Shown: positions 1 through 55,305 of the stretch, in pieces | Layout of the letters: the number at the start of each line of letters is the position of its first letter | Numbering within the stretch: the stretch's first letter is position 1 | Source: Lebetimonas natsushimae | GTDB taxonomy: Bacteria > Campylobacterota > Campylobacteria > Campylobacterales > Nautiliaceae | Assembly: GCF_002335445.1 (NCBI RefSeq) | Contig: NZ_BDME01000006.1 | Span: 155,528 to 210,832, forward strand | Reading direction: 5' to 3' | DNA length: 55,305 bases | Translations under genes and position numbers: made by a program | Notes under the pieces: model-generated | Database searches by the model: none | What the model was told of the DNA's origin: nothing | What the model saw: the letters and a program-made list of their open reading frames with translations, nothing else

Positions 1-1
1 G

Positions 2-1438
2 GAGACGATCAGATGGATAGAAAGAATGGGTGCAGTTTTCAGCAGAAGAGAAGATGGAAGAATTGCCCAGAGGCCTTTTGGTGGGCAGAGTAAACCAAGG
101 GCATGTTTCGCAAAAGACAGAACAGGGCTTACTCTTCTTCAGACAATTTATGAGCAGTGTGTAAGAGAAGATATTTTAATGCTTGATGAATGGTATGTTA
201 GTGATATTTTGTATGAAAATGGTAAAGCTTACGGAGTTGTCGCTTTTAATATCAGGGATTTGAGTTTTGCCATTTTTAATGCAAAAGCCGTTATGTTTGC
301 AACAGGAGGATATGCAAGGGCATTTAAAATAAATTCGAACGCGCATGCAAATACAGGGGACGGGCTTTCTATTTTCGCAAGAAAAGGCCTCCCGCTTGAG
401 GATATGGAGTTTGTCCAATTCCATCCCACAGGACTTGCAGGAAGTGGTATTTTAATGAGTGAGGCCGCAAGGGGTGAGGGCGGCAGGCTTATAAACGGTC
501 TTGGTGAGAGGTTTATGGAAAAATATGCGCCTGAAAAAATGGAACTAGCCCCTAGGGATGTGGTAAGCAGGGCTATTATGAAAGAGATTATTGAAGGCAG
601 GGGTGCAAAAGAAGACCCGTTTGCAGTATATCTTGATTTAACACATTTAGGTGAAAAGAAAATACAAGAAAGGCTCCCGGAACTAAGAGATTTAGCCTTG
701 ACATTTTTAGGCAGGGATATGGTAAAAGAGCCTATTTTGATTTCTGCAACTGCCCATTATTCTATGGGGGGGATTCCTGTTGATACAAACGGACATGTAA
801 AAAAATCAACCGACGAATTAACAGAGGGACTGTATGCGGCAGGTGAATGCGCGTGTGTGAGCGTTCACGGAGCTAACAGGCTGGGGGCTAATTCTTTGCT
901 TGAAGCTCTCTTTTTTGGAAGATGGGTTGGAAATAAGATTGCTGAAGATTTAAAAGATATTACATTTAAAGATGCAAAAACAAGTGATGCTGAAATGGCA
1001 ATAAGAGAAGTTGATTTTCTTTTGAAGAATAACGGAGATGAAAGAACATCTAAAATAAGGGAAGAATTACAAGAACTTATGACTACAAAAGTAGGTGTTT
1101 TCAGGGATGAAAAAAATCTGCTTGCGGCAAAAGAAAAAATAAAAGAATTAAGAAACAGATATAAAAATATAAAACTTGACGATAAATCAAAATCTTATAA
1201 TACCGACTTACAGGAAGCAATAGAACTTGGTCATATGCTGGATTACGCACTCTTTATTACTGCAGGCGCAGTTGAAAGAAAAGAAAGCAGGGGTGCGCAT
1301 TACAGGGAAGATTATCCAAAAAGGGATGATGAGAATTTCTTAAAACATACATTCGGATATTTGGAAAATGATGATATAAAAATTGAATATGCACCTGTAA
1401 AAATAACAAAATTTGAACCTCAAGAGAGAAAATATTAA
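2..1438 (+). CDS. sdhA: Succinate dehydrogenase/fumarate reductase flavoprotein subunit (partial, 5' end missing)
   Basis: This is the FAD-containing catalytic subunit that interconverts succinate and fumarate. The frame is open from base 2, so the N-terminus lies upstream of the window. About 478 residues are visible, and the family is usually near 600. Visible family motifs are QFHPTG, RGEGG, the substrate-binding AHYSMGG and, near the C-terminal half, HGANRLGANSLLEA. It is followed by an iron-sulfur subunit and a CCG-domain subunit, which is the SdhABE/MfrABE arrangement of Campylobacterota rather than the FrdCAB type. In Campylobacter the MfrA protein carries a Tat signal and works on the periplasmic side. 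That cannot be checked here because the start is outside the window. The direction of the reaction in this organism is inference. Confidence 0.93.
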   Translation, partial: ETIRWIERMGAVFSRREDGRIAQRPFGGQSKPRACFAKDRTGLTLLQTIYEQCVREDILMLDEWYVSDILYENGKAYGVVAFNIRDLSFAIFNAKAVMFATGGYARAFKINSNAHANTGDGLSIFARKGLPLEDMEFVQFHPTGLAGSGILMSEAARGEGGRLINGLGERFMEKYAPEKMELAPRDVVSRAIMKEIIEGRGAKEDPFAVYLDLTHLGEKKIQERLPELRDLALTFLGRDMVKEPILISATAHYSMGGIPVDTNGHVKKSTDELTEGLYAAGECACVSVHGANRLGANSLLEALFFGRWVGNKIAEDLKDITFKDAKTSDAEMAIREVDFLLKNNGDERTSKIREELQELMTTKVGVFRDEKNLLAAKEKIKELRNRYKNIKLDDKSKSYNTDLQEAIELGHMLDYALFITAGAVERKESRGAHYREDYPKRDDENFLKHTFGYLENDDIKIEYAPVKITKFEPQERKY

Positions 1439-1449
1439 AAGGGTTAGTG

Positions 1450-2418
1450 ATGGATGTTACTTTAAAAGTTTACAGATTTAATCCCAATGAAGATGAAAAA
1501 CCCCATTATGAAAAATATACACTTATTTTAAGAGATGATGCGGTTTTACTTGATGCGTTGAATGAAATAAAATGGAAATTTGACGGTAGTCTTAGTTACA
1601 GAAGAAGCTGCAGACACGGGATTTGCGGAAGTTGTGCCGTTAAACTTAACGGAAAAAATGTTCTGGCATGTAAAACTCCTCTTAAAAAGGCAATTGAAGA
1701 TTTCGGAGATGTTTTAATAGTTGAGCCTTTAAGTAAAAACAAAGAAAAAATTATAAAAGATTTGGTAATTGATAAAAAAGATTTCTGGGATAAAAATAAA
1801 AAAGTAAAACCATATCTAATAGCAAATATAGACGAACATCCCGAAAAAGAGAATTTGATTAAACCAGAAGAAGTTGAAAAATTAGAAGATGCAGATTATT
1901 GTATTGCATGCGGATGCTGTTATTATGCCTGTGAAAGTATAAGGGCTAATAAAGATTTTTTAGGACCTCAGGCTCTTGCTAAAACATACAGATTTACAGC
2001 AGATGGTAGAGATGAGGCTAAAAAAGAGAGGCTTGAATTTGTAGATAAACTTGGAATCGGAGTATGGGACTGTGTAAAATGCCAGGCCTGTATAGAGGTT
2101 TGTCCGAAGGGAGTAGATCCGTTTACAAAAATTACACATTTACATAATCAGATTTTTGAAGAAGGGGTGGCTAAGAAAAATGTGGCAACTAAGCATGCAG
2201 AAGGATTTGTGCATTCTATTAAAAAACACGGAATTTTGGATGAGGGAATGCTTGTATTGTATTCTGAAGGGGTTAATGTTGCAAGACATTTGCCTGAGGC
2301 TATGGAAATGCTTAAAAAAGGAAAAATAAAATTCCCTTGGAATATGCCAAAATCTGAAGGTGTGGAAGAAATTAAAAAATTAGTTGAAATATCACAAACA
2401 CATGAGTTAAAGGGTTAA
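1450..2418 (+). CDS. sdhB: Succinate dehydrogenase/fumarate reductase iron-sulfur subunit
   Basis: This is the electron-transfer subunit linking the flavoprotein to the quinone-side subunit. Residues C54, C59, C62 and C74 form the plant-type [2Fe-2S] site (SCRHGICGSC, then LACKT). A first cysteine cluster lies at C151, C154, C157 and C161, and a second at C208, C211, C214 and C218, as expected for the [3Fe-4S]/[4Fe-4S] domain. At 322 residues it is longer than classical SdhB (about 240) and carries a C-terminal extension of roughly 90 residues, typical of the SdhABE type. A GTG three bases upstream is possible, but ATG at 1450 has the better spacing to AAGGG. The gene lies 11 bases after sdhA and 1 base before sdhE, so the three are one transcript. 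Confidence 0.93.
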   Translation: MDVTLKVYRFNPNEDEKPHYEKYTLILRDDAVLLDALNEIKWKFDGSLSYRRSCRHGICGSCAVKLNGKNVLACKTPLKKAIEDFGDVLIVEPLSKNKEKIIKDLVIDKKDFWDKNKKVKPYLIANIDEHPEKENLIKPEEVEKLEDADYCIACGCCYYACESIRANKDFLGPQALAKTYRFTADGRDEAKKERLEFVDKLGIGVWDCVKCQACIEVCPKGVDPFTKITHLHNQIFEEGVAKKNVATKHAEGFVHSIKKHGILDEGMLVLYSEGVNVARHLPEAMEMLKKGKIKFPWNMPKSEGVEEIKKLVEISQTHELKG

Positions 2419-2419
2419 T

Positions 2420-3283
2420 ATGAAATATGCACTTTATACAGGATGTACCGCAAAAGAATCAACACCGGAACTTTTAAAATCAACTCTTTTAGTAGCTAAA
2501 ACTTTGGGTATTGAAATAGAAATTTTAAATGAGGCAAGCTGTTGCGGGGCTGGGCATCTGCAGGATTTTGATGAATTTTTATCACTCGTTTTGAATGCAA
2601 GGAATATCTGTCTTGCCGAAAAAAGAGGTCTTAAAATGGTGACTCTTTGCAATACCTGTCAGTTAATGCTTGAAAACACCAAAAGAAAACTTGATAGTGA
2701 TGAAAAACTTAAAGAAAAAGTTAATGAAAAATTAGGAGAACTTGGTTATAAATATGTAGGAAATACCAAAATTCAGCATTTTTTATATGCTATTTTGGAA
2801 GATGTTGGATTTGAGGAAATTTCAAAACATATAAAAAGACCTCTTAATATGAAAATTGCCCCTTTTTACGGATGTCATATAATAAGACCTTCAAAAACGC
2901 ATGACGGGGATAATTTAAATGAAAATCCTTATAAACCGAATGCAATAGAAAATCTTATAAAAGTATTAATGGGAGAGAGTGTTGATTATTCCACAAAGCT
3001 AAAATGCTGCGGTTTTCATGTTGATTTGCAAAACACGCCTGTCAGTGAAAAACTAACTTCCAATATTCTTGAAGATGCTACTAAAGCAGGTGCTGAAGCT
3101 ATAGTTACTCCATGCCCTTTGTGTCATCTTAACCTTGATGTAAAACAAAGGGCCATTGCAAAAAGAGAAAATAAAGATTTTAATATCCCAGTTTTGCATT
3201 TGCCTGAGATGTTAGCTCTTGCATTTGGATATTCGGCAGAAGAGATTGGCCTAAATCATCACGTAGTTGATGTAAAATTTTAG
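2420..3283 (+). CDS. sdhE: CCG-domain subunit of SdhABE/MfrABE complex (HdrB-like)
   Basis: This 287-residue protein has two cysteine-rich CCG domains of the heterodisulfide reductase B type. The first contains SCCGAGH and CNTCQ. The second contains YGCH, KCCGFH and CPLCH. In SdhABE/MfrABE enzymes this subunit replaces the membrane cytochrome b anchor and is thought to bind an unusual Fe-S centre and contact methylmenaquinol. No membrane-spanning segment is visible. It starts 1 base after the sdhB stop with AAGGG in front. The name sdhE should not be confused with the unrelated flavinylation factor of that name. A free-standing HdrB paralogue is the alternative, but the gene order argues against it. 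Confidence 0.9.
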   Translation: MKYALYTGCTAKESTPELLKSTLLVAKTLGIEIEILNEASCCGAGHLQDFDEFLSLVLNARNICLAEKRGLKMVTLCNTCQLMLENTKRKLDSDEKLKEKVNEKLGELGYKYVGNTKIQHFLYAILEDVGFEEISKHIKRPLNMKIAPFYGCHIIRPSKTHDGDNLNENPYKPNAIENLIKVLMGESVDYSTKLKCCGFHVDLQNTPVSEKLTSNILEDATKAGAEAIVTPCPLCHLNLDVKQRAIAKRENKDFNIPVLHLPEMLALAFGYSAEEIGLNHHVVDVKF

Positions 3284-3302
3284 GGCTTTTGCCTTATTTT
3301 TT
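3282..3302 (+). terminator. Possible weak terminator after sdhE
   Basis: Directly at the sdhE stop there is a five-pair hairpin (AGGGC, loop TTTT, GCCTT, one G-U pair) followed by a run of T residues. It sits between two convergent genes. The stem is short, so this is only a candidate. Confidence 0.35.
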
Positions 3303-3749
3303 ATCTTTACACAATTCTTTATTAATTTTAAATATTTCTTTTACTTTTGCTAAATCTTTTTCTTTTGAATATATATATTTTAACATCATTTTTTCGCATT
3401 TATTGTTTAAATCTATTTCAAACTGTTTAAAGTATTCTTTGTAATCATTCAGCTTTTTTTTAGCTGAATAATAATAAATAAAATGTGAAAGTGATAATAA
3501 AAATACTGCCAGAAAAAATAAAATTATTGAAAAAATTTTTTTATCAATTCCGTAAGGCAATGCCTGATATGCCGCAATTATTAGCATTGCGAGTGAAAAA
3601 ATCACAGCACCTATATAATAATTTTTTTGGGATGTTATAATGAAAAGATAGTTGTCAAGATTTTTTTCAATTTTTGCGGCTTTATATAAGTTGTAAAAAC
3701 TCATAAATACAATAACTACACTTGTAAGAATCAATAAATCATAAAACAT
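3294..3749 (-). CDS. Small membrane protein of unknown function
   Basis: I do not recognise a family. The 151-residue protein has about three hydrophobic segments (residues 3-20, 46-64 and 74-93), followed by a charged, lysine-rich cytoplasmic-type tail of about 55 residues. Its start overlaps the end of the response-regulator gene by 11 bases, so it is the last gene of the aspS operon and probably translated by coupling. The overlap suggests a role connected with the regulator, but nothing in the sequence shows it. Confidence 0.7.
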   Translation of the reverse strand: MFYDLLILTSVVIVFMSFYNLYKAAKIEKNLDNYLFIITSQKNYYIGAVIFSLAMLIIAAYQALPYGIDKKIFSIILFFLAVFLLSLSHFIYYYSAKKKLNDYKEYFKQFEIDLNNKCEKMMLKYIYSKEKDLAKVKEIFKINKELCKDKK

Positions 3750-4407
3750 CTGCTTCCTTAAATTCTATTTTATAGTAACTGTCTGAAAATGGTGCGGCTT
3801 TAATTAAAAATTTTTTATTGCTAATTGTTTCTGTTTTTTCTTTGCTAAAATCAAATTCAATATTGTATTTTTCTTCAAATTCTTCTAAATTATCAATTTC
3901 ACTAAAAATATTTTTAAAAATTTGATTAGATATAATAATTTGATTGTTTTTTGAAATACATACAGGGTAATTTTTTTCTTCAATCAGGTTTTTTAATATA
4001 ATTAAATACTCCTGTGATTTTTTTCTCTCAATAATAATATTCGCAAACTTTTTTAATGTTTTAAATAGGCTTTCTTTAAATACTGGCTTTGTAAGATAAC
4101 CGTCTATTCCTATATCAATGGCTTTTTTCATATAATCCATGTCAGAAAAAGCTGTAATAACCAAAATAATCTGTTCTTTGTTTTCTTTTTTTATAATCGA
4201 GGCAAGATCAAGCCCTGAGAGTTTTGGCATTTTTATATCTGTAATTACCAAATCAATGTTATGTTTTTTATAAATTTCAAGTGCTTCATATGAGTCTTTT
4301 GCTGTATAAAAATTTTTAAAAAGATTTTCCACTAGTAATGTAAAGGCATCTCTAACTAATTCGTCATCTTCTACAAATAAAACATTTAACTGTTTGAGCT
4401 CTTGCAT
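3739..4407 (-). CDS. Response regulator, receiver domain plus non-DNA-binding C-terminal domain
   Basis: Residues 1-120 form a CheY-like receiver domain. The acidic pair is D14/D15, the phospho-acceptor is D57 in TDIKMP, T85 is the switch residue and K107 lies in LTKP. The remaining 100 residues lack a recognisable helix-turn-helix. They begin with a helix that could be a coiled-coil signalling linker, then a compact alpha/beta stretch that resembles a PAS-type fold (inference). Output is therefore likely protein-protein or c-di-GMP related rather than direct DNA binding. No histidine kinase is adjacent. The gene overlaps the CinA-like gene upstream by 22 bases and the membrane protein gene downstream by 11. 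Confidence 0.85.
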   Translation of the reverse strand: MQELKQLNVLFVEDDELVRDAFTLLVENLFKNFYTAKDSYEALEIYKKHNIDLVITDIKMPKLSGLDLASIIKKENKEQIILVITAFSDMDYMKKAIDIGIDGYLTKPVFKESLFKTLKKFANIIIERKKSQEYLIILKNLIEEKNYPVCISKNNQIIISNQIFKNIFSEIDNLEEFEEKYNIEFDFSKEKTETISNKKFLIKAAPFSDSYYKIEFKEADVL

Positions 4408-5117
4408 TCTTCAAACTTTATGTTTTTCTTTTCAAGTTCATTTTTAAACCATTCATAAATTTCTTTTGCTTTTTCCCCGGCAAAAGATATTTCGCTTGTA
4501 TAATCCAGTTTTGGAAGAGTTGAAAACTCTACATACTCAGGAATTTTATTCATAATATCAAGCATCTCCGATTCTTTTGCATAAGCTATTAAGCTATAAC
4601 GCTCTTTTTTCTTAATAGGAGGAAAAAATTTATCAAGTGCTTCAACAGTCATAGGATGCGACATTTGTGGAAATCCCGGCATAAAAAAGTATCTATTATC
4701 AATATAAAATCCCGGAAAACCGTTTATTGGATTATTCCAAAGAGGCTTTGCATTTTTTGGCCAGTAAGCTAGGGGATATTTTTTTGAATTGTCTTCATGA
4801 GGGAATTTTTCATCGATTTTTTTTATAAAATCTCTGTTGTAGTCCATCTCTTTATCGGTAAAGACTGCTGCTGCCAATTCCCTTGTATAATCATCAGGAG
4901 TTGCTCCGATTCCTCCGTAGCAGAAAAGAAAAGAATCAGGAGTGTTTTTTATGAGATAAAATATATCTTTCATTAAGTTTGGGTCATCTTTTATAATAAA
5001 AGAGGCATTAAGTTCATAGCCTCTTTTTAAAAGTTCGTCTCTTAAAAATTTAAAATGTTTATCTTCTCTTCTGCCGTTTAATATTTCTGTACCGATAATA
5101 ACCTGAAAAATGTTCAT
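4386..5117 (-). CDS. CinA-like protein with molybdopterin-binding (MoCF) domain
   Basis: The 243-residue protein begins with the MoCF/MoaB-type fold found at the N-terminus of CinA (IGTEILNG at residues 8-15, and GGIGATPDD near residue 70). The C-terminal nicotinamide-nucleotide amidase domain of CinA is absent, so it corresponds to the short CinA-N-only proteins. These are predicted nucleotide or pyrophosphate hydrolases; a molybdenum cofactor role is possible but unproved. ATG overlaps the adk stop (TAATG), and the 3' end overlaps the response regulator, so all are co-transcribed. A CinA-N phosphatase of the COG1058 type is the best description. Confidence 0.8.
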   Translation of the reverse strand: MNIFQVIIGTEILNGRREDKHFKFLRDELLKRGYELNASFIIKDDPNLMKDIFYLIKNTPDSFLFCYGGIGATPDDYTRELAAAVFTDKEMDYNRDFIKKIDEKFPHEDNSKKYPLAYWPKNAKPLWNNPINGFPGFYIDNRYFFMPGFPQMSHPMTVEALDKFFPPIKKKERYSLIAYAKESEMLDIMNKIPEYVEFSTLPKLDYTSEISFAGEKAKEIYEWFKNELEKKNIKFEECKSSNS

Positions 5118-5695
5118 TAAATTCCTGCTTTTTCTTTTATTACTTTTTCCATTTCATCAACAATTTCCTCAATTGTTCTCTCGCCGTTTATTTTAATAAG
5201 TTTACCTTGTTTTTCGTAAAAGTCTTCTATATCTTTAAGAGGTTCTAGGAATACTTTCATTCTATTGTTAAATACTTCAATATTATCATCTGCACCTCTT
5301 GCTCTTCCTAAGACTCTGTCTCTTGCAACATCTTCACTGACTTCCACTTCAATAACTGCCACTAAATCAATATCTTTGGTTGTTTTTAGCATTTCATCAA
5401 GCGCTTTCATCTGTTCTACGCTTCTTGGAAAACCGTCTATTAAAACAATGTCTTTGTCAGCTTTTTCAATGGCGTTTTTAATAGTATTAATTACTATATC
5501 AAGCGGCACTAAATTTCCATTATCAATATAACTTTTGATTTTTTGACCAAGTTCGCTTCCGCTTGCAACTTCAGCCCTTAGTAAATCTCCTGTTGAATAA
5601 TGAACAATTTTATCCTGATTTCTCTCAGCTATAAGCTCTGCGTCTGTTGTTTTACCGCTTCCCGGTGCTCCAATTATTAAAAACAGTTTTTTCAT
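5117..5695 (-). CDS. adk: Adenylate kinase
   Basis: Adenylate kinase interconverts ATP plus AMP and two ADP. The P-loop GAPGSGKT is at residues 8-15. The AMP-binding stretch [10 protein letters not shown] and the DGFPRS motif follow. The 192-residue length and the absence of a four-cysteine LID insert fit the short form seen in Campylobacterota. GGAGT stands before the ATG. It lies 31 bases after the feoA-like gene, in the aspS-feoA-adk order. Confidence 0.95.
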
Positions 5696-5726
5696 TTTTA
5701 CTCCTTTTTTTATTTATTTGATTGTT

Positions 5727-5975
5727 TTACCATTTTAATGCAGGACATTCAAATTTTTTAACATAAATTTTTTTACTCATTCCTCTACCGATTGCAATTT
5801 TTCTTCCTTCTATGTCTATTTCAACCGGGCCAAAAAGGGATTTATTGATAATTTGTCCCATCTGGCCTTTATGAATACCCAAATCCTGCAGTCTGTATTT
5901 AAAATTGCCGCATGAATGGTCAAAATCTATAATTTTAAAAACTTCCCCGTTTTTAAGTTCGCTTAATTTAGTCAT
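5727..5975 (-). CDS. FeoA-domain protein
   Basis: This is an 82-residue stand-alone FeoA domain with an SH3-like fold. Typical features are the leading LSELKNGE, the central [11 protein letters not shown] and the C-terminal [16 protein letters not shown]. FeoA modulates the ferrous iron transporter FeoB, but no feoB is in the window. The start overlaps the aspS stop by 8 bases. Such orphan FeoA proteins may help transport elsewhere or have another small-domain function. Confidence 0.85.
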
Positions 5976-7728
5976 TTCTCGGTTTGTTTATTCTTATGTG
6001 CAGTTCTTTTAACTGACTTGTTTCAACTTCACTTGGCGCTTCTGTAAGAAGACACTGTGCTTTCTGAGTTTTAGGAAACGCTATTACGTCTCTTATGTTG
6101 TCTGTATGTCTCATTAGCATTATAACCCTGTCAAGCCCAAGTGCAAAACCACCGTGAGGAGGTGCCCCAAATTTTAGGGCATCAAGTAAGAATCCAAATT
6201 TTTCCCTTGCTTCAATTTCATTGATTCCAAGAAGTTTAAATACTTTCTTTTGAATTTCTTCTTTATGGATACGGATACTTCCGCCGCCGATTTCATATCC
6301 GTTTAGAACCAAATCGTAAGCCACTGATTTTATATTTTCAAAATTTTCTTCATCCCAAGTTTCCATATTTGGCATTGTAAACGGATGATGCAGTGGGGTA
6401 GGGTTTCCGTTTTCATCTTTTTCAAACATAGGAAAATCCACAACCCATACAAATTTGTAATCTTTTTCGTTATATAAATTCATTTCTTTTGCAATTTTTG
6501 CTCTTAGTCTTCCCATATAATCAAGAACCGTTTTTTTATCTCCTGCACCAAAGAAAATAATATCACCAACTTCTGGTTTAAGTTTATTAATTAAACTATT
6601 AAGAGATTTTTCACTCATAAATTTAAGAATTGGTCCCTTAAGTCCTTCTTCTTTTACCTGAATATAAGCAAGTCCTGCCGCTCCGAATTTTCTGACAAAA
6701 TTTTCAAGTTCTTTTAGTTTTTTTCTTGAATAGAAATTATCTCCACCCGGAACTTTTAAAGCTTTAAATCTGTTTTTAACTTTATCTTTTGCAATATTGC
6801 TAAATATTTCATTATTTGAATCCACAAATTCATCAATTACATCTACCATTGCCAAATCATATCTTAAATCAGGTTTATCACTTCCGTATTTTTCCATTGC
6901 TTCATTATATGTTATTCTTTCAATCGGTAAGTTTACATCAATTCCGGCTACCGCAAAAGCCTCTTTTATCATACCTTCAATTGTATTAATTACATTATCC
7001 TGAGTTACAAAGCTCATCTCAACATCAACCTGAGTAAATTCCGGCTGTCTGTCAGCCCTTAGGTCTTCATCTCTGAAACATTTTGCAATTTGGTAATATT
7101 TGTCAAATCCGGCCACCATTAAAATCTGTTTGAAAAGCTGAGGGGATTGAGGAAGGGCATAAAATTTGCCTGGGTGAACTCTGCTTGGTACCAAATAATC
7201 TCTTGCACCCTCAGGTGTGGATTTAGTAAGAATCGGAGTTTCCACATCAATAAATCCTACTTTGTCAAAATAATCCCTAATCGCCTTTGTAACTTTACTT
7301 CTTAAAATAAAAGTTTCAAGATTGTCAGGGTCTCTTAAATCTAAATATCTATATTTTAGTCTTAATTCTTCATTTACACTTTTGTCTCCGATTTGAAAAG
7401 GCAAAACTTCACAGGTGTTTTCAATTTCAAGTGTCTCTGCCACAACTTCAATTTTACCTGTTTTTAATTTTGGATTTTCAAGTCCTTCGCCTCTAAGTCT
7501 AACTTTTCCTTTAACTTTAATAACATATTCGTCTTTTACTTGTTCAGCAACTTTATGAGCCTCAACGCTGTCGGCAGGGTCTGCTACTATTTGAATAAGT
7601 CCGGTTCTATCTCTAAGGTCTATAAAAATAACTCCCCCGTGGTCCCTGTGGGAATTTACCCATCCGACCAACTCTACTTCTTCTCCAACATTCATTTCAT
7701 TAAGTTCGGCACAGTAGTGACTTCTCAT
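5968..7728 (-). CDS. aspS: Aspartyl-tRNA synthetase
   Basis: This class II synthetase charges tRNA-Asp. The 586-residue bacterial-type protein has an N-terminal OB-fold ([12 protein letters not shown]), the motif 2 region [19 protein letters not shown], the GAD-type insert domain in the middle, and motif 3 GGFALGLDR near the end. In Campylobacterota this enzyme is generally non-discriminating and also makes Asp-tRNA-Asn for GatCAB; I infer the same here. It leads the minus-strand operon. An extended -10 at 7750-7758 and AAAGGAAATTA before the ATG support the start. Confidence 0.96.
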
Positions 7729-7749
7729 TAATTTCCTTTTTTAAGCGCA

Positions 7750-7758
7750 ATTATATCA
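7750..7758 (-). promoter_or_regulatory. Extended -10 element of aspS
   Basis: Read on the minus strand this is TGATATAAT, a TG-N-TATAAT extended -10, here within TTTGATATAAT. The expected start of transcription is near 7743, giving a leader of about 15 bases before aspS. Confidence 0.65.
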
Positions 7759-7763
7759 AAATG

Positions 7764-7772
7764 TGATATAAT
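7764..7772 (+). promoter_or_regulatory. Extended -10 element of the mscS-like gene
   Basis: TGATATAAT on the plus strand, five bases from the mirror-image aspS element. Transcription would begin near 7779, almost on the Shine-Dalgarno sequence. Confidence 0.65.
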
Positions 7773-7790
7773 TTTTTGCAAGGAGAGGGA

Positions 7791-8888
7791 ATGAAAGATA
7801 TATATTTTTTAGTTGCTTTTGTTTTATTTAATATTTTGGCAATTTACAGTGTCAAATTTTTAAAATTTTTTATATTTAAACACAGAAAAAATATTTTTTT
7901 CAGACTTTTTTATTCCAGAATAAAAAAAATAGGAATCCCTCTTTTACTTTTAATTGACGGTAATTTTATAATATATTTTATTAACAATGAAAAACAAAAA
8001 GAATTTTATTTTTATTTTAATATATTAGTTTTAGGCTGGCTTTTTTATGAAATTATCAAATATATTATTTATGTAATTATCGCATTAAAACTCTCTCATA
8101 AAGACAAAATAAGAAAAGAAGTTTTTAATCTGGCCATTCATTTTACAAAATTATTTATTGTATTAATAATTTTTATATCAATTCTTTCACATTTAGGAGT
8201 TAATTTCACTGCTATTATTACATCTTTAGGAATAGGCGGTGCAATTATCGGTCTTGCCGCAAAAAGCACATTGGAGAATTTTTTTGATTCAATAAGAATA
8301 ATCAGTGAAGATGCTTTTCATCAGGGGGATTGGATAGAAACTAAAGATTTTGAGGGAATGGTTGCAGATGTCGGGTTTACTTCTACTCAAGTAAGAACTT
8401 TTGATAATGCGTTAATAACAGTACCCAATACGCTTCTTGCCAACAGCTGGATAAAAAATTATTCAAGAAGGGTAATAGGCAGGAGAATAAAATTTCATCT
8501 CAAAATAAAATATACCACAAATACGCCGGAAATTAACAGGGTTATTCAAGAAATTAGGAAAATGTTAGAAAAACATCCGGGAATTGTTACTGATAAAAAA
8601 ATTGAAAACAGGTTTAAAAAAACTATTTTTAAAAATGCACTTTTTTCTATTGAAGATAAATATGGAATAAGAAAAACACTTTTGGTTTATCTGGACGAAT
8701 TTGATGAATATTCAATGAATATTTTGGTTTATGCATATTCAATAAGTGTGGACTGGGAGGAATGGCTAAGGGTAAAACAGGATGTTTATATGAAAATTTT
8801 AAAAATAATTGAAAATTCAAAACTAGAACTAGCTTATCCAACAGAAGAGATTTATATTAATAGGGGAAAGGAATTATGGAAAAATTGA
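7791..8888 (+). CDS. MscS-family mechanosensitive ion channel
   Basis: This is a small-conductance mechanosensitive channel homologue, 365 residues, in the inner membrane. Four to five hydrophobic helices fill residues 1-155. The last is the glycine- and alanine-rich pore helix with SLGIGGAIIGLAAKST, followed by the beta domain (GDWIETKDFEGMV, VPNTLLANSWI) and the C-terminal alpha/beta domain. I chose ATG at 7791, preceded by AAGGAGAGGGA, over the in-frame TTG at 7776, which lies upstream of that ribosome binding site. The end overlaps the CHAD gene by 13 bases. Confidence 0.9.
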   Translation: MKDIYFLVAFVLFNILAIYSVKFLKFFIFKHRKNIFFRLFYSRIKKIGIPLLLLIDGNFIIYFINNEKQKEFYFYFNILVLGWLFYEIIKYIIYVIIALKLSHKDKIRKEVFNLAIHFTKLFIVLIIFISILSHLGVNFTAIITSLGIGGAIIGLAAKSTLENFFDSIRIISEDAFHQGDWIETKDFEGMVADVGFTSTQVRTFDNALITVPNTLLANSWIKNYSRRVIGRRIKFHLKIKYTTNTPEINRVIQEIRKMLEKHPGIVTDKKIENRFKKTIFKNALFSIEDKYGIRKTLLVYLDEFDEYSMNILVYAYSISVDWEEWLRVKQDVYMKILKIIENSKLELAYPTEEIYINRGKELWKN

Positions 8889-9472
8889 TTGAAAAATACA
8901 AAAAAAAAGAAAAACCTGAAATTTTGCATAAATTAAGGGTAAATGCCAGAAAAGAACTATCTAAATTACAAAAAGAAGGTAAAACCGACATCGGACTTGA
9001 AAATTTACTTAAAAATTCTTCAAAATTAAGAGATAGTGATGTACTTATGAATATTTGTGAAAGTAAAAAAATAAAAAAATTTCTAAAAAAAAGGCATAAA
9101 AAATTAAGAAAAAAATTTTTGAAATTTTTAGACGGTTTTAAAAGTGAAATTATTAATATTGAACCTGAAAAGAAAGTAGATATTCAAAACTGTCTAAAAA
9201 TATTAAGTGATTCTTTTTTAGATAAAGACGATAAAACACTTCATAAAATAAGAATAGAAGTTAAAAAATGCAGATATACCCATCCCGAATATGAAGATGT
9301 TTTAAAATTAATTCAGGATAATCTGGGAAAGGCACATGATTATTATAACTGTGAGAAATTAAGAAAAAAATTTAATAAAAATAGTGATAAAGTAATTAAA
9401 AAGAAAAAGAAATTTATAAAAAAAGCGGAAAAAGTAAGAAAAATTTTAATAAATGATATTTTTTCTATTTAA
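8876..9472 (+). CDS. CHAD domain protein (predicted polyphosphate-binding)
   Basis: The 198-residue, strongly basic, helical protein matches the CHAD family. LHKLRVNARKELSKL is at residues 18-32, KLRDSDVL near 51, then LHKIRIEVKKCRY and a final LGKAHDY. These are the conserved-histidine repeats, once per half. CHAD domains bind polyphosphate and are often found next to polyphosphate or membrane genes. A C-terminal tail extremely rich in lysine would suit a polyanion ligand. It overlaps the end of the MscS gene, with AAAGG upstream of the ATG, so the two proteins are probably made together. Size is at the low end for a CHAD domain. Confidence 0.8.
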   Translation: MEKLIEKYKKKEKPEILHKLRVNARKELSKLQKEGKTDIGLENLLKNSSKLRDSDVLMNICESKKIKKFLKKRHKKLRKKFLKFLDGFKSEIINIEPEKKVDIQNCLKILSDSFLDKDDKTLHKIRIEVKKCRYTHPEYEDVLKLIQDNLGKAHDYYNCEKLRKKFNKNSDKVIKKKKKFIKKAEKVRKILINDIFSI

Positions 9473-9473
9473 T

Positions 9474-9974
9474 TTATTCTGTAGGTGTTTGCATTCCCAT
9501 TTTTTTGCTTCTTTCCATTGCCTGTTGGGCTAAGTATCTGTCTCCAAATTTCTGAAGGTTTTCAAATTCAGTTTCAAACCCGTCAAAATGTCTCTCTTCA
9601 TCGGCAATTATACTTTCAAAAAGCTGTTTTGTACCTGAATCTTTTGCATTGGCACATTCTAGTGCAAAATCATTATACATATCAATTGCCTCTTCTTCAC
9701 TTTTCATTGCCCATTTTAACATCTCTTTTGGGTCTTTTATATGCTCAACCTCGTGGGCTGGTTTCATTTCAATTTCACCGCCTAAAAATAAAATTCTCTC
9801 AGCATATCTTTCAGTATGCAGCATTTCTTCAATAGCCGTTTTTTTAAATATTCCTGCAAGTAAGTCATATCCCAAATCATCTAAAACAAAATGAAAATAC
9901 ATATATTGATGAATTGCGCTTAGCTCTTCTGCAACCGCTTTATTTAATAATTCAATTGATTTAGTTCTGTCCAT
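9474..9974 (-). CDS. bfr: Bacterioferritin
   Basis: Iron-storage four-helix protein of 166 residues. The ferroxidase ligands are visible: E17, E50 and H53 (EEMLHTERY), and later EEE and DEERH. M51 matches the haem-ligating methionine of bacterioferritins. It stores iron as ferric mineral in a cytoplasmic 24-mer. AAAAAAGGATGAAAT precedes the ATG and an extended -10 (TGCTATAAT) lies just upstream, so it is a single-gene unit, convergent with the CHAD gene. The C-terminal part beyond residue 150 is slightly longer than usual. Confidence 0.9.
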   Translation of the reverse strand: MDRTKSIELLNKAVAEELSAIHQYMYFHFVLDDLGYDLLAGIFKKTAIEEMLHTERYAERILFLGGEIEMKPAHEVEHIKDPKEMLKWAMKSEEEAIDMYNDFALECANAKDSGTKQLFESIIADEERHFDGFETEFENLQKFGDRYLAQQAMERSKKMGMQTPTE

Positions 9975-9992
9975 ATTTCATCCTTTTTTCAT

Positions 9993-10001
9993 ATTATAGC
10001 A
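9993..10001 (-). promoter_or_regulatory. Extended -10 of bacterioferritin gene
   Basis: TGCTATAAT on the minus strand, predicting a transcript start near 9986 and a leader of about 12 bases. I see no clear Fur box around it. Confidence 0.55.
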
Positions 10002-10062
10002 CTAAAAATTATTAATTGCAAATTTTTTTCTTTTATTAAAAAAGCTTATTTAAATTATTTAA

Positions 10063-10097
10063 TTGAATTATGACTGAAAAACCATAAAAATAATTCA
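10063..10097. repeat. Inverted repeat between bfr and nadK
   Basis: Perfect 9-base arms TTGAATTAT and ATAATTCAA flank a 17-base loop. There is no following T-run, so it is not a standard terminator. The 362-base stretch from 9975 to 10336 otherwise holds the bfr and nadK promoters and one doubtful small reading frame. Confidence 0.4.
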
Positions 10098-10101
10098 AGT
10101 C

Positions 10102-10299
10102 CTAAAACAGGAAATCTCCAAAAATTTCTAAAATGCAATCTTTCTTATTCAAAGCTGTTTGTTTTTTATTTTTATGAGCTATATATAAAATATAAACCAA
10201 CCGGTAAACTATTAAACTATTATCTGAAAAAAGTCTCATTGTAAAATAAATGGAAAATGTTGTTACAAATCCTGAAATTGCATGTATTATAGAAATCAT
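10102..10299 (-). CDS. Doubtful small hydrophobic ORF between bfr and nadK
   Basis: A 65-codon frame reads toward bfr. Residues 5-20 and 28-40 are hydrophobic and the C-terminal third is charged. AGGA stands only 3 bases before the ATG. It resembles no family I know and could be a remnant or chance frame in AT-rich DNA. It is listed because it is the only reading frame in a 362-base gap. Confidence 0.2.
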   Translation of the reverse strand: MISIIHAISGFVTTFSIYFTMRLFSDNSLIVYRLVYILYIAHKNKKQTALNKKDCILEIFGDFLF

Positions 10300-10309
10300 A
10301 TATCCTATT

Positions 10310-10318
10310 TGATATAAT
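10310..10318 (+). promoter_or_regulatory. Extended -10 of nadK operon
   Basis: TGATATAAT within TTTGATATAAT. Transcription would start near 10325, about 12 bases before the TTG start of nadK. Confidence 0.6.
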
Positions 10319-10336
10319 TAGAAAAAAAGGTATTAC

Positions 10337-11161
10337 TTGAAAGCGGGATTTATTTTAAAGCCAAAAAACACAATTGAAATTAAAGATGAGTTTTTAAAAA
10401 TTAAAGAAATTTTTGAAAAATATAATATTGAAGTTTTGCTGGATGCCATTTCAGCCAGGGCTTTAGGCCTTAGAGGAGTTGATTTTGAAGATTTATGTAA
10501 AAGTGTTGATTTTATTGTGGCCCTTGGAGGAGATGGAACTTTAATTTCTGTAACAAGGAGGGCATATAAATTTGATAAACCGGTTTTTGGAATAAATCTT
10601 GGAAATTTAGGATTTTTAACGGATATCAATCCTGATAATGTGGAGGAATTTTTAAAAAAATTTTTAAAGGGAGAATACAGAATAGATGAAAGAATGGTTA
10701 TAGAAATTGTTTATAACGAAAAAAAATTATATGCTTTTAATGATGTTGTTATCAGTAAAGATATAATATCATCAATGATAAATATTCAGATAGATACAAA
10801 TGAAAGTTTTTTAAATACATACAGAGGTGACGGACTTATAATTTCTACTCCGACCGGTTCTACGGCATATAATTTAAGTGCGGGAGGACCTGTTGTTTAT
10901 CCTTTGACAGAAAGTTTTATTATAACTCCCATCTGTCCCCATTCTCTAACACAAAGACCTCTGGTGATTCCCAGTAATTTTGTGCTTGAGGCGAAAGTTA
11001 AGGAAAATTTTTCAAAACTGATACTTGACGGGCAGGAGATTTATGACTTAAACGATAAAATTACCATAAAAAAAGCGCAAAAGCCAGCAAAACTTATTCA
11101 TAGGATAGAGCGAAATTATTTTGACGTTTTAAGAGAGAAACTTCATTGGGGAGAGAGATAG
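10337..11161 (+). CDS. nadK: NAD kinase
   Basis: Phosphorylates NAD to NADP. The 274-residue protein has the catalytic ALGGDGTLI, then NLGNLGFLTD and the NAD-binding STPTGSTAYNLSAGGP. TTG at 10337 is the start, with AAAAAGG upstream, and it aligns with the usual N-terminus. It leads a tight operon, and its stop overlaps the recN start by one base (taGTG). Confidence 0.93.
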   Translation: MKAGFILKPKNTIEIKDEFLKIKEIFEKYNIEVLLDAISARALGLRGVDFEDLCKSVDFIVALGGDGTLISVTRRAYKFDKPVFGINLGNLGFLTDINPDNVEEFLKKFLKGEYRIDERMVIEIVYNEKKLYAFNDVVISKDIISSMINIQIDTNESFLNTYRGDGLIISTPTGSTAYNLSAGGPVVYPLTESFIITPICPHSLTQRPLVIPSNFVLEAKVKENFSKLILDGQEIYDLNDKITIKKAQKPAKLIHRIERNYFDVLREKLHWGER

Positions 11162-12711
11162 TGATTGAAAGGGTTTATATAAAAGATTTTGTAACTTTTG
11201 AAGAGGTTGAACTTGAATTTAATGAAGTTGAGCTTGAATTTTCAAAAGGTCTTATTGTTTTTACAGGTCCCAGCGGTGCGGGAAAATCTGTTTTGATGAG
11301 GGGAATTCTTTCAATTTTTGGATATTTTGATGTCAATGCGGCTCTTTCCGAGGCTGTGGTAGATGCCAATATTGATTTGGAAAAATACGGTATCGAAAGT
11401 GATGAGGTGATAATTTTTAAACAGATTAAAAAAAATAAAAACAGGTATTTTATAAATAATCAGGCTGTAAGTAAAAAAACTATAAAAGAAATTGCGGCTA
11501 ATTTTTTGGATTATTTGTCTTTGCGTCAAATTAAAGAGTTTGAAAACGAAAATATTTTAAATGTATTGGATAAAATAGTTAGAAAGAAAGATTATTATGT
11601 TAAGTTAAATGAATACAAAAAACTTTTTTATGAATATAAAAAACTTCAAAACAAATTAAACGGAATTTTAAAAGAGGAAAAAGAGGCAAAAGAAAAAAAA
11701 GAATTTTTAAAATACGAACTTGAAAAAATAGAAAGTATTTCTCCAAAAATCGGTGAATTTGAAGAACTTATGAAAATAAAGAAAGATTTAAGCAAAGTTG
11801 AAAAAATTAAAGAAAAAGCAAATGAAGCCCAAAAAATCTTTGATTTTGAACATGAGGTCTATGAGCTTTTGGAAATGATAGAAGAAGACAGTGAATTTTT
11901 TTCCAATACAATGAATGAACTTAGAATTCTTATAGATAAAGCAAATGAAAAAGCTTCTTTTTTAGAAAACGTTGATATTGAAGAAGTGCTTGACAGACTC
12001 TCAGAACTCCAAGAACTTATAAGAAGATTTGGAAGTATAGAAGAGAGTCTTAAATATTATGAAGAAAAAAAAGAGGAATTAAACAGACTTGAGAATTTGT
12101 CATTTGAAAAAGAGGAAATAATAAAAAAAATAAACTCTTTAAAAGAAAATTTAAACAGTCTTGCTGATTTTATAACTCAAAAAAGAAAAGAGGCTGGTAA
12201 AAAACTTGAGGAAAAAATAAATTATTTTTTAAAGAAACTTTATATGCCAAGTGCTGAAATTGTTTTTAAAGAGATTGAATTAAACGAATATGGAAAAGAT
12301 AAAATTGAAATCATTATAAACGATATAGATATCAATACAATTTCAACCGGAGAATTTAACAGATTAAGAGTAGCACTTTTGGCGAGTAAACTTGAATATG
12401 AAACAAATGAAAAAAGTCTTTTTTTAGATGAAATAGATGCAAATCTTAGCGGTGAGGAAAGTATGAGTGTAGCCGAAGTGCTTAAATATCTTTCTTCCAA
12501 ATATCAAATATTTGCCATATCTCACCAGCCTCAGCTTGCAAGCAAAGCAAATAAACATTTTTTGGTTACTAAAAAAGATAATAAAAGTTATGTTAAAGAA
12601 CTTAATAAGGATGAAAGAGTTGAAGAAATTGCAAGAATTATAGGCGGAAAGGAAAAAAGTGAAAAAGCAGTGGAATATGCTAAAGAATTATTAAAGGGTG
12701 CGCGTGGATAG
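11161..12711 (+). CDS. recN: DNA repair ATPase RecN
   Basis: An SMC-like ATPase for double-strand break repair. The Walker A GPSGAGKS lies near the N-terminus. A long coiled coil fills roughly residues 130-380. The signature region (STGEFNRLRVAL) and Walker B (LFLDEIDANLSGEE) lie near the C-terminus with a D-loop/H-loop stretch (AISHQPQLASKA). It has 516 residues, a little shorter than E. coli RecN. GTG at 11161 with GGGGAGAG upstream is preferred to ATG at 11146, which lies within nadK. Oddly, residues EVELEFN are followed at once by EVELEFS, a 21-base tandem duplication before the P-loop. Confidence 0.9.
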   Translation: MIERVYIKDFVTFEEVELEFNEVELEFSKGLIVFTGPSGAGKSVLMRGILSIFGYFDVNAALSEAVVDANIDLEKYGIESDEVIIFKQIKKNKNRYFINNQAVSKKTIKEIAANFLDYLSLRQIKEFENENILNVLDKIVRKKDYYVKLNEYKKLFYEYKKLQNKLNGILKEEKEAKEKKEFLKYELEKIESISPKIGEFEELMKIKKDLSKVEKIKEKANEAQKIFDFEHEVYELLEMIEEDSEFFSNTMNELRILIDKANEKASFLENVDIEEVLDRLSELQELIRRFGSIEESLKYYEEKKEELNRLENLSFEKEEIIKKINSLKENLNSLADFITQKRKEAGKKLEEKINYFLKKLYMPSAEIVFKEIELNEYGKDKIEIIINDIDINTISTGEFNRLRVALLASKLEYETNEKSLFLDEIDANLSGEESMSVAEVLKYLSSKYQIFAISHQPQLASKANKHFLVTKKDNKSYVKELNKDERVEEIARIIGGKEKSEKAVEYAKELLKGARG

Positions 12712-13561
12712 AAAAATATTGTTAGACAGAATAAAATTGTTGGAAAATGAAATAAAAAATAAACAAAATTTAATTAATGAATTTCAAAAAGTTTGTAAAA
12801 TACCTGAAAATAAAAAACAGGAAATATTAAAAATTATTGAAAAACAAAATAAAATAAATGAATTTTTTTTTGAAAATGGAATATTAAAATTTGATGCTTT
12901 TTTAAAAATTTTAAACTTTCTTGAAAATGGATATTTGCTTTTAATAGACTATAAGAATAAAACTGATTTAAAAACCAAATATATTTTAAGTTTTTTTACC
13001 AAAAAATTTTCATCATATTTTTCAAAAGACAATGATTATATTTACGGTATTGTTTATGAAAATGAATTAAAAGAAATAAAAAAATTAAATAAAATAAGTT
13101 ATTTTAATCCGATAAATGATGAATTTGATGAAATTGAAATTTATAATATTATATTTGAATCAAACAGTTATAATTCAGAAACATTGTATAAAGCCAAAAA
13201 AATTTTTTTTGAATATAGACTCAGACCTTCTTTCAAAAACAAACATTATATAGAATATTCTTTAAGTAAAAACAAATTAATTGATTTTGAACAGGAAAAA
13301 TTAAATAAAGAAAAAGAAAAATTCCATTTTATTTATGATGAAACTTATCCCAATTTAGAAATTAAATTAAAAAAAGAAATAAATAATATACCTTTTGTTT
13401 TAGCTTTGCTTGAGAGAATAGATAAAGAAATAGATCAGATTAAAAATTCAAGAGGTACCGTTAATGTTATTGTTAGAATATTAAATTATATTGATCTACA
13501 TACCAAAGAAAACGGTATTAAAGAGGTAGTACAATATTTAAGAAAAAAATTAAAGGAATAA
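12704..13561 (+). CDS. Unknown protein in the nadK-recN operon
   Basis: I do not recognise this 285-residue protein. Residues 1-55 and 185-215 look coiled-coil or helical. The middle is a mixed alpha/beta region with many aromatic residues, and the last 65 residues form a well-ordered helical block (ALLERIDKEIDQI, then RILNYIDLHTKENG). No signal peptide or membrane segment is visible. GTG at 12704 follows AAAGGG at a good distance; another GTG lies 6 bases earlier. The start overlaps the recN stop and the end is 1 base before the next gene, so it is a full operon member. A cytosolic structural or adaptor role is only a guess. Confidence 0.75.
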   Translation: MDRKILLDRIKLLENEIKNKQNLINEFQKVCKIPENKKQEILKIIEKQNKINEFFFENGILKFDAFLKILNFLENGYLLLIDYKNKTDLKTKYILSFFTKKFSSYFSKDNDYIYGIVYENELKEIKKLNKISYFNPINDEFDEIEIYNIIFESNSYNSETLYKAKKIFFEYRLRPSFKNKHYIEYSLSKNKLIDFEQEKLNKEKEKFHFIYDETYPNLEIKLKKEINNIPFVLALLERIDKEIDQIKNSRGTVNVIVRILNYIDLHTKENGIKEVVQYLRKKLKE

Positions 13562-13562
13562 T

Positions 13563-15224
13563 TTGTTTTGTCCTCTTGATTGCTGGGATGCATGTCAGTG
13601 TAAAATTAATAATGGAAAATGGAAAATAGTTGGTGAAGGAATAACGCCTTTTCTTTGTTGGAAATTAAATAATTATTTTAAATTTTCTTCTGAAAGATTC
13701 CCCAAATACAATGGTAAAAATATTATGTTAAATGAAGCATTAAATAAACTTACAAATATTTTAAAAACAATAAAATCAAATAAAGTTTTGTTTATAAAAG
13801 GCTCCGGCCATATGGGATTAATGCAAAATGTTACAAAACTATTTTTTGAAAAGTACGGAGCCACTTTTGCAGTAGGCAGCACCTGTGACGGAATAGGGGA
13901 GAAGGGAATAATAAATTCAAGAGGAAAAAGTTTAATACTTCCGACATGGATTATAAAAAATGCCAAAAATATAATTATCTGGGGCAGAAATCCGTATGTT
14001 ACAAATATTCATTTATTGTCTCTTATAAAAGATAAATTTACAGTTACTATCGATACAGTTAAAACAAAAACTGCTAAAAATTCAAATTTTTTTATTCAGG
14101 TAAAACCAAACAGTGATTATTATTTGGCTATTTTACTTTCTCAGATGGTTATAGAAAAAAAATTGCTTAAGAGAGCTGATGGAATAAATTTTGAAAAATT
14201 TAAAGAAATAGTTTTTTCATATAAGAAAGAAGATTTAATTAAAAAATCAGGAGTAAGTATAAAAAATGTTGAAAGATTATTGGAAATTATACTTAACGGG
14301 GCAGTTGTTTTAACAGGCCTTGGAGTTTCTAAATGCAGGGAATGTTATAAAACCACCTGGGCCATTGATTCACTTTTTTTTATGCTTGATTACTTTGGAA
14401 AAGAGGATAGGGGAGTCGCATATCTAGGCAGCAGCAGTTTTGAAATAAACAATCCTTTTGCAATTAGTCATAAAAATAAAGTAGCGTTGTTTGATGTCAA
14501 TTTGGATGATTATGATGTTGTTTTTATCCAGGGTGCAAATCCACTTGTCAGTTTTGTAAACAGAGATGAATGGGAAAAACTAAAAGGAAAAAAAGTGATT
14601 GTATTTGGCAAATATTATGATGAAACGGCAAAAATTGCAACTCTTTTTATTCCTACAAAAGATTTTTATGAAAAAAATGATGCAAGGGGCAGTTATTTTC
14701 ATGAATATGTTTTAATAATGGATAATGTAAAATGTAAAATGGAAAATGAAAATAAGATTAGTGAGTATGAGCTTGCAAGATATTTATTTAATGAATTTGG
14801 TTTTGACGGTTTAAAAGAAGAAGATGAATATATAAAAGAGATTTTAAATGCTGATTTAGAAAAGATAAATGATGGCGTCTACAGGAAAAAAGTATTTGAT
14901 AAACCTCCATATAGTGAGGGATTTTATACAGAAGATAAAAAATTTCATTTTTTAACCCAAAAGTTTGAAAGAGAAGAAAAAGAGTTTGAAATAGTTACTG
15001 TAAAAGAAGCTAAAGCGTTAAATTCTCAGTTTAAAAGAGATGAAAATATTTATTTAAATCCTTATAGTAAAATTATTATGTTAAATTGGGCTAAACAAAA
15101 TTTTGATTCTAAATTAATAAAATATGATAAAAATCTACCAAAAAATATAATTTATGCAAAAGGCGGTGTAACAATAAATAAAATATTAAAAGCAGAAGGA
15201 GAAAATGCATATTATGAAATTTAG
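13563..15224 (+). CDS. Small molybdopterin oxidoreductase (formate dehydrogenase/NuoG-like family)
   Basis: Residues 3-11 (CPLDCWDAC) with C32 supply a four-cysteine motif for the N-terminal [4Fe-4S] cluster of the MopB family. GSTCDGIGEKG and WGRNPYVTNIH are positions where the catalytic subunit binds the cofactor. IQGANPLVSFVNRDEW and TKDFYEKNDARGSYFHEY match later family blocks. It is 553 residues, shorter than formate dehydrogenases (700 or more), and ends in a reduced C-terminal domain. No Tat signal is present, so it is cytoplasmic. The substrate is unknown, and no partner subunits or cofactor genes lie nearby. TTG at 13563 is used, with AAAGGA in front and alignment beginning at once. 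Near residues 389-399 there is a low-complexity stretch from an ATGGAAAATG-type repeat. Confidence 0.8.
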   Translation: MFCPLDCWDACQCKINNGKWKIVGEGITPFLCWKLNNYFKFSSERFPKYNGKNIMLNEALNKLTNILKTIKSNKVLFIKGSGHMGLMQNVTKLFFEKYGATFAVGSTCDGIGEKGIINSRGKSLILPTWIIKNAKNIIIWGRNPYVTNIHLLSLIKDKFTVTIDTVKTKTAKNSNFFIQVKPNSDYYLAILLSQMVIEKKLLKRADGINFEKFKEIVFSYKKEDLIKKSGVSIKNVERLLEIILNGAVVLTGLGVSKCRECYKTTWAIDSLFFMLDYFGKEDRGVAYLGSSSFEINNPFAISHKNKVALFDVNLDDYDVVFIQGANPLVSFVNRDEWEKLKGKKVIVFGKYYDETAKIATLFIPTKDFYEKNDARGSYFHEYVLIMDNVKCKMENENKISEYELARYLFNEFGFDGLKEEDEYIKEILNADLEKINDGVYRKKVFDKPPYSEGFYTEDKKFHFLTQKFEREEKEFEIVTVKEAKALNSQFKRDENIYLNPYSKIIMLNWAKQNFDSKLIKYDKNLPKNIIYAKGGVTINKILKAEGENAYYEI

Positions 15225-15600
15225 CAAAAATTCAAAATGCCCATGCGGCAGTGGGAAAAAATATAAAGATTGCTGTTATAAATGGCATAAAATAAATTCA
15301 GCACCTAACGCAATGTTTTTGATGAAAAGCCGATACAGCGCTTATGCAATAGGAAATGCCGAATATATTATAAAAACCACTCATCCAAATTCTCCCCATT
15401 TTGAAAAAAATAGAAATGAATGGATAAAAAGCATTAAGGAATTTAGTAAAAGTGATTTTAAAAAGCTTGAGATAATTGAATTTATTGACGGTGAAAAAGA
15501 GGCATTCGTTGAATTTAAGGCTTATATTGATGATTATGTTATGCATGAAAAAAGCCGCTTTGTAAAAGAAGAGAAGTGGTATTATATGAAAGGAATTTAA
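15205..15600 (+). CDS. YchJ-like protein with N-terminal SEC-C zinc motif
   Basis: The 131-residue protein opens with a SEC-C motif ([13 protein letters not shown], residues 12-24), which binds zinc through C, C, C and C/H. A YchJ (UPF0225) domain follows: MKSRYSAYAIGNAEYI and a C-terminal KSRFVKEEKWYYM. The fold is NTF2-like. The function is unknown in the family. The start lies inside the end of the molybdopterin gene with AGAAGGAG close by; ATG at 15214 is the alternative. It shares the 13-residue motif exactly with the C-terminus of SecA in this window. Confidence 0.85.
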   Translation: MHIMKFSKNSKCPCGSGKKYKDCCYKWHKINSAPNAMFLMKSRYSAYAIGNAEYIIKTTHPNSPHFEKNRNEWIKSIKEFSKSDFKKLEIIEFIDGEKEAFVEFKAYIDDYVMHEKSRFVKEEKWYYMKGI

Positions 15601-15601
15601 T

Positions 15602-16048
15602 ATGAAAATTAACAGATTTCCAAAAATGGCAGCGCTGCAGAGATTCAGAGCCGAAAAATTAGGATTTGACGGAAATGTAGCCAAAGCAGTAGGAATGGCT
15701 GAAGCTACAAAATATGCTATTTTTAAAAATTTATCATATAGAAAAAGGGTCGAAAGCGAAAAAGAACATGTAAAAAAGATTTATTTAGGTAAGAAAAATT
15801 TGGATGAAGAAACATTTAGAATTTTTAAGCTTCAAGCGCTTGATGGATTACCTTTTGTTGGAAATAAAGTTTATACAGCAGAAGATTATGACAGATACTT
15901 TTCAAGATATGACGAAAAAGTCAGGGCTGCAATTGAAAAATGGGCTGAAAATCTTATTAAAAATTGTGATAATGTTGTTTTGGAAAATGAAACAAAATTT
16001 TTTAATTTATGCTGGAAACCTCACAGAGATGAACTTAGTGAGGTTTAA
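15602..16048 (+). CDS. Unknown protein, last gene of the nadK operon
   Basis: A 148-residue soluble, basic protein that I do not recognise. It begins KINRFPKMAALQRFRAEKL and is mostly helical, with conserved-looking patches GFDGNVAKAVGMAEATKYAI and YTAEDYDRYFSRYDEKV. There are two cysteines near the end (NCDN, LCWKPH). It follows the YchJ gene by 1 base with AAAGGA upstream. Its stop overlaps that of the convergent DUF59 gene in the sequence TTTAAA. Confidence 0.75.
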   Translation: MKINRFPKMAALQRFRAEKLGFDGNVAKAVGMAEATKYAIFKNLSYRKRVESEKEHVKKIYLGKKNLDEETFRIFKLQALDGLPFVGNKVYTAEDYDRYFSRYDEKVRAAIEKWAENLIKNCDNVVLENETKFFNLCWKPHRDELSEV

Positions 16049-16338
16049 AATCCTTTCCAGTTTTCGTGTTCCAATTTTAAAAATCTCTGTTTTTCATCTT
16101 CGTTCATAAGTTTTTCATTATATTCAAAAGTCATACCAAACGGTTTAATGGCATTTTCAATAGAAGCTGCTATCATTTGTTTAATGGCAGGCGGTACTAA
16201 ATCAAACGGCCAAGCAAGTGTAGCTTTTATTTTATTATCTTCAATTTGGATGTCTTGTAAAATTCCAAGATCTATTAAAGAGAGATTTATTGCAGGATGT
16301 TTTACTGATTTTAATGCTTCTAAAATTTTCTTTTCCAT
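16045..16338 (-). CDS. MIP18/DUF59 family protein, copy 1
   Basis: A 97-residue protein of the DUF59 (MIP18) family, which contributes to Fe-S cluster assembly or delivery. Visible motifs are HPAINLSLIDLGILQDI near residues 15-31, WPFDLVPP around 43 and the C-terminal MNEDEKQRFLKLEHENW. No cysteine is present, so it does not carry a cluster ligand itself. AAAGGAGTAACC precedes ATG. It is 10 bases after recR and probably in its transcript. A paralogue is at 23234. Confidence 0.8.
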   Translation of the reverse strand: MEKKILEALKSVKHPAINLSLIDLGILQDIQIEDNKIKATLAWPFDLVPPAIKQMIAASIENAIKPFGMTFEYNEKLMNEDEKQRFLKLEHENWKGF

Positions 16339-16348
16339 GGTTACTCCT

Positions 16349-16912
16349 TTAAATTTTATGTCTTAATTTTATAGCTTTTGCAAGAGAATTTATATCTACA
16401 TTTTCAAAATGTACTCCCGTAGGTACCCCTTGTGCAATTTGAGAAAATTCAACTCCTAAATCTTTTAATTTATCTTCAAGATATAAACTTCTAGCTTCAC
16501 TCTCCACCGAAGGTGAAAATGCGAAGATAACCTCTTTTATTTCTTTTTCCTCTATAAGGTTCTTAAGTTTTTGTATTTTTTCATCATCCAAATGATTTAA
16601 TACAAAATAATATCCCTTATAACTTCCGCTTTCTTCAATAATCATTATATCTTTAGGGTTTTCAACTATTGCCAAGGTTTTTTCCCTGTTTGGATTATAA
16701 CATATTTCACAAATTTCATATTCGCTGAAATTGCCGCAAATTGTACATTCCTTTATGTTTGTAACCACATTTTCAATTGCATTGATAAGTTTCATTGCCC
16801 TGAATTTGTCCTTTGCAAGAAAAAGGGCAAGTCTTGTTGCGCTTTTTTTGCCAATGCTTGGCAATTCTTCTAAAGCCTCAATAAGCTCGTTAAGGGATGT
16901 TAAATCTTTCAT
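16349..16912 (-). CDS. recR: Recombination protein RecR
   Basis: Works with RecF and RecO in recombinational repair. The N-terminal helix-hairpin-helix (LPSIGKKSATRLAL, residues 15-28), the four-cysteine zinc finger CTICGNFSEYEICEIC and the Toprim domain (ENPKDIMIIEESGSYKG) are in order. At 187 residues it is of normal size. TTTAGGAGCAAA before the ATG supports the start. It leads a two-gene unit with DUF59 copy 1. Confidence 0.93.
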   Translation of the reverse strand: MKDLTSLNELIEALEELPSIGKKSATRLALFLAKDKFRAMKLINAIENVVTNIKECTICGNFSEYEICEICYNPNREKTLAIVENPKDIMIIEESGSYKGYYFVLNHLDDEKIQKLKNLIEEKEIKEVIFAFSPSVESEARSLYLEDKLKDLGVEFSQIAQGVPTGVHFENVDINSLAKAIKLRHKI

Positions 16913-16942
16913 TTTGCTCCTAAATTTAGTAAAATTTGTGAA

Positions 16943-16951
16943 ATTATATCA
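16943..16951 (-). promoter_or_regulatory. Extended -10 of recR
   Basis: Minus strand TGATATAAT within TTTGATATAAT. Transcript start near 16936, leader about 24 bases. It lies within the 49-base gap shared with the divergent msrB gene. Confidence 0.6.
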
Positions 16952-16961
16952 AAGGTATTAT

Positions 16962-17330
16962 ATGTATGAATGTAAAAACAGATTAAATAATTTTGAAAAA
17001 TATGTAATTTGCGAAAAAGGAACAGAGCCAGCTTTTAATAACGAATACTGGGATAATAAAAGAAAAGGGATTTATCTTTGTAAATGTTGTGAAAGCGAGC
17101 TTTTTTCTTCAGAGCATAAATTCGATAGCGGAACGGGATGGCCAAGTTTTTATATGCCGATAGGTAAGATTTTGGAAGCTCCGGATTTCAGTGGGGAAAT
17201 GCAAAGGGTCGAAGTGATGTGTGCAAACTGCAGGGCACATCTCGGGCATCTTTTTGGTGACGGTATGACACCAACTGGTCTTAGGTATTGTATAAATTCT
17301 ACATCCCTTAAATTTATTCCGGAGGTTTAA
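16962..17330 (+). CDS. msrB: Peptide-methionine (R)-S-oxide reductase
   Basis: Repairs methionine-R-sulfoxide in proteins. The 122-residue MsrB has zinc-binding CKCC and CANC, the DSGTGWPSF block, and the catalytic cysteine in GLRYCINSTSLKF. ATG at 16962 is used, with AAAGG 7-11 bases upstream; the longer reading frame upstream is a shadow of recR. No signal peptide, so it is cytoplasmic. It is followed 1 base later by a hydrolase. Confidence 0.93.
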   Translation: MYECKNRLNNFEKYVICEKGTEPAFNNEYWDNKRKGIYLCKCCESELFSSEHKFDSGTGWPSFYMPIGKILEAPDFSGEMQRVEVMCANCRAHLGHLFGDGMTPTGLRYCINSTSLKFIPEV

Positions 17331-17331
17331 T

Positions 17332-18081
17332 TTGGCTATCAGAAAAATAGACATAGAAGGTAAAAAATTTAAAATTGCTTATGATATTATTAATCCATGC
17401 AAAGAAAAAAATATTATTTTTTTACACGGATGGGGCAGCAATAAAGAGATTATGAAAGTTTTTATGGATAATTTTAAAAATTTCAGACATATTTATATTG
17501 ATATGCCAGGCTTTGGAAAAAGTAATAATGATTATATTTTAACTACAAATGATTATGCAAAGATTATCGATGAATTTTTAAATGAACTAAATATAAAAAA
17601 AGATATCATAATAGGGCACAGTTTTGGTGGAAAGGTGGCAACTCTGCTTGAGCCGGATATATTGGTTTTACTTGCGAGTGCCGGAATTGTAATGCCAAAA
17701 CCGCTTAATGTTAGGATTAAAATTAAAATATATAAATTTTTAAAAAAATTAGGTTTAAGTAATTTTAAAAAATATTTTATAAGTGAAGATGCTAAAGGGA
17801 TGAGTCAAAATATGTATGAAACTTTTAAAAATGTAGTAAATGAGGATTTTAGCGATGTTTTCAGAAGTTATAATGGAAAAGTACTTATTTTTGGCGGGCA
17901 CGAAGATACTGCAGTTCCTCCTGTAGCAATAGAAAAACAAAGTAAATTGTTAAATAGTAAAAATATTATGTTAAACGGAAATCATTATTTTTTCTTTAAC
18001 TCACCAAATCAAACAAAAGCAAAAGAAAACAGGAAAATGATTGAAAAGAAAATTTTTAAAGTTTTAGATTACTCTAAATAA
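17332..18081 (+). CDS. Alpha/beta hydrolase
   Basis: A 249-residue hydrolase with HGWGSNKEIM (oxyanion loop), the nucleophile elbow GHSFGG, the acid GGHEDTAVP and the histidine in NGNHYFFF. The substrate cannot be read from the sequence. TTG at 17332 is the start, preceded by GGAGGT with 5 bases between. It follows msrB and seems co-transcribed. Possible esterase or a BioH-like enzyme; I do not press the point. Confidence 0.87.
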   Translation: MAIRKIDIEGKKFKIAYDIINPCKEKNIIFLHGWGSNKEIMKVFMDNFKNFRHIYIDMPGFGKSNNDYILTTNDYAKIIDEFLNELNIKKDIIIGHSFGGKVATLLEPDILVLLASAGIVMPKPLNVRIKIKIYKFLKKLGLSNFKKYFISEDAKGMSQNMYETFKNVVNEDFSDVFRSYNGKVLIFGGHEDTAVPPVAIEKQSKLLNSKNIMLNGNHYFFFNSPNQTKAKENRKMIEKKIFKVLDYSK

Positions 18082-18218
18082 AATATATATTTTAAAAATT
18101 AAATTGAAATTTTAGAATAAAAATATTTACAATTTAGAGTTGGCAAAAATTGTTTTATCAGTTTTAAATGTGTTTATCTTCCTTTTTAATTTTTTTTATA
18201 TTTTTTACATTTAAAAAA

Positions 18219-18245
18219 ATTTCAGAGTATTTTGAAATCTGAAAT
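18219..18245 (-). terminator. Terminator after the chemoreceptor gene
   Basis: Perfect 8-base arms (TCTGAAAT/ATTTCAGA) around an 11-base loop, followed on the minus strand by seven T residues. It is 20 bases past the chemoreceptor stop and so ends the GGDEF-EAL/chemoreceptor transcript. Confidence 0.5.
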
Positions 18246-18264
18246 GAAAATTGAAAAAGAAAAA

Positions 18265-19347
18265 TTATTTATTTGTTTTATTTTTTTCTGCTACCATATC
18301 ATCAAGCATTTTATACATTCTTTTTGTTTCTTTTTCAGCTTTTGCAAATTCATCAAATGCATTGGTCATACTTCCTTTCATGACATCTTGCATATTTTGT
18401 TCAAACGCTTTTTGAGATGATGGAATTTCTTTATAAGCTTTGGTGTTCTCAAAAGATTCTTTTCCAGCCCCTTCATACCAGTTATTAAATCCGTGTTCAC
18501 CTGTATTTGATGTAAAATTGCTTTTTCCAAATAATTTTTCTTTATAATTTTTTATTTTATAAAGTAAATTATTAATTTTTTGTGCTAAAGCGGTTAGGGC
18601 ATTTGATAAATCCTTAAACTCTTCATAGTTTTTTAAATCTATTTCGTATAGTTTCTCGAATCCTTCTTTAAAATCATTCATAAATCCCTGCATCATATCT
18701 ATTATATTATCTAATTTAGTACCTTCTTCTGTCATTACAGATGAATTTTGTTTAAGTAAATTAATATTTACTTCTACTTCTGTTGTAGCTTTCTGTGTCC
18801 TTTCAGCCAGTTTTCTTACTTCATCGGCAACCACCGCAAAACCTCTTCCGTGTTCTCCGGCTCTTGCAGCTTCTATTGCCGCATTAAGCGCCAATAAATT
18901 TGTTTGATCGGCTATTTCTTTAATAAGATTAATCACTTCAGCAATATTGGAAACACTGTCGTTTAAATGAGATATGTTTTCTTTAGCATTTGCAGCAAAA
19001 TTAATTAAATATTCTATTTCATTTAAAAATTTATCAAATACATTTTTAAGTTCTTGAATTTCTTCCTTTACTTCTTCGTTTGTTTTAACCATTTCTATAA
19101 TTCTTTGAATATTATCATCAGCATTTGATGCTATTTCTTCCATATTGTTTTCATTGTAAGCTATCATGTCATAAATTATTTTTAATTTGTTTTTATCTTT
19201 TTGAAAACTGTTTTTTTGAAGTTTTAAGTTTTCTATTTCTTGTTTTAAATTTTGATTTTCCTTCTCTAATTTTTCAATTTCTTTTAAAAGTTCATTTTTC
19301 TCTTTTTCTAATATATTAATTTTTCCTTTATATGAATTACAAAACAT
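18265..19347 (-). CDS. Soluble methyl-accepting chemotaxis protein with degenerate zinc-binding (CZB) domain
   Basis: A 360-residue cytosolic chemoreceptor with no membrane segments. A coiled coil (residues 10-60) leads into the signalling hairpin, whose tip is [20 protein letters not shown]. After it, residues about 265-310 align with the C-terminal chemoreceptor zinc-binding (CZB) domain ([17 protein letters not shown], then [10 protein letters not shown]). The zinc ligands do not survive: the first His is Asn, the Cys is His, and the final pair is Ser and Ala. It would dock to CheA/CheW and sense an intracellular cue of unknown kind. GGGGG lies before the ATG. It follows the GGDEF-EAL gene by 1 base. 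Confidence 0.87.
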
Positions 19348-19348
19348 T

Positions 19349-21565
19349 TTACCCCCTTTTATTTTTGATAAAATTTTCTAAAAAATTTTTCAGTTTTTCT
19401 TTTGGCATCGGTTTTGCAAAATAATACCCCTGGATATAGTCTACTCCCAATTTTTTAAGTTCATCAACTATTTCTTTGGTTTCGGCACCTTCTGCTATTG
19501 TTTTTTTGTTTAATGATTTAGCCATTGAAATGATTGCTTTTACTATCTGTTCATCCTCTTCATCTTTTAAAATGTCTTTTACAAAAGTCATATCTATTTT
19601 AAGGGCGCTAATTGGAAGTTTTTTCAGATACGCCAAAGAAGAATAACCAGTTCCAAAATCATCTATTTCAATTTTAATACCTTCTTTTTTGAGAAGTTCA
19701 ATTTGAGGTAAAATAAAATCAATATTTTCCATTAAAACAGATTCCGTTATTTCAACGATTATTTTATCTTTTTTTATATTTAATTCTTTGATTCTATCAA
19801 GAAGTTTCAATGCAATATTTTGGCTTAAAAGCTGAATTCCCGATACATTCATTGAAATGATAAAATTAATGTCTTTATTTTCAAATTCTTTAATATCTTT
19901 TAACACTTTTTCAATAATAACATCTCCAACTTCATTAATAAGTCCGCTCTCTTCCAAAATAGGAATAAATCTACCCGGGCTTACAAGTCCTCTTTTCTTA
20001 GAATTCCATCTAAGAAGAGCTTCAGCCCCCCATATAATGTTTTTGTCAACATCAACAATGGGTTGGTAATACATTTCATATTCATTATTTTCTATTGCCT
20101 CTTTCAATTCTTTTTCCAAATCTAAATAGTCTTTCGGTAGAATTGTTAAATTTTCATTTGCATAAGAAATTCCGATACCGCCTTTCTTTTTAGTAATTGA
20201 TAAAGCCCTTTCCGCTTTTATAATTAAATTTTCTTTTGTTTTGCTGTCATCAGGGAAAAAAGAAACTCCTACACTTAACGACAAATATACCCCGCTGCCG
20301 TTAATTTTTACAATTTCATTATTGAATGCCAGGATTTTATCCAGCATTTTAAAAATTTCTGATTTCTCACCTTTTATTATTACTCCAAATTCATCTCCGC
20401 CGATTCTTGAAACAAATGATTTTTCCAGGTTATTTTTCAGATAATCTGCAATTTTTTTAATGGCTTTATCTCCAGCCCAAAAACCTAGAACACTGTTTAC
20501 TTTCTTTAATTTATTGATATCTACAATTGCAACTGCAAAACTGACATCTTCTTTTATTAATCTCTCTATTTCTTTTATAAAAATTTCTCTTTTAGGTAAA
20601 TTGGTTAAAGTATCGGTGGAAAGTAAAATATTGGTCTGTTCTTTTATAAAAATATCAGCTATTGCAATATTTAATTTATAAATAATTTCTTTTAATAAAA
20701 TCAGTTCTTCGTCATTGAAATTAATATTTTTTTCAGAATAAACCAAAACCGCATATTCAATATCATTATCTTTTCCATATTCCCATTTATTAAATACAGG
20801 AAAAATTACAGCTTTTCTATATTTTTTACCTTTAAACTCAATATTGTCTGCAATTACCTCTTCTTTATTTATTAACAAATCTAAAATTTCTTGAAAATAA
20901 TTATAATCAAAAACCTGTTTTTTAAATTCTATATCTTCTTTTTCTTCATTTAACGTAATAATGGGTATTACTCTTTTTAAATCTTTATCGATTTTTGCTA
21001 CCCATCCTAAATCAAACAAACCTGAATTTACAAAAATTTTTAAAACTTCTTTCATTACAGTGTTAAAATCTTTAATTCTTACAACCAAATTTGCAGTTTC
21101 TTCTTCTATTTTTTTTAGTTTATATATATTTGATTCGATAATTTTTTTTGTAAAGCTTAAAATTATGCAGTTCTTATCGTTAAATCTAAAAATTTTACCT
21201 TCAATATTAACCATTTCTTCAATATTGTTAATTTTAATTATCAGATTTTTTTGTTGATGAAATTTTTTCTTTTTAAGTTTTTCAAAAAATACTATAATCA
21301 CATCTTGTAATTCTTTTGAAAAAAATTCTTTGATATTTTTCCCAAGCAAATAATCTTTTCCTAAATTAAACCATTTATTAAAAATATCATCACTGTCTGT
21401 AATATTTAAGTTTTCATCTAAAATAAGGGTTGCCTCTTCTACGTCAATGCTTTCGATACATTTTAAAATTAAATCATTTGTAATTAATTTTAATTCATTT
21501 AATTTATTTTTGTCCTCAATTATATAATTGGCTTTATTTAAAAAATCATTCTGGATATCAATCAT
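19349..21565 (-). CDS. GGDEF-EAL protein (c-di-GMP signalling)
   Basis: About 738 residues. A PAS-like region (40-140) and a GAF-like region (150-300) are followed by a GGDEF domain with RIGGDEF at 387-393 and an EAL domain with GAEALLRW at 513-520. EAL motifs [16 protein letters not shown] and AEGAET are present, so it is likely an active phosphodiesterase that cleaves c-di-GMP. The GGDEF substrate motif reads [11 protein letters not shown] instead of ND..GH..GD, and no RxxD I-site precedes it, so cyclase activity is doubtful. ATG at 21565 is preferred to the TTG at 21574, which abuts GAAAGG. No membrane segments. It shares a 1-base junction with the chemoreceptor. Confidence 0.88.
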
Positions 21566-21638
21566 AACAAACAACCTTTCTTTAAGATAAAATTAATCTT
21601 TTATTTTTATTATACCTTTTGACTGATCTGTTTGTCAA

Positions 21639-21664
21639 CTAAACAATTATTCATTATTGTTTAG
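21639..21664. repeat. Palindrome in the promoter region between the GGDEF-EAL gene and the thiamine-binding gene
   Basis: Perfect 9-base arms CTAAACAAT and ATTGTTTAG, 8-base spacer. It lies in the 167-base divergent gap, where a repressor or activator could bind. No family of regulator can be named. Confidence 0.45.
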
Positions 21665-21694
21665 ATAATTTCTATAAAATTAGTTAAAATGTAT

Positions 21695-21700
21695 TATAAT
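21695..21700 (+). promoter_or_regulatory. -10 element of the thiamine-binding gene
   Basis: TATAAT, 32 bases before the ATG at 21733. AAAAAAGGGAAAC provides the ribosome site. Confidence 0.5.
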
Positions 21701-21732
21701 AATGTATTACATTTCATAAAAAAGGGAAACAA

Positions 21733-22041
21733 ATGAGCGTACTTGTTGAATTTGCTATGTTCCCAACAGATAAAGGGGAGAGTGTAAGTGAATATGTAAG
21801 CAGAATTATTAAAATGTTTAAAGAAAGTGATATTAATTATCAGTTAACCCCCATGGGGACTGTTTACGAAGTAGATTCCATTGAAGAAGCTACGAATATT
21901 ATAAACAAAGCTTATAAATTATTGGAAAATGACTGTAACAGGGTGTATACTACAATAAAAATGGATATAAGAAAAAATAAAAACAACAGAATAAAACAGA
22001 AAATTAAATCTGTTGAAGAAAAAATAGGAAAAATCAATTGA
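21733..22041 (+). CDS. MTH1187/YkoF-type thiamine-binding family protein
   Basis: A 102-residue alpha/beta (ferredoxin-like) protein. The motif LVEFAMFPTDKGESVSEYVS, QLTPMGTVYEVD and VYTTIKMDIRK match the family of DUF77/MTH1187 that binds thiamine or related compounds. Such proteins form multimers and are sometimes linked with transporters. Its stop codon overlaps the start of the ABC ATPase gene by 4 bases. Confidence 0.85.
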   Translation: MSVLVEFAMFPTDKGESVSEYVSRIIKMFKESDINYQLTPMGTVYEVDSIEEATNIINKAYKLLENDCNRVYTTIKMDIRKNKNNRIKQKIKSVEEKIGKIN

Positions 22042-22742
22042 TAAAACTTGAAGGTGTTAAACATTTAATTTTAGATATTGAAGATTTAGAAATTAGTGAT
22101 AACAGTGTGATTTTAGGACCGAATGGAAGTGGAAAAAGCATACTTTTAAAAATAATTACTCATGAAATTTATCCTCAAAATATAAAAAAAAGAGAAGTTT
22201 TTGGTAAAAAAATAACTTTAAAAGAGGCAAGGAAAATTTTTGGAATTGTGAATGCAGATTTAGAATATTTTTATAAAAATGAGCATATCAGTGTTTTTGA
22301 TGCCATTATTTCATCTTTTAAAGAAGCTTTGGTTGTTTATAATTTTTTTAAATTCAGTGAAGAGGAAAAAGAAAAAACTTATCAAATTTGTAAAAAATTT
22401 GATCTAAATCCAAATCAAGATATAACAACTCTTTCATTGGGCGAAATTAAAAAAGTTTTGATTGCAAGGGCAGTAATTCATAATCCTAAAATTTTATGTT
22501 TGGATGAACCTACAAACGGGCTTGATATTAAAGCAAAAAAAGATTTTTGGGATTTTATTGAAACATTAAATAAAAAAATAATATTAATAACACATGATTT
22601 TTATGTAATAAATAATTTGTTTAGTAAAATTATTATGTTAAATAATGGTAAAATTTTTAAAACTGGAAATAAAAAAATACTTACAAAAGAAAACTTATCC
22701 AAACTATTTAATATTAACAAAAATCTAATAAAAGGAATATAA
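22038..22742 (+). CDS. Orphan ABC transporter ATP-binding protein
   Basis: A 234-residue ATPase with Walker A GPNGSGKS (28-35), a signature LSLGEIKK instead of LSGGQ, Walker B ILCLDEPTNGLD and the switch histidine in LITHD. It resembles ModF/YlmA-type lone ATPases. No permease or binding protein lies beside it. TTG at 22038 starts inside the previous stop, with AGGAA in front. Together with the thiamine-binding gene this may be part of a cofactor uptake system, but the permease is not here. Confidence 0.85.
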   Translation: MIKLEGVKHLILDIEDLEISDNSVILGPNGSGKSILLKIITHEIYPQNIKKREVFGKKITLKEARKIFGIVNADLEYFYKNEHISVFDAIISSFKEALVVYNFFKFSEEEKEKTYQICKKFDLNPNQDITTLSLGEIKKVLIARAVIHNPKILCLDEPTNGLDIKAKKDFWDFIETLNKKIILITHDFYVINNLFSKIIMLNNGKIFKTGNKKILTKENLSKLFNINKNLIKGI

Positions 22743-23224
22743 TGGAAAGACTTTATGCCCCATGGAGGAGGGAATATCATACCAAAAAACAAGATGGCTG
22801 CGTGTTTTGTAATATTGCGAATTCCCCTGAATATGATGATGAAAACCATGTATTTTTCAGGGATAATATATGTTTTTTTGTCATGAACAGATTTCCTTAT
22901 AATCCCGGACATTTTATGATAATACCAATAAGACATATCGGAGAATATGAGAATTTAACTGAATTGGAAGTAACACATCTAGCGAAAATGGCTCAGATTG
23001 GATGTAAAATTCTAAAAGATTTTGGAGCTGACGGTATAAATATGGGCTGGAATCTAGGATTTGATGCGGGAGCAGGAATTCCTGGACATATACACCTTCA
23101 TTTAGTTCCAAGATTTAAAAGAGATACAAATATGATGACAACTGTTTTTGAAACAAGGGTTTACAGTGCAGATTTTGATAAAATATATGAAGAAATTAAA
23201 AAAATTTCTAAAAAATACTTTTAA
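22742..23224 (+). CDS. HIT family hydrolase
   Basis: A 160-residue histidine-triad protein with GHIHLHLVPR near residue 116. The N-terminal block MERLYAPWRREY and the CVFC motif resemble HIT-like proteins of the Ap4A phosphorylase/hydrolase type. It would cleave nucleotide phosphoesters. The ATG overlaps the ABC ATPase stop. Confidence 0.88.
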   Translation: MERLYAPWRREYHTKKQDGCVFCNIANSPEYDDENHVFFRDNICFFVMNRFPYNPGHFMIIPIRHIGEYENLTELEVTHLAKMAQIGCKILKDFGADGINMGWNLGFDAGAGIPGHIHLHLVPRFKRDTNMMTTVFETRVYSADFDKIYEEIKKISKKYF

Positions 23225-23233
23225 GGAGAAAAA

Positions 23234-23542
23234 ATGGATTTTTTTGAAATAGTAAAAGCAATAGAAAGCATACAACACCCGGCAATTGCTACAAGTTTAA
23301 CAAATCTTGGAATACTTCAGGATATAGATATCGAAGGTGACACAGTTAAAGCCACATTTGTATGGCCGTTTGAGGGCATTCCTATAAGAGATCAAATAAT
23401 TAATTCTGTAAAAAACGCTGTTGGAAATATGGGATTAAAACTGGATTATAATGAAAGAATAATGAGTGAAGATGAAAAACAGAGATTTTTAGAATTGGAA
23501 AAGAAATACTGGAGAGGAGGGCAGGCAGCCTGCGGAGTTTAA
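23234..23542 (+). CDS. MIP18/DUF59 family protein, copy 2
   Basis: A 102-residue paralogue of the protein at 16045. HPAIATSLTNLGILQDIDI and MSEDEKQRFLELEKKYW match position by position. It has one cysteine, near the C-terminus (QAACGV), in a tail absent from copy 1. Presumed Fe-S assembly role from the family. AAGGAGAAAA precedes the ATG. The stop overlaps that of phnA (TTTAAA). Confidence 0.83.
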   Translation: MDFFEIVKAIESIQHPAIATSLTNLGILQDIDIEGDTVKATFVWPFEGIPIRDQIINSVKNAVGNMGLKLDYNERIMSEDEKQRFLELEKKYWRGGQAACGV

Positions 23543-24069
23543 ACTTTTCTTAAAAACTCCGTTTTTAAATATACCTGTCCGATTCCGTCAACCCTGCAAG
23601 ATACATGTCCTGGAACGTCACACATTCTTATATTTTTAACTACAGTTCCCCTTTTTATGGTTTTACCAGCACCTTTTACATCCAAATCTTTTATAACAGT
23701 TACATTGTCTCCGGTTTTTAATTCATTTCCGTTTGCATCTAGTATTTTTTCCTCTTTTTTATTTGCAATCGCCATTTCTTCATCTGTTAGATACATCATA
23801 TCTGTCAAATCGTTTCTGCCAAGTGCGCTTAATATTTTATAACTTAAAATTTTTACAGCTGGTATTTCACTCCACATTGCGTTATTTAAACAATTAAAGT
23901 GGTTTTCATCATAATTTTCTGATTCTATTTGATTTTTGCAAGTTTCGCAAAGTAAAACATATCCGTCATTATTGTCACTTTTAAAAACTTCATAGATGGA
24001 TAAATTATTATCACTTTCGCAAAGCTCGCATTTATTATTGGCTCTATTAAAAATTTCTTTTTCGTTCAT
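23539..24069 (-). CDS. phnA: PhnA domain protein
   Basis: A 176-residue protein with two CxxC zinc ribbons at the N-terminus (CELC, CETC) and the PhnA C-terminal domain: GDNVTVIKDLDVKGAGKTIKRGT, KNIRMCD and YLKTEFLRKV. Despite its name the family has no proven role in phosphonate use. AAAAAAGGAAATAA precedes the ATG, and an extended -10 is 21 bases upstream. Confidence 0.88.
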   Translation of the reverse strand: MNEKEIFNRANNKCELCESDNNLSIYEVFKSDNNDGYVLLCETCKNQIESENYDENHFNCLNNAMWSEIPAVKILSYKILSALGRNDLTDMMYLTDEEMAIANKKEEKILDANGNELKTGDNVTVIKDLDVKGAGKTIKRGTVVKNIRMCDVPGHVSCRVDGIGQVYLKTEFLRKV

Positions 24070-24089
24070 TTATTTCCTTTTTTGGTGGA

Positions 24090-24098
24090 ATTATATCA
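24090..24098 (-). promoter_or_regulatory. Extended -10 of phnA
   Basis: Minus-strand TGATATAAT within TTTGATATAAT. Leader about 14 bases. Confidence 0.6.
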
Positions 24099-24105
24099 AA
24101 TTGCA

Positions 24106-24231
24106 TCAAAAAATATTTTTAATAAATTTTAAAGGGCTTATTCCATAAATCTTTTTAAATTCTTTAATGAAGTGTGACTGGTCAAAAAAACCTGATTCTC
24201 CAGCAATTATTGAAAAAGGATAACCTAAGTT
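24106..24231 (-). pseudogene. C-terminal remnant of an AraC-family regulator
   Basis: The minus-strand frame closed by stops at 24234-24232 and 24108-24106 has no start codon but reads GYPFSIIAGESGFFDQSHF then IKEFKKIYGISPLKFI. This is the second helix-turn-helix of the AraC/XylS family, including the FDQSHF..EFKK.YG.SP signature. The remaining 200 or more residues are gone. Upstream bases to 24318 show nothing else. It is the only clear gene remnant in the window. Confidence 0.75.
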
Positions 24232-24318
24232 TTATAAATTATTATTGATTAATTTGTAGATGGTTTTATTTTAATTATAACCCTAGTTAACATAATGTAT
24301 ATTCTCTTAAAAATTATT

Positions 24319-25005
24319 TTAAAGTTCCATAAATCTTTTTGCATCTTTAAATGCACTGTTATCGTCTGTATTATTGAAATAAACATATGCTTCATTTAAA
24401 AGTTTTGATTTTATTGTTTGTAAAACATTATCTGGATATGAACCGATATATTTACCACTGAATCCGTGAAATCTTATATAATTAAAATTTGCAGTATATT
24501 CAAAAATAAAATCCTGATTAAAATCATGCCAAACCAAACAAATATTGTTTTGTTTCATTATTTCATATACTTCATATTTATACCAGCTTTTATTTCTGCA
24601 TTCAATTGCGTATTTTAAATTTTTATTTAAAGAATTTATGAAATTTACAAACAGATCTTTTTCATATTTTAAACTTGGCGGAAGCTGAAATAAAACAACC
24701 CCTAGTTTTTCATCAAGAACTGAAACTATTTCTAAAAACTCTTTTAATTTATCTATATTTTTTAGTTTTGAATTATGTGTAATTATTTTATTTGCTTTGA
24801 TCGATAGTTTGAAATTATTTTTAATTTTATATTTCCAGTTTTTAATTGTTGATGTTTTGGGAAATTTATAAAAAGTTGAATTTAATTCTAGTGAATTAAA
24901 AAAATTAACATAATATTCCAACCATTTGGATGTAGGTAGTTCAGGGGGATAAAACTCTCCCTGCCAGTTTCTGTAAAAATATCCGCTTGTACCTGTATAG
25001 AGCAT
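24319..25005 (-). CDS. DUF72 (YecE-like) protein
   Basis: A 228-residue TIM-barrel protein of the DUF72 family. It starts LYTGTSGYFYRNWQGEFYP and contains KANKIITH, VLFQLPPSLKYEKD, AIECRNKSW and YIRFHG, all typical. The function of the family is unknown. The ATG overlaps the dctM stop (TAATG), so the DUF72 protein is translationally coupled to the permease. An in-frame 70-codon extension upstream lies entirely inside dctM and is rejected. Confidence 0.87.
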   Translation of the reverse strand: MLYTGTSGYFYRNWQGEFYPPELPTSKWLEYYVNFFNSLELNSTFYKFPKTSTIKNWKYKIKNNFKLSIKANKIITHNSKLKNIDKLKEFLEIVSVLDEKLGVVLFQLPPSLKYEKDLFVNFINSLNKNLKYAIECRNKSWYKYEVYEIMKQNNICLVWHDFNQDFIFEYTANFNYIRFHGFSGKYIGSYPDNVLQTIKSKLLNEAYVYFNNTDDNSAFKDAKRFMEL

Positions 25006-26297
25006 TATTTGACCAATAAATGGACTAAATGTGGATAAAATATTAAAATTAAAAGTGTGATTACCTGAATGCTGATAAAAGGAATAATACCTATATACAA
25101 ATCTTTTGTCTGAATTTTGTCTCCCGCTGCACCTTTTAAATAAAATAGACTGAATCCAAAAGGCGGTGTTAGAAATGATGTCTGTAAATTTACTGCAATT
25201 AAAAGTGCAAACCAAAGCGGGTCTATACCGAATTCCTGAACAATCGGTATTAAAATAGGAATAACAATAAATGTAATTTCAATAAAATCAACAAAAAATC
25301 CAAGTATAAAAATAACAACCATTGTAATGGCTATAAAAACATATTGATTTGAAATATCCTGGGTAAAAAACTGGGTTACCAAATCCCCTGCCCCTGATTC
25401 ATTAAATACCAAAGAAAACGAAGTCGCTCCGATTAATATCATAAATATCATTGCTGTAATTTTAACTGTTTCAACACTTGCATATCTTAAAAGCTCTAAA
25501 TTAAAGGTTCTATAAAAAACAGATAAAATTATCGAACCGATTGCACCTATTGCAGCAGATTCTGTCGGAGTTGCAAATCCTGCAAAAATACTTCCTAAAA
25601 CCATAATAATTAGAATAGTCGGTGCTATTAAAGATTTAAGAGCTTGTATAACAATTTTTGAATATTTTTCGTCTGTTTTAATTGCTGGTGCAATTTCAGG
25701 TTTTAAAAATGCAATAATTAATACATATATAATATAAAGTCCCACAACAATGAGTCCAGGAATAATTGCAGCTTTAAATAAATCTCCAACACTTATCTGC
25801 ATTACAGCACCAAGAATAATTAATACAATACTAGGGGGAATCAACTGCCCCAATGTTCCACTCGCTGCAATTACACCACTAGCAAGACGAGGGGAATAAC
25901 CGTGTCTTAACATAACAGGGAGAGAAATAATTGTCATCATTACAACACTTGCACCCACTATTCCAGTAGAAGCAGCTAAAATTGCCCCAACTAAAACAAT
26001 GGCAATCGCCAGCCCTCCCCTTATAGGACCAAACAGTTTACCTATTGATTCAAGCATATTTTCCGCAATTTTACTTTTTTCCAATATAAAACCCATAAAA
26101 ATAAAAAGAGGAACTGCCATAAGCGTAAAGTTTTGCATTATTCCATATATTCTATACGGTAAAAGACCAAATACATCCAAACCTACATTTGGATCTATAA
26201 ATGCAGCGAATATTGCACTGGCACCAAATGCAAATGCTACGGGAATTCCAAGCATTAGCAGTATGAATGCTACGATAAATAGAATTATTCCTGTCAT
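25005..26297 (-). CDS. dctM: TRAP transporter large permease
   Basis: The 430-residue, 11-12 helix DctM subunit of a tripartite ATP-independent periplasmic transporter. GIPVAFAFGASAI, GIVGASVVMM, SGTLGQLIPPSI and FLTPPFG are DctM hallmarks. It carries organic acids driven by the sodium gradient; the substrate cannot be told. It lies 30 bases after dctQ. No dctP solute-binding gene is in the window. Confidence 0.93.
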   Translation of the reverse strand: MTGIILFIVAFILLMLGIPVAFAFGASAIFAAFIDPNVGLDVFGLLPYRIYGIMQNFTLMAVPLFIFMGFILEKSKIAENMLESIGKLFGPIRGGLAIAIVLVGAILAASTGIVGASVVMMTIISLPVMLRHGYSPRLASGVIAASGTLGQLIPPSIVLIILGAVMQISVGDLFKAAIIPGLIVVGLYIIYVLIIAFLKPEIAPAIKTDEKYSKIVIQALKSLIAPTILIIMVLGSIFAGFATPTESAAIGAIGSIILSVFYRTFNLELLRYASVETVKITAMIFMILIGATSFSLVFNESGAGDLVTQFFTQDISNQYVFIAITMVVIFILGFFVDFIEITFIVIPILIPIVQEFGIDPLWFALLIAVNLQTSFLTPPFGFSLFYLKGAAGDKIQTKDLYIGIIPFISIQVITLLILIFYPHLVHLLVK

Positions 26298-26327
26298 TTT
26301 ATTGAACCTCCACTTAACATAATATTT

Positions 26328-26915
26328 TTACTCTTCTATATACTTAAATTTATAATATGCTTTTTTAAGTTCAGCAATTGACTGAATCAAAACAATAATA
26401 AATGCCCAAATCATTGTAGATTTTATAATCCATCTGCAGCAAAGTCCCCCCGGATCGCCTGAGCGTTCATGCATTTCATAACTCATCTGCACAAAAGGGA
26501 TAGCCTCCACCACTATCAGTGTGGCCAAAGGCACTACAAAAAATATAATTGTTATTATTTGAATAACCGCTTTCACTTTAGGTGAAAATTTATCATAAAA
26601 AATATCCACCCTTACATGTTTATCCCTTGCAAGAGTATATGCAATTGAAAAAAGAAATGTTATGTCAAACAAATGCCATTCAAGTTCCTGCATTGCAATA
26701 CTACCGCCATGCCAAAGCTTTCTTGCAATTACATCATAACTAACTATCAGAGTCATCAAAATGAGTGTAACAACCGAAATAATCATAAAAAATTTACTGA
26801 GATTTTCCGCCAATAAATCAATTTTTGGAATAAAAGACAAAATAATTACACTTATCATTGTGGCTAATATTGTATAATCAATATAATTGCTCAAATTCGA
26901 TAAAAAATCCATCAT
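26328..26915 (-). CDS. dctQ: TRAP transporter small permease
   Basis: The 195-residue DctQ-type subunit with four helices. ARKLWHGGSIAMQELEWHL and ARDKHVRVDI are family motifs. GGAGAAAAAA precedes the ATG. It follows murF by 10 bases and belongs to the ddl-acyP-murF transcript or a promoter inside murF. Confidence 0.9.
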   Translation of the reverse strand: MMDFLSNLSNYIDYTILATMISVIILSFIPKIDLLAENLSKFFMIISVVTLILMTLIVSYDVIARKLWHGGSIAMQELEWHLFDITFLFSIAYTLARDKHVRVDIFYDKFSPKVKAVIQIITIIFFVVPLATLIVVEAIPFVQMSYEMHERSGDPGGLCCRWIIKSTMIWAFIIVLIQSIAELKKAYYKFKYIEE

Positions 26916-26925
26916 TTTTTTCTCC

Positions 26926-28335
26926 TTACAAATATTCAGGGAAATCGTTACTAAATAAAATCAAATCGCTGGGTTTTGTAATTTCTGATAAAACTTTTTC
27001 TAAGTTTTTTTTGTTTTTTAAAACAATTTTTTCAATAGTTATATTGCTGCAGAGTATCTTCCTGTTAGTTTCTCCGGTAATTATTGCAATATCAAAAACC
27101 TGATTTATTTTTTTAGCCAGTTTTTCATTCATCTCTTTTGTCCCCTCCAGTATTCCAGGGGTAACAATTATTTTTCTACCCTTATAATCATTAACTAATT
27201 CAAAACTTTTTAGCATCCCTTCAATATTTCCGTTAAAACTATCATCAATAATAATTTTTCCGCCGGCTTCTATTTTTTGAAGTCTGTGGGGCACACTTTC
27301 TAATTTTAGCACTTTTAATTTTAATTTTTCAATACCTTTTATAAATTCTAATGCATTAAACACGGCAAGTGTTACATTTATTACATTAAATTCACCCAAA
27401 ATTGGAGCCTTAAAATGATGAATTTCACCGTCGATTTCAACATCCCATTCTATTCCGTCAAGGCTTGATTTTACATTTTTTATTTTATCTTTAATCGCAA
27501 CTACTTTATCATTATCAATTTTTTCATAAGAAAATCCTTTTTTGAGTTTAGGGCTCTCAAATATTTCGTATTTTGTTTTTTTAATATTTTCTAAACTTTT
27601 AAAATATTCTATATGTTGTGGGCCTATTTTTCCTAAGATGGAATATTCATTTTCTAAAAATTTAACAATTTCCCTTATATCTCCCCTCTCCCTGGCTCCT
27701 GCTTCTGTAATATAAATTTGGGTATCTTCGGGAAGTTTTGTATTGATATCTAAAACTATGCCCTTCAAAGTGTTAACACTTCTTGGTGTTTTATAAGTTT
27801 TGAAATCTTCATTTAACAATTGATATAAAAAGTTTTTAATGGAAGTTTTTCCATAACTTGCAGTTATTGCAATAATAGTGGGGTTTATTTTATTCAACCT
27901 TTCTTTTGCTTTTTTCTTATATCCTATAAACAATGTATATTCAATAATTTCAGCAATAATCATACTCAAAATTAAAACTGTTAAAACCCCGATACCCGGA
28001 TTTATTTTAAGTTTATAAATAAAAAGCAGGTTTAAAGTTTCCAAAAAACCTAAAATTAAGAAAAATCTTTTAACTCTTTTTGTAATATCCAGACCTTTTG
28101 TTCTCTTAGACCACAAAGCCAATGCAGGAATTAATCCAAAAAAGAGATAAATCCAAAAAAATTTATAAGCCACAATATATGTTACAACAGGCACTACAAA
28201 ATAAATTAAATGCCAAAGAGGTTTATGAAAATGGAATATAATCCTTTTTACTTTATAGTTATACCATTGAAGGACGGTTATTAAATAATACCCCAAAATA
28301 TAAGCCGTTATAAAATTCACTATCAATTGAAACAT
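26926..28335 (-). CDS. murF: MurF-type UDP-MurNAc-tripeptide:D-Ala-D-Ala ligase with N-terminal membrane domain
   Basis: Adds D-Ala-D-Ala to the peptidoglycan precursor. Five or so hydrophobic segments occupy residues 1-140. The catalytic part begins at 150 with the ATP-binding ITASYGKTS, TEAGARERGDI, IGPQHIEYF and IIIDDSFNGN. The membrane-domain form is known in Campylobacter and Helicobacter. It has 469 residues. It follows ddl and acylphosphatase, so the two successive D-Ala-D-Ala steps are encoded together. AAGGGCTGAA lies before ATG. Confidence 0.9.
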   Translation of the reverse strand: MFQLIVNFITAYILGYYLITVLQWYNYKVKRIIFHFHKPLWHLIYFVVPVVTYIVAYKFFWIYLFFGLIPALALWSKRTKGLDITKRVKRFFLILGFLETLNLLFIYKLKINPGIGVLTVLILSMIIAEIIEYTLFIGYKKKAKERLNKINPTIIAITASYGKTSIKNFLYQLLNEDFKTYKTPRSVNTLKGIVLDINTKLPEDTQIYITEAGARERGDIREIVKFLENEYSILGKIGPQHIEYFKSLENIKKTKYEIFESPKLKKGFSYEKIDNDKVVAIKDKIKNVKSSLDGIEWDVEIDGEIHHFKAPILGEFNVINVTLAVFNALEFIKGIEKLKLKVLKLESVPHRLQKIEAGGKIIIDDSFNGNIEGMLKSFELVNDYKGRKIIVTPGILEGTKEMNEKLAKKINQVFDIAIITGETNRKILCSNITIEKIVLKNKKNLEKVLSEITKPSDLILFSNDFPEYL

Positions 28336-28343
28336 TTCAGCCC

Positions 28344-28613
28344 TTAATATCTTATTTCAAAATCATTAAATTTGATATCCGGAATTTGCTCATATTCAAT
28401 ATTCTCAACAAATGAATAAGGCGAGCCCTCTTTTAAAATTTCTATAAACTCTTTTAATCTGTTTTCGTTTTCAATATTCGTAACCGCTTCAACTTTTCCG
28501 TCGGGCAAGTTTTTGACATAACCTTTAAATCCTCTTTTTTTAGCATTCTCACTTACAAATCTTCTATACCATACCCCCTGCACTTTTCCGGAAACTAAAA
28601 ACTTATAAGTCAT
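28344..28613 (-). CDS. acyP: Acylphosphatase
   Basis: An 89-residue acylphosphatase that hydrolyses acyl phosphates such as carbamoyl or 1,3-bisphosphoglycerate. The catalytic loop VSGKVQGVWYRRF holds the phosphate-binding Arg, and VKNLPDGKVEA the catalytic Asn. Its start overlaps the ddl stop and it is 8 bases before murF. Why it lies between two peptidoglycan genes is unclear. Confidence 0.92.
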   Translation of the reverse strand: MTYKFLVSGKVQGVWYRRFVSENAKKRGFKGYVKNLPDGKVEAVTNIENENRLKEFIEILKEGSPYSFVENIEYEQIPDIKFNDFEIRY

Positions 28614-29647
28614 TATTTCCCTTTTGCCATTTGGATTTTATTTATATATTGATAATCTATTACAATATCTTCCTCCAATGTCACACTATCAGCAAGCAAT
28701 TCCAATTTATTTTCAAAATCATCAAACAAATAATTCGCCAGACTTCCAGGGATTGGATTAATTTCATTAAGATAAATAATACCATCCTTTTCAAAAAAAT
28801 CGCATCTGATTAGAGCATTTTTAAATATTGTGTTATATATTTTTGTAAAATTTTCTTTTATTTTTAATTCTATATTTTGGTCAATATTTTTTAATGTCAT
28901 ATTCTTTCTACTAAAATCTAAATATTTTTTCTCGAAATCAAGATAATCTTTTTTTTCCACTTTTTCTATTTTTGAAAAAATATATTCTTCATCTGCCAAA
29001 AATCCTGCCAGATTATATTCATTGATACCTTCAATAAAAGGCTCCACTATTATCAAATCGTCAAATTCGCTTGCCACATCAAAAGCATAATTAAGTTCAT
29101 CCTGATTTTTTGCAATGCTAACCCCTATACTGCTGCCAAGACGTGCAGGTTTTACAATTATTGGAAAATCAAATTTTGTTTTTGGGGAATTTATTATTTC
29201 ATAATCTATAATTTCAACCCCTATTTCCCTTGCATAAGCCTTTGTTAAAACTTTATTGTAACTAATAGCACTGGCTTCGGTATTCGGAGTAATTGCCTTG
29301 ATTTTAAAAAATTCTAACATCCCCGGAATTTTTCCATCTTCCCCGTCTCTTCCGTGCACTAAATTTATGGCAACATCAAAATCCACTTTTTCTTCTTTTT
29401 TCAAAAGTCCTTTTTTATAAAAAAATCCGCCCTTTTTAATTTCAAGTTTTACAGCTTTTTTGTATTCTCCGCTTGCAAAATATTTACTTTTCATATCCTC
29501 TTTTTCAATAAGATAAAAATCCCTGTATTTATCAATAAAAAGGAATTTTAAATTGTTCTTTTTAATTTTATCTTTTAGTGTTATTGCACTAACTATTGAA
29601 ATTTCATGTTCGAAACTGCTGCCGCCAAATAAAACTAAAAAAGTCAT
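28613..29647 (-). CDS. ddl: D-alanine--D-alanine ligase
   Basis: A 344-residue ATP-grasp enzyme making D-Ala-D-Ala. The N-terminus LVLFGGSSFEHEISI, VHGRDGEDGKIPGML, KPARLGSSIGVS and the C-terminal LNEINPIPGSL are hallmark blocks. Start ATG overlaps the ruvA stop (ATGA). Confidence 0.95.
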   Translation of the reverse strand: MTFLVLFGGSSFEHEISIVSAITLKDKIKKNNLKFLFIDKYRDFYLIEKEDMKSKYFASGEYKKAVKLEIKKGGFFYKKGLLKKEEKVDFDVAINLVHGRDGEDGKIPGMLEFFKIKAITPNTEASAISYNKVLTKAYAREIGVEIIDYEIINSPKTKFDFPIIVKPARLGSSIGVSIAKNQDELNYAFDVASEFDDLIIVEPFIEGINEYNLAGFLADEEYIFSKIEKVEKKDYLDFEKKYLDFSRKNMTLKNIDQNIELKIKENFTKIYNTIFKNALIRCDFFEKDGIIYLNEINPIPGSLANYLFDDFENKLELLADSVTLEEDIVIDYQYINKIQMAKGK

Positions 29648-30186
29648 TTTACTCCTTTGCTAAGTCTTTTTAAAGCCTCTTTTATTATCTCTTCAACACT
29701 TCCATTAAGTCCGCTTAAAGCAGTTAAAATATCTTTTTTATTAAATCCCAAATTTTCAAGTGCTATAAGTGCTTGAGATTTGTTTGAATCAATATTCTCA
29801 ATTTCAAATTCACTCATTTCCATAAGGATTCTTTTTGCGCTTTTAGGACCGATTCCAGGCACTTTTTTAAGTGCATCAATATTTTTAGTTGAAATTATAT
29901 CCATAAAACTTTCAGGTGTATATGTTGAACATATTGCCAAAGCTACCTTCGGCCCGACCCCGTTTAATTTTATTAAATTATCAAATAGTTTTTTTTCATT
30001 TTTATTTAAAAAACCGTATAAAGTATATTCATTTTCCTTAATTATTTCGGTTATATAATAAATTCCGTCTTTTGCCATTGAATAAGTCATCATACTTACA
30101 TTAATCTCATATATTACTCCATTTACATCTAATAAAATTTTTCCATTTTCTTTTTCAAAAACATTACCCTTTAGAGCTGCTATCAT
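29644..30186 (-). CDS. ruvA: Holliday junction DNA helicase subunit RuvA
   Basis: 180 residues, with an OB-fold (residues 1-60), helix-hairpin-helix repeats (LNGVGPKVALAI, VPGIGPKSAKRIL) and a C-terminal RuvB-binding domain (ALIALENLGFNKKDI). Acts with RuvB in branch migration; ruvB is not present. The start overlaps the fapA-like gene by 23 bases. Confidence 0.95.
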   Translation of the reverse strand: MIAALKGNVFEKENGKILLDVNGVIYEINVSMMTYSMAKDGIYYITEIIKENEYTLYGFLNKNEKKLFDNLIKLNGVGPKVALAICSTYTPESFMDIISTKNIDALKKVPGIGPKSAKRILMEMSEFEIENIDSNKSQALIALENLGFNKKDILTALSGLNGSVEEIIKEALKRLSKGVK

Positions 30187-32053
30187 TATTGTCCTTTATA
30201 CGAATTTTTACAATTTTATACGCATCTCCAAAATCCTTGAGTTTAAATCCGCAAGCTCCTTCATTCCCTTTGGTGTCATAAGTTAATTTAATTGGCGGTT
30301 CGATTAAGTCAAATTCTATTCTGTTATAAGATGTCCAGGGAGAAAATGAAATAATTTTTGCTAGAAGCACTATATTTTGGAATTTATCGATAGTTTCTTC
30401 TAATTCATTTATTTCCCTTTTTAATTCTTCGATTTTTTCTTTGATTTCAAGTGTTTTTTCTTTAAAAAGTTGATATTCTTTAATTTTTTTTATGATAGTT
30501 GGAGAAGTGTTAATTCCTTTAGATTTGTTTTCTAAATACAATTTCTTAAGTTCATTTATAGAATTTTTATTTTCTTTTAAAATTTTTACTTTTTTATTGT
30601 ATTCCTCAACATTTATTCTTAATTCCCTTTTTATTTCTTCTAATTTTTTTTGAAACTTTTCTATATCAGTTTCGCCCAGCACTTTTGCAGGTGCTATGGC
30701 TAATTTATTTTCGCTTCCCTTAATTTCATGTATTTTTATCTCTTCCAACGCATAACACGTTAAATGTGAACCTAAAAGTTCTATTTCAACATTTTTTGCA
30801 TAAATTTCACCTCCGATAACCTGAGAAATTATTACTTTATTTGCTTTTACTATACCACCCTCTAATCTTGTTATTTTCAGTTCATCAGCTTCTATATATC
30901 CCTTATGTATATTAATTTCAGCTTTTTTGGCATATATTTTACTTTTTTTATGGGTTTGTCCCATTATTTGCAGATTTTTTGCTTTAATTTTTGCTGAATT
31001 ACCCACATTCCCTCTTACAATTAAAGTTGTGGTTTCAACAATTGTATTATCACCTATCGCTTCTTTTAAAGCATCTGATTCTTTTACATCAATTTTAATA
31101 TCATTCTCTTCAGCACCTTCTACATTTCCTGTTTTGATATTTATCTGTTTTATTTCAATTTCATCTTTAATAGTGTAAATATCATTTTCTTGATATAAAT
31201 AACCGTTTTTTAATGCAATAAAAACAATCTTTTCATCATTCTCTTCTTTTTTTATCGTTTTTTTATCAAAACCGATATTCGGAATTTCAAAATCTTTAAC
31301 TTTTTCTACAAGAATGATTTTACCTTTGCAATTTCTTCCGTTTTTACCCGGTTTTGGCTTTTTTATCTCTATTAAGATTTCATCTTTTTTTACTGGATAA
31401 ATCAATTCCTTTTTTATCGAAGTTTCATTTCTTTTATAATGGTAAATTATTTCACCTTGGATGGTAGGGATTTCATCAAGCCCTTTACATAATAAAATTT
31501 CCTCTTCTTTTTCCAATGAACCGATAATTCTTAACTTTGCAGCAATTTTCTCAACAGACATATTCATTTCTTCATCAAATAAATCAATTAAAAGTCCGCT
31601 TTTTACTTTCTTTTTGTTTAATTCATTTTTTAATTTACTAAAATCCACATTGATCAATAAAGATTTGGGTGAAATAATAAATTTCGCCTCAGTGAATTTA
31701 TTATTTATTTCCATATCTCCTATTAATTCAAAATCGTTAATTTCATATTGTTTTATTTCAATTTCATAAACCTGTTTTATTTCATTTTTCTCATTTCTTA
31801 AAAATGTTTCATCCCTTAAAAAAATTTTAGATTCATCATCGACTTCAACAAACTCAGGATCATGTTCCGTTTTGATAAATGTTTTAATATTTAAAATATC
31901 AAAATCTAAAGAGGAAAGGGGTATATTATAATCTTTTGAAACTTTTAAAAGAATGTTGTTGACATTTTCTACCCTAACAATAAGAGGTAAAGCTTCTGTA
32001 TTTTTTTTATTTTTTTCTTTCTTTTCTTTTTTTAAAAAATCAAAAAGCCCCAT
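30164..32053 (-). CDS. FapA-like (DUF342) polymerisation-domain protein
   Basis: About 629 residues. A leading GLFDFLKK, then a beta-rich DUF342 region with repeats such as IKAKNLQIMGQ and KVIISQVIGGEIYAKNVEI that form a beta-helix. Residues about 470-560 form a long coiled coil. The family is placed near cell-polarity or cell-division and flagellar functions in some bacteria; the role here is not known. I chose ATG at 32053 because the frame extends 9 codons further without a ribosome site. It is divergent from murJ and overlaps ruvA. Confidence 0.82.
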   Translation of the reverse strand: MGLFDFLKKEKKEKNKKNTEALPLIVRVENVNNILLKVSKDYNIPLSSLDFDILNIKTFIKTEHDPEFVEVDDESKIFLRDETFLRNEKNEIKQVYEIEIKQYEINDFELIGDMEINNKFTEAKFIISPKSLLINVDFSKLKNELNKKKVKSGLLIDLFDEEMNMSVEKIAAKLRIIGSLEKEEEILLCKGLDEIPTIQGEIIYHYKRNETSIKKELIYPVKKDEILIEIKKPKPGKNGRNCKGKIILVEKVKDFEIPNIGFDKKTIKKEENDEKIVFIALKNGYLYQENDIYTIKDEIEIKQINIKTGNVEGAEENDIKIDVKESDALKEAIGDNTIVETTTLIVRGNVGNSAKIKAKNLQIMGQTHKKSKIYAKKAEINIHKGYIEADELKITRLEGGIVKANKVIISQVIGGEIYAKNVEIELLGSHLTCYALEEIKIHEIKGSENKLAIAPAKVLGETDIEKFQKKLEEIKRELRINVEEYNKKVKILKENKNSINELKKLYLENKSKGINTSPTIIKKIKEYQLFKEKTLEIKEKIEELKREINELEETIDKFQNIVLLAKIISFSPWTSYNRIEFDLIEPPIKLTYDTKGNEGACGFKLKDFGDAYKIVKIRIKDNNDSSSKG

Positions 32054-32066
32054 AATTGACCTTTTT

Positions 32067-32075
32067 TGATATAAT
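32067..32075 (+). promoter_or_regulatory. Extended -10 of murJ
   Basis: TGATATAAT within TTTGATATAAT. The -10 ends 7 bases before the murJ ATG, so transcription would begin at or next to the ATG (leaderless). Confidence 0.6.
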
Positions 32076-32082
32076 GGCATTT

Positions 32083-33468
32083 ATGATAAAAGCAATAATA
32101 ATCAATTTTTTAGGAATATTCAATTCAAGAATACTGGGCTTTATAAGGGATTTGTTAAACGCTTCTATACTGGGGGCCAATATATATTCTGATATTTTTT
32201 TTGTTGCTTTCAAATTTCCTAACCTTTTTAGACGAATTTTTGCGGAAGGGGCTTTTACACAAAGTTTTCTTCCAAGTTTAGCTAAATCAAAAGAAAAAGC
32301 TCGTTTTGCTTTTTTAATATTCTTTAAATTTTTTATTATTATACTTATTTTAAGCTTAATTGTCACGATTTTTAGGGATTTTATTACCGATATTTTAGCA
32401 TATGGATTTGATAAGACAGCCAAAAAAATAGCTTCACCTCTTATAGCAATCAATTTCTGGTATTTAGATTTAATATTTATAGTAACATTTCTTGCAAGCC
32501 TGCTTCAATACAAAAACCATTTTGCAGTAACTGCCTTTTCAACAGCCCTACTAAACATTTCTTTAATTTCTGCCTTATTAATATCAAAAAATTTTACAAA
32601 AGAAAAAATTATATGGTATTTAAGTTTCGCAGTAATTATTGGGGGAATAGCCCAGGTAATTGCACACCTGATAGTTGCAAAAAAGAAAAAAATATTAAAA
32701 TTATTATACGTTGGCTATAAAAAGAAAGTTAAAGTTGATACAAATGAATTTAACAAGCATTTCCTACCTTCAGTCTTTGGTAATTCCACAGCACACATCT
32801 CAGCATTTCTTGATACCTGGCTTGCCACTTTTTTGATAGCTGGAAGTATAAGCTATCTTTATTATGCGAATAGACTTTTTCAGCTTCCGTTTGCACTTTT
32901 TGTAATAGCGACTTCAACTGTATTTTTCCCAAAAATCACAAAACTTTTACATTCAGACAAAGAAAAAGAAGCCATGGAAATGATGAAAAAAATATTTTGG
33001 ATACTTTTATATCTTCTTATTTTAGCTACAATCGTCGGAATTGCCGATTCCAAAGAAATAGTCAAAGTCCTGTTCGAAAGAGGCGCATTTACCCATAATG
33101 ATACAATAATGACCTCTAATGTTTTAACAATGTATCTAATAGGTTTAATTCCTTATGGCATAAGCAAACTGTTTTCAAGTTATCTATATGCGACACACAG
33201 ACATTTAAAAGCGGCAAAATTTTCAGCAATAGCACTCGGAGGTAATATAGTTTTTTCAATAATACTTATTTTTCCCCTTAAAGTTTACGGACTGGCTCTA
33301 TCAAGCAGTATTGCAGGCATAATTATGCTGTTTTTATATATAAAAGAACTCTCTTTTAAACTGTTTTTTAGTTTTTTTGAAAAGAAATATCTCTTTTATT
33401 TGATATTATGTATAACTATAAGTATAATTGCTGCTATAATTTTTAAAAAATTTCTTTTACTATTTTAA
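32083..33468 (+). CDS. murJ: Lipid II flippase MurJ
   Basis: A 461-residue, 13-14 helix flippase that carries lipid II across the membrane. The start IKAIIINFLGIFNSRILGFIRD with FKFPNLFRRIFAEGAFTQ is diagnostic for MurJ/MviN. The reading frame runs back to TTG at 32056, but ATG at 32083 is in the normal place for the family. No ribosome binding site lies upstream, in keeping with a leaderless message. It leads murJ-cysS-pyrD-peptidase, all with small gaps. Confidence 0.93.
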   Translation: MIKAIIINFLGIFNSRILGFIRDLLNASILGANIYSDIFFVAFKFPNLFRRIFAEGAFTQSFLPSLAKSKEKARFAFLIFFKFFIIILILSLIVTIFRDFITDILAYGFDKTAKKIASPLIAINFWYLDLIFIVTFLASLLQYKNHFAVTAFSTALLNISLISALLISKNFTKEKIIWYLSFAVIIGGIAQVIAHLIVAKKKKILKLLYVGYKKKVKVDTNEFNKHFLPSVFGNSTAHISAFLDTWLATFLIAGSISYLYYANRLFQLPFALFVIATSTVFFPKITKLLHSDKEKEAMEMMKKIFWILLYLLILATIVGIADSKEIVKVLFERGAFTHNDTIMTSNVLTMYLIGLIPYGISKLFSSYLYATHRHLKAAKFSAIALGGNIVFSIILIFPLKVYGLALSSSIAGIIMLFLYIKELSFKLFFSFFEKKYLFYLILCITISIIAAIIFKKFLLLF

Positions 33469-33477
33469 AGGAGAAAA

Positions 33478-34875
33478 ATGAAAATATATGATTCACATTT
33501 AAAAGAAAAAGTCGAATTTAAACCAGTTAAAAATAAGGAAGTCAGAATTTATGTATGCGGTCCTACTGTTTATGATGATGCACATTTGGGCCATGCCAGA
33601 AGTTCTATCAGCTTTGATTTACTAAGAAGGACGCTTATTGCTCTTGGATATAAAGTAACTTTTGTTAAAAATTTTACAGATATAGATGATAAAATTATCA
33701 ACAAAATGAATGCTACCGGAAAAAGTTTAAAAGAAATTACAGACCATTATATAAATTCTTATCTCAAAGATATGGAAGCGCTTAATATAAAAAGGGCCGA
33801 TATAGAACCAAAAGCTACTGAAACTCTTGAAGAAATGTTTGAACTAATAAATAAACTTATTGAAAACGGATGCACCTATACCTTGCCAAACGGAGATATT
33901 TACTTTGACACTTCAAAAGATCCAGAGTACTGCACTCTTTCAAATAAATGCCAAGACGATGAGAATGTTCACAGGGTTGATACTGAAGGTAAAAAAAATC
34001 CAAGGGATTTTGCCTTGTGGAAAGCTTGCAAAGGCGAAGGTGATGTATGTTTTGATTCGCCTTTCGGAAGCGGAAGACCCGGCTGGCATTTGGAATGCTC
34101 AGCTATGATCAAAAAACATATAGCCTACCCTGATACTGAATATCAGATAGATATACACGGAGGCGGGGCAGATCTGTTTTTTCCACATCATGAAAACGAA
34201 GAGGCTCAAACTTGGTGTGCATATAAACAACACCTGGCAAAACACTGGATGCACAACGGATTTGTAACAATAAACGGTGAAAAAATGAGTAAATCTTTAG
34301 GAAACAGTTTTTTTGTAAAAGATGCCTTAAAACATTATCCCGGAGAAGTTTTAAGATTTTATTTAATGGGTACACATTATAGGGCTCCGCTTAATTTCAG
34401 TGAAGAAGATTTAATTGCAAGTAAAAAAAGGCTTGATAAATTATACAGACTAAAAAAAAGAGTTTATGGAATTACCAAAAAACAGCCCGACATTGATTTT
34501 GAAAAAAAACTGCTTGAAGCTATGAGCGATGATTTAAATATTTCAAAAGCATTAGCAGTTGTAGACGAATTTGTAAAAGACGCAAATGAAGGACTTGATA
34601 AAAATCCTAAAGACAAAGTCTTAAAACAAAAAATAGCAAGCAATATTGAATTTATTGACAAACTTCTTGGAGTCGGCGGAAGTGATGCTTATGAATATTT
34701 CCAAAGCGGAATCGATGAAAAAACTAAACAAAAAATAAATGAATTAATAGAAAAAAGAAATGAAGCAAAAAAAGAAAAAAATTATGAATTAGCGGATAAA
34801 ATAAGGGAAGAGTTAAAGAAAATGGGAATTCAGATTCAAGACACCCCAAACGGTACAGTATGGGAAAAAATTTAA
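33478..34875 (+). CDS. cysS: Cysteinyl-tRNA synthetase
   Basis: A 465-residue class I enzyme charging tRNA-Cys. The HIGH motif is HLGH (DAHLGHARSS), KMSKS is EKMSKSLGN, and the zinc-binding CGPTVYDDAH and HLECSAMIKKH..DIHGGGADL..HHENE blocks are present. AAAGGAGAAAA precedes ATG. Confidence 0.95.
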   Translation: MKIYDSHLKEKVEFKPVKNKEVRIYVCGPTVYDDAHLGHARSSISFDLLRRTLIALGYKVTFVKNFTDIDDKIINKMNATGKSLKEITDHYINSYLKDMEALNIKRADIEPKATETLEEMFELINKLIENGCTYTLPNGDIYFDTSKDPEYCTLSNKCQDDENVHRVDTEGKKNPRDFALWKACKGEGDVCFDSPFGSGRPGWHLECSAMIKKHIAYPDTEYQIDIHGGGADLFFPHHENEEAQTWCAYKQHLAKHWMHNGFVTINGEKMSKSLGNSFFVKDALKHYPGEVLRFYLMGTHYRAPLNFSEEDLIASKKRLDKLYRLKKRVYGITKKQPDIDFEKKLLEAMSDDLNISKALAVVDEFVKDANEGLDKNPKDKVLKQKIASNIEFIDKLLGVGGSDAYEYFQSGIDEKTKQKINELIEKRNEAKKEKNYELADKIREELKKMGIQIQDTPNGTVWEKI

Positions 34876-34884
34876 AGGACTAAC

Positions 34885-35958
34885 ATGGATATATTTAAAG
34901 CAATAAAACCACTTATCTACAAAACTGACCCCGAATTCGCCCACAATGCGGTAGAAACTATATTTAGGACTGCCAGAAGATGTCCTTTCTTTTTTAATCC
35001 TTTAATTAAAAAAAACTTTATTGACGATCCTATTTTAAATCAAAAAATATGGGACTTAGAATTCAAAAACCCTGTAGGCGTTGCCGCGGGATTTGATAAA
35101 AACGCCACTATGATAAGTGCCTGGCCTGCATTAGGATTCGGATGGGGCGAAATCGGTGCTGTAACTCCTAAACCACAGCCCGGAAATGAAAAACCGAGGG
35201 CCTGGAGACATGTCGAACAAGAAGCTGTACAAAATGCATACGGTTTTAATAATGAGGGAGTTAAAGTAATAAAAGAAAGATTATCAAAAATATATCCTTT
35301 TATTTTACCGATTGCAGCAAATATAGGTAAAAATAAAACCACCCCGGAAGAAAGGGCAATTGAAGATTATAAAATTCTGGTAAAAGAGCTTAAAGATGTA
35401 GTCGATTTTTTTGTGATTAATATTTCTTCACCCAATACACCAAATTTAAGAAATTTATTAAACGAAGAATTTATAGATAATCTATTTAAAGAATTAAAAC
35501 CTATTACAAAAAAACCTATTCTTATTAAATTTTCCCCAGATATGGATGATACAGATATTATTAATCTTTCAAATATAAGCGTAGAAGCCGGGGCTGACGG
35601 AATAATAGCAACAAACACAACCGTTAATTATGATATTATAAACTCCCCTATAAAAAGAGGCGGAATTTCAGGCAAACCGCTTGCCGCAAGGAGTTTTGAA
35701 GTTTTAAGAATAATTGCAGGTGAAGTGTTTGGAAAAGTTCCGCTTATTAGCGTTGGAGGTATTGATTCAGCCGAGGAAGCTTATAAAAGAATAAGAATGG
35801 GTGCCAGCCTAATTCAAATCTATACTGCAATAATTTATAAGGGACCTGGAATAGTAAGGGAAATCAATAAAGGATTAATTGAACTTTTACAAAAAGATGG
35901 ATTTAATCATATAAATGAAGCTATCGGGGTAGATATTCCAAAAAAACTGAAAGGTTAA
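34885..35958 (+). CDS. pyrD: Dihydroorotate dehydrogenase (quinone), class 2
   Basis: Fourth step of pyrimidine synthesis, oxidising dihydroorotate with quinone as acceptor. The 357-residue protein has the N-terminal helical extension that docks to the membrane (FKAIKPLIYKTDPEFAHNA), NPVGVAAGFDKNA, the class 2 serine in ISSPNTPNLRN, and the FMN-binding SVGGIDSAEEAYKRIRMGAS. AAAGGAC lies before the ATG. Confidence 0.94.
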   Translation: MDIFKAIKPLIYKTDPEFAHNAVETIFRTARRCPFFFNPLIKKNFIDDPILNQKIWDLEFKNPVGVAAGFDKNATMISAWPALGFGWGEIGAVTPKPQPGNEKPRAWRHVEQEAVQNAYGFNNEGVKVIKERLSKIYPFILPIAANIGKNKTTPEERAIEDYKILVKELKDVVDFFVINISSPNTPNLRNLLNEEFIDNLFKELKPITKKPILIKFSPDMDDTDIINLSNISVEAGADGIIATNTTVNYDIINSPIKRGGISGKPLAARSFEVLRIIAGEVFGKVPLISVGGIDSAEEAYKRIRMGASLIQIYTAIIYKGPGIVREINKGLIELLQKDGFNHINEAIGVDIPKKLKG

Positions 35959-37184
35959 TGATGCTTCCTAAATTTTATGAACATAAATTAGAAAACGGCT
36001 TAGAAATTATAGCAATTCCTATGAATAAAGGAAGCAATGTTATTACAAGCAATATTTTTTATAAAGTAGGAAGCCGTAATGAAATTTTAGGCAAAACCGG
36101 AATTGCCCATATGCTTGAACATATGAACTTTAAATCTACTAAAAATTTAAAAGAAGGCGAATTTGATAAAATCGTTAAAAGTTTAGGAGGAGTTGATAAC
36201 GCTTCAACCGGATTTGATTATACGCATTATTACATAAAGACATCTTCAACTTATCTTGATAAAACATTTTATCTTTTCAGCGAAGTTATGGCAAATTTAA
36301 ATTTAACTGACGATGAATTTCAAAGAGAAAGAAAAGTGGTTTATGAAGAAAGACTCTGGAGAGTGGACAATAACCCAATTGGATATTTATACTTCAGACT
36401 TTTTAATAATACCTTTATTTATCACCCTTACCACTGGACACCTATAGGATTTAAAGATGATATATTAAACTGGACAATCGATGATATAAGGGAATTTCAT
36501 TCAATTTACTATCAGCCAAAAAATGCATTTTTACTTGTGGCCGGAGATATTGAACCTAATGAAGTATTTAAAAGTGCAGAAAAATATTTTAGTGAAATCA
36601 AAAACACAAAAGAACTTCCAAGATTTCATTTCAATGAACCTGAACTTGACGGAGATAAATTTATAGAAATCAAAAGAGAAACTCAGGTTAATATCGTAGC
36701 CCTTGCTTTTCACATTCCATCTTTTAATCACGAAGACCAGATAATTTTAAGTGCCTTAACAGAAATGTTAAGTAGCGGAAAAAGCGGGATTTTAAAAGAA
36801 AAATTAAAATACCAAAAAGAACTGGTCAGTGAAATATATGCATACAATATGGAACTGATCGACAAAGGTGTATATTTAGCGTTAGCTGTATGTAACCCCG
36901 GGATAGACCCTCATAAAGTAGAAAAAGAGATAAAAAAAATTTTATTAAATTTTAAACCTACAAAAAAACTCCTTAAAAAAATAATCAACAATACCAAACT
37001 CGATTTTATAACATCTATGGAAAGCTCCAGCAGTGTAAGCAATATTTTTGGAGATTATTTCGCAAAAGGGGATATAACTCCGCTACTTAATTATGAAGAA
37101 AATATATCAAAATTAAAACTGCAAGATTTCGAAAATATAAAAAAATATTTTGAAAAAGGAGTCAGTATAATTTTAAGAAACTGA
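35958..37184 (+). CDS. M16-family zinc peptidase
   Basis: A 408-residue pitrilysin-like peptidase. The metal-binding HxxEH is H51-MLE-H55 in AHMLEHMNFKS, with the third ligand in RKVVYEERLW about 75 residues later. The C-terminal half is the related inactive domain. Near homologues in Helicobacter and Campylobacter sit near dapA, here on the opposite strand. No signal peptide is clear, so it may be cytosolic. Start ATG 35958 overlaps the pyrD stop; ATG 35961 is equally possible. The end overlaps a minus-strand gene by 12 bases. Confidence 0.9.
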   Translation: MMLPKFYEHKLENGLEIIAIPMNKGSNVITSNIFYKVGSRNEILGKTGIAHMLEHMNFKSTKNLKEGEFDKIVKSLGGVDNASTGFDYTHYYIKTSSTYLDKTFYLFSEVMANLNLTDDEFQRERKVVYEERLWRVDNNPIGYLYFRLFNNTFIYHPYHWTPIGFKDDILNWTIDDIREFHSIYYQPKNAFLLVAGDIEPNEVFKSAEKYFSEIKNTKELPRFHFNEPELDGDKFIEIKRETQVNIVALAFHIPSFNHEDQIILSALTEMLSSGKSGILKEKLKYQKELVSEIYAYNMELIDKGVYLALAVCNPGIDPHKVEKEIKKILLNFKPTKKLLKKIINNTKLDFITSMESSSSVSNIFGDYFAKGDITPLLNYEENISKLKLQDFENIKKYFEKGVSIILRN

Positions 37185-37601
37185 TTTTTTTTTATTGCTT
37201 TTTAAATACCACCAAATTGCGGGAAATCCTGCCATTATTTCAATTATTATTGTCCAAATTCTGCTCTCAACTGAGCCTTTGTATGTTATTGCAATAAAGC
37301 TGATAATAGGAATTAAAATTAAAAGCGCCCTCCATAAAATTCCAAAATAAATTTTAAAATATTTTTTAATTTTATTTTTCTCATTGATTTTTATATTAAA
37401 AACTTCAAAATATTTATTTACAACAAAAAAACTTATGATAATTGTAACAATAAATTCCGAAATAAAAATAAACTTTACATACATAAACATTCTAAAATAC
37501 ATCATTAAATCTAAGAAGAGCAAAAACATCATAAAAATTATTATACTCATAATTCCTGCTATGTGAAACCATAGCTTAAAAGCCGGTTTAAATAATTCCA
37601 T
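37173..37601 (-). CDS. Small membrane protein of unknown function
   Basis: A 142-residue protein with four hydrophobic segments (about residues 10-32, 38-60, 88-105 and 112-130) and a lysine-rich end. I know no family. It follows the diguanylate cyclase by 70 bases. The 3' end overlaps the M16 peptidase gene by 12 bases. Confidence 0.7.
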   Translation of the reverse strand: MELFKPAFKLWFHIAGIMSIIIFMMFLLFLDLMMYFRMFMYVKFIFISEFIVTIIISFFVVNKYFEVFNIKINEKNKIKKYFKIYFGILWRALLILIPIISFIAITYKGSVESRIWTIIIEIMAGFPAIWWYLKSNKKKSVS

Positions 37602-37652
37602 AAAAAATTCCTTATTTTATTAATTATTTTTATTAAATTTTAACTTTTATTT

Positions 37653-37672
37653 ATAAAACAACAATGTTTTAT
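37653..37672 (-). terminator. Possible hairpin after the diguanylate cyclase gene
   Basis: 8-base arms (ATAAAACA/TGTTTTAT) with a 4-base loop begin at the stop codon of the cyclase. No T-run follows, so it may only slow or protect the transcript. Confidence 0.3.
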
Positions 37673-38985
37673 TAAATTTTACAATATTCATCCACAATAA
37701 CTTTGTTTTTACCGCTTTTTTTAGCTTTGTACATTAATTCATCAGCTTTTTCAATTAAATTTTTTATAGGCATTCTTTTAGACAGTTTTACCAAAATACC
37801 GCCTATGCTTACAGTTATATTTATTTTTTGTTCTTTTTCTACATCAATAAATGTTGAAGCTATGGTTTTTCTTATTTCATCTAATTTTTCTTTTAATGTT
37901 TCAGTGTCTTTTATTGCAGAAAAAACTATTACAAATTCTTCTCCTCCGTATCTAAAAAGATAATCGGAAAGTCTTATTTTGTTCTTTATAATTTCGGCTA
38001 CCTTTTTCAAAACTTCATCTCCTGCTAAATGTCCATATGTGTCATTTATACGTTTAAAATTATCTATATCCAAAAATGCAAGTCCAAATGGCATATTAGA
38101 TATAATAGAAATATCCTCAATTCCCAAAATCAGAGATTCCAGATTAGTTCTGGTTAAAGTTTTTGTTAATGGATCCAATTTTAATTTTTTTATTTCAACC
38201 ATTGCTAAATGTGTGATAATAAAAGATAAAAAAATTAAAGAATTTTTCATAAATTCATTATATTTTTCAATTAACAACAGATAATTTTTTTCTTTTTTTA
38301 ATTTAATAATTTGTTCTATAATATAGTTTAAATTATCTAAAAGTGACGTTAATTTTTCAGCTTCTTTTTCTTCTATGGAATTGATCCTATGTTTTATGTT
38401 AAACAAATTAATTTTTTCATTGAATTTTAAATCTTCATTTTTAATAAAATTTAGAAAATTATCTGTCAGATTAAGAAAATAATTTATATAATTGAACAAT
38501 TCTTTGTCATTTTCTCTAATTGTACCCAGTATATATTCACTTAATAGAAGTTTTTCCCTGTCAATACAATCCTGCAAATAACTAAGCGCGGAATAGTTTC
38601 TAATAAAATTAAAAAATTCATTAATTTTAATAAAAAAAGATTCTAGATTACAAAAAGAATAATCGTTGATATTTTCAAAAATTGACTTTAAAAAAGATAA
38701 TTCTACAAAATTTATGACCTCCAAATAAGAGGAATATTCTATACCGTTATTATCAAACTTTTGAGTATAAGCAATTATTTCGTTTTTCAATTCACTAAAG
38801 TTACAATTTAAAAATAATTCAAAATTTTTATTTAAAAAATTTTTATAATTCATAATTAAAAACTTAAAATCCTTATTTTTTAAAAAATTTTTAGTATAAG
38901 AATTGATTTTAAGCTTTTCAATTAAATTTTTATATGTTTTATTTAAAATAATTTCAAAAAGTTCTTTCTGACGGTCTTCTTTCAT
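37672..38985 (-). CDS. Diguanylate cyclase with helical N-terminal domain
   Basis: A 437-residue GGDEF protein making c-di-GMP. The C-terminal domain holds LDPLTKTLTRTNLE, FLDIDNFKRINDTYGHLAGD and the signature YGGEEF. RLSD sits five residues before GGEEF, which is the inhibitory I-site. The N-terminal 260 residues are all-helical with aromatic residues and no membrane segment; I do not recognise them. AAGGAAAATAT precedes ATG. It is 9 bases after yggS. Confidence 0.9.
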   Translation of the reverse strand: MKEDRQKELFEIILNKTYKNLIEKLKINSYTKNFLKNKDFKFLIMNYKNFLNKNFELFLNCNFSELKNEIIAYTQKFDNNGIEYSSYLEVINFVELSFLKSIFENINDYSFCNLESFFIKINEFFNFIRNYSALSYLQDCIDREKLLLSEYILGTIRENDKELFNYINYFLNLTDNFLNFIKNEDLKFNEKINLFNIKHRINSIEEKEAEKLTSLLDNLNYIIEQIIKLKKEKNYLLLIEKYNEFMKNSLIFLSFIITHLAMVEIKKLKLDPLTKTLTRTNLESLILGIEDISIISNMPFGLAFLDIDNFKRINDTYGHLAGDEVLKKVAEIIKNKIRLSDYLFRYGGEEFVIVFSAIKDTETLKEKLDEIRKTIASTFIDVEKEQKINITVSIGGILVKLSKRMPIKNLIEKADELMYKAKKSGKNKVIVDEYCKI

Positions 38986-38994
38986 ATATTTTCC

Positions 38995-39654
38995 TTACAT
39001 GTAACTTTTTAATAAAGCGCTCCCCACCCTTATCATGTTACTCCCTTCTTCTATTGCTATTTCAAAGTCTCCGCTCATTCCCATAGAACAGATTTTAGCT
39101 CCATATGGTTTTAATTTCTCAAAAATATTATAAGTTAATCTAAAACTTTTTCTAATTTCTTTTTCATCGTCGGTATGTGCACCGATCGTCATAATACCTT
39201 TTAGATTAATATTTTTCAAATTTTCTTTAATTTTTAAATAGGTGTCAATTGCCCTCTGCGGTTCTAATCCATGTTTGGTAGGCTCACCTGAAGAATTAAT
39301 CTCCAAAAGACAGTTTATTTTCTTTTTAGTTCTTTTATCAATCGCTTCAGCCAGTTCATAGGAATTAATTGATTGAATCATAAAAGGATTTAGTGAAAGA
39401 AGTTTATTTATTTTATTTTTTTGAAGATTTCCAATAAAATGCCATTCAATTGGATATTCTTCAAGGGCTTTAACTTTTTTTTCCATGTCCTGAACCCTGT
39501 TTTCCCCAAAAGCTCTTTGACCCTCATTATAAAGTTTTAAAAGTGGTTCAATTTTATCCGTATATTTAGTAACTGCAACAATTTGAACTATTAAATGTTC
39601 ACTTCGTCTCAGTCTTGCTGCTTCAACCCTTTGAATTAACTCATCTAATGTCAT
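38995..39654 (-). CDS. Pyridoxal phosphate homeostasis protein (YggS family)
   Basis: A 219-residue PLP-binding TIM-barrel. The lysine in VAVTKY holds PLP; GENRVQ, WHFIGNLQKNK and MGMSGDFEIAIEEGS are family blocks. It balances vitamin B6 and amino acid pools. AAGGAGTAAAA precedes ATG, and an extended -10 lies at 39680. Confidence 0.93.
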   Translation of the reverse strand: MTLDELIQRVEAARLRRSEHLIVQIVAVTKYTDKIEPLLKLYNEGQRAFGENRVQDMEKKVKALEEYPIEWHFIGNLQKNKINKLLSLNPFMIQSINSYELAEAIDKRTKKKINCLLEINSSGEPTKHGLEPQRAIDTYLKIKENLKNINLKGIMTIGAHTDDEKEIRKSFRLTYNIFEKLKPYGAKICSMGMSGDFEIAIEEGSNMIRVGSALLKSYM

Positions 39655-39663
39655 TTTTACTCC

Positions 39664-40704
39664 TTAATGGATAATTCTTATTATATCATTATAAATCCCA
39701 ATCAACATTAAGCATGCAAGTATTGCCCAGCCGCCTATTGTTAATTTTATCATAATCTCTTCGCTTAATTCTTTTTTAAAAATTGCTTCATATAAATTAA
39801 ATACAATATGACCTCCATCAAGTGCCGGAATCGGAAGAAGATTCAAAATTCCAAGATTCACGCTAAGAAGCGCTGTTAAAAAAAGTAAAGGTATTATCCC
39901 CATATCAGCAACTTTAGCCGTTACATCAACAATTCCTATAGGTCCGCTCAGAGTATTAAGCCCTATAGTCCCGGTAATTAGTTTTTCAATTCCTTTAAAT
40001 ATTAAGCTGGCATCATTTATAAATTTATCCCATGCAACTACGGGCGCCTCAAAAATTGAATATTTAACTTTTATTATTTTTCCATTTGGAGAAATTCCAA
40101 TAATTTTTCTTTTTATTGTTTCATTGAAGATGTTTTTGGTAATAATTATTTTAGGAGTAACAGTTAACATAATAATTTTACTATTTCTTTTAACTTTTAA
40201 TTTTACTATATCACTTTTTTGGATTATCTCAGGTATTTCATCCCATGATTTTATCTTAACCCCGTTTACTTCAACAATTACATCATCCTTTTGAAGTTTA
40301 TGAAATGCAGGAGAATCTTTCATAACATTTCCAACAACAGGTGCAAGTTTTGGCCAACCTGTAAGTGCCACAAAAAGATAAATCAAAAATGCCAACAAAA
40401 AGTTAAATCCGGGACCTCCTAAAAGAATTAAAATTCTCTGCCATGGTGTTTTTGAATTGTATGAATCAGGATCATAATTTTTTAATGTAGGATTTGTATC
40501 ATCCTGTCCTTTCATCTGAACATATCCGCCAAGCGGAATGGCACTTAGGCACCAGTTAGTATTCCCTATTTTTTTACAAATTAATTTTTTTCCAAAACCG
40601 ATAGAAAAAACTTCGACTTTAACCCCTACCAGCCTTGCCATTAAAAAATGGCCTAATTCATGGAAAAAAATTAAAAAAGATAAAACTAAAACTGCGCTAA
40701 TCAT
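39664..40704 (-). CDS. rseP: Site-2 zinc metalloprotease RseP
   Basis: A 346-residue intramembrane protease. HELGH lies in the first membrane helix (residues 15-19); a PDZ domain covers 110-180; the C-terminal motif NLLPIPALDGGHI supplies the third ligand. It cleaves membrane proteins within the bilayer and may remove signal peptides. Start overlaps pgsA by 8 bases. Slightly shorter than E. coli RseP, with one PDZ domain visible. Confidence 0.93.
   Translation of the reverse strand: MISAVLVLSFLIFFHELGHFLMARLVGVKVEVFSIGFGKKLICKKIGNTNWCLSAIPLGGYVQMKGQDDTNPTLKNYDPDSYNSKTPWQRILILLGGPGFNFLLAFLIYLFVALTGWPKLAPVVGNVMKDSPAFHKLQKDDVIVEVNGVKIKSWDEIPEIIQKSDIVKLKVKRNSKIIMLTVTPKIIITKNIFNETIKRKIIGISPNGKIIKVKYSIFEAPVVAWDKFINDASLIFKGIEKLITGTIGLNTLSGPIGIVDVTAKVADMGIIPLLFLTALLSVNLGILNLLPIPALDGGHIVFNLYEAIFKKELSEEIMIKLTIGGWAILACLMLIGIYNDIIRIIH
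39680..39688 (-). promoter_or_regulatory. Extended -10 of yggS, inside the end of rseP
   Basis: Minus strand TGATATAAT. Predicted transcript start near 39673, leader about 19 bases. It would give yggS and the diguanylate cyclase their own promoter. Confidence 0.5.
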
Positions 40705-41287
40705 TATGCTTCTTTATATATGCCCCTATATAATCAATCCCACTGTATAATGTAAGAATTACAGCAATCCATAAAAGAATATTAGCTAAAGGCCAGTTCA
40801 TTATCAAAAATCCGATAGCTATCATTTGAAACACCGTTTTTATTTTTCCGGCAAAACTTGCCTTAACACTCATTCCCTCTTCCACCATTGCAATTCTAAG
40901 ACCGGTTATAAAAAATTCTCTAAGTAAAATCAGATATATTGCCCAAGGATTTGCCCTCTGAAGATATACAAGGCCAATAAACGCTCCAAGGACAAGCATT
41001 TTATCTGCAAGCGGGTCAAGTATTTCTCCAAGTTTACTTACAGCATTAAAACTTCTAGCAATATACCCGTCAAAAAAATCAGTAATACTTGCTATCACAA
41101 AAAGCAAACCCGCAAAATAGTCTAGCCAAGAAGGATGAATATTAGGAAAAAAATCTCTGTTTACCAGGAAAAAAAACATAAGAAGAGATATAAAAATTCT
41201 AATAAAAGCCAATATATTTGGAATTTGTTTTAATCTTCGCTCCCAAATTAAATATCTGTTTAGCCTGATATTATCCTTTGTTATCAA
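40697..41287 (-). CDS. pgsA: CDP-diacylglycerol--glycerol-3-phosphate 3-phosphatidyltransferase
   Basis: Makes phosphatidylglycerol phosphate. The CDP-alcohol motif DG(x2)AR(x8)G(x3)D(x3)D is present as DGYIARSFNAVSKLGEILD with a following AD. About five membrane segments, 196 residues. TTG at 41287 is used, with GGAGGG upstream; it overlaps the FabL-like stop. Confidence 0.92.
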   Translation of the reverse strand: MITKDNIRLNRYLIWERRLKQIPNILAFIRIFISLLMFFFLVNRDFFPNIHPSWLDYFAGLLFVIASITDFFDGYIARSFNAVSKLGEILDPLADKMLVLGAFIGLVYLQRANPWAIYLILLREFFITGLRIAMVEEGMSVKASFAGKIKTVFQMIAIGFLIMNWPLANILLWIAVILTLYSGIDYIGAYIKKHND

Positions 41288-42063
41288 CCTATTTTCCCTC
41301 CGAAAGTTGTGCCGCCATCAACTATAAAAGTCTGCCCTGTAATCCAGCTTGCTTCATCTGTACATAAAAAGTATGTAATTCCCGCCAAATCATCCGGTCT
41401 TCCCATTCTGTTAAGCGGACTTCTAATTTCCACCGCTCTTTTTACCTCTTCATAATTAGGAAAAGCCCTTAGTGCATCAGTATCTATTGGTCCTCCGCTT
41501 ACAGCATTTACCCTAATACCCCAATCACCGAGTTCAGCTGCCGCATATTTTACCATTGTTTCAACTGCTGCCTTGCTTGCCCCATGGCCAGCATAATTTG
41601 GAGTGTATACAAGATTACCGGTTGAACTAAGAGAAATTATACTTCCACCTCCAACTTTTTGCATTCTTTTAGCAGCTTCCTGCGCTCCAACTACAAATGC
41701 ATTGACAGTTGCAGTAAAAATATTGCAAATTCCTTTTGGTTTTAATCTCATAAAAGGGCCAAATCCCCCAACAACCGCCCTTCCGCTGATAATTGCATTT
41801 GAAACAAAAAAATCAACCCTCTCAAAGTCTTTATCAATTTCGGCAAATAAATCTTTGTAAGTTTCTGGCTCCAAAATATTCAATTTGTAAGCTTTTGCCC
41901 TAATTCCATATTTTTTGCTCCATTCGTTTGCTAAATTTTCAGCTATTTCTTTATTTGAATTATATGTAAAAGCTATATTTATCTTTTCTCTTGCAAATCT
42001 TTCAGCTATAGCCTTACCAATACCTCTTGTTGCACCGCTTATTACCAATGTTTTATTTTTCAA
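41284..42063 (-). CDS. FabL-like enoyl-ACP reductase/short-chain dehydrogenase
   Basis: A 259-residue SDR with cofactor motif GATRGIGKA, the serine in SLSSTGN and the catalytic Y-x6-K (YAGHGASK). VNAVSGGPIDTDALRAFPN strongly resembles FabL, the third type of enoyl-ACP reductase. Homologues in Helicobacter sit in the same place between dapA and pgsA and are often named 7-alpha-hydroxysteroid dehydrogenase. TTG at 42063 after AAGGAG. A fatty-acid role fits the neighbour pgsA (inference). Confidence 0.85.
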   Translation of the reverse strand: MKNKTLVISGATRGIGKAIAERFAREKINIAFTYNSNKEIAENLANEWSKKYGIRAKAYKLNILEPETYKDLFAEIDKDFERVDFFVSNAIISGRAVVGGFGPFMRLKPKGICNIFTATVNAFVVGAQEAAKRMQKVGGGSIISLSSTGNLVYTPNYAGHGASKAAVETMVKYAAAELGDWGIRVNAVSGGPIDTDALRAFPNYEEVKRAVEIRSPLNRMGRPDDLAGITYFLCTDEASWITGQTFIVDGGTTFGGKIG

Positions 42064-42089
42064 ATTAACTCCTTAACATAATAATTTTT

Positions 42090-42953
42090 CTATAGATATT
42101 TTTTAATTACTTCTTTAATTTTTTTCTTATTTTCTTCACTTGGTGGTGTTAAAGGCAATCTGTATTCAAGTGAAGGAATAAGCCCTGCTTCGTACATTGC
42201 ATATTTTATTGGAATTGGATTACTTTCAATAAATAAAATTTTATTTAATTCATAAAGCTCTTCATTTATTTCTCTTGAAGTTTCAAAATCACCTTTTAAT
42301 GCGGCGTGTATTAAATCTGCTATTTTATTTGGAAGTAAGTTGGAAGTTACAGAAATACAACCGTTTCCGCCTGTAGCCATAATTGGATAATTTATTGCAT
42401 CATCTCCGCTGATTACACTAATTCCTGATTTAGATTTTAGAGCCACTACATTTTCTATTTTTCCTGTAGCTTCTTTTATCGCCACAATATTTTCAACATC
42501 ATTAAAAAGCCTAACGGCGGTATCAACTTCTATGTTACTGCAAGTCCTGCCCGGAACATTATATAAAACAACCGGAATGGAAATACTTTCGGCCAATGTT
42601 TTATAATGTGCATATATACCTGACTGTGTCGGCTTATTATAATAAGGAGCCACACTTAATATTGCGTCTGCGCCTTTGCTTTCGGCAAATTTTGCAAGAT
42701 CAATCGCCTCATGGGTAGAATTACTACCAGCTCCGGCTAAAACTTTAGCCCTTCCTTTACAAACTTCCACTGCAATTTCAATACATCTTTTATGCTCATC
42801 GTGTGTTAAAGTGGCACTCTCACCGGTAGTACCTACCGGTACAACATAATCAATTCCGTTAACAATTTGTCTTTCAATTAATTTTGCATAGGTTTCTTCA
42901 TCAACTTTTCCGTTTTTAAACGGAGTTATTAAAGCGGTCATTGCACCTTGCAT
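42090..42953 (-). CDS. dapA: 4-hydroxy-tetrahydrodipicolinate synthase
   Basis: First step of the lysine and diaminopimelate branch. The 287-residue barrel has [19 protein letters not shown], the Tyr in [11 protein letters not shown] and the Schiff-base Lys in [17 protein letters not shown] precedes ATG. Extended -10 at 42974. Confidence 0.95.
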
Positions 42954-42973
42954 AAAAAATCCTTTTTGTTGTA

Positions 42974-42982
42974 ATTATATCA
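42974..42982 (-). promoter_or_regulatory. Extended -10 of dapA operon
   Basis: Minus strand TGATATAAT within TTTGATATAAT, just past the end of the LolC/E-like gene. Leader about 14 bases. Confidence 0.6.
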
Positions 42983-42984
42983 AA

Positions 42985-44181
42985 TCATTCGTATCTTAGA
43001 GTTTCAAGAACATCAGTTTTACTAGCCTTTACCGCAGGATAAATTGAAGCAAATAATACTATTAAAAACGCTCCCGTTATTATCAAAGAAAAATCAATAA
43101 AGCTCAGCTCAACAGGTAATCTGCTGACACCGTAAACATCAGCAGGCAGTTTTACAATATCAAAAGTTTTTAATACCCATATTCCAAACCATCCAAGCGC
43201 TGTCCCGCTTATTATTCCAAAAATTCCTATAATAAGCCCAAGTTTTAAAAATATAGCCTTAATTTCTTTTCTACTGGCACCCAAACTCATCATAAGGGCA
43301 ATCTCTTTTCTTTTACTCATTATCATCATAAGAAGCGAACTTATAATATTAAGAGAAGCGACGATAATAATAAGCATCAAAACCAAAAACAAAGCCCTTT
43401 TTTCCATTTTAAGCGCAGCAAAAAAATTTCCGTTTTGCTGCCACCATCCAATGACTCCAATACCGGGAGGAAGTATTTTTTTTATTTTTTCTATATCTTT
43501 AAAAGGGTCTGGAGTGTAAATATGAATACCGCTGTAATAGTCCTGATGAAGTATTCTTTTAAGACCTTTTATATTCATATAAGCTATTCCTTTGTCATAA
43601 GCAACAAGACCGCTGTCAAAATAAGAGATAACCCTTACTTTTTTAAGTAGCGGTGAAATACCAAATCCTAAAGGTGTAATTTTGGAAAAAATCATAATAA
43701 TTTTTTCCCCTTTGGCTATACCCAGATCACCAAAAAGCCTTTTTCCAACCACCACATCAAAAACATCGACTTTTTTTATATCTTTAAGTGCATTTTTAAA
43801 AATATAATTAATTTCAGCTTCTTTTTTAAAATCAACACCATAAAGCAACACTCCGTTTAAACTGTTACCATTTTGTATTACCGCTGAGGTTTCAATATAG
43901 GGCGAATATTTAAATTTGGGAAAATGTTTTTTTAAAAGTTCCAAAGTGTTTTTATCTACCTTAACCAAAGAAGAATAAACGGTAATTGGATAATTCATAA
44001 CTTTAAGTTTTTTTTCAAACTCCCTGTCCATCCCGTTCATTATACCCATTGCTATCATTAGAGTTGCAACTCCGGTTAAAATGCCGAGAAAAGCAAGTAT
44101 AAAACTTATATAAATAAATGGGTGTTTTTTATCAAACCTTAAATATCTTTTGATAATAAAACCAACAAATTTTTTATTCAC
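42985..44181 (-). CDS. LolC/LolE-like lipoprotein-releasing ABC permease
   Basis: A 398-residue FtsX-family permease with one N-terminal membrane segment (residues 25-47), a periplasmic domain of about 200 residues, and three C-terminal helices. It moves lipoproteins from the inner membrane toward LolA. ALMMSLGASRKEIKAIF is the family coupling helix. lolA lies just beyond secA. The ATPase LolD is not in the window. Only one LolC/E-type gene is here, as in Campylobacterota. Confidence 0.87.
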   Translation of the reverse strand: MNKKFVGFIIKRYLRFDKKHPFIYISFILAFLGILTGVATLMIAMGIMNGMDREFEKKLKVMNYPITVYSSLVKVDKNTLELLKKHFPKFKYSPYIETSAVIQNGNSLNGVLLYGVDFKKEAEINYIFKNALKDIKKVDVFDVVVGKRLFGDLGIAKGEKIIMIFSKITPLGFGISPLLKKVRVISYFDSGLVAYDKGIAYMNIKGLKRILHQDYYSGIHIYTPDPFKDIEKIKKILPPGIGVIGWWQQNGNFFAALKMEKRALFLVLMLIIIVASLNIISSLLMMIMSKRKEIALMMSLGASRKEIKAIFLKLGLIIGIFGIISGTALGWFGIWVLKTFDIVKLPADVYGVSRLPVELSFIDFSLIITGAFLIVLFASIYPAVKASKTDVLETLRYE

Positions 44182-44215
44182 TTTTAATTATCCATTATCC
44201 GTTATATATTTTCAA

Positions 44216-46864
44216 TTAAAATTTTGGGCTTTTTCCACAACAGTCTTTATATTTTTTACCGCTTCCGCAAGGACATGGATCGTTTCTTTTTACTCTCTTT
44301 TTTGCCTGTTTTGCTTCAAATTCAGCCTGTAATTTTTTGGTTTCTTCATCCAGGTTCTTAAGAATTTCATCAATATCTTTTTCTTCCATATGTTCAGGAA
44401 TATCTGGAATTTTATTTAAAATTTCATCAACTTTTTTACCTTCAATCGCCTTTAAAAACTCTGCGATTTCAGGATCAACCTGAGGCATTTGATATTCTAT
44501 CTGTAAATTATGAAGTATCTTGGAACTTTCAATTTTAATTCTCTGAATAAGCTCTTCAAACAAGGTAAAACTTTCTTTTTTATATTCAACTAGCGGATCT
44601 TTTTGATTATATCCCCTAAGTCCGATACCTGTTTTTAAAATATCCATCATATATAAATGGTCTCTCCAGCTTTCATCCAATACCTGAAGCAATACCTGTC
44701 TTAAAATTCTTTCTCTGTCCTCTTTGCTTGCATCTTTAAATTTGTCTTCAAATGATTTTTCTAATTTTTCCAAAATATATTTTTTAAGCTCTTCATAATC
44801 TTTATTTTTAAGCTCTTCTTCATTAAAATCAACCCCGGTATATTCTTTTAACTGAGCAACCAATTTTTCATAATTAAAATCTTCTTCTAATGTATGAGGA
44901 AAAATTTCACTCTCAGCCAAAATATACTCTACAAAATCTTCTCTGATTTCTTTTATTTTTTCTTCAATATTGAAATTAGGATCTAAAATCTGATCTCTGA
45001 ATTTATAAATAACTTTTCTTTGTTCATTTGCAACATCATCATATTTTAAAATATGTTTTCTTGCTTCAAAATGCATACTTTCAACTTTTTTCTGAGCATT
45101 TTCAATTGCACGTGAGACAATTTTACTGTCAATATGTTCACCTCTTTCAATTCCAAGTCTGTCCATTATTCTCTTAATTCTGTCACTTCCAAAAATTCTT
45201 AATAAATCATCTTCAAGAGATAAATAAAACTGACTAACCCCTGGGTCACCCTGACGGCCTGACCTACCCCTTAGCTGATTGTCAATTCTTCTGCTTTCAT
45301 GTCTTTCAGTACCAATTATATAAAGACCGCCTAGTTTTTTAACTTCATCATCTATTTTAATATCAACTCCCCTACCGGCCATATTAGTGGCAACCGTAAC
45401 AGCGCCCTTTCTACCTGCCTGTGCGATAATTTCTGCTTCTTTTTCATGGTGTTTTGCATTAAGAACTGTATGAGGAATTTTTTCTTTTTTAAGCAGTCTG
45501 CTTAAATATTCACTTTTTTCAACACTTGTAGTACCAACAAGTACAGGCTGACCCTTTTTATGAAGTTCTTTTATTTTTTTAACAACAGCCTCAAATTTTT
45601 CCTCTGCCGTTTTATAAACCAGATCATTCAAATCTTTTCTGATTACGGGCTTGTTTGTAGGAATTGAAATAACTTCAAGGCCATAAATTTCAATAAATTC
45701 AGTAGCTTCTGTCTGAGCGGTACCCGTCATACCGGCAAGTTTTTCGTATAATCTAAAATAATTTTGATAAGTGGTTTCTGCAAAAGTCTGGGATTCTTCC
45801 TGAATTTCCACTCCCTCTTTTGCCTCAAGCGCCTGATGAAGGCCTTCACTAAATCTTCTACCCTCGGCAATCCTACCTGTAAATTCATCAACAATTAAAA
45901 CCTCGCCTTTTCTCACAATATAATCTTTTCCGTTTTGAAACAGATAATTGGCTTTTAGGGCCTGGTCAAGATGATGGGCTAAAATTGCATTTTCAGGAGT
46001 ATAAAGATTATCCACTCCAAAAAGTTTTTCGGCTTCCCTTATCCCTTCTTCAGTAAGTAAAACAACTTTATCTTTTTCATCCACGGTAAAATGTTTATCT
46101 TTAATAAGTTTTTTTGCCACCTCATCGGCTCTAATATAATCTTCAACCCTCTTATTGGCAGGGCCTGAAATAATTAAAGGTGTTCTTGCTTCATCTATTA
46201 AAATGGAATCAACCTCATCCACTATTGCATAATAATGCCCCCTTTGGACTTTATCATTTATATCAAACACCATATTGTCTCTTAAATAATCAAATCCAAA
46301 TTCGGAATTTGTCCCGTATGTAACATCACACTGATAAGCTTTTTTTCTTTCTTCATCATCCATACCTGAGACAATTACACCTGTGGTTAAACCAAAAAAA
46401 GAATAAAGTTTCCCCATTTGAGTGGCATCTCTTTTTGCAAGATAATCATTTACTGTTACAACATGAACGCCTTTTCCAAGGATGGCATTTAAAACCACCG
46501 GCAGGGTTGCGACTAATGTTTTACCCTCACCTGTTTTCATTTCGGCGATTTTACCCTCATGCAAAACCATTCCACCTACAAGCTGCACATCAAAGTGCCT
46601 CATCCCAAGAACTCTCTGTGAGGCTTCCCTTACCATAGCAAACACATCGTTTAAATATCTCTCAAGTACAACTTCCCTGTCTTCCTTTTCAATCTCTTTT
46701 AAAACATTTTCTTTAATTTTATTAAATTCATTTTTTATCTCTTCATCGCTCATTTTATGATATTTATCTTCCAAAGCGTTTATATCTTTTACTCTTTTAA
46801 AATATCTTTTTAATTCTCTATCATTTCTGGTACCAAAAATTTTTCTGAAAATACTTTTAACCAT
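44216..46864 (-). CDS. secA: Preprotein translocase ATPase SecA
   Basis: Motor of the Sec export pathway, 882 residues. Walker [35 protein letters not shown] and [21 protein letters not shown] are in the expected order. The C-terminus ends in the SEC-C zinc motif [13 protein letters not shown]. Convention-length start at 46864. It precedes the LolC/E-like gene by 34 bases and is divergent from lolA. Confidence 0.97.
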
Positions 46865-46888
46865 TAAAAAAGCCTTTGCAAAGTTTTT

Positions 46889-46897
46889 TGTTATAAT
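46889..46897 (+). promoter_or_regulatory. Extended -10 of lolA
   Basis: TGTTATAAT. Predicted transcript start near 46904, leader about 21 bases before the ATG at 46925. Confidence 0.55.
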
Positions 46898-46924
46898 AAC
46901 ATAAATTGTAAGGAAAATTGGATA

Positions 46925-47419
46925 ATGAAGAATCGAAAATGGATAATAATTTTATTACTAATCAGTAACTTGTTTGCTCTAAATTTACCAAAAAATTTTA
47001 CTGCAGAATTTACCCAGTATATTTATCAAAGCAGTAAAAAACTGACTTACAGAGGCATTGTAATTATAAACAACAATCAGGTTTACTGGAAATATACCTA
47101 TCCAAACATCAAAGAAATATGGATAAAAGATAAAGTTTATGTATACGAACCTGACTTAATGCAGGTTACCATCTCTAAAAAACCAAAACTTAATCTTTTT
47201 AAAATATTAAAAAATGCAAAAAAACTAAACAATAATCTTTATGTGGCAACCGCCGACAACAAAGAAATTTATTTTATTTATGACAAAACTTTAAAAAAAG
47301 CATATTACACTGACGATATAGGAAACAGGGTGGAAATTTATTTTAAAAAACTTAATAAAAATTTAAAAATTCCGCCACTTAATTTCCCAAAAAACATAGA
47401 TTTTATTTATCAGAATTAA
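46925..47419 (+). CDS. lolA: Outer membrane lipoprotein carrier protein LolA
   Basis: A 164-residue periplasmic carrier with a signal peptide at residues 1-19 ([14 protein letters not shown]). The beta-sheet pattern [33 protein letters not shown] and [16 protein letters not shown] is LolA-like. It ferries lipoproteins between the inner-membrane releasing complex and the outer membrane. AGGA is 10 bases before ATG, in a stretch of ATGGATAAT-like repeats. Confidence 0.87.
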
Positions 47420-48983
47420 GCATCATGATATTTCTGAGTGATTTTATATAACTTTTTGATAAATGCAGCATGTTTATCATTATTGCATTAATATCAGCAC
47501 TGACCTGTGAATTTTTAGAAATTAATTTAATTATGTCGCTTGCCTTTTTATAAGATTTTGCCAGCTGGTCATAAATTTTTTCTATTTCATCATATACATC
47601 ATTACCGTTCAAATAATCAATAAACAAAACGGTGGCTTTTAAAATCTGATACCTTATATTTTGTAAAAATTCTTCAAGACCTTCTTCTTTATATATTCTG
47701 TCAATATCCCCTAACATATCTTTGATTGATTTGGCTGCGGTTGCAAGATACATCGTTTTTTTTAATAACTTCATAATTTCTTCATTTTGTTTTAAATGTG
47801 ATATAAATTTATATATTTCACCCTCAATTTCTCTGATTTCTTCATAAAGTTTATTAAAATCCACATCAATCATATCCTGATTTTCTTCTAAAAGTTTATC
47901 TACCGGTTTATCTATTTTAGAAGGAGGGATGTAAATGGCAAGCAAGGCAAAATTACTGATTTTTTTAGAAAGTCTATCAATTTCTTTATTTAATGCGTCA
48001 ATTGCTAAATTTGAAATATTGATATCAACGGAATTAATATACTTCACAACACTTCTTTTTTTATCTTTTATTATTTTTTTTAAACTTTTTGCATAAAAAT
48101 CAATAAAAGGAAACCATATAATTACCCCTAAAACATTAAAAAGAGTATGAAAAAATGCAATTTTTAAGACATTATCCAATCCGTCTGTAAAATAAAGGGT
48201 AATATTTACTAAATATTTTATAAAAATAAAAGCTATAATCCCGATACTTATATTAAAAAGTACATGGGCAAGTGCCAGTCTTTTCTTATCTGAATTTCCT
48301 CCGATTGATCCTATCAGAGCAGTTACAGTGGTTCCAATATTTGCTCCTATTACAAAAGCAGATGCCATATTAAAATCAACAACCCCGCTGTACAAGGCAC
48401 TCTGTATTATTGCTATTGATGCCGAACTTGACTGAATAATTGCAGTAATTAAAAAACCGAGCAGTAAAAAAACAATCAGCGGATAATTTTTATATTCATT
48501 TATATTAAAATTTTTTGAAAAAACCTGCATCGAATCTTTCATAATTTCAAGCCCATAAAATAAAAGCCCTACGGCAAAAAGTAAAAGCATTATTCTTTTT
48601 ATTTTTTCATTCTCCACTAAAATACTAAATCCGCCAATACCGATAAAAAGATAAAAAAGAGGCATTAAATTTACTTCAAATCCGAAAACGGCAACAAGCC
48701 AGGCTGTAAAAGTTGTCCCTATATTCGCCCCGAAAATCACAGCAATAGCGTTTTCAAGATTTATTAATCCGACACCTATTAAAGAAAGGGTTATTAATGT
48801 GACAAAAGACGAACTCTGAAAAACGGCAGTAAAAAATATTGAAGAAAAAAAGGCTTTTATATTACTGCCAGTAAGTTTATTTACAATTTTTTTAAAAGAT
48901 TTGGATGAAAGTTTTTTTAATATATCTTCAAACAGATATATTCCAAATAAAAAAAGTCCAAGTCCTGCAAAAGCTTCAATCAT
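47403..48983 (-). CDS. Na/Pi cotransporter family protein with PhoU-like C-terminal domain
   Basis: 526 residues. Nine or so membrane segments with two repeats containing QSSSFVTLITLSLIGVG and IQSSSASIAIIQSALYSG, each followed by GANIGTTxTA, as in NptA. Residues 330-520 are a helical PhoU-like domain, which may regulate transport. Imports or exports phosphate with sodium. The start overlaps suhB by 8 bases; the end overlaps lolA on the other strand by 17. Confidence 0.9.
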   Translation of the reverse strand: MIEAFAGLGLFLFGIYLFEDILKKLSSKSFKKIVNKLTGSNIKAFFSSIFFTAVFQSSSFVTLITLSLIGVGLINLENAIAVIFGANIGTTFTAWLVAVFGFEVNLMPLFYLFIGIGGFSILVENEKIKRIMLLLFAVGLLFYGLEIMKDSMQVFSKNFNINEYKNYPLIVFLLLGFLITAIIQSSSASIAIIQSALYSGVVDFNMASAFVIGANIGTTVTALIGSIGGNSDKKRLALAHVLFNISIGIIAFIFIKYLVNITLYFTDGLDNVLKIAFFHTLFNVLGVIIWFPFIDFYAKSLKKIIKDKKRSVVKYINSVDINISNLAIDALNKEIDRLSKKISNFALLAIYIPPSKIDKPVDKLLEENQDMIDVDFNKLYEEIREIEGEIYKFISHLKQNEEIMKLLKKTMYLATAAKSIKDMLGDIDRIYKEEGLEEFLQNIRYQILKATVLFIDYLNGNDVYDEIEKIYDQLAKSYKKASDIIKLISKNSQVSADINAIMINMLHLSKSYIKSLRNIMMLNSDK

Positions 48984-49737
48984 TAAAAAACTTTAAAAAT
49001 TTTTTGTGAATTATACCGTTGCTTGCAACTATACATTTATCTTCAAACATATTAAAGCCACTTCCCTTTTCATTACTAATTGTTCCTCCGGCTTCTTTTA
49101 AAATAATAATTCCGGCACTCACATCCCACGGTTTCAAATTAATCTCATAATATCCGTCAAACCTGCCCTCGGCCACATAGCATAAATCAAGAGCCGCACT
49201 TCCAAAACGTCTGATATCCTGACATTTTGGCAGGATTTTTGAAAGCTTATCCACAACCCAGTTTAAATCGTCTTTGTTTTCAGCCCCGGAATAAGGAAAA
49301 CCGGTAGCAATTAAAGCCCTCCCAAAATCACTAAATTCACTAACTTTTATTTTCTTTTTGTTTTTATAAGCACCTTTATTAGTTTCTGCATAAAAAAGTT
49401 CATCTAAAATGGGATTATAAACAATTCCAAATTTAGGCTTCTTATTTTCATATACCCCAATACTTATAGCACAGTGAGGTATCTGATGAAAAAAATTTGT
49501 AGTACCGTCAATCGGGTCGATTATAATGGAATTATTAAATTCTTCTTTTGTTGATTCTTCGGCAATAATTGAATATCCGAATTTTTTGAATTTATTTTTT
49601 AAAAATTCCTCTATCAAAACATCATAATTGGTAACCAAATCTTTTTTGCCTTTTAAATTTACCTGCTTTTTAGAATAAAAACCTTCTTTAAATATAACTC
49701 CGGCTTCTTTTACAATTTCAATAAATTCATTTATCAT
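48976..49737 (-). CDS. Inositol monophosphatase family protein (SuhB-like)
   Basis: 253 residues. Metal-binding EES (AEEST), DPIDGTTNFFHQIP and the C-terminal WDVSAGIIILKEAGG. Hydrolyses inositol or similar phosphates, or works as a 3'-phosphoadenosine phosphatase; the true substrate is not shown. It overlaps the MFS gene stop by 11 bases. Confidence 0.9.
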   Translation of the reverse strand: MINEFIEIVKEAGVIFKEGFYSKKQVNLKGKKDLVTNYDVLIEEFLKNKFKKFGYSIIAEESTKEEFNNSIIIDPIDGTTNFFHQIPHCAISIGVYENKKPKFGIVYNPILDELFYAETNKGAYKNKKKIKVSEFSDFGRALIATGFPYSGAENKDDLNWVVDKLSKILPKCQDIRRFGSAALDLCYVAEGRFDGYYEINLKPWDVSAGIIILKEAGGTISNEKGSGFNMFEDKCIVASNGIIHKKFLKFFND

Positions 49738-50854
49738 TTTTTACCTTTAACAAATATATTAAATAAACCAAAATTATCCCGCCCATTGAATAAATCAAAG
49801 CATATTTTTCACCGAAATTATGCCAAATTTCCCCAATAACCACAGCACCAACAGAAGCACTTATTGCAATTCCCCCGTAAAATATCCCATAAACACTTGC
49901 CTTATTAACCGCATTATCGGAAATATAACTTCTAAAAGAATTAAGGCTTGAAACTAAAAAAAGACCCAAAAACACAAACCCAAAAATAATAAAATTAAAA
50001 TATAAAGATAAAATTGCCAAAAATCCGCTTAAAAATGAAAAATTTAAAACTTTATAATATCCCACTTTATCAATCAACACACCAAAATAATAACTTGTAA
50101 CAGTCTGGGTGAAATTAAGTAAAATCACCAAAAGTGGAATTACTGCCATGGAAAACCCGGCTTCTTTTGCTTTTATTATAAAATATTCATTACTATACAT
50201 AAAAAACAAAAAAACAAAATAGATAAATAAAAGAGGCAGAAGATTTTTGTCACGACTTAAATCAAATTTCTGCTTTTCTTTTTTCTGAGAAGGCACATCT
50301 TTTACAAAAAAAACAACTATCAAAACAGCAAAAATTCCAGGAATTATTGTAGAGAGAAAAATTTTTTTAAAGACTTCCGCATTCTCACCCATATATTTTA
50401 AAACAAAAAATATTATTATCGCCCCGCTCATCTCCCCCGCAATATCAAGCATTTTATGAAAACCAAAACTTCTGCCGCTCTTAATTCCTGCATAAAAAGA
50501 TATTAATCTATCTTTTGGAGCGGTTCTGACAGCTTTTCCTATTCTCTCAAGCCCTCTTAACAAAGCAACACTTTTCCAAGTTCCGGCAAATGCCAAAAGA
50601 GGTTTTGTAACAGCCGATATTAAATATCCAAATACAACCAAAGGTTTTACGATTTTATACCTGTCACTGATTATTCCAAAAATTATTCTGAAAAAATAAC
50701 TGACAAACGTGGCAACAGCAATAATCATCCCAAGCTTATCAACTCCGTCATTTAAAATATAAACAACATATAAAGGCAAAATGGTAGTTACCATAGAGCT
50801 CGCCATATCTGTGAAAAAACTGACAAACCCAAGGGATATTATATTTTTATTCAT
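49727..50854 (-). CDS. MFS transporter
   Basis: 375 residues with 11-12 helices. GMIIAVATFVSYFFRIIFG, ISDRYKIVKP (motif A) and RTAPKDRLIS are typical of the MFS drug/solute families. The substrate is unknown. Overlaps dedA by 4 bases. Confidence 0.85.
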   Translation of the reverse strand: MNKNIISLGFVSFFTDMASSMVTTILPLYVVYILNDGVDKLGMIIAVATFVSYFFRIIFGIISDRYKIVKPLVVFGYLISAVTKPLLAFAGTWKSVALLRGLERIGKAVRTAPKDRLISFYAGIKSGRSFGFHKMLDIAGEMSGAIIIFFVLKYMGENAEVFKKIFLSTIIPGIFAVLIVVFFVKDVPSQKKEKQKFDLSRDKNLLPLLFIYFVFLFFMYSNEYFIIKAKEAGFSMAVIPLLVILLNFTQTVTSYYFGVLIDKVGYYKVLNFSFLSGFLAILSLYFNFIIFGFVFLGLFLVSSLNSFRSYISDNAVNKASVYGIFYGGIAISASVGAVVIGEIWHNFGEKYALIYSMGGIILVYLIYLLKVKNDK

Positions 50855-51444
50855 TTTTTAGCTTTCTGATATTTATAATAAATAAAAATAATTACTGCTA
50901 AAATTATTAAAGTAATAACTGTAATTTCCATTAAATACTTATGAATAAGCTCCTGGTTTTGGCCGATAAAATATCCAAGCCCGACCAAAACCAAAATCCA
51001 AATCAAACTTCCAAGTGCTGTAAAAAAACTGAAAATCAATCCGTTCATCTTGGCAAGTCCGGCAGGAAAAGAGATATACTGCCTAACTCCCGGAATAAGC
51101 CTTCCCGAAAACATGGAAATGTGTCCGTGCTTTTCAAAAAAAGTATCCAGTTTATTAAGTTTTTTACTATTTATAAATTTTTCTAAAAATTTCCTGCCAT
51201 ATTTATCTGCAAGCAGATAATTAAACCATGCTCCGGTGAGTGCGCCTAAAATTCCTGAGACAACAACCAAAAACAAATTCATCTCCCCCTTGTAAGCCAA
51301 ATATCCGGACGGTATCATAACAATTTCACTTGGAAAAGGGAAAAATGAACTTTCAAGAAACATTAAAATAAATATGCCTATATAACCCCAGTTTCCGATT
51401 GTATCTATCAAAAAATCAACTATCGATTCCATATTTTTTCCCAA
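50851..51444 (-). CDS. DedA family membrane protein
   Basis: 197 residues, five or so hydrophobic segments. ESSFFPFPSEIVMIPSGYLA and FSGRLIPGVRQYISFPAG are DedA hallmarks. Family members help lipid recycling at the membrane (undecaprenyl phosphate flipping). Its start overlaps the end of the next gene by 25 bases. Confidence 0.9.
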   Translation of the reverse strand: MGKNMESIVDFLIDTIGNWGYIGIFILMFLESSFFPFPSEIVMIPSGYLAYKGEMNLFLVVVSGILGALTGAWFNYLLADKYGRKFLEKFINSKKLNKLDTFFEKHGHISMFSGRLIPGVRQYISFPAGLAKMNGLIFSFFTALGSLIWILVLVGLGYFIGQNQELIHKYLMEITVITLIILAVIIFIYYKYQKAKK

Positions 51445-51923
51445 AATTTTTTAAACTGCTCTTTATAAGGTTTTATAAAGAAAACAACTTTTTCTTTAAA
51501 TATTCTAAATTTTTCTCTTAAACTAATAAAAACAGGATTTTTTTCTATTTTTTCATATAAAAAATATCCAAACTGGATGATTTTATATTTCATAAGTCTA
51601 TTTTTATTTCTTCTAAAAATATCAACACTCGGTATATAAATAATTATCTTAAAAATATAAAAAAGCCCTCCTAAAATTATATGACCTTTTGCAGTTAAAA
51701 ATACTCCGAATGTAGCTGAAGTTTCGGCTAGAATTACAATACATACAAAAGAAAGCATTAAAATTAAATCATTGCTCTTTTCAATAAATTCCATTAGTTT
51801 TTCATAAAAATGGAAATTTTTTACAAATAAAAGGAGCTTTTTAGCACTCTTAATTACTATTTCTTCAAATAAAAACCATAAAAAGAAAAAAAGATATTCT
51901 ATAAATTTTTTTAATTTTTTAAT
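51420..51923 (-). CDS. Helical membrane protein of unknown function; probably starts upstream at ATT
   Basis: The ATG-started frame (124 residues from 51794) is open for 43 more codons upstream, to a TAG at 51935-51933. The extension codes a hydrophobic, helical stretch (LFFFLWFLFEEIVI) continuous with a pattern known for a widespread small membrane family. No ATG, GTG or TTG lies in it. ATT at 51923-51921 stands 6 bases after the purine run GGGG (51933-51930), so ATT may be the start; otherwise the 5' end is broken. ATG 51794 has no ribosome binding site. Protein about 167 residues with two membrane segments. First gene of the dedA-MFS-suhB-NptA chain. Confidence 0.55.
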   Translation of the reverse strand: MKKLKKFIEYLFFFLWFLFEEIVIKSAKKLLLFVKNFHFYEKLMEFIEKSNDLILMLSFVCIVILAETSATFGVFLTAKGHIILGGLFYIFKIIIYIPSVDIFRRNKNRLMKYKIIQFGYFLYEKIEKNPVFISLREKFRIFKEKVVFFIKPYKEQFKKFWEKIWNR

Positions 51924-51942
51924 TTTGAACCCCTAAGAAAAT

Positions 51943-52824
51943 TTAAACATTATAACCGAGTTCTCTTGCAACTCTTTTAATATTTTCAAGTCTTTTTTCA
52001 ACAGGCGGGTGTGATGCAAAAAGTTCGCCTAAAAATCCAACAATCCCAAATGCTTTCATCTCAGCCGGAAGCGCCACCTGTTCTTTTGGAATCTGACCTA
52101 ATTTTGCAAGAGCATAATAAATTCCCTCTGGTCCATCTATTCTAACAGCCCCAGCATCAGCTTTATATTCCCTGTATCTGCTAAACCACATTGCAATCAT
52201 TGTTGCAAATATACTCAAAACTATTTCAAGAGCAAAAGAAATAGCTATATAAGCAAAAGGATTTACATTTCCTTCTTCATCTTTCGGTGCCACTATGTTT
52301 GCAATCAAACGGGAAATAAAAAACACAAGAGCGTTTAATACCCCCTGGACTATTGTCATAGTTATCATATCCCCGTTTTTGATATGGTTAATTTCATGTG
52401 CTATTACCCCCTCAATTTCTTTTGTATCCATCATATCAAACAAACTTGTGGATACAGCCACAAGAGAATTGCTTTTACTAGGTCCTGTGGCAAAAGCGTT
52501 AGGAGGTCCGTCAAACACACCTACTTCCGGCATCGGAACACCTGCTCTCTCTGCCAGTTTGGCCACAGTATTTACAAGCCATTTTTCAGCTTCGGTTGTC
52601 GGAGTTTCTATAACCCTGACACCCATACTTATTTTTGCCAACCATTTTGAAAGAAGAAGCGAAATTATACTTCCGCTGGAACCCACAATCACTGACAATA
52701 TAGCAAGACCGCTGATGGTTTGAGGGTCTAACCTTACATGAAAAATTATTTCAATAATAAAAATGGAGAGATATATTGAAGCCATAACTGCCAGATTCAT
52801 TATAATAAACATTAATATTGCCAT
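51943..52824 (-). CDS. htpX: Membrane zinc metalloprotease HtpX
   Basis: 293 residues. HEINH in the cytoplasmic domain (VIAHEINHIKNGD), four membrane segments, RYREYKADAGAV carrying the third ligand, and FASHPPVEKRLENI at the end. Degrades damaged membrane proteins. AGGAGGAG precedes ATG. The next gene follows its stop within about 20 bases. Confidence 0.95.
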   Translation of the reverse strand: MAILMFIIMNLAVMASIYLSIFIIEIIFHVRLDPQTISGLAILSVIVGSSGSIISLLLSKWLAKISMGVRVIETPTTEAEKWLVNTVAKLAERAGVPMPEVGVFDGPPNAFATGPSKSNSLVAVSTSLFDMMDTKEIEGVIAHEINHIKNGDMITMTIVQGVLNALVFFISRLIANIVAPKDEEGNVNPFAYIAISFALEIVLSIFATMIAMWFSRYREYKADAGAVRIDGPEGIYYALAKLGQIPKEQVALPAEMKAFGIVGFLGELFASHPPVEKRLENIKRVARELGYNV

Positions 52825-52848
52825 TTCTCCTCCTAAAAAGTTTTTTAA

Positions 52849-52854
52849 ATTATA
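52849..52854 (-). promoter_or_regulatory. -10 of htpX
   Basis: Minus strand TATAAT in the 37-base gap before htpX, with a predicted transcript start near 52842. Confidence 0.5.
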
Positions 52855-52861
52855 CAGAATT

Positions 52862-54385
52862 TCAGTTAATTCTGGATGATTTTCTAATCATCAGATAATA
52901 AATAGTGACTGTGGGCACCGTTACATTAAGGACAGTTACTATTATCATTAAAACACCAAGATTTGAATAATCCTGAGGGACAATAACTTTTCCATTTTCC
53001 ACAACCTCTCTGCTTACCACAAATATTTCATTTAAATATTTAGTAAGTATTCCCCCGGCAGTTAAAGCCAAATTCATAAGACTTGCCATTAATGCAAACC
53101 ATGTGGCCCTTTTACCCTCGGGTGCATAAATAGCAATAAGTGTTAAAAGCGGAATCATACTAAGCTGGGCAAAAGGTGATTCAACAGCAGTGTCAATTAT
53201 TGCCACTGTTCTTGGAGAAAGCCCCAAGGCCTGAGGAATTCCGTAATATAGTCCGATAATTGGTAAAAACAGAATTGTAGTTATGATTGTTAACCACAAA
53301 AGTGTATAATGAGCGGGTTTTTTGGCTATAAAATCACTAAAAAGCCACATTCCAAGGATTGAAAGTACTGCTCCAATCTGGGCCAAAGTACCAAAAAACG
53401 CTTTGTCAAAATGCAGTACGTCTATTTCCCACCACTGAAGCCCGGGACCGACACTAGGCATAGCACGGTAAATAAAAATCACAATTGCCGTTTTTATAAT
53501 AAATTTTCTTTTAACTTCATCAATCTCTTTTAAAACAATACTTAACATATAACTTATAATCGCTAAACTCACCACAAAAATAATATCCTGTGAATGTTTG
53601 AAAAAAATTTTTAATATTTTATTATGCCAATCCTGATATTCCGCATATCCCATCAAAACAACAAATACGGCAAATAAAAGACCCCCGCACAATATTTTGC
53701 AGTTAATAGGACTTGGCTTTGCAATATCAAGTTTTACAACGGTTACACCGATTATTGAAATAAGGGGAATTATTAAAGCAATTTCAAATACTGTTTCATA
53801 CGGTAAAACTTGAGCCAGCCAACCTGAAAGCCCGGCCACCATCACACCGGCAAGTGAAATAGCAAGACGCCCCAAAATCTGCACGTAAGCCAGTTCTTCT
53901 TCCACTTTTTCCTGCGGCTGGTTCCTGTCAACCACCTCCGTACTCATTGTATCGGCAACAACATCCTGCAAAACAAATCCGATAACGGTTAAAAATGAAG
54001 CTATAATATAAACATTGTCTTTAGAAGAAAATTTTGCCCAATCATGGTTTCCTGCAAGGCCTATTAATAAAACTGTCCCTGCTGCAATAAACCCAGCTCC
54101 TATATATACATAAACCCTTCTTTGAGAACCAAGTATCGGAACACTGTCAACCAGTTGACCAAACACCATTTTTATGGTCCATGGAATGCTCAACCAAACT
54201 CCAAGGGAAATTAAAGCGGCTGCTGAGAGATGAAGCTCCTCTTTTACCCAAAATGTCTCAGCAACCCCACTTATCCCGCTTGCCCCGTATGCAAAATAAA
54301 CCATCAAAAGCGGAAGATATTTTAATTTAAAATGTTTAATAGGATTTAGTAAAGAATTTTTTATAGTATTTTTAATATTAATCAA
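52862..54385 (-). CDS. BT1/folate-biopterin-type MFS transporter
   Basis: 507 residues with about 12 hydrophobic helices. YFAYGASGISGVAETFWVKEE at the start, LQDVVADTMSTE in the middle and a C-terminal RKSS tail are like the folate-biopterin (BT1) branch of the MFS. TTG at 54385 is the start, with AAAGGGA about 5 bases before it; the longer open frame has no ribosome site and is AT-rich. The substrate is unknown. Confidence 0.75.
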   Translation of the reverse strand: MINIKNTIKNSLLNPIKHFKLKYLPLLMVYFAYGASGISGVAETFWVKEELHLSAAALISLGVWLSIPWTIKMVFGQLVDSVPILGSQRRVYVYIGAGFIAAGTVLLIGLAGNHDWAKFSSKDNVYIIASFLTVIGFVLQDVVADTMSTEVVDRNQPQEKVEEELAYVQILGRLAISLAGVMVAGLSGWLAQVLPYETVFEIALIIPLISIIGVTVVKLDIAKPSPINCKILCGGLLFAVFVVLMGYAEYQDWHNKILKIFFKHSQDIIFVVSLAIISYMLSIVLKEIDEVKRKFIIKTAIVIFIYRAMPSVGPGLQWWEIDVLHFDKAFFGTLAQIGAVLSILGMWLFSDFIAKKPAHYTLLWLTIITTILFLPIIGLYYGIPQALGLSPRTVAIIDTAVESPFAQLSMIPLLTLIAIYAPEGKRATWFALMASLMNLALTAGGILTKYLNEIFVVSREVVENGKVIVPQDYSNLGVLMIIVTVLNVTVPTVTIYYLMIRKSSRIN

Positions 54386-54467
54386 ATTTGTCCCTTTAAT
54401 AAAAATAACTGAAATTAAATTATAATAAAAAAAATTTATTATAAAGTAACAATATATGAAAATTTCT

Positions 54468-54502
54468 AAATGTAAATTTTTTTCTATAATTAAATTACAT
54501 TT
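54468..54502. repeat. Inverted repeat in the 238-base gap upstream of the BT1-type transporter
   Basis: AAATGTAA (54468-54475) and TTACATTT (54495-54502) are perfect 8-base arms; a further ATTTACA stands at 54516. The gap from 54386 to 54623 holds this and AT-rich DNA, nothing else clear. Confidence 0.3.
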
Positions 54503-54623
54503 AAAAAAATTTTTCATTTACACATAAAATACAAATATTTGAAAAATTTAATTTTAACAAACACTAGCAAAATTAAAAATCATTATTATAATTAAAAGAA
54601 AGAAAAAAAGAGAGAAGTTCAAC

Positions 54624-55305
54624 TTAGAATTTCCAGTTAAATTTCATTTCTGCCTGATTGTTTCTGAAATCACTTCTTCCCTCGAAGTTATATCCGATAT
54701 TTACAGAAAATGTATCTGTAATATTTCTGTTGTATCCAACTCCAGCATTGTATCCGAATCTTGACATTTTAATACCTTTGGCTGTAAATGTAGCCCCGTT
54801 TGCCCCTGCATATGAAGCTGTAACTGTATTGTCATCATTTATAACTGCATAATTTACACCTACATTTAATTTAACTTTTGAAGTGTTGTCAATATTGTAA
54901 TTGAATACACTTCCCGCTTTTGCAAACAAGAAGTCTCTGTCAAATGAATCAACATGTAAATTTAATCCTCCTGCCCCATTCTCATCATATGAAGGATTGT
55001 GGTAATGTACATAATCCATTCCTACACAAGGAACTGCCCTGATATTGTCATTTATATCATAAACCCTTGAAACTTTTGCATTCGCATTTATGCTGTAAGC
55101 TGTATAATCCGCATGCGCTGTCAAATCTGTTGTAGCTATATGTCTGTCTGATTTAACATTATAGAAATTGATTCCTACATTTCCTCTTAGTTTTGTATCA
55201 TTATCCAACAATGTGGAACCGTATGCTGTCAATCCAAATGTATCTATATCACTCTTCTGGTCTATATCATTTACTTCTTGATCTGTATTTGCATAAGTAA
55301 ATGCC
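54624..55305 (-). CDS. Outer-membrane beta-barrel/autotransporter-like protein (partial)
   Basis: Frame open to the end of the window, so the 5' part is missing. About 226 residues are seen. Alternating strands such as KLRGNVGINFYNV, YSINANAKVSR and FSVNIGYNFEGRSDF, and a C-terminal Phe after NWK, fit a beta-barrel recognised by Bam, most like the autotransporter translocator domain. What passenger it carries, if any, is outside the window. Confidence 0.8.
   Translation of the reverse strand, partial: AFTYANTDQEVNDIDQKSDIDTFGLTAYGSTLLDNDTKLRGNVGINFYNVKSDRHIATTDLTAHADYTAYSINANAKVSRVYDINDNIRAVPCVGMDYVHYHNPSYDENGAGGLNLHVDSFDRDFLFAKAGSVFNYNIDNTSKVKLNVGVNYAVINDDNTVTASYAGANGATFTAKGIKMSRFGYNAGVGYNRNITDTFSVNIGYNFEGRSDFRNNQAEMKFNWKF

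Follow-up and report, generated by a model that had tools for sequence, protein, structure and literature searches.

CZB domains have been described as built around a ubiquitous 3His/1Cys zinc core (PMC8262984; PMC8846402). One chemoreceptor of Lebetimonas natsushimae carries a C-terminal block that recalls such a domain, with other residues standing where the zinc ligands would be expected. This raises the question of whether the domain descends from a zinc sensor and, if so, what it might do in the receptor without the metal core. We analyzed the gene in a window of 55,305 nucleotides, the whole stretch of contig NZ_BDME01000006.1 that was studied and to which the unprefixed coordinates refer, and compared its product with related receptors.

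Receptor layout and descent of the C-terminal domain

The open reading frame is real, and its product can be divided as follows:

18265..19347 (-), methyl-accepting chemotaxis protein (MCP), predicted to be cytoplasmic, 360 aa (ORF, PF00015 match, and AlphaFold2 model)
18568..18993 (-), MCP signalling hairpin, residues 119-260 (Pfam and alignment)
18277..18603 (-), CZB-derived domain modeled with four helices, spanning residues 249-357 or so (zinc-type profile at 59.2 bits, hhalign, and AlphaFold2 at pLDDT 89.9)

The MCPsignal domain (PF00015) was found at residues 119-260 with an E-value of 1.5e-35 (123.1 bits, against a curated cut-off of 34.6), and the tip of the hairpin is conserved: an eight-row alignment (A3) has 88 invariant columns, of which 61 precede residue 225. 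No further credible input domain emerged from the Pfam scan, in which some coiled-coil-like matches all fell under the cut-off. A full-length AlphaFold2 model, computed with an eight-sequence alignment as input, comprised two long helices and a C-terminal bundle (pLDDT 81.7, pTM 0.52), with an N-terminal helix at residues 4-162, a return helix at 164-273, and C-terminal helices at 287-299, 303-324, and 327-359. With PF00015 followed by a CZB-like region at residues 249-357, and with long helices but no other domain in the model, the predicted layout is that of the soluble TlpD-like type, its N-terminal helix being extended and a PAS domain absent.

The solved structures closest to the full-length model included 3G67 and 3G6B, the soluble receptor Tm14 of Thermotoga maritima. 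A ligand-binding domain is reported to be missing from Tm14 (PMC12871147); unlike the receptor studied here, Tm14 has no CZB-like domain and is closer to the CZB-less relatives discussed below. The receptor resembles TlpD of Helicobacter pylori and its group, which includes C. jejuni Tlp6 and Salmonella McpA, in being a cytoplasmic MCP with a C-terminal CZB-type domain and a Trp anchor. The extended N-terminal helix is likewise found in several CZB receptors (PMC12871147; for Tlp6, PMC9665402). In contrast to TlpD, no PAS domain was found in the receptor, either by Pfam or in the model, which is all-helical.

A subfamily-profile search of 398 genomes of the order delimited 16 copies of this receptor type in 15 genomes (E ≤ 6.2e-47), the best non-member match (G049:C7), whose ligands lie outside the census given below, following at E = 2.7e-15. 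Within the receptor's own family, 9 of the 21 genomes carry the subfamily, and the remaining six genomes are spread over three other families (f4, f13, and f20); of the seven named copies, six come from MAGs of Nautiliaceae and one from a Campylobacterota MAG. A phylum sample of 397 high-quality genomes yielded six at E ≤ 1e-20, all of them already among the order matches, and a plasmid collection contained no match to the domain.

The first-pass annotation had proposed that the C-terminal block follows the CZB pattern, and had named an alignment with PF13682 and a structure prediction as checks. PF13682 itself gave no match in the receptor at E ≤ 1 in the Pfam scan, and it matched 1 of 11 subfamily domains scanned singly (E = 0.032), presumably because the residues diagnostic for the general CZB model are absent from the subfamily. 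The proposal was nevertheless borne out by an order-specific profile: an HMM of 25 zinc-type CZBs of the same order, subfamily members excluded, aligned to residues 249-357 with 59.2 bits, the 25 comparators having been found through similarity to the query and thus forming a non-random CZB sample with several near-copies. When the 15-member and 25-member alignments were compared with hhalign, the probability was 99.4 and the score 118.3, against at most 16.4 for 30 column-shuffled controls. In the reverse direction, the subfamily profile found zinc-ligand receptors of the order with E-values down to 7.1e-15 (L054, in genome G240). These comparisons indicate that the domain shares common descent with zinc-type CZBs; it is like the CZB of E. 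coli DgcZ (PF13682; 3T9O) at the profile level, but without a PF13682 match. Weak matches to PF21118, the 'DosC CZB-like middle domain', were present in 5 of the 11 subfamily domains (best E = 0.0036), and the receptor's own domain had none at E ≤ 1.

The second check agreed with the proposal without deciding it. AlphaFold2 modeled the domain alone as a bundle (pLDDT 89.9) that superimposed on the DgcZ CZB (3t9o) with a Z score of 10.2 (2.6 Å over 102 residues) and on the DosC middle domain (4zvc) with a Z score of 11.0 (2.4 Å over 105 residues). As unrelated four-helix bundles score up to 12.3, the fold comparison is consistent with a CZB yet does not discriminate; the structure matches listed have the CZB and DosC middle domains amid many unrelated helical bundles. 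The TlpD structures 10EA and 10DZ were not among the 50 matches listed for the domain model, which is not informative. Foldseek returned no match to the domain model at E ≤ 0.001, and nothing meaningful was found when the domain profile was run against the sequences of solved structures (best E = 0.44).

Zinc ligand positions in the receptor and its subfamily

In TlpD, zinc is bound by H315, C340, H368, and H372, together with a D314-R341 salt bridge and the anchor W345 (PMC12871147). The corresponding positions of the receptor are occupied as follows:

18568..18573 (-), N259-N260, where I-D-H has its Asp and its His, the first zinc ligand (alignments)
18493..18495 (-), H285, in place of the zinc/redox Cys (alignments)
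18478..18480 (-), W290, hydrophobic anchor present in all 15 subfamily and all 25 zinc-type rows (alignment; role by TlpD W345, PMC12871147)
18412..18414 (-), Q312, in place of the third zinc ligand, a His (alignments)
18400..18402 (-), E316, in place of the fourth zinc ligand, a His (alignments)

Residue mapping thus pairs I-D-H with I-N259-N260, C-x-F-G-K-W with H285-G-F-N-N-W290, and P-H-x-x-V-H with S-Q312-K-A-F-E316. The receptor is left with none of the four canonical zinc ligands (H to N260, C to H285, H to Q312, and H to E316), and none of the four TlpD ligands is conserved. The partners of the TlpD salt bridge correspond to N259 and G286, and the equivalent of W345, W290, is kept. The first two blocks had been read in the same way in the first-pass annotation, whose claim that zinc ligands were lost and the Cys turned into His holds, all four positions being changed. 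Its third block, given as P-S-S-Q-K-A, was off by one in register; once this is corrected, Q312 and E316 take the metal positions instead of the S and the A.

The 15 uninterrupted domains of the subfamily show related replacements. The first His position is held by N (13) or T (2), the Cys position by H (11), N (2), Y (1), or S (1), the third position by Q (11), H (3), or N (1), and the fourth by E (10), N (2), Q (1), K (1), or H (1), so that the last two His are replaced in 12 and 14 of the 15 domains, respectively. The Asp of I-D-H is Asn throughout, and of the alpha-3 motif C-x-[FL]-G-x-W all 15 domains lack the Cys and Gly and retain the Phe and Trp. Duplicate loci sharing one sequence were counted once in this census, which excludes the second CZB of L030 and the G042 copy (L012/L080), in which an in-frame stop lies inside the CZB-like domain. 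Two of the 15 receptors (from G013 and G287) are truncated N-terminally by contig ends, and the Cys-position alignment of L009 requires a one-residue gap. By comparison, the ligands are H, C, H, and H in all 25 zinc-type rows, as well as in 39 of the 40 receptors used below as neighbourhood controls, some of which are identical to receptors among the 25 comparators, taken with wider flanks.

In a survey of 10,140 CZB sequences, the Cys was approximately 100% conserved and the 3His/1Cys motif was called ubiquitous (PMC8262984). In contrast, this near-universal Cys is absent from all 15 subfamily domains, which also lack the Gly three positions further along. A chance resemblance to CZB is ruled out by the shuffled-control profile tests and by recurrence in 15 domains, since every uninterrupted orthologous domain lacks both the first His and the Cys. 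A literature search, with subscription papers mostly outside its scope, found no zinc-ligandless CZB chemoreceptor family reported in the text it covered. Searches with standard CZB models overlook such presumably zinc-blind members, and similarity alone would label them as zinc sensors.

Two receptors deserve separate mention. L069, the second copy in G012, has N, H, H, and H at the ligand positions; it is possibly an intermediate and, judging by these residues, the subfamily member likeliest to bind zinc still. The one exception among the control receptors, L121 (G055:C1, 439 aa, L121:4153-5472), is a CZB receptor with H, N, Y, and K at these positions. As L121 groups with the zinc-type rows and not with the subfamily, it probably represents a second, independent loss of the zinc site, ligand loss having then occurred at least once more.

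Evolutionary history and neighbouring EAL genes

A 48-receptor tree placed the 15 ligandless receptors and 6 short CZB-less rows apart from 27 zinc-type rows, across a branch of length 0.8 (SH-aLRT 99). The same split was obtained from the signalling hairpin only (SH-aLRT 99.5; 46 rows, 25 of them zinc-type, without L027 and L059, which the tip pattern missed). After removal of the CZB-less rows (41 rows), the 15 ligandless receptors made up one side of a branch with a support of 100. In the unconstrained trees, rows without a CZB nest among the ligandless ones, so that the ligandless label requires two changes in the 48-row tree or three in the hairpin tree; a strict ligandless clade apart from the CZB-less rows was neither supported nor rejected (AU p = 0.67). 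The trees fit a single loss of the zinc site, after which some lines may have lost most of the domain. Because zinc-type CZBs are widely spread, the change would have run from zinc-binding to zinc-less.

Of the six CZB-less receptors, L070 and L015 align with the initial 42-45 positions of the subfamily profile, which correspond to helix 1, and stop thereafter. The genome of the receptor itself encodes a 273-aa paralogue (L081:4647-5468, G000:C1) that ends soon after helix 1, and short receptors like it were found in five other genomes (L015, L018, L019, L020, and L022). To judge by this paralogue, the domain is one that can be dispensed with. The same genome holds seven MCPs in total, two of which are receptors with intact zinc ligands, and three CheW-domain proteins within 4 kb. 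All three apparent steps of sensor loss (a zinc domain, a zinc-less domain, and a domain mostly gone) are therefore present in one genome.

The gene upstream of the receptor adds a possible source of input:

19349..21574 (-), gene of a GGDEF + EAL protein, the upstream partner (ORF, Pfam, and motifs)
19352..19356 (-), five-G run, Shine-Dalgarno-like, ahead of the receptor ATG and within the end of the partner gene (by eye)

The GGDEF, EAL, and DDFGTG motifs are all present in the partner protein, whose PAS and GAF matches lie below the Pfam cut-offs, and the stop codon of its gene is 1 base ahead of the receptor ATG. A related EAL-receptor pair exists in G012 and G007 (EAL protein 61-62% identical) and in G002 (47%); in these three genomes the receptor comes first and the EAL gene second, the order being switched and the adjacency preserved. 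In G014, G023, G287, and G042, the receptor adjoins another EAL protein, which has by eye an N-terminal CZB-like H..C..HxxxH pattern. Overall, a same-strand EAL neighbour was found at 8 of the 16 subfamily copies and at 2 of the 40 control receptor loci (Fisher p = 0.0003, kinship ignored), or 2 of 39 once L121 is left out (p = 0.0003, kinship again ignored). The controls, 39 zinc-type receptors and L121, were hand-picked from the upper part of the order-search list, and some of the flanks behind these counts end at contig ends, including those of some controls with one flank cut. No EAL neighbour was present at the other 8 subfamily copies. As the genome has 9 EAL genes, adjacency by chance should be rare.

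The EAL proteins with the CZB-like pattern are located at L080:2597-4588, L077:2272-4293, L075:2511-4202, and L039:5024-7024. The first His of the pattern is missing in the G014 protein (L039). The G042 protein (L080), the sole one with a Pfam CZB match (sub-threshold, E = 8.9e-5), scored 8.3 bits with the zinc-type CZB profile, the other three being weaker. In G118 and G159 (L079:5192-7090 and L078:43-1929), the protein downstream of the receptor is a DUF389 (PF04087) protein, not an EAL protein. In the window, two alike small FeS_assembly_P (PF01883) proteins, at 16045-16338 (-) and 23234-23542 (+), flank the receptor-EAL pair, at a distance of about 7 kb from each other.

Possible roles of a CZB domain without zinc ligands

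The zinc-bound CZB of TlpD is thought to be the kinase-ON form, the zinc-free form inhibiting the kinase (PMC12871147), and in DgcZ oxidation of the Cys promotes the release of zinc (PMC8262984). With the Cys and His absent, the receptor should not work by holding and releasing zinc as these proteins do, and canonical zinc or hypochlorite sensing would not be expected of it. For such a domain the first-pass annotation had offered either a different signal or a scaffold; the ligand replacement behind both options stands, and the comparative data lean to a scaffold or relay.

Across the 15 members, 12 of 110 columns are invariant. They include the fold anchors F287, W290, I308, and L348, as well as Q256 (Ala in 18 of the 25 zinc-type rows), K257 (also Lys in all 25), N259 (Asp in 19), and K271 (Val in 18). 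The four former ligand positions, all invariant in the zinc-type rows, have a mean entropy of 1.10 against 1.40 overall, a value as low as that of 25% of random four-column draws; when N259 is added, the set is equalled by 9% of draws. In DgcZ, much of the interface of the CZB homodimer is contributed by helix 1 (PMC8262984). The move of conservation from the pocket to the fold anchors and helix 1 favours, at the level of sequence, a structural or interface role rather than a new binding pocket. Rough dN/dS values over the domain were 0.20, 0.09, 0.23, and 0.30 for four pairs, the closest ones that could be used and with two rows in common; distant pairs were left aside because their synonymous proportions exceeded 1. 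These rough values suggest that the domain is constrained by purifying selection.

We consider it probable that the domain is a zinc-independent scaffold or relay whose ancestral zinc site was lost once and whose input comes by another route. The ancestor would have been a TlpD-like zinc chemoreceptor, and the site would have disappeared in one ancestor within the searched Campylobacterota order, with replacement of the first His and the Cys in every copy and of the remaining two His in most, and with conversion of the I-D-H Asp to Asn. The domain may have been retained because its four helices would still form a bundle at the dimer base, held together presumably by hydrogen bonds and packing, where the domain could hold a conformational state or transmit it to the CheA/CheW tip. 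Input would most likely arrive through a partner protein that docks onto the bundle or through the composition of the receptor array, and the often adjacent EAL (c-di-GMP) protein is the first candidate for such docking. By analogy, the nearest precedent for a bundle of this kind as a relay is the middle domain of DosC (PF21118; 4ZVC/4ZVD), a CZB-like bundle by its Pfam name in a c-di-GMP protein, which the subfamily domains match weakly as described above and which is required for enzyme activity (PMC5549716). The DosC bundle sits in a globin-coupled diguanylate cyclase, whereas the one described here sits in a chemoreceptor. A conserved subfamily without the zinc core would amount to a natural experiment that sets the role of zinc apart from the role of the bundle in signalling.

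A bolder version of the relay seems to us rather unlikely. It holds that the lineage abandoned zinc sensing and that the CZB has turned into a docking and relay module to which neighbouring EAL proteins, some with a CZB-like zinc pattern of their own, deliver the signal, most of the domain being later shed in some species; the chemotaxis array would then report the state of a c-di-GMP enzyme and no longer a metal.

It is similarly doubtful that the pocket has been retooled, so that Asn, His, Gln, and Glu hold a metal other than zinc, or else a small polar ligand, and the receptor senses a different signal. Such a pocket could be built from the replacements, which are all polar in the receptor and most commonly N, H, Q, and E, and two members, L006 (N, H, H, E) and L011 (T, H, H, E), carry two His and a Glu. 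On helix 1, Q256 and N259 are identical in all members and Asn260 is almost invariant, and with N259 included the pocket is somewhat more conserved than random columns. However, sensing pockets are normally the best conserved part of a domain, as in the zinc-type rows, and here the ligand positions are of average conservation, the Cys and fourth positions varying among four and five residues, respectively; retooling was for this reason demoted as the leading explanation.

We regard as quite improbable a third reading, in which zinc is still bound with altered affinity by substitute ligands. A site made of His285, Glu316, and water could bind metal weakly, His stands at the Cys position in 11 of the 15 members, and L069 keeps both C-terminal His. 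Yet 4 of the 15 have no His at the Cys position, the receptor itself offers His at one of the four positions plus one Glu, and the Asp-Arg pair of TlpD (D314-R341, PMC12871147) is replaced by Asn and G286.

Least probable of all is that the domain is decaying towards loss and no longer has a role, as might be read from the relatives without the domain on the same side of the tree, the in-frame stop in the G042 copy, and the absence of the receptor from G001, the only other genome of its genus that was searched, but which sits badly with the rough dN/dS of 0.09-0.30 in four close pairs, the 12 invariant columns, and a domain uninterrupted in 15 of the 16 copies.
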